From: Planctomycetota bacterium
GTDB lineage: Bacteria; Planctomycetota; Planctomycetia; Pirellulales; PLA5
Length of the DNA: 34,197 nt
Reading direction: 5' to 3'
Assembly (NCBI GenBank): GCA_003576845.1
Contig: QEVJ01000057.1
Span: 1-34,197 of the forward strand
In this document: one piece after another, positions 1-34,197 of the stretch
How the letters are laid out: each line of letters starts with the position of its first letter
Numbering within the stretch: position 1 is the stretch's first letter
The notes under the pieces: model-generated
Databases searched by the model: none
Told to the model about the DNA's origin: nothing
The model's input: only the letters and a program-made list of their open reading frames with translations
Translations under genes and position numbers: made by a program

Positions 1-1559
1 CCGCGTACAAGGCCGCCGTCGAGTGCGAAGGCCGGCCGACGGTCATTTTGGCCAAGACCGTCAAGGGCTACGGTCTCGGCGAAGCCGGCGAAGGCCGCAA
101 CAAGACGCATCAACAGAAGGAACTCGACGAGAAGGAACTTCGCGAATTCCGCAGCCGCTTTGGAATCCCGATTTCGGACGAAGACGTCGCCAAAGCGCCG
201 TTCTATCGCCCGCCAGCCGGCAGCGAAGAAATGAAGTATCTGCTCGCTCGGCGCGAGGCGCTCGGCGGCTCCGTGCCGAAGCGCGGCAAGCCGACCGTTC
301 TGCCCGAAGTCCCCACGTTCGACGAATATCGCGAGTTCGTCGCCAAGAGCTTCGCCGGCAAGGAAATGTCGACGACGATGGGCTTCGTGCGGCTTCTGTC
401 CCAGATGCTCAAAGACAAGAAGATCGGCCGCAACATCGTGCCGATCGTGCCCGACGAATCGCGGACTTTCGGCATGGAGGGGATGTTCCGCTCGGCGGGC
501 ATTTACGCCAGCACCGGCCAGCTTTACGAACCGGTCGATTCCGACCAGGTGATGTACTACAAGGAAGCCAAGGACGGGCAAATTCTCGAAGAAGGCATCA
601 CGGAAGCCGGGTCGATGGCCTCGTTCATCGCCGCCGGCACCGCGCACACGACGCACGGCGTGCCGATGATTCCGTTCTTCATTTACTACTCGATGTTTGG
701 GTTCCAACGCATTGGCGATCTCGTCTGGTGCGCGGCCGATGCCCGGGCTCGCGGGTTCATGCTCGGCGGTACCGCCGGACGAACCACCCTCAACGGCGAA
801 GGTCTCCAGCATCAAGACGGTCACAGCCTGCTCAACGCGATCGCGTTCCCGACGGTGCGAGCGTACGATCCGACGTTTGCCTACGAGACGGCGGTGATCG
901 TGCTCGACGGCATCAAGCGGATGTATCGCGACAACGAAGACGCGATCTATTACATCGCGCTCGAAAACGAGAACTATGAAATGCCTGCGATGCCCGAAGG
1001 CGTCGAGGAGGAGATCATCAAGGGTATGTACCGGCTCTCGACGAAGGAAGCCGGAGCCGGTCGACCGCACCTACAATTATTCGGAGCGGGCGCGATTCTA
1101 CGGAGCGTGCTAAAAGCGCAGGACTTGCTCGTCGAGAAGTACGGCGTATCGAGCACCGTCTGGAGCGTGACGAGTTGGACGCAGCTTCGTCGCGACGCGC
1201 ATGCGGTCGAGCGATGGAACATGCTCCATCCGGCCGAGCCGCGGCGCACCTGCTTCCTCGAAGAACAGCTCGCCGGCGCCAAAGGGCCGTGCATCGCCGC
1301 GTCGGATTACGTCCGGGCGGTGCCCGAGCAGATCAGCCCTTGGGTATCCGGCGGGTTGTACGCATTGGGAACCGACGGCCTCGGCCGCAGCGAGTCGCGG
1401 GCCAGCCTGCGGCGGCACTTCGAGGTCGACGCCGAGTGCATTACGATCGCGTCGCTGTACCAACTCGCCCGCCGCGGCGAGTATGCGGCCGCCGACGTGG
1501 CGAAGGCGATCGCCGAATTGGGCGTCAATCCGGAGAAGGTCGATCCGTATTTCGCGTAG
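1..1559 (+). CDS. aceE: Pyruvate dehydrogenase E1 component, homodimeric AceE type (5' truncated)
   Basis: This is the thiamine-diphosphate-dependent E1 subunit, which decarboxylates pyruvate and acetylates the lipoyl group of E2 in the cytoplasmic pyruvate dehydrogenase complex. The reading frame is open from the window edge (first full codon at 3), so the N-terminal part with the first half of the cofactor site lies outside; about 518 residues are visible against roughly 890 in the family. Recognisable AceE blocks are EGITEAGSMASF, then IPFFIYYSMFGFQRIGDLVW and TAGRTTLNGEGLQHQDGHS, all very close to the E. coli enzyme and distinct from the alpha/beta heterotetramer E1. The C-terminal transketolase-like domain follows and ends near DPYFA. 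The aceF gene lies 175 nt downstream on the same strand, as expected for a PDH locus. The call is secure. Confidence 0.96.
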   Translation, partial: AYKAAVECEGRPTVILAKTVKGYGLGEAGEGRNKTHQQKELDEKELREFRSRFGIPISDEDVAKAPFYRPPAGSEEMKYLLARREALGGSVPKRGKPTVLPEVPTFDEYREFVAKSFAGKEMSTTMGFVRLLSQMLKDKKIGRNIVPIVPDESRTFGMEGMFRSAGIYASTGQLYEPVDSDQVMYYKEAKDGQILEEGITEAGSMASFIAAGTAHTTHGVPMIPFFIYYSMFGFQRIGDLVWCAADARARGFMLGGTAGRTTLNGEGLQHQDGHSLLNAIAFPTVRAYDPTFAYETAVIVLDGIKRMYRDNEDAIYYIALENENYEMPAMPEGVEEEIIKGMYRLSTKEAGAGRPHLQLFGAGAILRSVLKAQDLLVEKYGVSSTVWSVTSWTQLRRDAHAVERWNMLHPAEPRRTCFLEEQLAGAKGPCIAASDYVRAVPEQISPWVSGGLYALGTDGLGRSESRASLRRHFEVDAECITIASLYQLARRGEYAAADVAKAIAELGVNPEKVDPYFA

Positions 1560-1601
1560 CCGATTGTAGAGTGGGCGGTGGGCAGTCGAAAGTTTGCCCC
1601 C

Positions 1602-1676
1602 GTAGCGGAAGCCGCAAGACTTCCGACCGAACCCGCGATTGATGGCAACCCTCGGAAGTCTTGCGACTTCCGCTAC
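1602..1676. repeat. 25-bp inverted repeat (REP-like hairpin) between aceE and aceF
   Basis: Arms at 1602-1626 and 1652-1676 are reverse complements over 25 nt with one mismatch, which leaves a G-U wobble in RNA, and are separated by 25 nt. The arm begins GTAGCGGAAG and ends AGACTTCCGA. There is no T-run, so it is not a classic terminator. Stand-alone hairpins of this kind recur between genes in Pirellulales genomes (from memory). An ATG and an open frame run through the right arm into aceF, but that extension has no protein-like character. Confidence 0.75.
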
Positions 1677-1734
1677 GAGTAGTTCCGCGCTAATACAACC
1701 GCACGAATCACACGCAAACGCGAGCGAACCTGAA

Positions 1735-3186
1735 ATGGCTGTCGATTTCAAACTGCCGAACCTCGGCGAAGGCGTCGATTCCGGCGAGGTGCTCTCCTTG
1801 CTCGTCAAGGAAGGGGACACGATCGCCAAGGATCAGAACGTCGTCGAACTGGAAACGGACAAGGCGACCGTCGAGGTGCCGTGTCCGCACGCCGGGAAGG
1901 TGACGAAAATCCACGTCAAGGAAGGCGACACGGTGCCGATCGGCGGGTTGTTGATTTCCGTTGAGGCCGCGGGAAGCGAGGCTGCGACGAAACCGGCGGC
2001 CGCGCCGACGCCGCGAGCAAAGCCGGCAACTGCGCCGCCGGCCGCCGCCGCTCCGCAAGCCGCGCCGCCACTGTCAACGCCGGAAGCGGCCGCTGCGCCT
2101 TCGCGACCGGCGCCCGCATCACCGGCAGCGCGTCCTGCCACTCCCGCTCCGGCCATGCCTGCCGCGGTTGCGACGACGCAAGCGCGTCCGGCTCCCGCGA
2201 TTCAACCCGCGCCGCGTCATGCCAACGGCGACCACGGCGACGCGCTCGTTCCGCCCGCCGGTCCGGCGATTCGCCGTTTCGCCCGCGAGTTGGGCGTCGA
2301 TCTGCATCGCGTCCATGGGACCGGACCGAACGGCCGCATCCTCCGCGAAGATGTGGTCAACGCCGTGCGTCAAGCGAACAACGCCGGTCCCTCGGTGGCG
2401 GTCGCCGCGCCGCCCGCCGCTGGCCGCACGCCTGCGAACGTAGCGCCCACATCACTGCCGGGCGAACCGAGCACCGACGCTTACGGCCCGGTGCGGATCG
2501 AACGCGCCTCGAAAATCCGCCGCACGATCGCCGACCGGATGATGCAGTCGTGGACCACGATCCCACAGCTTACGAATTTCGACGACGCCGACGTCACGGA
2601 ACTCGAACGCCAGCGCTCGGCGAGTAAGGAAGACTACGCGGCCAGCGGCATCAAGCTCACGATGCTGCCGTTCCTCATCAAGGCGATCGCCCTCTCGCTC
2701 CGGCGGCATCCCGTGCTCAACTGCTCGTTCGACATGGAAGCCGGCCAGATCGCCTACAAGGACTACGTCAACATCGGCGTGGCGGTCGACACGGACCGCG
2801 GTCTGGTCGTGCCGGTGATGCGGGGCGTCGATCAGATGTCGATCGCCGAGATCGCCCGCGGATTGACGCAACTCGCCGACATGGCCCGCAACAATTCGTT
2901 TTCGCTCGACGACCTCCGCGGCGGCAGCTTTACGATCAGCAACCTGGGCGCGATCGGCGGGACGTACTCGACGCCGATCATCAACCCCGGCGAAGTCGCG
3001 ATCCTGCTCGCGGGCCGGTCGCGAAAGATGCCGGTCGCGGTCGACGACGACATCGACATTCGGCTGATGTTGCCGTTGAGCTTGTCCTACGACCACCGGA
3101 TCGTCGACGGGGCGGCGGCGGCGCGGTTCTTGAACGACGTGATCGGGTATTTGGAGTCGCCGACGCGACTATTGCTGGCGCCATAG
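1735..3186 (+). CDS. aceF: Dihydrolipoamide acetyltransferase, PDH E2
   Basis: This E2 core subunit transfers acetyl groups from E1 to CoA. The 483-residue protein has one N-terminal lipoyl domain (about residues 1-78) with the lipoylated Lys43 in ETDKATVEV, and a long Ala/Pro swinging linker. A peripheral subunit-binding domain follows at about residues 172-212 (PAIRRFARELGVDLHRVHGTG). The C-terminal catalytic domain carries DHRIVDG, where His454 and Asp458 are the catalytic pair. The start at 1735 was chosen because the product then begins MAVDFKLPNLGEG, the usual beginning of a lipoyl domain; the in-frame upstream ATGs lie in the hairpin repeat. No strong ribosome binding site is visible. 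With aceE it forms the PDH operon. No E3 gene lies downstream in this window. Confidence 0.96.
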   Translation: MAVDFKLPNLGEGVDSGEVLSLLVKEGDTIAKDQNVVELETDKATVEVPCPHAGKVTKIHVKEGDTVPIGGLLISVEAAGSEAATKPAAAPTPRAKPATAPPAAAAPQAAPPLSTPEAAAAPSRPAPASPAARPATPAPAMPAAVATTQARPAPAIQPAPRHANGDHGDALVPPAGPAIRRFARELGVDLHRVHGTGPNGRILREDVVNAVRQANNAGPSVAVAAPPAAGRTPANVAPTSLPGEPSTDAYGPVRIERASKIRRTIADRMMQSWTTIPQLTNFDDADVTELERQRSASKEDYAASGIKLTMLPFLIKAIALSLRRHPVLNCSFDMEAGQIAYKDYVNIGVAVDTDRGLVVPVMRGVDQMSIAEIARGLTQLADMARNNSFSLDDLRGGSFTISNLGAIGGTYSTPIINPGEVAILLAGRSRKMPVAVDDDIDIRLMLPLSLSYDHRIVDGAAAARFLNDVIGYLESPTRLLLAP

Positions 3187-3195
3187 GACCGCGAG

Positions 3196-3405
3196 ATGGC
3201 GAGAATCGAACGCAACATCCAAGACAGGACGATTGGGGAGCAGGAGGCCATACTCTGCAATGTGGTCTGCCGTGGTTGTGGCAAGTCCTCGCTTGCTTAT
3301 CCCGATCTCTGCGAGTTCGAGGAGAATTCTATAATCTTCGTTGAAGCAACGTGTCCACGTTGTGGAACAAGATTCAGCTATGAACTAGGCCAACTGCTTA
3401 TATAG
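3196..3405 (+). CDS. Small zinc-ribbon-like protein, unknown function
   Basis: This 69-residue ORF begins 9 nt after the aceF stop codon on the same strand. It carries two CxxC knuckles, Cys25-x2-Cys28 (CRGC) and Cys53-x2-Cys56 (CPRC), about 25 residues apart. That is the layout of a zinc ribbon; two further cysteines lie at 21 and 39. No other domain is visible and the family is not recognised. Base composition is more AT-rich than the flanking genes, which could mean a later arrival. The close spacing to aceF suggests co-transcription, but no functional link to pyruvate dehydrogenase is evident. The paired knuckles make a chance ORF unlikely but do not exclude it. Confidence 0.6.
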   Translation: MARIERNIQDRTIGEQEAILCNVVCRGCGKSSLAYPDLCEFEENSIIFVEATCPRCGTRFSYELGQLLI

Positions 3406-3542
3406 CTGCCCGCTGCGGTAGCGACTTGCCGGCAGTCATATTTGACAGAAATCTAACCGTATCTCCTCGGCGTCCGCGTACGATGGAAAGTTCGTGGCAG
3501 TAATTGGCCGCAGTTTGCACGCGGATTTACGGCACTCGCTCC

Positions 3543-4940
3543 ATGACCAACACCCTCTTCCTGCCCGAGTTGCGCGAGATGCTCGCCGAGAGCGATGCCG
3601 CCGGGCTGGCGGAGTTTTGCACGACGCTGCATCCGGCTCGCACGGCCGAATTCATGGAAGGGCTCACGCCCGAAGAGGCGTGGGCCGTGTTGCAACACGC
3701 CGACGACGCCACGCGGGCCGAAATCTACCACTATTTCGAGCTCGCCAAGCAGATCGCGATGATCGAGACGCTCGATCGCACGGCAATGGCCGGCCTCATT
3801 GGCCATCTCGCGCCCGACGAGCGCGTCGACATACTCAAGGAGGTCAACCCGACGGTCGTCGAGGAACTGCTGCCGCTCGTGCCGGCCCTCGAGCGACGCG
3901 ACATCCAGCGGCTCACGGCCTATCCCGAAGGCACGGCCGGCGCGGTGATGACGACGAGCTTTGCCCGGCTCAGCGAAAAAAGCTCCGCCCGGCAGGCGAT
4001 CGACGACCTCGCGCGGCAAGCAGCCAATCTCGAAACGATCTACTATTTGTACGTCGTCGACGAAGAGGATCACCTTCGCGGCGTGGTCTCGGCACGGCAA
4101 CTCGTTTCGGCGATGGCCAAGCCGGACACGCCGGTCGGCGAATTGATGGAGCGTTCGGTCGTTTCCGTGCAAGTTGCCGACGACCAGGAAGACGTCGCGG
4201 AAGTGGTGGCCAAATACGACTTGCTCGCCGTGCCGGTCGTGGATCAAGAACGGCGGCTCGTCGGGATCGTCACCCACGACGACGTGCTCGACGTGATGCG
4301 CGAGGAAGCGATCGAAGACGTCCACATGCTCGCCGGTATCGCCCCGCTCGAGCACAGCTATCTCGACACGTCGCTCGTCACGCTCGCCTGGAAGCGCGGG
4401 ATGTGGCTCACCGTGCTGTTTCTCGCCGGATTGCTCACCGCGCTCGCGCTGCAAACCTACGAAGAGGCCCGAATGACCTGGCCGTGGCTGGCGATCTTCA
4501 TCCCGCTCATCGTTTCTACCGGCGGTAACTCGGGCAGCCAGTCGGCGACGCTGATCATCACGGCGCTCACGGCGGGCCACGTCTCCAGCCGCGATTGGCT
4601 TCGCGTCGCCGTCCGCGAAATCCTCTCCGGCGTCATGCTCGGCGGCCTGCTCGCGCTCATTGGATATGGCGTCGCCATGCTGATCTTGAATCAAGAAGTG
4701 AGCCACGGCACGCAAGTCCCCAATCCCACGACGGCCGCCATCGTCGTACCGGTAACGCTCGTGCTCGTCGTCATCTGTGGGACATTGGTCGGCGCGATGT
4801 TGCCGTTGTTGTTTCACCGCGTCGGACTCGACCCGGCTTTGATGAGCACGCCATTCGTCTCCGGCATCATCGACATCGTTGGGATTGTGCTGTATATGAA
4901 TGTGGCGCTGCGGCTGTTGGTTGTGATTGCGGGGGGGTGA
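3543..4940 (+). CDS. mgtE: Magnesium transporter MgtE
   Basis: This Mg2+-gated channel of the inner membrane imports Mg2+ and closes when cytoplasmic Mg2+ is high. The 465-residue protein has the MgtE order. A helical N domain (about 10-125) contains EFCTTLHPARTAEFM. A pair of CBS domains (about 130-255) follows, then a connecting helix and five membrane segments (about 280-462). The family signature STGGNSGSQ lies near residue 325 at the end of the first membrane helix. ATG 3543 (MTNTLFLPEL) was preferred over an in-frame TTG at 3504, whose extra 13 residues do not look like an MgtE N terminus. A perfect TTGACA at 3442-3447 lies upstream but has no convincing -10 box at proper spacing. It is probably transcribed separately from the PDH genes. 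Confidence 0.95.
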   Translation: MTNTLFLPELREMLAESDAAGLAEFCTTLHPARTAEFMEGLTPEEAWAVLQHADDATRAEIYHYFELAKQIAMIETLDRTAMAGLIGHLAPDERVDILKEVNPTVVEELLPLVPALERRDIQRLTAYPEGTAGAVMTTSFARLSEKSSARQAIDDLARQAANLETIYYLYVVDEEDHLRGVVSARQLVSAMAKPDTPVGELMERSVVSVQVADDQEDVAEVVAKYDLLAVPVVDQERRLVGIVTHDDVLDVMREEAIEDVHMLAGIAPLEHSYLDTSLVTLAWKRGMWLTVLFLAGLLTALALQTYEEARMTWPWLAIFIPLIVSTGGNSGSQSATLIITALTAGHVSSRDWLRVAVREILSGVMLGGLLALIGYGVAMLILNQEVSHGTQVPNPTTAAIVVPVTLVLVVICGTLVGAMLPLLFHRVGLDPALMSTPFVSGIIDIVGIVLYMNVALRLLVVIAGG

Positions 4941-5040
4941 GGTTGGAGGTTGGAGGTTAGAGGTTGGGGGTTCGAGGTTGGAGGTTAGGGGTTCGAGGTT
5001 GATGAATTCGGAATCTGAGATTTCAGATTTGAGATTTCGG
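4938..5040. repeat. Two short imperfect tandem repeats after mgtE
   Basis: From 4938 to about 5002 the sequence is an imperfect run of a 7-8 nt purine-rich unit (GGTTGGA, GGTTAGA, GGTTCGA). It is followed at about 5010-5040 by near repeats of GAGATTTCA/GATTT. The block starts at the mgtE stop codon and codes for nothing credible. No terminator hairpin was seen here. Confidence 0.7.
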
Positions 5041-5099
5041 AGTACGAGTCTTGAAAACGAGCCTTATGGGTCGCCTGCACTGCCCCTTACCGATTACGC

Positions 5100-5141
5100 A
5101 CTGTCCGCTCCCCACTGTCCGCTCCCCATTGTCCACTCCCC
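5100..5141. repeat. Three tandem copies of a 14-bp unit upstream of hemL
   Basis: Units at 5100-5113 and 5114-5127 are identical (ACTGTCCGCTCCCC), and the third at 5128-5141 differs at two positions (ATTGTCCACTCCCC). The array lies about 80 nt before the hemL start. It belongs to the same general class of short tandem arrays seen after mgtE, after the sigma factor gene and around 16.8 kb. Confidence 0.8.
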
Positions 5142-5218
5142 CACTTTCGATTTCCCAGCCCTCCGCGGCCAACGGCTGTGCGGCGGTCTTTTCGTAGGTC
5201 TCGGCGAGGAAGTCAGCG

Positions 5219-6511
5219 ATGAATCGGAGTCGAAGTCGAGAAATCTTCGCCCGAGCGAAGCAGCTCATGCCCGGCGGCGTGAATAGTCCTGCCCGCGCGT
5301 TCGCCGCGGTCGGCGGCGAGCCGATCGTGTTTGCGCGCGGCCAGGGCGCGTATCTCTGGGACGTCGACGGTAATCGCTACATCGACTACATCTGCTCCTG
5401 GGGCCCGCACATCCTCGGTCACGCCCATCCGCCGGTCGTCGAAGCCGTCGAACGGGCCAGCCGCAACGGCACGAGCTTCGGCGCGCCGACCGAGGCCGAG
5501 AATACGCTCTGCGAACTGATCGTCGACGCCGTGCCGTCGGTCGAGCGGGTGCGGCTGGTCAATTCCGGCACCGAAGCGACGATGAGCGCGATCCGCCTCG
5601 CCCGCGGGTACACGGGCCGCGACGCGATCGTCAAATTCGCCGGCAACTATCACGGCCACGTCGACAGTTTGCTCGTGGCGGCCGGAAGTTCGGCGGCGAC
5701 GCTCGGCGTGCCGAATTCACCCGGCGTCACCGCGGGCGCGTCGCAAGACACGCTCATTCTCCAGTACAACGACGTCGCCGGGCTGGAAGCGGCGTTCGCC
5801 GCTCACGGAGAGCGGATCGCCGGCGTCATCGTCGAACCGGTCGTCGGCAATATGGGCACCGTCGTGCCGACGCGCGAGTTCCTCTCCGCGCTACGGACAC
5901 TCACCGAGCGCAACGGCGCGGTGTTGATCTTCGACGAAGTGATGACCGGGTTTCGCGTGGCCTATGGCGGGGCGCAGTCGCTGTTCGGCATCCGACCCGA
6001 CCTGACGACGCTCGGCAAGATCGTCGGCGGCGGCCTGCCCGTCGGCGCTTATGGCGGCCGCGCGGAGATCATGAAGCACGTCCTGCCCGAGGGCAAAGTC
6101 TTTCAAGCCGGCACGCTCAGCGGCAATCCGCTGGCGTGCGCGGCGGGCATCGCCACGCTGTCGGAACTTCGCGACGATCCGCCTTATGAGCGCCTGGAGC
6201 AATTGTCGCGGCGACTTGCCGTTGGTCTCGTTGCCGCAGCAGGGCGAGCCGGGGTCGAGCACACTCTGGCCCGCGTCGGCAGCATGATGACGCTGTTCTT
6301 CTCCGGCGAACCGGTGCGTAATTGGCCGACGGCGGCGAAGTGCGACACGCAGGCGTTTGCTCGGTTCTTTTGGGGCCTGGCGAATCGCGGCGTGTACTGG
6401 CCATGCAGCCAATTCGAGGCCCTGTTCGTGTCGGCGGCGCATACGGAAGCCGACATCGACGAAACGATCTCCGCGGCACAAGAAGCGCTTGCCGGCGCGA
6501 GCCACCGCTAA
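5219..6511 (+). CDS. hemL: Glutamate-1-semialdehyde 2,1-aminomutase
   Basis: This PLP-dependent cytoplasmic enzyme converts glutamate-1-semialdehyde to 5-aminolevulinate in the C5 route to haem and other tetrapyrroles. The 430-residue length is standard. It begins with the family-typical [18 protein letters not shown]. It has [16 protein letters not shown] for phosphate binding, [10 protein letters not shown] with the PLP-ring Asp, and the Schiff-base Lys267 in [20 protein letters not shown]-rich purines (GAGGAAG) lie about 8 nt before ATG 5219, which supports the start. Preceding repeats separate it from mgtE, so it likely has its own promoter, although none was identified. The glyoxalase-fold gene follows after 22 nt and may be co-transcribed. 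Confidence 0.96.
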
Positions 6512-6533
6512 CGCAACATCTAATGGCAATACC

Positions 6534-6941
6534 ATGCCAGAGATTCAGGCCATCGTCGAAACGGCGATTTACGTCGACGACCTCGGCGGCGCGGCGGCGT
6601 TTTACCGCGACGTGCTGGGCCTCGTTCCCAGTCCCGGCGCGAACGAGCGGCACGTGTTCTTTCCCGTCGGCGATCGGATGCTGCTCGTCTTCAACCCGCG
6701 GGAGACACGCCGCGGCGACACGTTGCCGGCGCACGGGACGACCGGGGCGGGTCATTTCGCGCTCGGCATTCGGGGCGAAGACCTCGACGCCTGGCGAACG
6801 CGGCTCGGCGACTGCGGCGTCGCCATCGAGCAGGAAGTCGAATGGCCCCGCGGCGGCAAGTCGCTCTACTTCCGCGACCCGGCCGGGAATTCGGTGGAAC
6901 TCATCACGCCGGGCGTTTGGCGCGATCCGCCGGCATGGTGA
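6534..6941 (+). CDS. Glyoxalase/bleomycin-resistance (VOC) fold protein
   Basis: This 135-residue single-domain protein has the vicinal-oxygen-chelate pattern: a first beta-alpha-beta unit (VETAIYVDDLGGAAAFYRDV), then the central AGHFALGIRG, and a second unit ending KSLYFRDPAGNSVELITP. Members bind a metal and act as lyases, dioxygenases or resistance proteins. Candidate ligands here include His in GHFAL and Glu in NSVELI, but the substrate cannot be read from sequence. ATG 6534 lies 22 nt after the hemL stop; the upstream open frame overlaps hemL and is not protein-like. The gene ends 10 nt from the end of the oppositely oriented Nudix gene. Confidence 0.88.
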   Translation: MPEIQAIVETAIYVDDLGGAAAFYRDVLGLVPSPGANERHVFFPVGDRMLLVFNPRETRRGDTLPAHGTTGAGHFALGIRGEDLDAWRTRLGDCGVAIEQEVEWPRGGKSLYFRDPAGNSVELITPGVWRDPPAW

Positions 6942-6951
6942 GTGGTGGCGA

Positions 6952-7404
6952 TCAAGTCGACGGAGAATCGGTATTGATTGCCGCCGAGAAGCGCAGCGCA
7001 ACTTCGCTGATTTGCCGTCCATCGGACGTCGTTCCGGCCGCGAGTTCTTTGCGCGACAGCCAGCGGTTTTGCGGATCTTCGTCAACGAGACAAACCGCCG
7101 CCGCGTCGGCGAGCACGGCCCGAAACAGCGCCATCGTGTAAGCTGTCGTCTCGCCGATGGGCACGGAATACGCCGAGAATTCGATCTGAGCGAGCGGCTC
7201 GGCCGATACGTCGAACTGCGTCTCGCCCAAGCCCAACTCTTCGACGATCTCACGCACGACGCACTCGCGGAACGACTCGCCGGCCTCGCGCTGGCCGCCG
7301 ATCAGATTGAACGCCTGCCACTTGCGGTTCCACTGCGTCAATATACGCGGGCTCTCGTGCGATTGGCGCTCGATCCAAGCGAAGGCGGCGGCGGATTTGC
7401 GCAT
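6952..7404 (-). CDS. Nudix hydrolase
   Basis: This 150-residue protein has a complete Nudix box: Gly37-x5-Glu43-x7-Arg51-Glu52-x2-Glu55-Glu56-x-Gly58 (within REIVEELGLG). This is the metal-binding loop of enzymes that hydrolyse nucleoside diphosphates linked to another moiety. Preceding residues WQAFNLIGGQREAGES also fit the fold. The substrate cannot be predicted; dNTP, ADP-sugar and similar classes are all possible. The start at 7404 (MRKSAAAFAWIER) gives a normal Nudix N terminus. The in-frame extension upstream would overlap the preceding gene and is an Arg-rich string. It follows the membrane-protein gene on the same strand by 61 nt and may share its transcript. Confidence 0.88.
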   Translation of the reverse strand: MRKSAAAFAWIERQSHESPRILTQWNRKWQAFNLIGGQREAGESFRECVVREIVEELGLGETQFDVSAEPLAQIEFSAYSVPIGETTAYTMALFRAVLADAAAVCLVDEDPQNRWLSRKELAAGTTSDGRQISEVALRFSAAINTDSPST

Positions 7405-7465
7405 CGACCGTGGCCTCGGCGATTCGTTGCGCCGCCGATTCGTCCGGCGAGCGCACATTGGCGTT

Positions 7466-8092
7466 TCAGTGGTTTTCCGCAAGCGTGGCGAACATGGCCA
7501 GGGCGGAGAGGACGGCCGTGAACGTCATGACGACGGCCGTCCAGAGCCAAAAGCGGCTTCCCGATCGGAGCGATTGGACGAGCGACTCGGATTCTCGCGA
7601 ACGCACGAACGCTTTGAGGCTCGTGCCATAATTCCCGAGCAGCAGTGCCGAGACCAACGTCACCAGCGCGCCGGCGACCAAGGCGACGAATGCGGCGAAT
7701 CGCGAGATGTCGACGCGGCCGCTGGATCCGAGCACCGCCAAAACGCTGATGAAGATGACGAAACCCTGAAACGCCAGGGAAAGGAACATCAACGAGGCGA
7801 GGTAGTAGGCGGAATTACTGGTCGACGAAGCCTCCTTGAGGACGTCGCGAAGTTGCCGGTCCGATAGCTCCAGCATGGCCGGCAGCACGGGTCCGGACGT
7901 GCGGAACAGCAACGGTTCTTCGGAGAGCGGCTCGAATTCGGCCGGCTCGTCGTCTGGTTCGTCGCGGGGCCCGGCGTCCGCCGGCTTCCGGACCGATTCG
8001 AGCCGTTCAGGCGCATTCAAGATGTCGTCATACGAGGTCGACGGCAAGAACCACGCATGCCCGCAGTTCGGACATTGCATCTCGAAGTTCAT
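7466..8092 (-). CDS. Membrane protein with N-terminal CxxC knuckle and about three TM helices
   Basis: The product of about 208 residues is of unknown family. It starts MNFEMQCPNCGHAWF, a half zinc ribbon with only one visible CxxC pair (Cys7, Cys10). An acidic, probably disordered stretch to about residue 80 follows (DEPDDEPAEFEP). Three hydrophobic segments come next: about 97-122 (ASLMFLSLAFQGFVIFISVL), about 128-155 (AAFVALVAGALVTLVSALLL), and a C-terminal one ending ALAMFATLAE. A cytoplasmic regulatory or sensing role is possible but not demonstrated. An in-frame ATG at 8134 would overlap the probable sigma-gene promoter region, so 8092 is preferred; 8080 is also possible. The gene is divergent from the ECF sigma gene. 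Confidence 0.8.
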   Translation of the reverse strand: MNFEMQCPNCGHAWFLPSTSYDDILNAPERLESVRKPADAGPRDEPDDEPAEFEPLSEEPLLFRTSGPVLPAMLELSDRQLRDVLKEASSTSNSAYYLASLMFLSLAFQGFVIFISVLAVLGSSGRVDISRFAAFVALVAGALVTLVSALLLGNYGTSLKAFVRSRESESLVQSLRSGSRFWLWTAVVMTFTAVLSALAMFATLAENH

Positions 8093-8156
8093 ACGGTACT
8101 CAAATGGTTGGAATGATTGCCCGCCGGCCGGCATCCAGCGAGCAGAAGTCTTTGGT

Positions 8157-8162
8157 TATAAT
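8157..8162 (+). promoter_or_regulatory. Candidate -10 box for the ECF sigma/kinase genes
   Basis: A perfect TATAAT lies 74 nt before the sigma-factor start, inside the divergent intergenic region. No convincing -35 hexamer is found 16-18 nt upstream. It may therefore depend on an activator or be fortuitous. Confidence 0.4.
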
Positions 8163-8235
8163 GACACTCGGCGTCGCCGCTCGCAAATGTGGGGACGCCC
8201 TGAGTGTATTCGCGATTGACGCCGAGCTTCCCGCC

Positions 8236-8847
8236 ATGTCCACCGACGAATCCATTACGCACTGGATTGGCCAGGTTAAGGCTGGGACGGATGGGGTTGC
8301 GCAGCAGGAGTTGTGGAACCGATACTTTCGCCGTTTGGCCGGCCTCGCGCGGAAGCTGCTTCGCGGCGCGCCGCAGCGGGCCGAGGACGAAGAGGACGTC
8401 GTAATCAACGCCATGGACAGCTTCTTCCGCGGCGCGGAGGCCGGGCGGTTTCCCGACTTGTGCGACCGCACCGACCTTTGGCCGCTGCTCGTGAAGATCA
8501 CCGCACACAAGGCGTACAACCAACTCGAAAAACAGCGGGCCCAAAAACGCGGCGGCGGGCACGTCCGCGGCGAGTCCGTGTTTCTCGACGGCGGCGCGGA
8601 CAGCAACACGGCCGGTCTCGAACAAATCGTCGGCGACGGTCCGACGCCCGAGTTTGCCGCACAGGTCACCGAACAATGCGAGCGGTTGCTCGAACGCCTC
8701 GACGAATCGCTGCGGCCGATCGCGGCCATGAAGCTCGAAGGCTTTTCGAACGGCGAAATCGCCGCCAGACTCGGCGTGGTGGAGCGGACCGTCGAACGAC
8801 GGTTGAATCTCATCCGGCGGATTTGGGCGGACGGTGGTAAGGATTGA
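8236..8847 (+). CDS. ECF-type RNA polymerase sigma factor (planctomycete kinase-linked type)
   Basis: This 203-residue sigma-70-family protein has only regions 2 and 4. Region 2 spans about residues 20-100 (ELWNRYFRRLAGLARKLL, then the acidic EDEEDVV and AYNQLEKQRAQ). Region 4 spans about 140-200, with the helix-turn-helix GFSNGEIAARLGVVERTVER. The start MSTDESITHWI at 8236 is typical; the longer frame upstream is not protein-like and would run over the TATAAT box. It is followed after 37 nt by a Ser/Thr kinase-WD40 receptor. In Planctomycetes this class of sigma factor is often encoded beside such kinases, so activation through the kinase is a reasonable inference, not something the sequence shows. 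No anti-sigma gene is adjacent. The last codons and stop lie in a short tandem repeat. Confidence 0.92.
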   Translation: MSTDESITHWIGQVKAGTDGVAQQELWNRYFRRLAGLARKLLRGAPQRAEDEEDVVINAMDSFFRGAEAGRFPDLCDRTDLWPLLVKITAHKAYNQLEKQRAQKRGGGHVRGESVFLDGGADSNTAGLEQIVGDGPTPEFAAQVTEQCERLLERLDESLRPIAAMKLEGFSNGEIAARLGVVERTVERRLNLIRRIWADGGKD

Positions 8848-8868
8848 GGACTGAGGATCGAGGACTGA
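8841..8868. repeat. Tandem 14-bp repeat spanning the sigma-factor stop codon
   Basis: Two units, GGATTGAGGACTGA (8841-8854) and GGATCGAGGACTGA (8855-8868), differ at one base. The first contains the TGA stop of the sigma factor, and the array fills most of the gap before the kinase gene. Confidence 0.75.
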
Positions 8869-8884
8869 GGGATTTGGGCCCGAT

Positions 8885-11800
8885 ATGAGTCGCGCATCTC
8901 TCCCGGAACGGCGGCTGGCGATTGCGGTCGAAATGTGCATCGACCAATGTTGCGGGCGTTTCGAGAACGCCTGGGCCGCCGGTGAGATTCCCGACATTCG
9001 CGACGCATTCGATGCCGCTGCGTTGGACGCGAGCGATGCCGCCGCCCGCCGGACGTTGCTCGTCGAACTGGCGCTTGTCGATCTTGAGTACCGCCTCCGG
9101 CCCGGCGCCAATGGAGATCGTCCGGACCGCTGGCGCGTCGAGGACTATACGTCGCGCTGGCCGGAGTTGCTCGACGCCGCCGGCAATCCACCGATCGAAC
9201 TCGTGCGCCAAGAGTTTCGCGTCCGCCGCTTGATCGGCGAAACGCCCGAGCGGTCCGAATACGCGGCGCGGTTTCCGGGCCTTGCCGACTTGGACGGCGC
9301 GCTAACGGTCGTCGAACGTCGCACGCCGTCGTGGATGCAGTCGATCACGCGTTCGGCGCGGCGCGGGGAATCGCAAGCGGCGTCGACGGGTTTGACGGTT
9401 CGCTGCCCCCACTGTCGCGACGCCGTTACCGTCGTCGCCGACTCGCCGCTCTCCGATATCTCCTGTGCCGCGTGCGGCCGGACATTCAGCCTCTTGGGCG
9501 AGAATCGCGACGACAAGGCCGCGCCTCCCTTGGCCGCGGTCGCACACTTTGAGTTTCTGGAGCGTCTCGGCGTCGGCGGTTTCGGTACGGTGTGGCGGGC
9601 CCGCGACACGCGGCTCGATCGGCTCGTGGCAGTGAAGATTCCGCGCAAGGTCGGCCTCGATTCGGCCGAGGCGCAGCAGTTTTTGCGCGAAGCTCGTTCG
9701 GCGGCGCAATTGCGGCATCCGAACATCGTTCCGGTTCACGAAGTCGGCCGCGAAGGGGACACGATCTACATCGTGAGCGACTACATCCGCGGCAAATCGC
9801 TCGCCAAGCGGCTCGAAGCGGGGCCATTCTCGCAGCGCGACGCGGCGGCGATCGCCGCGAAGCTCGCCGACGCGCTCGCCCACGCTCACGCGGCCGGAGT
9901 CGTCCATCGCGATCTCAAACCGGCCAACGTCATGCTCGACGAGGTGGGCGAACCGCACGTGATGGACTTTGGCCTCGCCAAGCGCGACGCGGGTGAAGTC
10001 ACGATGACTGTCGACGGCAACATCCTGGGCACGCCGGCCTATATGCCGCCCGAGCAAGCCCGCGGCGAAGGCCACCGCGCCGACGCCCGCAGCGACGTCT
10101 ATTCGCTCGGCGTGATGCTGTTCGAGATGCTTACCGGCGAGTTGCCGTTCCGCGGCAGCACGCAGATGCTCATCGCCCAGATTCTCGGCGACGACGCGCC
10201 CAGCCCGCGGAAGTTGGACCGCAACATTTCGCGCGATCTGGAGACGATTTGTCTCAAGTGCTTGGAAAAGGAGCCGGCGCGACGGTATGCGACGGCAAGC
10301 GACCTGGCCGAGGAACTGCGGCTTTATCTCCGCGGCGAGCCGATACTTGCCCGGCCGATCGCGCGCACGGAGCGGGCGTGGCGCTGGTGCCGGCGGCGAC
10401 CGATGGTGGCGGGCTTGGGCGGGACGCTGGCGGCGGTCGTGCTCGCCGTGGCGATCGTCGCGCCGATCGTCGCCGCGTATCAAGGCCGGCTTCGCGCCGA
10501 CGCTGAGACACTCGCCGGGCAGCTCGATGTGTCGCTCGACGAAGCCAAATCGCTTAACGACGACCTAAGCAAAGCGATCGGCGAGAAAGATCGCCAGTTC
10601 CGCCGCGCCAATGCGTTGCGGCTTGCTGCGCAGGCCAAATCGCTCGCCGAAGAGTCGCCGCAGCTAGGCGTATTGCTCGCCGCGGCGGCATTGGAGAACA
10701 GCCGTGGGCTTGGCGAATCGGCGACCGAAACTCGGCAGTCGCTCTACGATGTGCTCTCGACGGTTTCGGGCGCCGGCATTAGCGGACACACCGCGGCGAT
10801 TACAACCGTCGATGGGTTGGCGAACGGCTCGACTTGGGCGTCGGGCGATCGAACCGGCAACGTGCGGATTTGGTGGCAGGATAGAGAACTGAGAACAGAC
10901 CTCGAGCACGCCGTATTCGAGCCGGTCGTCTCAGGAGTCGAATTGCCCGCATTCGAGAAGGACGTCGTTGACGTGCGGTGGATGGTGGACAACTGGTACT
11001 TCGTAGCTGCGGCCAGCGATGGCACGGTTCGCGTGTTTGAGTCGGGGAAAGAGGAATTTCAACGGCCGATTCGCGAGTGGAAATGCGGTGCGCCGCTGCG
11101 CGCCATTGCCGTCGGTGGGTACGACTGGATCGCCGCCGCGTGCGAGGATGGGAACGTGCGGTTGTTGGAGGTGAAAGGCGACGTTGGCGACGAGCCGCGA
11201 CTATTGGAGTGCGGAGAGAATCCGCTCCGCGCGGTCGCGGTTCGGCCGATGGGCGATCTCCTGGCGGCGGCCGGTGACGATCGCGCCGTATACGTTTGGA
11301 ATCTGAATGCGCCGGATCGAGAAACGCCCTTGAAATTGGTCGGACACGAGGGTGTCGTTCGGCGGTTGTGTTTTAGCGCCGATGGGCGTTGGCTGGCGAG
11401 CTGCGGCAACGATGCGTCGGTGCGGGTATGGAACACGGATGCGATGGGCGTCGATGAAGGAAACTTCGCCGCGCAGGCGCCCGCGGTGCTCGCGGGGCAC
11501 GGTGGCGCGGTCCGCGATGCTGTATTCAGCGCCGACGGCAAGATGCTCGCCTCGGCCGGGAGCGACGGCGTAGTACGCGTGTGGGGACTGAGCGAATCCG
11601 GCTGGGTGCCGCGGCACACCTTGACCGGGCACACGTCGATCGTGCGGGCCGTCCGCTTTTCTCCCGACGGCACACGGCTCGTTTCCGCCAGTGAAGACCG
11701 CACCGTTCGCGTGTGGAAGCTCGATGCGTCGCGGCCGGAGCGCTCGAGCCTCGTGCTCCGCGGACACGAACGGGGCGTCGTCGACGTGGCGTTCGCGGGC

Positions 11801-12910
11801 GGCGGACGGCAGCTAGTTTCTGGCAGCATCGACGCCTCGCTGCGATTCTACGACGACGTCGACCTCGTGGGGGCCGGCGCGACGATGCCGACGCATCACC
11901 CGTCGCCGGTTCGAGGCGTATGCTTCTTCGGGTACGGCGGCGAGCACGTGGCGAGCGGGACGTTCGATGGCAAACTGTATCTCTCGTGGCCGTTTTCAAA
12001 TGCCGGTTACTCGTTCGAGGCGATGGACGCGAAGCACTCGGCCGCGATCACACAAATGGCCGCCAGCGCCGACGGCTGGCTGCTGGCTGCGGCGAGCGTC
12101 GACGGTCGCGTGTCCGTTTGGCCACGGGCAGACGGACTTAGCGCCGACGCGGCGCCGATCTTCGTGAAACATGTCGAGCACGTTTCAGGCATCGCGTTCC
12201 ATCCGGATGGGCGGAGTTTTGCCACGGCGAGCTACGACGGCGTGCTCCGGCGCTGGTCGTTGACGGATGATGGAACTCCGCAAGAGTATATTCTACGCAA
12301 AGGGCGTCGGCCGCTGCTGGCCGTAGCCGTCGATCCGCTGGGGCGCTGGGTAGCGACGGCCGACGAACGCGGCAGGATCGAATTCGCCCCGTTTGACGGC
12401 GCGGCGACCGGTACACAGTCCAGCACGCCTCTGCCCGCGCCGATTGTTGGCCGCGCCATGATTACGTCGCTGGCCATTTCGCCGGAGGGACGATGGCTGT
12501 TTGCCGGCGACTTTCAGGGGGCGATTCGAAGGTGGGATTTGCAGGCCGGAATCGGCAAGCGGCCCGACGTGCTACGCGGTCACGAAAAAGCCGTGACCAG
12601 CCTTTCGGTTTCGCCGGACGGACAAACGCTGCTCTCGGCGGGGCCGGATGGAATGGCTCGACTGTGGGACTTGGCTTCGCCGCGGCCGGCCGCGACGGGC
12701 ATCGTGCTTCGCGGACACGGCTCGGCCGTGTTTGCGGCTGCGATCAGCCCCGATGGACGTTTCGCCGCCACGGCCTGCGACGACCGCTTCGTGCGGTTCT
12801 GGCATTTGCGGGCCGACGAACTGCTCGGGCACGCCCGGCGCGTGGCCGGTCGAGCGCTGTCCGCCGAGGAGCGACGAACCTATCAAGTCGACGCGCCGCA
12901 ATCGCCGTGA
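8885..12910 (+). CDS. Membrane-anchored Ser/Thr protein kinase with C-terminal WD40 repeats
   Basis: This 1341-residue signalling protein is in a typical planctomycete arrangement. An N-terminal helical region (about 1-150) is followed by a small zinc ribbon (CPHC near 175, CAAC about 20 residues on). The Hanks-type kinase domain occupies about 224-490: glycine loop GVGGFG, Lys251 in VAVK, catalytic Asp343 in HRDLKPAN, Asp361 in DFG, and PPEQARG for the activation segment. All key residues are present, so it should be active. One transmembrane helix follows at about 507-531, then a short coiled stretch. At least six clear WD40 repeats (GH...DG...VRVW) and several degenerate ones fill about 635-1320 and form one or two beta-propellers, probably outside the cytoplasm. 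It is probably co-transcribed with the ECF sigma gene, which may be its target. Confidence 0.94.
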   Translation: MSRASLPERRLAIAVEMCIDQCCGRFENAWAAGEIPDIRDAFDAAALDASDAAARRTLLVELALVDLEYRLRPGANGDRPDRWRVEDYTSRWPELLDAAGNPPIELVRQEFRVRRLIGETPERSEYAARFPGLADLDGALTVVERRTPSWMQSITRSARRGESQAASTGLTVRCPHCRDAVTVVADSPLSDISCAACGRTFSLLGENRDDKAAPPLAAVAHFEFLERLGVGGFGTVWRARDTRLDRLVAVKIPRKVGLDSAEAQQFLREARSAAQLRHPNIVPVHEVGREGDTIYIVSDYIRGKSLAKRLEAGPFSQRDAAAIAAKLADALAHAHAAGVVHRDLKPANVMLDEVGEPHVMDFGLAKRDAGEVTMTVDGNILGTPAYMPPEQARGEGHRADARSDVYSLGVMLFEMLTGELPFRGSTQMLIAQILGDDAPSPRKLDRNISRDLETICLKCLEKEPARRYATASDLAEELRLYLRGEPILARPIARTERAWRWCRRRPMVAGLGGTLAAVVLAVAIVAPIVAAYQGRLRADAETLAGQLDVSLDEAKSLNDDLSKAIGEKDRQFRRANALRLAAQAKSLAEESPQLGVLLAAAALENSRGLGESATETRQSLYDVLSTVSGAGISGHTAAITTVDGLANGSTWASGDRTGNVRIWWQDRELRTDLEHAVFEPVVSGVELPAFEKDVVDVRWMVDNWYFVAAASDGTVRVFESGKEEFQRPIREWKCGAPLRAIAVGGYDWIAAACEDGNVRLLEVKGDVGDEPRLLECGENPLRAVAVRPMGDLLAAAGDDRAVYVWNLNAPDRETPLKLVGHEGVVRRLCFSADGRWLASCGNDASVRVWNTDAMGVDEGNFAAQAPAVLAGHGGAVRDAVFSADGKMLASAGSDGVVRVWGLSESGWVPRHTLTGHTSIVRAVRFSPDGTRLVSASEDRTVRVWKLDASRPERSSLVLRGHERGVVDVAFAGGGRQLVSGSIDASLRFYDDVDLVGAGATMPTHHPSPVRGVCFFGYGGEHVASGTFDGKLYLSWPFSNAGYSFEAMDAKHSAAITQMAASADGWLLAAASVDGRVSVWPRADGLSADAAPIFVKHVEHVSGIAFHPDGRSFATASYDGVLRRWSLTDDGTPQEYILRKGRRPLLAVAVDPLGRWVATADERGRIEFAPFDGAATGTQSSTPLPAPIVGRAMITSLAISPEGRWLFAGDFQGAIRRWDLQAGIGKRPDVLRGHEKAVTSLSVSPDGQTLLSAGPDGMARLWDLASPRPAATGIVLRGHGSAVFAAAISPDGRFAATACDDRFVRFWHLRADELLGHARRVAGRALSAEERRTYQVDAPQSP

Positions 12911-13252
12911 GGGGCGTAAAGCTTGCGTAAGCTAACGCTACTTTCGAGGTACGACCGACGCGCGTCTGGAAGATAGGCTCACTTTAACGGTCGTAGCGGC
13001 GACGACGGAGGCCGGTCGTAGCGGTTTTGCCGGATATTCGTTGATTGCCGGTGGTGCGGGCTGCCGATGGGAATTGGTAGACCCGCACAGCGCGTTTGGC
13101 GAGTCCGGTCGAGCGAACCCGATCCCCGCATCCCGCGCGGGGCGGCCGCCGAGTCGCAAGCACGCTTCACGAGAGCGCGAGGCCTCCATCACGTTCCACG
13201 CGATGGATTCAATAGCCGGCGCGAGATCCAGTCAACGCAAGGGGGATTTTCG
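12911..13252. other. Intergenic stretch with a hairpin and an 11-bp direct repeat
   Basis: No credible gene lies here. Just after the kinase stop, 12914-12938 folds into an imperfect hairpin (GCGT/ACGC outside, AGCTT/AAGCT inside, 4-nt loop) without a T-run. The 11-mer GGTCGTAGCGG occurs at 12989-12999 and 13014-13024 and shares GTAGCGG with the aceE-aceF hairpin repeat. An AGGGGGAT ribosome binding site for the next gene ends the region. The open frame that runs through it upstream of 13253 is not protein-like. Confidence 0.5.
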
Positions 13253-13585
13253 ATGATTCGTCGTATGTTCTTGGCGATGGTCTGCGCCGTGGGCGTCGCG
13301 GCTCTGGTCGATGCAACCGCATCGAACGCCCAGGCACAGAACGCCTATGGCCGCGTCTGGGGACGGACCTATCGCACGCAAGATTGGAACCGGTTCTATC
13401 ACTACCCGTTCGTCTACTATCCGCAGAACTACTACGGCAACGAGTATTACCGGAGCACCGAGGACTTGTACTATCGGTATCCGCCGGAAATGCGGATTCC
13501 GGTCTACAACAAGCAGTGGCACAACGAGTATCCCGAGAACCGGCTCTACCACCGCGGATCGGACTTTATTCTCGACGTGTTCTAA
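13253..13585 (+). CDS. Small secreted Tyr/Asn-rich protein, unknown function
   Basis: This 110-residue precursor has a clear signal peptide: MIRRMF, then a hydrophobic core MVCAVGVAALV and a likely cleavage site after AQA at residue 28. The mature part, about 80 residues, is rich in Tyr, Asn and Arg (YYPQNYYGNEYYR, YRYPPEMRIPVYNKQW) and ends HRGSDFILDVF, with no cysteines. The start is well fixed by AGGGGGAT about 7 nt upstream of ATG 13253. A strong intrinsic terminator lies about 66 nt past the stop, so this looks like a monocistronic, possibly well-expressed exported protein. The composition fits a wall or matrix component, but no family could be named with certainty. Confidence 0.82.
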   Translation: MIRRMFLAMVCAVGVAALVDATASNAQAQNAYGRVWGRTYRTQDWNRFYHYPFVYYPQNYYGNEYYRSTEDLYYRYPPEMRIPVYNKQWHNEYPENRLYHRGSDFILDVF

Positions 13586-13651
13586 TCGTGGAATTGCGCC
13601 GTTTGTCCAAGGGCGCGGTTCGGTGCGGGAGAGACCCCGGAGAGAGTCGAT

Positions 13652-13692
13652 ACGGCGTCGCTGGCCGCATGGCCCCGACGCCGTTTTTCTTT
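13652..13692 (+). terminator. Rho-independent terminator
   Basis: A perfect 9-bp stem (ACGGCGTCG at 13652-13660 with CGACGCCGT at 13676-13684) encloses a loop that can itself pair through GGCC. It is followed directly by TTTTTCTTT. It ends the transcript of the small secreted protein. Confidence 0.88.
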
Positions 13693-13771
13693 GCGCGATG
13701 ACGAATTCGCGCGACGGATGTTCGATCCGTCCGCGTGGACTTGCATCAAGTGCAACCGAGCGCATGAGCCG

Positions 13772-13987
13772 CTAGTCGATCCGCTTGTTGCGGCGATTGC
13801 GGATACCCGAAGTCACCCGTGCGACGCGTTTCGTCGCCTGCCGGCTGCGCCACGTTTCCTTGGCCGCGGCTTTCGCTCGGGCTTCGCTACCGACCGGCAT
13901 CTTACCGCGGAATCGGCGGGCGATTGGTTCGGGAGGGGCTTGTTCCGCTTCGTCTTCGAAATCGTGCTCAATTTGCCATTTCGTCAT
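13772..13987 (-). CDS. Small basic protein with SGIRNRRNKRID tail
   Basis: This 71-residue ORF has an acidic N terminus (IEHDFEDEAEQ) and a strongly basic remainder rich in Arg, Lys and Ala. The start at 13987 is supported by GGAGAG 7 nt upstream; the longer open frame before it is not protein-like. The end, SGIRNRRNKRID, resembles the tail NG[IL]HRRRKKR of the three small proteins near 20.7-22.8 kb, and the acidic-then-basic layout is the same. I infer that it is a distant member of that group, but the similarity is short. No known domain is visible. Nucleic-acid or ribosome binding would fit the charge, without proof. Confidence 0.65.
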   Translation of the reverse strand: MTKWQIEHDFEDEAEQAPPEPIARRFRGKMPVGSEARAKAAAKETWRSRQATKRVARVTSGIRNRRNKRID

Positions 13988-14336
13988 GATCCGGCTCTCC
14001 GTACAGAACTCAAAAAACTTGCTCCGAGCGGTGGAATTGTTACTGGCGGCCGATCTTCGCCAGACGGATACGCCGTGGCTCGGTCGTAAGACCGGCCACG
14101 ACCGCGCCGCGCGCTCGGCGAAACGAGCGCATGCGCCGTGCCGCTGGCAGCAGCATCGGACCGCTAGCACCGCCATCTTGAATCCCATCCTGGGAATCAC
14201 ACTGGCGCCGATGGGCGTCGCCCTTGACGCGCATCGCGGGAGCAAACTCAGAGCGAGCAGATCAGCAAGCGCCTACAAACCAGTTCCATCCGTAAGTGGC
14301 AGCTTCGAGTGGGGGCAGCTTCATCGAGGGGGCATG
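13988..14336 (-). other. Upstream region of the small basic gene with two strong hairpins
   Basis: No gene is supported here. Two perfect or near-perfect stem-loops lie 87-143 nt before the start of the small basic protein. At 14074-14100 CGTGGC and GGTC arms pair with GACC and GCCACG. At 14111-14130 GCGCTCG pairs with CGAGCGC around a 6-nt loop. They could belong to a structured 5' leader read on the minus strand. Confidence 0.45.
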
Positions 14337-15221
14337 TCATTTCGCATCGTGCGCACGACACCAGGCAATCTTTCCGGCCGTGTCGGTCGGAAGCTTGCCG
14401 GATGCCGCCGAACCGCCGGCCTTTGCCGCAGGGGCCGCGGCGGGCGCTTCGGGCTTTGCCTCTGGAGTAGAAACCTCGGTGGGAGTCTCTTCTATGGGTT
14501 CCGGTTCCGGTTGTTTTGCTGGGGCTTGTTTCGTTGGGGCCGAAGGCACTTTGGCCTCTGTCGCTTTGGCGGCGGGAGCAGGGGACTTTCCCCGCGCGGC
14601 GGCGAGGATTTCCGCAGTGCTCAGCTTTCCTCCGGAAGCAGCAGGCTTTGATTCGGCTGGCTTCGGGGCGGCAGTAGGCTTCGCCGGGGCCTCCGCCGGT
14701 GCGGCTTTCGCTTCCCCACCAGCCGCGGCCTTCGCTCGGGCGGCCGCGAGAATATCCGCCGTCGACATCTTCCCGCCCGTTGCCGGCGTTTTCGCTGCGG
14801 GTGCTTCCTTCGCCGGACCGGCGGGAGCGGCCCCAGCGGCGGCTTTCGCTCGGGCCGCGGCCAGAATGTCGGCCGTCGACGGCTTTTTCGGACCGCCGGA
14901 AGCAGCCGGCTTATCACTAGGGGCGGACTTCTCCGCGGCGGGTTGCGCGGCTGGTTTTTCCGCCGGTTTGGCGGCGTGCTTGCCTTCGGCCGGCTTTTCC
15001 GGCGGCTTGTCGACCACCTTCAGACAGTCGAGCGCAATATCGTACCAGCCGATGTCGTTGTGGGCGTCGAACTCGACAAGCGCGACGCCCGACATATTGA
15101 CCGTTTTGATCTGCCCCGTCCGATCCCGAAACCGAGCCAATTCCGGCCGCGCGGCATCGACCACGACGTACTTGTCGGTGTACTCGCGTTTGAGCTTTTC
15201 GATGCGGTCGAAGATCGTCAT
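14337..15221 (-). CDS. Ala/Pro-rich protein with conserved N-domain and repeated ILAAARAK motifs
   Basis: The 294-residue protein is not assigned to a named family. Residues 1 to about 75 look like a folded domain (MTIFDRIEKLKREYTDKYVV through GWYDIALDCLKVVDKP). The rest is a low-complexity Ala/Pro/Lys/Glu linker carrying three spaced copies of a helix motif: PSTADILAAARAKAAAG, MSTADILAAARAKAAAG and LSTAEILAAARGKSPAP. A diverged C-terminal end reads KLPTDTAGKIAWCRAHDAK. The motifs are 32-40 residues apart, each preceded by GG-K/P. This looks like a scaffold with several identical short helical docking sites. The start at 15221 gives the natural domain beginning; an ATG at 15257 is possible. 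No ribosome binding site is evident. Confidence 0.8.
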   Translation of the reverse strand: MTIFDRIEKLKREYTDKYVVVDAARPELARFRDRTGQIKTVNMSGVALVEFDAHNDIGWYDIALDCLKVVDKPPEKPAEGKHAAKPAEKPAAQPAAEKSAPSDKPAASGGPKKPSTADILAAARAKAAAGAAPAGPAKEAPAAKTPATGGKMSTADILAAARAKAAAGGEAKAAPAEAPAKPTAAPKPAESKPAASGGKLSTAEILAAARGKSPAPAAKATEAKVPSAPTKQAPAKQPEPEPIEETPTEVSTPEAKPEAPAAAPAAKAGGSAASGKLPTDTAGKIAWCRAHDAK

Positions 15222-15420
15222 GGGGGCAAGGTAAGCGGGTTTGACAGGTGAGCGCATTGCGGCGCCGAATATGCGGCATTTTGATGAAATCGGCCGAGTC
15301 GATCAAGGTCCACGGCGAGGCTTTTTTGCGCCGATTCTCGCGCGGTTCGGGGTGGAATGGTCCGCGTTGGGTTACTGTGAGAACGCCGGCCTGAGCGCCG
15401 TCACGCTGGACGCCGGCTAC

Positions 15421-15450
15421 TTGTTAGACGCCGCGCTTGTGGCATAAAAT
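15421..15450 (+). promoter_or_regulatory. Candidate sigma-70 promoter for the oxidoreductase gene
   Basis: TTGTTA (15421-15426) and TAAAAT (15445-15450) are separated by 18 nt and lie about 100 nt before the oxidoreductase start. The rest of the divergent region 15222-15552 (331 nt) shows no convincing gene. Confidence 0.45.
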
Positions 15451-15552
15451 CGCCGACTCTTTCGGCCGGGAACCTTTGGCTTACCGTCTCCGTCCCCGAT
15501 CGGTTTTACGCTGGCCCGTCCCTCCATCCCTGCGCAATCACACCACACCACC

Positions 15553-16692
15553 ATGTCCAAGCCCCTGAACATCGGCATGATCGGCTACGGCTTTATGGGC
15601 CGGGCGCATTCGAACGCATACGCGAAGGTTTCGCACTTCTTCGATTTGAAATATCACCCGGTGCTCAAGGCGGTTTGTGCCCGCGACGCGGAAAAGGCGA
15701 AGGCGTTTGCCGCGCAATGGGGTTATGAGTCGGTCGAGACCGATTGGAAGAACCTGCTCAAGCGCGACGACATCGACGCGGTCGACATCTGCACGCCGAA
15801 CAACTTGCACCGCGAAATCGCCATTGCCGCGGCCAAAGCGGGCAAGATGGTGCTGTGCGAAAAGCCGCTCTCGATGGACGCCAAAGAAGGCGAGAAGATG
15901 GTCGACGCCGTCGAGAAAGCCGGCGTGCCGAACATGGTCTGGTACAATTATCGCCGCGTCCCGGCCGTGATGTTCGCCAAAAACCTCGTCGCCGCCGGCA
16001 AACTCGGCCGCATCTTTCACTACCGGGCGAAGTTCTTGCAGGACTGGACGATCTCGGCCGACTTGCCACAGGGCGGGCAAGGGCTCTGGCGACTCGACGC
16101 GGCGGCGGCCGGAAGCGGCGTAACCGGCGACTTGCTGGCTCACTGCATCGACACGGCGCTATGGATCAACGGCTCGATCAAAGACGTGTCGGCGATGACC
16201 GAGACGTTCGTCAAAGAGCGCAAGCACAACCTGACCGGCAAGATGGAGAAGGTGGGCATAGACGACGCCTGCGCGTTCCTGGCGCGGTTCAAGAATGGCT
16301 CGCTGGCGACGTTCGAATCGACGCGATACGCCCGCGGGCATAAGGCGCTCTACACGCTCGAAATCAACGGCGAGCACGCGTCGATCGCTTGGGACTTGCA
16401 CGACTTGCACCGCTTGCAGTGGTTCGACCACCGCGACGAAGGGCCGTTGCGGGGCTGGCGGTCGATCCACGTGACCGACGGCGATCACCCCTACATGGGC
16501 CACTGGTGGGTGCCGGGCCTCGCGATCGGCTACGAGCACTCGTTCGTGCATCAGGTGGCCGACTTCCTCGAAGGCCTAGCCAAGAAGAAGCCCGCCGGCC
16601 CAACGTTCCGCGACGCCCTCGAAACGCAGTACGTCTGCGACGCGGTCTTGAAGAGCGCAAAGACGGGAAAATGGACGGCCGTGGGGAAATAG
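15553..16692 (+). CDS. Gfo/Idh/MocA family oxidoreductase
   Basis: This 379-residue NAD(P)-dependent dehydrogenase is of the sugar/inositol type. The N-terminal Rossmann fold starts [18 protein letters not shown], with the glycine loop at about residues 10-15. The family motif EKPLSM (Glu103-Lys-Pro) supplies the catalytic Lys. The C-terminal alpha/beta domain includes [16 protein letters not shown], with Asp and His in the active-site positions of the family. Planctomycetes carry many paralogues used on sugars, inositols and glycans, so the substrate cannot be assigned. No signal peptide is present, so the protein should be cytoplasmic. It appears to be a single gene: it is divergent from the upstream gene and followed by repeats. 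Confidence 0.92.
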
Positions 16693-16700
16693 GCAGGGGT

Positions 16701-16718
16701 CGGGATTCGGGATTCGGG
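16701..16718. repeat. Short CGGGATT repeat, inverted relative to the 11-copy array
   Basis: Two perfect copies of CGGGATT plus a partial third lie just after the oxidoreductase stop. CGGGATT is the reverse complement of AATCCCG, the unit of the array at 16857-16933. The two arrays therefore form inverted repeats about 140 nt apart that could pair. Confidence 0.8.
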
Positions 16719-16856
16719 GAATGCCGAATGCGGGGACAGCCGCTGTTTTCCATTTTTTTCGCGCCGGCTGCACGGAATCTAAGCCGGCGCGCCTCTACTA
16801 GTCTTGGGCGGTGACATGTTCGTCGTCGCATGGATGAGATTGCGCGCGGACGTGCT

Positions 16857-16933
16857 AATCCCGAATCCCGAATCCCGAATCCCGAATCCCGAATCCCGAA
16901 TCCCGAATCCCGAATCCCGAATCCCGAATCCCG
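16857..16933. repeat. Eleven perfect tandem copies of the heptamer AATCCCG
   Basis: Copies start every 7 nt from 16857 to 16927 with no mismatch, which implies recent expansion or active homogenisation. The array ends 2 nt before the ATG at 16936, so it fills the position where a ribosome binding site would normally lie. An open frame passes through it from about 16804, but only as a repetitive IPNPESR string. Confidence 0.95.
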
Positions 16934-16935
16934 CC

Positions 16936-19329
16936 ATGCGACTCACTCTCCGCACGATGCTTGCCCACCTCGATGGGATACTCGACCCGGCCGACAGCGA
17001 GGACCTGGCTCGCAAGATCGCCGAGAACGAATTTGCCGGGACGCTGGCCCAGCGGATCGGCGAGGTGACAAAACGGCTGCGGCTCGGCGCGCCGAAGGTG
17101 CTCGGCAAAGGCACGGCGCTCGATCCGAACACCGTGGCCGAGTATCTCGACAGCACGCTGGCCTCGGAGCGGATGCCGGATTTCGAGAAGGTCTGCCTGG
17201 AGTCCGACGTGCACTTGGCGGAGGTCGCCGCGTGCCATCACATTCTCACGATGATCGTGGGCCAGCCCGCGCTAGTCGACCCGGAAAGTCGCCAACGGAT
17301 GTACGCGATCGGCCGCCGTAGCGAGCCGGTCGGGGCCAACGGCAACGGCGCGGCGGAAGTATCCGCGGCGGCTGCGACGATGGCGGCGCACGGGGCCGCG
17401 GTCGATGATCCGTCGGTGTCGGTTGACGGCTTTCCGACGCAGCGCGCGACCCAAGTCGAGCCGGCAAAGCCGAAGGTGCCGGACTATTTGCGCGAGGGCG
17501 CCCGACAACAGAAAATGACGACCGCCATGATCGCGGTGGCGGCCGTCGGACTGACGATCGCCGTGCTCGCGTTCAAGGATCGGCTGCTGAGCCTGGTCGG
17601 ATTTGGGCCGGCGGACACGACGGCGTCAGTGGAGGGCGAGGCGGGCGACACCGGGAGCGCTTCGAACGGAGCGTCGCAGCCAAAAGCGCCGCCCTCCGCG
17701 TCGGCGCCTGCCGAAGGGGCGAAACCGGCGACTGCGACGGACGGTCCGGACGCGGCTGCCCCGCGCGACGCCGACGTGAAGCAGACGGCGCCTCCAACGG
17801 CAGGCGATATTCCTGCTGCGCCCGCGCCGAGAGATGTTCGAGCGGACGAGAGCGCGACGGCGCCGCTGCCGGGCCGTGAGAATGGCGAGCCGATTGCCCC
17901 GGGTGAATCACCCGGGGCTAAATCGGAAGACGCAACTCCGCCTCCGCCGCCAGCGCCGCCGTCCGATGGCCCGCAACAGCCCGCCGCCGCGCCTCGGGCC
18001 GAACGGGCCGAGCCGGTTGGCAAGCTCGTGTCCGGCGATCAGTTGCTGCTCCGCTTCGACCGCCAGGCCGGCGACGGCGGCGATTGGCTCCGCGTGCCCG
18101 ACAACGGCATGATCTTTGGCGGCGATCTGGTCGTGGCATTGCCGACGTTTCGTCCCCGGCTCGTGCTGACGGGCGGTTTGCTCGTCGAGTTGATCGCCGA
18201 CAGCCGCGACGGGACGATCGTCGAAATGCTGGCGCCCGACGCGAATGGAACGCAGGGCCTTCGCGTATGGCACGGCCGCCTGGCGAAGGTATCCGCGCCC
18301 GGGCGTCAGAACGTGCCGCTGCGGATCGCGTTCGGCAAGCAAGTCGCCACGGTCACGCTGACCGACACGACGACCGTGTTGGCCGCAAGCGTCGAGCACG
18401 CCTATCAACCGGGCGAAGATCCGATGGCAATCGCCGAGCCGCTGCTGGCGACGTTTATGACGACGTCCGGTGCGGTGGACGTCGCGGTTGAAGGCCAGCG
18501 GCCGGTGATGCTCAACGAGGCGATGCGGCTGACGATCGGCGCGATGGACGCGAAAGTCGACGTGGCGGCGCCGGAGCCGCTCAGTTCGCCGCCACGGTGG
18601 CTCGACAAGCCGGAGGTCGAGTGGCTCGATGCCAATGCCGCGACGCAGTTGATGCGCGACCTGACTCCGACGGCGTCGGTCGGCGTCATCCTCGCCGAGC
18701 AATTTCACGGCCGGCGTCTCGAAGGGCAATCGCTGGCGGCCCGGTCGTTCGGCTATTTGGGCCGGTTCGACCCGCTGGTCAAAGCGGCTCTTAAGAACGA
18801 AACGCTCACCTGGAACTGGCGAGAAAAATCGCTCGAGGGATTGCGGCAAGCGATCCGCCGCGGCCCCGCCACGGCTTCGCTCGTGCGCGATGCGATCGCG
18901 AAGGAGTTCGGCGACCGCAACGGCGGCGTAATGTATCGGATGTTGTGCGGCTACAGCCCGGCGGATTTGAAAGGCGGTGCGGACGTCCGGCTCATCGAGA
19001 ATCTCGAACACGACGAGTTGCCGTTCCGTTCGCTCGCAATCTTCAACCTCAGTTCGATCACCGGCGCATCGCTCGGTTATCAACCGGAAGCGCGCGAGAA
19101 CCAGCGGCGAATGTGGGCCGTGCGGTGGCGCGAAAAGTTGCAGCGGAAAGAGATCGCCTACCGCGAGGCGAAGCCCCCTGCGGGTCCGCCATCGGCGCCC
19201 CCTTCGCCCGCGCCGGGTGCGCCTACGCCTGCGGAGACGGGCGACGAAGCAGCCCGCGATGTCGCGCCGCTTGCCGACCCGCCAGCGGAAACGCCGCCGC
19301 CTCCCGCGGCTACGCCGGATGGACGATAG
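16936..19329 (+). CDS. Single-pass membrane protein with FecR-like region, unknown function
   Basis: The 797-residue protein begins MRLTLRTMLAHLDGI. Residues 1-130 are helical. The stretch VAEYLDSTLASERMPDFEKVC followed by HLAEVAACHH is reminiscent of a degenerate anti-sigma zinc-finger (ZF-HC2-like) domain. One membrane helix lies at about 195-214 (MIAVAAVGLTIAVLAFK). A long Pro/Ala linker (about 220-355) follows, then a beta-rich region with FMTTSGAVDVAVEGQRPVML near residue 508, similar to FecR-type domains. A helical C-terminal part (about 555-750) precedes a Pro-rich tail. This order suggests a cytoplasmic regulatory head and an exported sensor-like part, but that is inference. The start at 16936 directly follows the heptamer array and has no normal ribosome binding site. 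Confidence 0.78.
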   Translation: MRLTLRTMLAHLDGILDPADSEDLARKIAENEFAGTLAQRIGEVTKRLRLGAPKVLGKGTALDPNTVAEYLDSTLASERMPDFEKVCLESDVHLAEVAACHHILTMIVGQPALVDPESRQRMYAIGRRSEPVGANGNGAAEVSAAAATMAAHGAAVDDPSVSVDGFPTQRATQVEPAKPKVPDYLREGARQQKMTTAMIAVAAVGLTIAVLAFKDRLLSLVGFGPADTTASVEGEAGDTGSASNGASQPKAPPSASAPAEGAKPATATDGPDAAAPRDADVKQTAPPTAGDIPAAPAPRDVRADESATAPLPGRENGEPIAPGESPGAKSEDATPPPPPAPPSDGPQQPAAAPRAERAEPVGKLVSGDQLLLRFDRQAGDGGDWLRVPDNGMIFGGDLVVALPTFRPRLVLTGGLLVELIADSRDGTIVEMLAPDANGTQGLRVWHGRLAKVSAPGRQNVPLRIAFGKQVATVTLTDTTTVLAASVEHAYQPGEDPMAIAEPLLATFMTTSGAVDVAVEGQRPVMLNEAMRLTIGAMDAKVDVAAPEPLSSPPRWLDKPEVEWLDANAATQLMRDLTPTASVGVILAEQFHGRRLEGQSLAARSFGYLGRFDPLVKAALKNETLTWNWREKSLEGLRQAIRRGPATASLVRDAIAKEFGDRNGGVMYRMLCGYSPADLKGGADVRLIENLEHDELPFRSLAIFNLSSITGASLGYQPEARENQRRMWAVRWREKLQRKEIAYREAKPPAGPPSAPPSPAPGAPTPAETGDEAARDVAPLADPPAETPPPPAATPDGR

Positions 19330-19388
19330 CCGGCTGCCTTGCACCGCCGGTTCGCGCATGGCGGCGCTATCGTCGCGCACCGGAACGA

Positions 19389-20591
19389 TCAGCCGACGGC
19401 AATTCGCTCGAACACCTTTTCGCCACCGCAATACGTTGCCTGTGCTTCGAACGTATTGGGAACGTGCGTTTTTTGGGCGGGCGACGACCGCAATCGGAAG
19501 CACGCCAAGTCCGCGATTGCGCCGACTTCGAGACCCATCGGCGCGGGTGTGGGATCGAGCAATCGCGCGGGGCGAATACTCGCCGCGTCAACCGCTGCTC
19601 GAAGATCCGCTCCCGCAAACGCCATCAGATTCGCCACGCCGTCGCCGATCGGCCGCGACGCGCCGGCGAGCAATTGCCGCTGCCCGGCGATAACGAGGCG
19701 GCCGTCATCCAGGATTTCCAGGTCGCACAACTCGCTTGCATAGCGGCCCGGCGGCAACCCGGCGAGCCCGGACAAGTCGCTTACGAGCACGACCCGCTCC
19801 GCGGTTTTGGCGCGCCAGAAGGTTTTCACGACTTCCGCCGGCAAGTGATGCCCGTCGACGATCAGGCTCGCGGTGAGCCGGTCTTCGGCCAGTTGGTCCC
19901 AAAGGTAGTTGGGATGCCGGGGCAGTTCCCGATGCGCGCCGTTGCCCAGGTGCGTGCTCATCGACGCTCCGGCATCGACCGCGGCGCGAATCTGATCGGA
20001 GGTCGCCGCCGTGTGGCCGATCGACACGACGATTTTCTCGCTGGCGGCCCGAGCAATGAACTTGGGCGCGTTTTCGTACTCGGGCGAGAGCGTGACGAGT
20101 CCAATCCGTCCCCCGGCCGCGTCGTTGAGCCGCGCGAACTCGTCCCAATCCGGCGGCCGACAGTGGGCCAGGGGATGTGCCCCACGCGGGCCGTCGATGG
20201 GCGAAATGAACGGGCCTTCCAAATGAATCGCGAGCACGCGACGGGCGACTTGGCCGTCCGCGTCGCAGGCCGCGGCGATGGTCTTCATCGCGTGGGCGAG
20301 CACGTCGAAACCCGCGGTCGTCACGGTGGGGCAGAATCGCGTGACGCCGAACTCGGCCATCCGCCGCATGATCGCCGCAACATTTTCGACCGTCAAATCG
20401 GCCGAGCTAAACTCCTGCCCGCCGTAGCCATTGACCTGGAGATCGACGAAGCCCGGAGCGATCCACGCGAGCTCGCCGCCCTGATGGCGATCGTCGAGCG
20501 GTTCAATCGACGCAATCCTGGCGCCGCGCACCTCGAGTGTCACTGCCTCGGCAGTGTCGTAGCGTCGCACAATCAGCGTCGTAGACGTCAT
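19389..20591 (-). CDS. nagA: N-acetylglucosamine-6-phosphate deacetylase-like amidohydrolase
   Basis: This 400-residue amidohydrolase-superfamily enzyme should deacetylate N-acetylglucosamine-6-phosphate in amino-sugar and wall recycling. NagA signatures in order are APGFVDLQVNGYGG, HLEGPFISP (metal Glu), VSIGHTAATSDQ (metal His), STHLGNGAH (metal His), IVDGHHL (substrate His) and VLVSDLSGLAG, with the catalytic Asp at the normal TDA site. Two motifs differ from the textbook form: THLGNGAH instead of THLFNAM, and SDLSG instead of TDA. It is therefore a divergent NagA and could act on a related amino sugar. The start at 20591 gives MTSTTLIVRRYDT. A strong terminator lies only 16 nt upstream, so it needs its own promoter or is controlled by readthrough. 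Confidence 0.86.
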   Translation of the reverse strand: MTSTTLIVRRYDTAEAVTLEVRGARIASIEPLDDRHQGGELAWIAPGFVDLQVNGYGGQEFSSADLTVENVAAIMRRMAEFGVTRFCPTVTTAGFDVLAHAMKTIAAACDADGQVARRVLAIHLEGPFISPIDGPRGAHPLAHCRPPDWDEFARLNDAAGGRIGLVTLSPEYENAPKFIARAASEKIVVSIGHTAATSDQIRAAVDAGASMSTHLGNGAHRELPRHPNYLWDQLAEDRLTASLIVDGHHLPAEVVKTFWRAKTAERVVLVSDLSGLAGLPPGRYASELCDLEILDDGRLVIAGQRQLLAGASRPIGDGVANLMAFAGADLRAAVDAASIRPARLLDPTPAPMGLEVGAIADLACFRLRSSPAQKTHVPNTFEAQATYCGGEKVFERIAVG

Positions 20592-20606
20592 GGCAAAGGC
20601 AGATGT

Positions 20607-20653
20607 GAAAACAAAAATGCGGCGGCCGGCGCATGGCGCGCCGTTGCCGCCGC
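20607..20653 (-). terminator. Rho-independent terminator between the small basic gene and nagA
   Basis: On the minus strand GCGGCGGC pairs with GCCGCCGC (20646-20653 with 20619-20626). An inner GGCGC/GCGCC extends the stem, and it is followed by ATTTTTGTTTT. It ends only 16 nt before the nagA start codon. That position suits either an ordinary terminator of the upstream gene or an attenuator for nagA. Confidence 0.85.
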
Positions 20654-20694
20654 GTTTGTGTGGCAAATAACACGTCGCTCGCCCATGGGCGATT

Positions 20695-20880
20695 CTACCA
20701 CATCATCCGCTTCTTGCGGCGCCGGTGGATGCCGTTGTACGACGTCGGGGCCGTGCCGGTGCGCCCTTGTTTCTTGCGCTTGTATTCCGGCCGGTCGCCG
20801 ACCCGCTCGGGCTGCTGACGGCGCTGTTGAGAAAAGAGCCCAAAGTCCAATTCATCGTCGCGATCTTCGGTGTCTCGCAT
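20695..20880 (-). CDS. Small basic protein, HRRRKKR-tail family, copy 1
   Basis: This 61-residue protein has an acidic start (MRDTEDRDDELDFGLF), a Gln/Arg/Lys-rich middle and the tail SYNGIHRRRKKRMMW. The tail is shared with two neighbouring genes on the same strand: HRRRKKR is identical in all three although the codons differ at synonymous positions, which argues for selection on the protein. The start at 20880 has GGGAG 7 nt upstream; the longer frame before it is not protein-like. A strong terminator follows the stop. No known domain, signal peptide or cysteine is present. The charge suggests binding to nucleic acid or ribosomes, which is inference only. Confidence 0.82.
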   Translation of the reverse strand: MRDTEDRDDELDFGLFSQQRRQQPERVGDRPEYKRKKQGRTGTAPTSYNGIHRRRKKRMMW

Positions 20881-21028
20881 AAGACATCTCCCAGGAAAAC
20901 GAGGAAACAAAACCGGTTGTAAAACTGCGCTCCGGCGCGGGCCGACAAAAGCCGGCAGTGCCAAGGCGCAATACGTGGGTATTTGCAGATGGGGCAACTG
21001 GCGCAGGCGCGAAGCGCTCGCCGCTTGC

Positions 21029-21217
21029 CTACCACTGAATTCGTTTCTTCCGGCGGCGGTGCAAGCCGTTGAACGAGGCGGTCGCGTTGCCCTGGCGCTT
21101 GGGCCGTGCGCTTCGCTTGAACGCAGGCTGACTCGGCGCGTCTTCGCTGCGCGAACGCCGGCGCTCGTCGCGGTCCTGGTCGTCGTGCTCTTCGTAGCCT
21201 TCCAAAATGCGGGCCAT
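21029..21217 (-). CDS. Small basic protein, HRRRKKR-tail family, copy 2
   Basis: This 62-residue protein starts MARILEGYEEHDDQDRDERR, has a basic Ser/Arg/Lys middle, and ends SFNGLHRRRKKRIQW. Layout and tail match the copies at 20695-20880 and 22623-22802. Outside the last 15 or so residues the sequences barely align, so the conserved element is the tail. A GGCAGAG stretch lies just upstream of the start. It lies between copy 1 and the degenerate receiver gene, all on the minus strand with gaps of 128-148 nt, so a shared transcript is possible. The function is unknown. Confidence 0.8.
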   Translation of the reverse strand: MARILEGYEEHDDQDRDERRRSRSEDAPSQPAFKRSARPKRQGNATASFNGLHRRRKKRIQW

Positions 21218-21345
21218 CGTGCTCTGCCTTTCGTCTGGCGGATTAAAACCGAAACTTCACGTAACCGAGCGCGACCGGCCGCGAGGCGCCGCTGGGGGAA
21301 CCTCGATGCCGTCGCTCGCGAAAACTTGCTGTTCTGCGAACCTCT

Positions 21346-21885
21346 CTATGAACGCCCCCGGCGACGCGAGGCGTTGCGAGCCGGACCACGCCGCGCGTGC
21401 GGAACGGCCGGCGTTGAAACGGAATTGCGCTCGAGCACTTTTCCGGCTTCCTCGAAAACGATCGACAGGTCGTGCGCGTCGGCCACGCCCGGCAAGACCA
21501 GCCAGGCCCCGAGCTGCCGCGCCCAAATCTCGTCTTGCGGCGCGAGCGCCTCGCGCCCGCAAGCCGCCATCAAGTGGCCCGGCTCGCGGGAAAGCCGCTC
21601 GAACAACCATCGATTCCCGTTCGCGGGCCGGTCTACGTCGTCGTGCACGTCGACCACGACCAACGGTGTCGCGCTCCGCCGCGATTCTTCCCAAGCCAAC
21701 TCGGCGTCGGCGAACACGAGCGGCAGCCAGCCGCCCTCGATCGCCGCCCGGCGCAATACGTCGCGGCGTTCGGCATGCGCCGAGACCACGAGACACTGCC
21801 GCATCGAGACGAGTTGCCCCGTCGCGACCGTGGACGCGGGTTCCGACGCCGTAGCCAGCGCCGCTTTCGGATTGTCGTAGGACAT
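21346..21885 (-). CDS. Degenerate receiver-like protein
   Basis: The 179-residue protein has a central region (about 29-150) that reads like a CheY-type receiver: CLVVSAHAERRDVLRRA as strand 1 and helix 1, PLVVVDVHDD with Asp79 at the phosphorylation position, then a GAWLVLPG segment. The acidic pair after strand 1 is replaced by SAH, and the usual Lys before Pro near the end of the domain is missing. It is therefore probably a pseudo-receiver that is not phosphorylated in the normal way. The N-terminal 27 and C-terminal 30 residues are low-complexity, and the latter is Arg-rich. AGGTAA upstream of 21885 supports the start; an internal ATG at 21804 is possible. It sits between two HRRRKKR-tail genes. 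A regulatory partnership is speculation. Confidence 0.7.
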   Translation of the reverse strand: MSYDNPKAALATASEPASTVATGQLVSMRQCLVVSAHAERRDVLRRAAIEGGWLPLVFADAELAWEESRRSATPLVVVDVHDDVDRPANGNRWLFERLSREPGHLMAACGREALAPQDEIWARQLGAWLVLPGVADAHDLSIVFEEAGKVLERNSVSTPAVPHARRGPARNASRRRGRS

Positions 21886-22622
21886 AGGGTGTTACCTGAT
21901 TCGGTTCGTTTGGCGATTACATCCCTGCGCATGGCGCAACGTTCGCGGTTGCCGCGCGGAAGCTGTTCCGCAACTACGGTCGACCGCGTTGACGCCGCGC
22001 CGGAATTTTTCCGCGCGACGCCCACGTTGCGACGCTCCTCACCGCCCGATTGCTCGACGCATCAACGGCGCGGCTTGGCGCGCGCCTATGAACACGCCTC
22101 GCCGCGACATGCGAGATGTCGAGCAAGCAGACCCGGTTCGATGTCGACGCGCGCGCCGCCAGCGCGGCCTTGCCGCGCGGCGCCGAAGCGCGTATTGGTT
22201 CGCCGATTGAGTCCGCAATCGCGCCAGGACTGCCGCGTGTAAGCGACATCGACTTCGACGCTCGGTCAGGCATTCGGCCGCACGAGGTGTTCGTACAACC
22301 GAATGCACATGGCCGAGTGAAGCACGTCGCCGCTCGTCACACGGATTCTCAGGCGGTTTTGCCGCTCGATCGGAAGTTTGCTTGCGTTAAGCGCCGCGCG
22401 CGACGCGCAGCACTTCACGCTTATTCGGTTCGGCATCCCGGCACAGGCGCGACAAACTGCGCTGCCGCGATGCGGTGAATTGGTCGCGACGCGGTGCACC
22501 GGCGCATGGTCGCGCGCGGGCTACGCCGACGAGCAACACCGCCACGGGACCAGGCTCGCTTGACACGCGGCTCGCCAAATGCACGGCCGATGCCATGCGT
22601 AGCGCGCAACGTTGCCCTCGAC
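21886..22622. other. About 740 bases without a credible gene; GC-rich hairpins
   Basis: Open frames here on both strands are short, overlap each other and are Arg/Ala-rich as expected by chance at this GC content. Several hairpins are visible: GCGGAA-GCTG-TTCCGC (about 21956-21971), CGGAA/TTCCG with GC-rich flanks (about 21997-22017), and GCGCGGC-CTT-GCCGCGC (22162-22178). It may contain long leaders or a small RNA, but no known RNA family was recognised. Confidence 0.4.
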
Positions 22623-22802
22623 CTACCAACTCCAGCGCTTCTTGCGCCGGCGGTGCAGGCCGTTGAATCCCACCGGGCGCGCCGCCCGCCGCGTCGTGTT
22701 CGTCTTGCGGCTGCGACGCGGCTTGACTTGCTCGGAGCTACGCTCGAAATCGGCCTGATAGTCGGGCGTGGTTCCGCCGTACCAAATGACGGCTGTGCTC
22801 AT
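22623..22802 (-). CDS. Small basic protein, HRRRKKR-tail family, copy 3 (59 residues)
   Basis: This ORF is short enough to be dropped by a 60-residue cutoff. It reads MSTAVIWYGGTTPDYQADFE, then an Arg/Lys/Thr-rich middle, then GFNGLHRRRKKRWSW. The start is supported by GGAG 7 nt upstream of ATG 22802. The tail is nearly identical in protein to the two copies at 20.7-21.2 kb but uses different Arg codons, so it is neither a recent duplication nor a DNA repeat. It stands alone, with no ORF for about 740 nt downstream and about 300 nt upstream. The longer minus-strand frame that overlaps it in another phase lacks any such support. Confidence 0.8.
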   Translation of the reverse strand: MSTAVIWYGGTTPDYQADFERSSEQVKPRRSRKTNTTRRAARPVGFNGLHRRRKKRWSW

Positions 22803-23100
22803 GACTCACTCCAAAGTTGTGGACTTCAATGCCTTCGGCCCCCGTGGGCCGCTGCACCGTGCCGGCGCAACGTCCAACGCAGCACGTGCGTTGGCTGCCA
22901 AATGCAAAAGCAGCCGCGATGCCAATGTGGCAATCGCGTGCCATGTCGCTCCGCAAGCGCTGGAGCGGTCGGAGGTTACGGCCGAAGCGAAGGCACGATC
23001 GGGCCGCGTTCGGCAAGCGTGCGGCTCACCGATACGAGGAGACGCCGGCGAGCAAGAATTGCGACGAGACGCCTGAGGTTCGCGGACTTACGCCGCCGTT
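22803..23100 (-). other. Upstream region of the third small basic gene with a hairpin
   Basis: About 298 nt without a gene. A perfect 7-bp stem (CCAACGC at 22874-22880 with GCGTTGG at 22888-22894, 7-nt loop) lies 72 nt before the start of the 59-residue protein and could be part of its leader. Near the glycosyltransferase end, TTCACCA (23099-23105) and TGGTGAA (23129-23135) also pair. Confidence 0.4.
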
Positions 23101-24282
23101 TCACCAGTTCGATGAGGTCTCACCGGTTTGGTGAAGTGGATGGAGGTCCGGCTGGCGATTCCCGGCCGCGTCCGCGACTTCCCGATAATGCCGGAGCAAC
23201 ACGGCGGCGGCATTTCGAGCATCGAATGCCTCGACGGCTCGCCGCCGCGCGGCTTCGCCGAGCCGGCGGCGCTCCTCGGCGCAGGCCAGCAACGCAGCAA
23301 TCGACGCGGCCATGGCGACCGGATCGTTTGGCGCAACCAATCGCGCGGCGCTCGCCTCGGGTGGAAAGATTTCGCGCGTGCCGCCCGTATCGGTCGTAAC
23401 GATTGCGAGTCCCGACGCCGCCGCTTCGAGCAGCACGCGACCGAGCGGCTCCTGTCGTGCCGCGTGGGCGAGCATCGTCAGTTCCGGCATGATCTCGGCG
23501 ACATCGTCGCGCTCGCCGAGCCAGAACACGCGCCGGGGGATCACCCGCGTCGCTTCGACCAATTGTTCCTCGATCCGCCGGGTTTCCGCCTTGTCCGAAT
23601 AGCACGCGCCGACGAGGACGAAGGCGGCATCGTCGAAACGCGCAAGCACATCGCGGGCGGCGTCGAGGAGGACATCCCACCCTTTTCGCAGCGAAACCTG
23701 TCCGACGGCCCCGATCAAGCTAACGCCCGGCGACAGGCCAAGCTCGCGGTGCAACCAGCCGTTGGGCGTCCTAGGACAAAAGGCGTCTAGATCAACGCCG
23801 TTGTACGCGACGTGGGTCTTCTCCCCGTCCACACCCGCGGCGACGTGATAATCGCGCACCGCATGGCTCACCGCCAACAGCCGCGAATTGAAGTTGAGTC
23901 CCGCGATGGCGGCCCGGCTTTGACCGACGATATCCCGCACGTGAGCGATGCTTGGAATCCCGAGCGTCGAACAGACCGGCCCGACGACGCGTCCCGTCGC
24001 CAGACTGTTGGCGTGCACGAGTTCGGGCCGCAGCGCCGCGAGAATGGCGGCGAGTTCTCGTTCTGCCAGGCCGCTTTGTTTGGTTCCGTGTGCGTCGCGT
24101 CCGGCAGTCCAGGGAATGACTGTCGCGCCGAGCGCCGCGAACGCTTGGGCCAATCCCGAGTCCGGCACGATGGTGTGGATTCGCACGCCTGCCTCGCGCA
24201 AACACGGCAATAGGGCCAGGAGCGACCGTTCGCCGCCGAGCAGCGTCGGAAACTCGCATACGACGGCGGCATCGAGTGCCAT
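23101..24282 (-). CDS. Glycosyltransferase family 4 protein
   Basis: This GT-B fold glycosyltransferase of about 393 residues transfers a sugar from a nucleotide-sugar donor in polysaccharide or glycolipid synthesis. The N-terminal acceptor domain includes VVCEFPTLLGGERSLLALL and RPELVHANSLATGRV. The C-terminal domain starts near AVGQVSLRKGWDVLL and contains the retaining-enzyme EX7E motif (EPLGRVLLEAAASG) followed by TTDTGGTREIF. MALDAAVVCEF at 24282 is chosen as start. An in-frame ATG at 24327 lies inside a 13-bp inverted repeat and would add residues not typical of the family. Neither start has a clear ribosome binding site. The gene is divergent from the giant exoprotein gene, and no other polysaccharide genes adjoin it. 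Confidence 0.88.
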   Translation of the reverse strand: MALDAAVVCEFPTLLGGERSLLALLPCLREAGVRIHTIVPDSGLAQAFAALGATVIPWTAGRDAHGTKQSGLAERELAAILAALRPELVHANSLATGRVVGPVCSTLGIPSIAHVRDIVGQSRAAIAGLNFNSRLLAVSHAVRDYHVAAGVDGEKTHVAYNGVDLDAFCPRTPNGWLHRELGLSPGVSLIGAVGQVSLRKGWDVLLDAARDVLARFDDAAFVLVGACYSDKAETRRIEEQLVEATRVIPRRVFWLGERDDVAEIMPELTMLAHAARQEPLGRVLLEAAASGLAIVTTDTGGTREIFPPEASAARLVAPNDPVAMAASIAALLACAEERRRLGEAARRRAVEAFDARNAAAVLLRHYREVADAAGNRQPDLHPLHQTGETSSNW

Positions 24283-24309
24283 GTCTGGTGAAACCCACGG
24301 CGCGAACCG

Positions 24310-24340
24310 GCCAACAAAAAACCGCATGTTTTTTGTTGGC
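24310..24340. promoter_or_regulatory. Perfect 13-bp inverted repeat with A/T tracts
   Basis: GCCAACAAAAAAC (24310-24322) and GTTTTTTGTTGGC (24328-24340) are exact complements around CGCAT. The position is just upstream of the glycosyltransferase start, at the edge of the AT-rich divergent promoter zone. It could be an operator or a structured leader. Confidence 0.7.
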
Positions 24341-24369
24341 ATTTGGTAAGTACAATCAATAGAATTGAT
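24336..24369 (+). promoter_or_regulatory. Candidate promoter of the giant exoprotein gene with overlapping palindrome
   Basis: TTGGCA (24336-24341) and TAGAAT (24360-24365) are 18 nt apart, and each matches consensus at five of six bases. ATCAAT-AGA-ATTGAT (24355-24369) is a perfect palindrome that covers the -10 box, as a repressor site would. The leader would be about 305 nt long. Confidence 0.5.
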
Positions 24370-24477
24370 ACCTTATAGCCGTGTGGGAGCAATCCATCGC
24401 CCTGATGCGCGCCTGCAATAGGCGCGGCGGACTCGGACGAATGGCAAGCGGCGAGCGTGCCGCACCGTCCCTTCCGC

Positions 24478-24557
24478 CGAACGCCGTTTTCGGAGACCGC
24501 CGGTCGACTGACGACCGGATTTCAGGGCATCGGCGGCCGCCGATCTGACGGCGTTCG
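24478..24557 (+). ncRNA. Predicted three-way-junction RNA in the 5' leader of the giant exoprotein gene
   Basis: A perfect 10-bp closing stem (24478-24487 with 24548-24557; CGAACGCCGT and ACGGCGTTCG) encloses two perfect hairpins. These are CCGGTCG-ACTGA-CGACCGG (24500-24518) and the 16-nt palindrome ATCGGCGGCCGCCGAT (24529-24544). Further downstream, GCCCGG/CCGGGC and TCGGG/CCCGA can also pair before the start codon. No named riboswitch class was recognised. The high GC content raises the chance of fortuitous pairing, so this is a prediction only. Confidence 0.4.
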
Positions 24558-24676
24558 CCCCGGGGCGCTTTCGCAGATTTGCCCGGAGGGCCAGCCGGGC
24601 CACACAGCACAGGCACGACGTCGGGCGAGGTCTACCCGAGGGCGCGGGGCGCGATTCCCCACGAGGAACGAGTAGG

Positions 24677-27600
24677 ATGCGATTATTCTCTCGGCGGAAA
24701 CCATCAACGACCGCGCCGCGTGCGCGCCCGCGCGCCTTCGAGCCGCTCGAGACGCGGTCGCTGCTGGCAGCCAACGTCCTCATTACGGAGATCATGTATC
24801 ACCCGGCGTCGGAGGACCCGCTCGACGAATTCATCGAAATCTACAACGCCGAACCGACGTCGGTAAACCTTAGCGACTGGCGATTCAGCGACGGCGTCGA
24901 CTTTACGTTCCCCTTTGGTACGGTGCTCGGCGCGGGGCAATATCTCGTCATCGCCGCGGACGAGTCGCAGTTCGAGCTCAACTACCCGAGCGTCACCAAC
25001 TTCATTGGCGGATGGTCCGGCGGATTGAGCAACGGCGGCGAAACGGTCGAGCTCGAAGATGCATCCGGCGATCGCGTCACCCGCTTTACATACGCCGACG
25101 AAGGCGACTGGGCAACGCGCGAAGAGGCGCTGGGAACGCCCGGTGGATACGACGGCTGGCGGTGGAACGCGCCGCACGACGGCTTTGGAAAGTCGCTCGA
25201 ACTGGTCAGCCGCGGTCTCACCAACGATTCCGGTCAGAACTGGGCCGCCAGCGTTCCCGACGGCGGCACCCCCGGCCGCGTCAACTCGGTGGACCGGGCG
25301 AACGACGCTCCGGTGATCCGCGACACGATCCACTCGCCGATCATCCCGCGCTCGATCGATACGGTAACGATCACGGCCCGGGTTACCGACGAACAGACGA
25401 CCGGCTTGAGCGTGTCGGTCTTCTGGCGCGAAGCGACGACGGTTGCTTTGCCGGGACCGTCGTTTACGCAGGCGACGATGTTCGACGATGGCCTGCACGG
25501 CGACGGCGCGGCGGGCGACGGCGTCTACGGCGCGGCGCTCGCGGCCAAGCCCGACAAGACGATCATCGAGTTCTACGTCCGCGCCGCCGACTCGGCCGGC
25601 AACGCCCGCACCTGGCCCACCGCGAATCACTCGACCACGGCGCAAGGCGCGAACGCGCTGTACCAGGTAGACAACGCGGCGGTCGTCGACCCGAACATTC
25701 CCGAATACCGGCTGATCTTCACGCCGTGGGAACTTAACGAATTCAACACGAACGTAAGCCGCGGCAGCAATGCGGAAATGAACGTCACGTTCGTGAGCGT
25801 CATCGACGGCGTGGCGGAGGTGCGGTACAGCGCGGGAGTGCGCTATCGGGGGCAGGGAAGCCGGTCGAATAATCCGCCGAATCAGCGCGTCAACTTCGCC
25901 GACGACAATCCGTGGCGCGGCATTCGCGCCGCCAATCTCAACGCACGCTTTTCTTACCTGCAACACATCGGCATGGCGATGTTCGAGCGGGCCGGTTTGC
26001 CCGCCGAGCATCCCGAGCAGGTCATGGTCCGCCGCAACGGCAACATTTTGCCGAACTCCGGCAGTTCGCAATACGGCTTCTACGTCCATCTCGAACCGAT
26101 CAACGAGGACTGGGCCGAGAACCACTTTCCCGGCGATTCCGACGGCAACGCATACCGCGGGCAAGATTGGGACTTGCAGTACATCGACAGCAATCCGGAT
26201 TCGTACCGCAATCGCATCCAAAAGCAAACGAACGTTTCCGAAGACGATTTCAGCGATGTGATGAACCTCGGCCGCGCGTTCAGCACGTCGCAAACGCCCG
26301 ACAACCAGTTTGTCCAGCGGATCGAAGCGGCGATCAACGTGCAGCAGTGGTTGCGCTGGCTAGCGGTGAACGCGCTGCTCGTCAACGAAGAGAACGGCCT
26401 CATCAACAACACGTCGCGCGACGAGTATTCGCTCTATCGCGGCACGGTCGACACGCGGTTCGTCATCGCGATTCACGACTTGGACAACGTGCTGGGCCAA
26501 GGCGACCAAGGCGGCGGATCGGCGACGCGCGATCTGTTCGAGCCGGCGGGGTTGCCGGCATTTAACCGGTTGATGAACCATCCGAATTACCGCCCCTACT
26601 ACTTCGCGCACCTCAAGCAGCTTGCCGAGACGATTTTCGCGCCCAGCCAGTTCAACGCCTGGCTCGACGCCGAAGTCGGCGATTGGGTTTCCTCGTCGAT
26701 CCGCGACAGCCTCAAGAGCTTCAACCAGCAGCGCGTGAATTACGTGCTGAGCCAGATTCCGCCGGGCACGCCGAACCTGTCCAGCCCCGCCGACACGCTC
26801 CGCGTCACCGAGGTGATGTACAACGCCGAGCAAGGCAACGACTACGACTTCATCGAACTCAAAAACACTGCGCCGGCGGCCGTCAATCTTCAAGGCGTGA
26901 CGATCGAAGGCGGGATCACGTTCACGTTTCCCTTGCTCAACCTCAATCCCAACCAATACGTCGTCGTCGCCGCCAACGAAGCGGCGTTCCGGGCTCGCTA
27001 CGGCACGGTCCCGAATCTGGCCGGCGAGTATTCGGGGAATCTCAACAACTCCGGCGAACAGATCCTGCTCAAGAGCGGGAGCCCGCTGTTCGGCACGATC
27101 CTCGATTTCACCTATTCGGACCTTTGGCATCCGAGCACGGACGGCGAGGGCCGATCGTTGGTGATCGTCAATCCCGCCGCGGCGACGAGCACGTGGAACA
27201 GCGGCGCTTCGTGGAGGCCGAGCAACCTCGACGGCGGTTCGCCCGGCGCCGACGACAACGAAGCGCTCGGGCCGAATTCAGTCGTCATCAACGAGGTGTT
27301 GTCGCATTCGGATCAAGCGGCCGGCGACCGCATCGAACTTCGCAATCTGACGAACCAGACGGTCAACATCTCCAATTACTATCTGAGCGACGATCCGGCG
27401 AACCGCACCAAGTATCGCATTCCGAGCGGCACAACGCTCGCGCCGGGCGGATACGTCGCGTTCAGCCAAACGACCCATTTCGGTCCGCCGAACATGACCG
27501 GCGTTCCGTTTGGGTTCAGCGAACTGGGCGACGAGGTCTACTTTACCGCCGCCAACGGCATCACGACGATCGACTCGATCGACTTCGGCGCCGCCGAATC

Positions 27601-30600
27601 GGAGGTGCCGTTCGGGCGGTTCACGACGAGCACCGGCAACGTCGACTATCCGCCGATGGCGTCGGCCACGTTCGGTTCGGCGAACGCGCTACCCAAGATC
27701 GGCCCGGCAGTCATCAACGAGATCATGTATCATCCGCTCGGCGCGACGGCGGCGGCGACGGAATACATCGAACTCAAGAACGTCTCGGCGAGCACCGTGC
27801 AGCTTTTCGATCCTTCGCGCCCGGCGAACACGTGGGCGTTTACCGAGGGCGTGAACTATGTGTTTCCGTCGGGCGTGACGATTCCCGCCGGCGGATTCTT
27901 GCTCGTCGTTCCGTTCGACCCGTCCGCCGAGCCGACGCTTGCCTCCGAGTTCCGCGCGGCGTACAACGTGCCCGCAGGCACGCCGCTCTACGGCCCGTAC
28001 ATCGGCGCGCTCGACAACGCGGGCGAAAAGCTCGAACTGTCCAAGCCCGGCCCGCCCGAACCCGACTTGACCGTTCCGATGATCGTCGTCGATCGCGTGA
28101 CCTACGACGACGCCGATCCTTGGGTGCTCGAACCCGATGGCCAGGGCGCGTCGCTCGCGCGCAAGATTCCGGCGGCGTACGCCAACGATCCGGCCAGTTG
28201 GGACGCCAGCCGTCCGAACGGATCGCCCGGAACCGAAAACACGTTCGTCGATCGCTCGCCGCCGAGCACGCCCGGCGGACTCGCGGTCACGACGCCGCAA
28301 GCCGGCCAGTTCGCGCTCCAGTGGAACGCGGCGAGCGATCCCGACAGCGGGATCGGCGAGTATCGTGTCTATCGTGATAACGTCCAAATCGCCTCGGTGA
28401 CGGGGACGACCTTTCTCGACACGTCGGTGGCGCCGCGGGCTCGGTTCGAATATCAAGTCTCGGCCGTGAACGCGGGTGGTCTCGAAGGCGGCCGCTCCGC
28501 GATCGTCAATGCCGGTTACGGCGCGATCGACGCCGTCTGGCCGCTCGACAACGGCGACACGCAACTCGTCGTCCTATTTACCGAGCAGGTCAACGCGACG
28601 CATGCAGCGCTTGCGAGCAATTACACGCTCGGCGGCGCGACCGTGACGAGCGCCACGCCGCGCCTGGACGGCAGGAGCGTTGTGCTCACGACGTCGCCGC
28701 TCGCGATCGGTTCGCCGTATACGCTGTCGATAGCCAACATCGGCGTGACGTTCGGGAGCGCGTTCCCGCCGGGCACATCGTATAGCTACACGCACGAGCC
28801 GCTTTCGGCCGGCATTTCCGCCCGCCTGGTCAATCCTGCCGGCACGCTAGCGAGCATGAACGCGGCGGACGCCGCGCTCGCGCTGCCGCCGGGACATCCT
28901 GGACTCGCCGCGCTTTCCACGCAGCGGTATGGCCGCATAAACCTCGCCGACACGCCCGGCGGCAATCCGGGGCACTTTACGGGCGATTCGCCGTTTCCCA
29001 CGGCGATTCTCACGACGATGCCCGTCGCGCTGCGAGCGACCGGCGTCGTCACGAACGCCACGGCCGGCGCCTGGACGTTCGGGCTTGCTTCCGGCGTCGT
29101 GCTCACCGGCACGCGGCTGCGGATCGACGGCTTCGACGCGATTCCGGATTCGCCGGGCAACGCCAATGCCGACCGCTTCGGTACCGTGAACCTTTCGGCG
29201 GGCCAGCACTTTGTCGACCTCGTATACTACACAACGGCGGGTGCAGCGGGTGTCGAATTATTCGCGGCGCCCGGCTCGTTCACGTCGTTTGCACAAACGA
29301 CGAATTGGGCGCTTCTCGGCGATACGCCCTCAGGCGGCCTGCCGTTGTCCACGCCTCCTGCGGCGGCCGTCGATTTGCCGTGGTTCCCCGGCACGATTCC
29401 AGGTGGATTCCTCACCGAATCGAACACGATGACCGCCACGATCGACGGCGGCGCCAGTCTCCGCTATCGTGCCAATTTCCTCGCCGGGCAGTCGTTCTCG
29501 CTGCTCGCCACGCCGACAATTCCTCTGGCGCAGGTTTCCTTGACCGTCCGCCGCGGTTCGCAAGTCGTTGGCGCGGCAACGGCGCCGGGACCCGGCGTCG
29601 CCGCGTGGCTCGATAGCTTCGTGCTCGCCGAGGGCGGGCTGTATACGATCGAAATCGCGCCCACCGCCACTACGATCGTTCAACTCCGCGCCTCGCTCGC
29701 GGCCGCGTTCGAGGGCGAGGCCTTCGGTCAAGGCGCCAACGACAGCCGCGCGTCCGCCCAGTCGCTCGACGCCGCCGTCGTGTCGAATGGCGACGCTAGC
29801 CGTCTGGCCGTGGCCGGTTCGATCGTGCTGCCGGGCGTGTACCACGATCTCGTCGCCGCCGACAACCCCGTCGGATACTGGCGGCTCGACGACGCGCCGG
29901 GCGGGTCGAACGTTGCCGCGAACCTTGGTTCGGCAGGATCGATCTCCAACGGCGTTTATTTCGGCGCCCCGCTGCTCGGAGAGCCGGCGATTGTGCCGAA
30001 CGTCGAGGGAACCGCCACCTATTTCGACGGCAGCAACGACCGTGTCGAAGTCGGCGACAACGCGCAGATCAATTCCGGCGGGCCGTATCTCAATCGCACC
30101 GTCTCGCTGTGGTTCAACGCGGGCGACACCGAAGGTGTCGATACCGAAACGGTCAACGGCAAACGCGTGCTCTTCGATGAAGGAACCAGCCAGCGCGGCC
30201 TCAACGTCTATCTCGACGAAGGCAAGCTTTACGTCGGCGCGTACAACACGTCGAGCGACGGCGCCGCGACGCCGTGGGGACCGATTTTCTTGAGCACGCC
30301 GGTCGTCGCCAACCGCACGTACCACGTCGTGCTATCCCTCGACGCCGCGACGCGCACGTTTACCGGCTATCTCGACGGCGTCAAGTTCGGCCAATCGACC
30401 GCCGCCGGGCCGCTCTACGGGGCTACGACGGGCATTCGCATCGGCCGCCGCACCGACACCCTATACCACGACGGCGCGTCGGCTTCGAGCGGCGACCCGT
30501 TCCTGGGCACAATCGCGGAAGTCGCCGTTTTTAACAGCACGCTTTCCGACGAACGGGTCGCGGCGCATTACGTCGCCGGTGCGGCAAAGGTCGACGATTA

Positions 30601-32062
30601 CTATGCCGTCACGTTGGCGGCCGGCCAGCCGGCGTCGTTCGTCGTCGACGGCGCGACGGCGGGCACGTGGACCGTGGAACTGCAAGACGCTTCCGGCGGC
30701 ATTTTGGCCACGCCGTCGCCCGGGCCGGCGAATGCCGACGCCTCGATCCGCAATTTCGTTCCGACGGCAGGCGGCGTGTATTACGTGCGGATCACCGCCA
30801 ACGTCGCGGCAAACTACACCGCGTTCGTCACCCGCGGCGCCGAATTCGAGCGCGAAACGAACGACGCGACGGGCACGGCCCACGACATTTCCGCGGCCGG
30901 GGCCGTCTGGGGCGGCCTGGCTTCTGCGGTCGACGTCGATGTCTACGCGATCGACGTCGCGGCCGGCCAAACACTGACCTTCGAAACGGCGACGCCCGAC
31001 ACGCTCGTCGGCGCGAATGGCGGCATTTGGAATCCACGGATCGAACTGCACGCTCCCGGCGGCGGCGTGATTGCGTCGGACGACAACGGCGCGCCGGACG
31101 GCCGCAATGCGCGGCTCGTTCATACCTTCGCTTCGGCGGGGAATTATGTCGTCGTGGTCCGTTCGTCGACGGGAAGCGGGGATTATTTGCTCACCGTCGA
31201 TTCCTCCGGCGGCGAAACGGCCCAACTCGTCGACGTGCTCGTTTCGGGAAGCCCGTGGAGCAGCGAGTTTCTCGATCTGCTCGACGCGCGCGGACTCGGC
31301 GAGGGCGGTTGGTCCGTTCGCAATCACACGGCTACGGACGCAAACCTTCCCTGGACGAATCTCGACCGCGTGCAACTGGTGTTCGACCGCCTGGTTCCCG
31401 CGGCGATCGGCGACATTGCCGTTTCCGGTGTGGCGCTGGCCCAGTACGGCATCGCCTCGTTCGAGGCCAACGGCAACGTCGCCACGTGGACGCTTGCCAA
31501 CCCGCTCCCCGCGGATCGGTTCACCGTCGATCTCAGTTCGTCGCTGGAAGCGGCGCTCGGCGGCCAGCCGCGGCAGTACCATTTCACGGTTTTGCCAGGC
31601 GACGTGAACGACGACGACGCGGTTTCGCTTTCCGACGTGATTGCCGATCGGGCATTTCAATTCCGGTCGACGGCCGCGGCGGATTACGATCCGCGGCACG
31701 ACGTCGAGGGCAGCGGCGTCATCAACTTCGTCGACATGATTCGGGTGCGCAACCGGATTGGCTCGACGCTTCCGCCCGCGTCGCCCAGCGCCCCGGCGGC
31801 CGTGATCGCGGCGGTCAGCGGCACACGCCAAGCCGAAGACCGACGTGCGGCGGCGCCCCTGCGAGCCTCGGCGCGCCGAGTCCTATCCCCAGCGGCGGTT
31901 GACCGCGCGATCGCCGCAGAACGAGGCACCGAAACGGGGCGCAATCCGGCTCTTGCCGCGTCGGCGAGTCGCCATGCGTCGCAGGCCGTCGGGCTTGTCG
32001 CCGGGGCGCGACTTCTTTCGCGCGCCAATCTCGACGCCGGACGATCCGGCAACGTATCATAA
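24677..32062 (+). CDS. Giant LEPR-XLL exoprotein with lamin-tail, CotH kinase-like and dockerin-like domains
   Basis: The 2461-residue exported protein begins with a basic stretch and FEPLETRSLLAA (residues 21-32), the planctomycete LEPR-XLL motif. Domains in order are lamin-tail 1 (about 33-140); a CotH-like kinase fold (about 340-690; YRGQGSRSN, HDLDNVLGQ); lamin-tail 2-4 (from about 709, 868 and 1011); fibronectin III (about 1195-1272); Ig-like (about 1288-1358); PA14-like (about 1375-1540); an unassigned beta domain; LamG-like (about 1732-1968, YWRLDDAPGG); and pre-peptidase C-terminal-like domains (to about 2180). A dockerin-like Ca-binding pair (GDVNDDDAVSLSD, about 2306-2363) precedes a basic Ala-rich tail of about 100 residues. 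CotH proteins phosphorylate secreted proteins; whether this one is active is unknown. It is likely part of the surface or matrix. Confidence 0.93.
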   Translation: MRLFSRRKPSTTAPRARPRAFEPLETRSLLAANVLITEIMYHPASEDPLDEFIEIYNAEPTSVNLSDWRFSDGVDFTFPFGTVLGAGQYLVIAADESQFELNYPSVTNFIGGWSGGLSNGGETVELEDASGDRVTRFTYADEGDWATREEALGTPGGYDGWRWNAPHDGFGKSLELVSRGLTNDSGQNWAASVPDGGTPGRVNSVDRANDAPVIRDTIHSPIIPRSIDTVTITARVTDEQTTGLSVSVFWREATTVALPGPSFTQATMFDDGLHGDGAAGDGVYGAALAAKPDKTIIEFYVRAADSAGNARTWPTANHSTTAQGANALYQVDNAAVVDPNIPEYRLIFTPWELNEFNTNVSRGSNAEMNVTFVSVIDGVAEVRYSAGVRYRGQGSRSNNPPNQRVNFADDNPWRGIRAANLNARFSYLQHIGMAMFERAGLPAEHPEQVMVRRNGNILPNSGSSQYGFYVHLEPINEDWAENHFPGDSDGNAYRGQDWDLQYIDSNPDSYRNRIQKQTNVSEDDFSDVMNLGRAFSTSQTPDNQFVQRIEAAINVQQWLRWLAVNALLVNEENGLINNTSRDEYSLYRGTVDTRFVIAIHDLDNVLGQGDQGGGSATRDLFEPAGLPAFNRLMNHPNYRPYYFAHLKQLAETIFAPSQFNAWLDAEVGDWVSSSIRDSLKSFNQQRVNYVLSQIPPGTPNLSSPADTLRVTEVMYNAEQGNDYDFIELKNTAPAAVNLQGVTIEGGITFTFPLLNLNPNQYVVVAANEAAFRARYGTVPNLAGEYSGNLNNSGEQILLKSGSPLFGTILDFTYSDLWHPSTDGEGRSLVIVNPAAATSTWNSGASWRPSNLDGGSPGADDNEALGPNSVVINEVLSHSDQAAGDRIELRNLTNQTVNISNYYLSDDPANRTKYRIPSGTTLAPGGYVAFSQTTHFGPPNMTGVPFGFSELGDEVYFTAANGITTIDSIDFGAAESEVPFGRFTTSTGNVDYPPMASATFGSANALPKIGPAVINEIMYHPLGATAAATEYIELKNVSASTVQLFDPSRPANTWAFTEGVNYVFPSGVTIPAGGFLLVVPFDPSAEPTLASEFRAAYNVPAGTPLYGPYIGALDNAGEKLELSKPGPPEPDLTVPMIVVDRVTYDDADPWVLEPDGQGASLARKIPAAYANDPASWDASRPNGSPGTENTFVDRSPPSTPGGLAVTTPQAGQFALQWNAASDPDSGIGEYRVYRDNVQIASVTGTTFLDTSVAPRARFEYQVSAVNAGGLEGGRSAIVNAGYGAIDAVWPLDNGDTQLVVLFTEQVNATHAALASNYTLGGATVTSATPRLDGRSVVLTTSPLAIGSPYTLSIANIGVTFGSAFPPGTSYSYTHEPLSAGISARLVNPAGTLASMNAADAALALPPGHPGLAALSTQRYGRINLADTPGGNPGHFTGDSPFPTAILTTMPVALRATGVVTNATAGAWTFGLASGVVLTGTRLRIDGFDAIPDSPGNANADRFGTVNLSAGQHFVDLVYYTTAGAAGVELFAAPGSFTSFAQTTNWALLGDTPSGGLPLSTPPAAAVDLPWFPGTIPGGFLTESNTMTATIDGGASLRYRANFLAGQSFSLLATPTIPLAQVSLTVRRGSQVVGAATAPGPGVAAWLDSFVLAEGGLYTIEIAPTATTIVQLRASLAAAFEGEAFGQGANDSRASAQSLDAAVVSNGDASRLAVAGSIVLPGVYHDLVAADNPVGYWRLDDAPGGSNVAANLGSAGSISNGVYFGAPLLGEPAIVPNVEGTATYFDGSNDRVEVGDNAQINSGGPYLNRTVSLWFNAGDTEGVDTETVNGKRVLFDEGTSQRGLNVYLDEGKLYVGAYNTSSDGAATPWGPIFLSTPVVANRTYHVVLSLDAATRTFTGYLDGVKFGQSTAAGPLYGATTGIRIGRRTDTLYHDGASASSGDPFLGTIAEVAVFNSTLSDERVAAHYVAGAAKVDDYYAVTLAAGQPASFVVDGATAGTWTVELQDASGGILATPSPGPANADASIRNFVPTAGGVYYVRITANVAANYTAFVTRGAEFERETNDATGTAHDISAAGAVWGGLASAVDVDVYAIDVAAGQTLTFETATPDTLVGANGGIWNPRIELHAPGGGVIASDDNGAPDGRNARLVHTFASAGNYVVVVRSSTGSGDYLLTVDSSGGETAQLVDVLVSGSPWSSEFLDLLDARGLGEGGWSVRNHTATDANLPWTNLDRVQLVFDRLVPAAIGDIAVSGVALAQYGIASFEANGNVATWTLANPLPADRFTVDLSSSLEAALGGQPRQYHFTVLPGDVNDDDAVSLSDVIADRAFQFRSTAAADYDPRHDVEGSGVINFVDMIRVRNRIGSTLPPASPSAPAAVIAAVSGTRQAEDRRAAAPLRASARRVLSPAAVDRAIAAERGTETGRNPALAASASRHASQAVGLVAGARLLSRANLDAGRSGNVS

Positions 32063-32209
32063 AGGCTATCCCTCCCTCGTCAGGGGTTGGGGCAGTTTTG
32101 CCAATTCCCGGCTGACATCGGCCGCGTTCGCACCCGTCGCGTTCAATGCCAGCCTTGCTGTCGCCGCGCCAGTCAGCGGCGCCGTGTCGCATCGTCGAGA
32201 GACCTGCTC

Positions 32210-33355
32210 GTGCCCGATCTCGCCGTCAATATCCTGCTCGTCGACGACAGCGCGGAAGACGTTTCGCTGATCCGCGGCCTGCTCGATCGTCGCTGGGACG
32301 GCGACTTTCGCATGACGCACGTCGAGGACGTAGCCACGGCGCTCGACTTTCTCGCCCATCAGCGGATCGACGCGATCCTGCTCGATTTGACGCTCAAGGA
32401 CACGCCCGGCCTGAGCGGTTTCTTGCAGCTTTACGCCAAGGCGCCGCACTTGCCGGTGATCGTGCTCTCGGGCCATCACGACGATTCCCTGGCGATGAAG
32501 GCCGTGCAGGCGGGCGCCCAAGATTATCTCGTCAAGAGTCAGTTGACCGACGAGTTGCTCGTCCGCAGCGTTCGCTATGGGATCGAGCGGGCGGGCCGCG
32601 AACACGCCGAAGAGGCGCTCCGCATGACGACGGCCAAGTTCCGCGTGGCCCGCGATATTCAGCGGCGATTATTTCCTGCCCGCGCGCCGACTGTGCCCGG
32701 ATACGACCTGGCGGGCCTGACGTCCCCCGCCGACGAGACGGGCGGCGATTTTTACGATTACATCCCGCTCGCCGACGGCCGGATCGGGCTGGTCGTCGCC
32801 GACGTGAGCAACCACGGTCTCGGTTCGGCGCTGCTGATGGCCGAAACGCGGGCGTACCTCCGGGCGCTCGTTCTCTCGCAGAACGACGCGGGCGAGATTC
32901 TCGGCCACGTCAATCGGATTCTCGCCACCGACACCGCCGGCCGGCACTTCGTCACGCTGTTCTTCGCGCAGCTCGATCCCGAAAAGCGGCAATTGCACTA
33001 CGCAGGCGCCGGCCACGCGGCCTATCTCTTGTCGGCAAACGCTGCGCCGCGGCTGCTCGAAAGCACGAGTCTGCCGCTGGGCATCGACGAGCACCTCCGC
33101 GTCCGCTGCGAAGGTCCGGTCAAGCTCTCGCCCGGCCAGGTGTTCTTCGTCTGCACCGACGGCGTGCAAGAAGCCCAATCGCCCTCGCGCGAGATGTTCG
33201 GCACGCAGCGAGCGCTTGCCGTGGTGCAGGAAAATCTCCACCGCGAGGCGGCCGAAATCGCCGCGCGGCTCTACGACGCCGTCCGCCAACACATGGCCGG
33301 AGCGCCGCTGGCGGACGACGTTACCGTGCTCGTGCTGAAAGTGCTGGCGGAGTAG
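32210..33355 (+). CDS. Response regulator with SpoIIE-type PP2C phosphatase output
   Basis: The 381-residue protein has an N-terminal receiver (about 5-125) with Asp12 and Asp13 (ILLVDDSAED), phospho-acceptor Asp59 (AILLDLTLKD) and Lys109 (YLVKSQL), so it should be phosphorylatable. A helical linker (about 130-160) leads to a PP2C/SpoIIE domain with metal-binding motifs GGDFYDY (about 179), VADVSNHGLGSALLMAE, CTDGVQEA (about 315) and DDVTVLVLK at the end. Such proteins dephosphorylate anti-anti-sigma or similar partners when a cognate kinase signals. The start is GTG 32210 (product MPDLAVNILLVDD), with GAGAG upstream; the frame before it is Arg/Cys-rich and not credible. No histidine kinase is next to it. 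Confidence 0.93.
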   Translation: MPDLAVNILLVDDSAEDVSLIRGLLDRRWDGDFRMTHVEDVATALDFLAHQRIDAILLDLTLKDTPGLSGFLQLYAKAPHLPVIVLSGHHDDSLAMKAVQAGAQDYLVKSQLTDELLVRSVRYGIERAGREHAEEALRMTTAKFRVARDIQRRLFPARAPTVPGYDLAGLTSPADETGGDFYDYIPLADGRIGLVVADVSNHGLGSALLMAETRAYLRALVLSQNDAGEILGHVNRILATDTAGRHFVTLFFAQLDPEKRQLHYAGAGHAAYLLSANAAPRLLESTSLPLGIDEHLRVRCEGPVKLSPGQVFFVCTDGVQEAQSPSREMFGTQRALAVVQENLHREAAEIAARLYDAVRQHMAGAPLADDVTVLVLKVLAE

Positions 33356-33386
33356 CCTGGGCGCGAGACCTTCCTAACGCCTGCAA

Positions 33387-33410
33387 TGCGCTGCCGCAGC
33401 GCACTATAAT
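33387..33410 (+). promoter_or_regulatory. TATAAT box preceded by a perfect palindrome, upstream of the YcjX-like gene
   Basis: A perfect -10 box, TATAAT, lies at 33405-33410, 57 nt before the next gene. Directly upstream, TGCGCTG-CCG-CAGCGCA (33387-33403) is a perfect 7-bp inverted repeat occupying the spacer. The -35 region is poor. This could be an operator within a regulated promoter or a weak terminator of the phosphatase gene. Confidence 0.45.
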
Positions 33411-33466
33411 GTCAGAGATTTGCCCGTAACGGCTAGCCGAAATGCAGTTCATCGCCGAGTCGTTCA

Positions 33467-34197
33467 ATGCTCTCCTGGCTCCGCCCGCGAATTCCGACGA
33501 CCAAGCGCCGCCGGATCGCGGTGATCGGCATTTACGGCTCGGGCAAGACGGTCTTTCTCACGTCGCTCATCAATCATCTCAAGAACCACTCGCCCGAAGC
33601 GTTCGATCTCGACGGCAGGAGCGCGGCGCGGATCAAGCGTTTCGTCGAAGTCGAACACGGCGGCAATCGCCCGTTTCGGTTCGCGGCGCATCGCCAGCAC
33701 TTGCTCGACGAGCAAGCCTGGCCGGCGAAGACGTACGAGCTTTGCCACTACCGCTGCCGGTTCAAGCGGTCGGACACGGGCCGGCGGTACGACGTCGATT
33801 TCATCGACTTTCCCGGCGAACGGATCGCCGACGCGGGGATTTATCAGGCGGCCAATTTCGCGGCCTGGTCCGACGACTTGTTCGATCGTTGGGCGTCGGC
33901 GGACCGGAACTATCGCGAGCAACTCGCCGACTACGAAGCGACGCTCGCGCGGCCGGACGCCGGCGCGGACGACGTTCTGCGCGCCTATCGCGCGGCCGCG
34001 TGCCGCTTGCTGCTGGCGTACAAGCCGCTGATCGCGCCGTCGTGTTTTTTGCTGGGCGTGAAGCAAGCAGCCGAAGCCGGCGAGCATTTGACGGCGGAAG
34101 CCCTGGCCGATTGTCCGACGGCGCTGCTCGGCTTGGACGTGCATAGCCAGTTCGCGCCGCTAGATCGCGAAGCCCGCAGCCGCTGGCCGGACGTGGC
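33467..34197 (+). CDS. YcjX-like P-loop NTPase (3' truncated by window)
   Basis: The frame is open to the window end, with about 243 residues visible. It begins MLSWLRPRIPTTKRRRIAVI and then the Walker A motif GIYGSGKT (residues 21-28), followed by VFLTSLINHLKNH. The later DFIDFPGERIADAGI is a Walker-B/switch-like stretch matching the YcjX (DUF463) family, which usually has an Asp-Tyr-Pro-Gly-Glu at that place. YcjX proteins are stress-linked GTPases of poorly known function; in proteobacteria they adjoin a membrane partner, which cannot be seen here. ATG 33467 is the only start after the in-frame stop at 33434. Another phase in this region is also open but not protein-like. Confidence 0.82.
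   Translation, partial: MLSWLRPRIPTTKRRRIAVIGIYGSGKTVFLTSLINHLKNHSPEAFDLDGRSAARIKRFVEVEHGGNRPFRFAAHRQHLLDEQAWPAKTYELCHYRCRFKRSDTGRRYDVDFIDFPGERIADAGIYQAANFAAWSDDLFDRWASADRNYREQLADYEATLARPDAGADDVLRAYRAAACRLLLAYKPLIAPSCFLLGVKQAAEAGEHLTAEALADCPTALLGLDVHSQFAPLDREARSRWPDV

Follow-up and report, generated by a model that had tools for sequence, protein, structure and literature searches.

A Pirellulales family of tiny basic proteins, its probable sigma-54 regulon and its link to PEP-CTERM surface proteins

The window, a stretch of 34,197 nucleotides from a planctomycete genome of 7.05 Mb, contains three minus-strand genes for tiny basic proteins of 59 to 62 amino acids. The canonical copy (22623..22802, 59 aa, pI 11.8) is the first gene of an operon and ends in the tail FNGLHRRRKKRWSW. 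It is followed by a gene for a degenerate receiver protein (21346..21885, minus strand, 179 aa), the conserved partner of the tiny gene, and then by two diverged copies at 21029..21217 (62 aa, tail FNGLHRRRKKRIQW) and 20695..20880 (61 aa, tail YNGIHRRRKKRMMW). About 740 nt (21886-22622), in which no conserved ORF was noted, separate the first tiny gene from the receiver gene; the counterpart of this segment in a genome of the same genus (G001) is 841 nt long and aligns poorly. An ORF for a GT4-type glycosyltransferase (23101-24342, minus strand) lies upstream, and directly after the tiny genes there is a NagA-like amidohydrolase (19389-20666, minus strand), which scores below the NagA cut-off. 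On the plus strand, an ORF at 16804-19329 has tandem NPESRIPNPESRIP repeats in its start region and may represent a non-coding tandem repeat instead of a protein gene. The 2461-aa protein encoded at 24677-32062, also on the plus strand, carries the motif RAFEPLETRSLLAA in its N-terminal part and resembles secreted proteins of planctomycetes. Neither Rfam nor tRNA scans gave a hit in the window.

The earlier note on this DNA had grouped the three proteins by a common tail, [YF]NG[IL]HRRRKKRxxW, placed directly before the stop codon. The three ORFs and the tail were found as described, and the codons of HRRRKKR vary at five of seven positions among the copies. Within the window the first halves indeed do not align with each other; that of 22623..22802, however, can be aligned with members from other genera (D-Y-x-x-D-F-x-R), and this copy is therefore regarded as the canonical one. 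A degenerate DNA pattern for the tail matched three times in the 7.05 Mb genome, each time in the window, and the reversed control pattern did not match in the same genome. When 98 genomes were searched, the only matches beyond the own genome were three in G001, in syntenic order, and this genome indeed has three tiny genes arranged identically around the same receiver-like gene. Between the two genomes, the orthologue pairs had dN/dS values of approximately 0.35, 0.23 and 0.10 (0.27/0.77, 0.33/1.48 and 0.12/1.26, NG86), i.e. below 0.4 in every pair rather than near one, which bears out the purifying selection proposed from the codons. The tail changes between the two genomes are mostly synonymous, the third codon positions are GC-rich and resemble those of the neighbouring receiver gene, and plausible ribosome-binding sites precede the ORFs. 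GC-rich DNA commonly yields short Arg-rich ORFs, and chance ORFs or an annotation artefact could in principle be suspected; this explanation has been refuted by the dN/dS values, by E-values reaching 1e-22 in distant genera, by the ribosome-binding sites and by the independently found regulatory signals described below, and its probability is now negligible.

The tail had pointed to a real family, but as a definition it was too narrow, as the exact tail is genus-specific and the family spans much of Pirellulales. With a profile of the three window copies members were detected in 59 of 147 Pirellulales genomes, and with a 57-row profile in 65; outside Pirellulales, there was no credible match in a sample of 294 genomes from across the phylum. 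The family is thus widespread in this planctomycete order and previously unnamed. Its members are approximately 60 aa long (ca. 55-70 aa), contain 25 % Arg and Lys, have a pI of 11-12, and consist of an acidic N-terminus (the first 20 residues are negative), an Arg-rich middle and a terminal RRxK[RH]xxW. More broadly the ending reads G-x-x-RR-x-[KR]-[RKH]-x-x-W, and the terminal Trp is present in 54 of the 58 members listed. The best E-values of the profile searches in distant genera are those of 1e-22 given above. The proteins are predicted to be disordered; the AlphaFold2 model is disordered and uninformative (pLDDT 62). In two genera of family f8 (L073, L069, L054, L290, L291) a second, more Arg-rich small ORF (RRLRGPLxRNxRRRVARRARRRR) begins just after the tiny stop codon.

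No credible relative was found in Pfam, NCBIfam, PHROGs or PDB, in agreement with the earlier suggestion of an undescribed short-protein family, and known ribosomal or nucleoid protein families gave neither sequence nor profile matches. A PDB profile match to the NGIHKR repeats of H. pylori IceA2 was rejected, as its E-value was 0.05 and none of its stretches was significant on its own. Small, basic, multi-copy proteins could also be toxins, bacteriocin-like peptides or peptides of mobile elements. However, phage and plasmid records, IMG/VR viral contigs and PHROGs contained no match to the family, and both the chromosomal synteny and the regulation are conserved, which makes such a function very improbable.

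When the neighbouring ORFs of 45 loci were clustered, the receiver gene turned out to be adjacent to the tiny gene and co-oriented with it in 38. The gene order can be tiny-receiver, receiver-tiny or tiny-receiver-tiny, and in the window it is tiny-receiver-tiny-tiny. Across the loci the partner protein is 160-180 aa long, and its AlphaFold2 model (pLDDT 84) has the (beta-alpha)5 receiver fold, with Spo0F (6ifh, E 1e-6) and FrzS (2i6f, E 3.5e-6) as Foldseek matches. The Asp of strand 3 (D79) is near-invariant, but the acid pair after beta1 and the Lys after beta5 are not conserved, and the protein is therefore considered a pseudo-receiver. It carries a conserved new signature, E-x-W-A-R-Q-x-G-x-W, and 17 of 39 relatives show a weak match to the VpsR domain of Pfam.

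A -24/-12 sigma-54 promoter-like element, TGGCATCGCGGCTGCT, is located on the minus strand at 22909..22924, 106 nt before the ATG of the canonical copy. It matches the consensus at only 9 of 12 positions, with GG-N10-GC intact. In G001 a promoter with the same core lies 107 nt before the gene, and this core is conserved inside a poorly conserved leader. Two enhancer palindromes precede the promoter in the window, TCACCAAACCGGTGA at 23120..23134 (11/12) and, 19 nt from it, TCATCGAACTGGTGA at 23101..23115 (10/12), neither of them assigned to a strand. They overlap the 3' end of the glycosyltransferase ORF, the second one at its stop codon, and are 191 and 210 bp before the -24 element; among the palindrome positions expected, one is degenerate in this genome. 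Eleven sites with the exact palindrome were found in the own genome, and the full context was present solely at the window site. The leader that connects the promoter with the tiny gene also contains a perfect inverted repeat, CCAACGCA-CGTGC-TGCGTTGG (22874-22894, minus strand), and G001 has a diverged palindrome at this position.

Both signals are common in relatives of the window operon. A sigma-54 promoter matching at least 10 of 12 positions and no more than 350 nt from the first gene of the operon was found for 26 of 39 operons compared to 3 of 276 other ORFs, and the palindrome TCACCA-N3-TGGTGA was found in 30 of 39 upstream regions compared to 0.5 in shuffled sequences. Promoter and palindrome occurred together at 29 of 39 operons and 24 of 26 unlinked tiny genes, and at none of 326 other ORFs. 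The palindrome was found without prior expectation. Its consensus was built from the operons; independent tests are provided by the unlinked genes and by the loci held out from the derivation. The dyads cluster at 103-106, 114-117, 187-191 and 205-210 bp before the -24 element, with dyad-to-dyad distances of 19, 70-73, 83 and 89-91 bp, and many of them are thus near whole helical turns.

With the exact palindrome as query, other genomes yielded a second locus, unlinked to the first. It has sigma-54 promoters, perfect ones in three of four genomes, and encodes a further tiny protein, which ends in NGRRGRRW[SG]W in two genomes. Profiles made from these proteins detected further members that overlap the weak matches of the first profile. 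Four of the 26 unlinked tiny genes were discovered via the palindrome and the others via the protein. Synteny is conserved at the second locus, which is flanked by a thioredoxin-like gene and, in some genomes, a BON-domain-like gene (names read from the sequence). A second tiny locus was not detected in the window genome, and G001 has one with both signals. When 147 genomes were searched with a pattern of half-palindrome plus promoter, the matches beyond the known loci were mainly due to chance.

A candidate activator was found among the neighbouring genes. In 21 of 45 loci a sigma-54 enhancer-binding protein (EBP) without a receiver domain is encoded near the tiny locus, almost always upstream; in the window genome it is unlinked, on another contig (C29:31503-32420). 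One representative matched PF00158, the Sigma54_activat domain (9e-68), and PF02954, the Fis-type HTH (1e-7), in Pfam, and the alignment has conserved F-T-G-A and G-E-T-G-x-G-K-E columns, in accordance with a GAFTGA loop and Walker A. As the GAFTGA-type residues are kept, the protein is sigma-54 competent. With a stringent profile the EBP was detected in 61 of 147 genomes, a set almost identical to that of the tiny family and including genomes in which the genes are unlinked. Tiny and receiver genes, each found in 59 genomes, share 56, and the overlaps with the EBP are 54 for tiny and 55 for receiver genes; these counts and the Fisher tests on the 147 genomes ignore phylogeny. Several genomes of families that otherwise carry the trio lack all three genes together. 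At loci that were outside the motif derivation and belong to EBP-positive genomes, the palindrome array was present in 11 of 12, the twelfth having no upstream sequence. In EBP-negative genomes it was present at none of six loci, of which one (L046) had been part of the derivation set, and two of the six still have a sigma-54 promoter in its usual position.

The tiny proteins could themselves be regulators, with the tail docking on the EBP or the pseudo-receiver and the promoter-linked paralogues giving graded negative or positive feedback. PspA and FleN exert feedback on other EBPs and offer a parallel. The tiny gene adjoins and co-occurs with the receiver and EBP genes, the layout with the receiver inside an operon targeted by the EBP resembles autoregulation, and in one genome (L142, G032:C124) an extra EBP copy lies beside an extra tiny gene (tail NGKHRRRNKRYLF) on a contig where no receiver gene was detected. 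Against this, several unlinked tiny genes per genome under the same signals look like outputs, family f3 keeps tiny genes without an EBP, and five EBP-positive genomes (G035, G040, G092, G108 and G132) have no detectable tiny or receiver gene; these exceptions also suggest that the EBP has other jobs or replacements. We consider such a regulatory role of the tiny proteins rather unlikely.

A PEP-CTERM gene follows the receiver gene within 3 kb on the same strand in 19 of 37 loci, compared to an expectation of 0.03 per locus; there is none near the window operon. Representatives matched PEP-CTERM in Pfam, and two were weakly similar to the floc protein PepA in NCBIfam. These neighbours, together with the strongly basic composition, would suit extracellular polycations that bind anionic exopolysaccharide or matrix DNA after export by a route that reads the tail. 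However, the tiny proteins have no signal peptide. In one genus, four genomes carry a tiny ORF that lacks a stop codon and is fused in frame to the signal peptide of a PEP-CTERM protein (both fusion proteins tested with Pfam contain an FGE-sulfatase domain). As the tiny part precedes the signal peptide, it would remain on the cytoplasmic side, and an extracellular function thus appears improbable.

On balance, we slightly favour the interpretation that the tiny proteins are cytoplasmic effector microproteins, probably nucleic-acid binding, and outputs of a dedicated Pirellulales sigma-54/PEP-CTERM surface regulon. As judged from the sequences, the regulon as such, with the tiny family as its commonest shared product, is very probable. 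Decisive for this are the regulatory signals and partners, i.e. the promoter, the enhancer palindromes, the co-occurring activator, the degenerate receiver and the PEP-CTERM genes. None of these was part of the earlier note, which had thought of a tail binding RNA, DNA, ribosomes or a membrane partner and is partly supported. The family, its operon, the promoter and enhancer architecture and the co-occurrence of the genes were established by comparing sequences; we infer the binding of the EBP, the feedback, the nucleic-acid binding and the physiological setting. In the proposed mechanism the receiver-less EBP, with its AAA+ sigma-54 interaction domain and Fis-type HTH, would bind the tandem TCACCA-N3-TGGTGA palindromes on one face of the DNA, approximately 105-210 bp upstream of the -24/-12 promoters. 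It would thereby activate the operon of tiny protein, pseudo-receiver, often more tiny copies and a PEP-CTERM surface protein, as well as the unlinked single tiny genes. The place of the pseudo-receiver in an operon controlled by the EBP suggests that it may act in trans as a feedback partner of the EBP, in a split NtrC/VpsR-like arrangement. The tiny proteins would remain in the cytoplasm as disordered polycations and act during the switch of the cell to a surface or matrix programme. Their acidic-aromatic N-terminus could serve for protein contact or self-masking, and the Arg-rich middle and RRxK[RH]xxW tail might contact nucleic acid, RNA more likely than DNA. Basic disordered tails can bind proteins or membranes too. 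A cytoplasmic effector binding nucleic acid through its Arg-rich part or tail, as suggested by composition, disorder, lack of a signal peptide and fusion geometry, is a reasonable but tentative assignment.

The results provide, for planctomycetes, a candidate activator with its DNA site as well as a new group of proteins under common control, all of which are testable, and they illustrate that a 60-residue family absent from Pfam, NCBIfam, PHROGs and PDB can be validated by independent cis-regulatory evidence. Arginine-rich RNA-binding peptides such as lambda N and HIV Rev, and ribosome or nucleoid proteins such as Thx, Sra and Hc1, are likewise short, basic and disordered. The tiny family, however, has an acidic N-terminal part and a nearly invariant terminal Trp, and no sequence relation to these proteins was found. 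It is conceivable, although somewhat doubtful, that the combination of a receiver-less activator, a split-off feedback receiver and many unlinked disordered microproteins with an RR-x-K-x-x-W tail is a planctomycete-specific surface-programme regulon whose effector class has no known counterpart; the parts seen of a sigma-54 regulon survey that includes Planctomycetia mention no such family (PMC12316311).

The EBP resembles PspF in consisting of AAA+ and HTH without an N-terminal sensory domain and in needing control in trans. However, with 239.8 bits it is below the cut-off of TIGR02974 (443.6), the models for NifA, RtcR, NtrC and others score it higher, and no PspA-like gene was noted near these loci. 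Activators of the VpsR/FleQ type also link a degenerate receiver to an NtrC-family activator, in line with the weak VpsR match in Pfam, but in the present system receiver and activator are encoded separately, and the GAFTGA-type residues are retained in the EBP. A close parallel in regulation is PrsK-PrsR/RpoN. Proteobacterial PEP-CTERM genes carry a sigma-54 site and a motif for the EBP PrsR (PMC1569441), and Aquincola pepA requires RpoN (PMC9850573). In both systems PEP-CTERM genes are preceded by a -24/-12 promoter and by a distinct activator motif, and the phylogenetic profiles of this motif and of a Fis-type EBP agree. PrsR, described for Proteobacteria, has its own receiver, pairs with PrsK and has a reported TTTACA motif, whereas the present EBP has no receiver domain and scores 266 bits with TIGR02915 (cut-off 502.6), the degenerate receiver is a separate gene, the site reads TCACCA-N3-TGGTGA, and tiny basic proteins are the principal shared targets. 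The description of the PEP-CTERM system in 2006 stated that more regulators and DNA motifs were still to be found both inside and outside Proteobacteria (PMC1569441), and the Pirellulales EBP with its palindrome is a candidate for one such pair.
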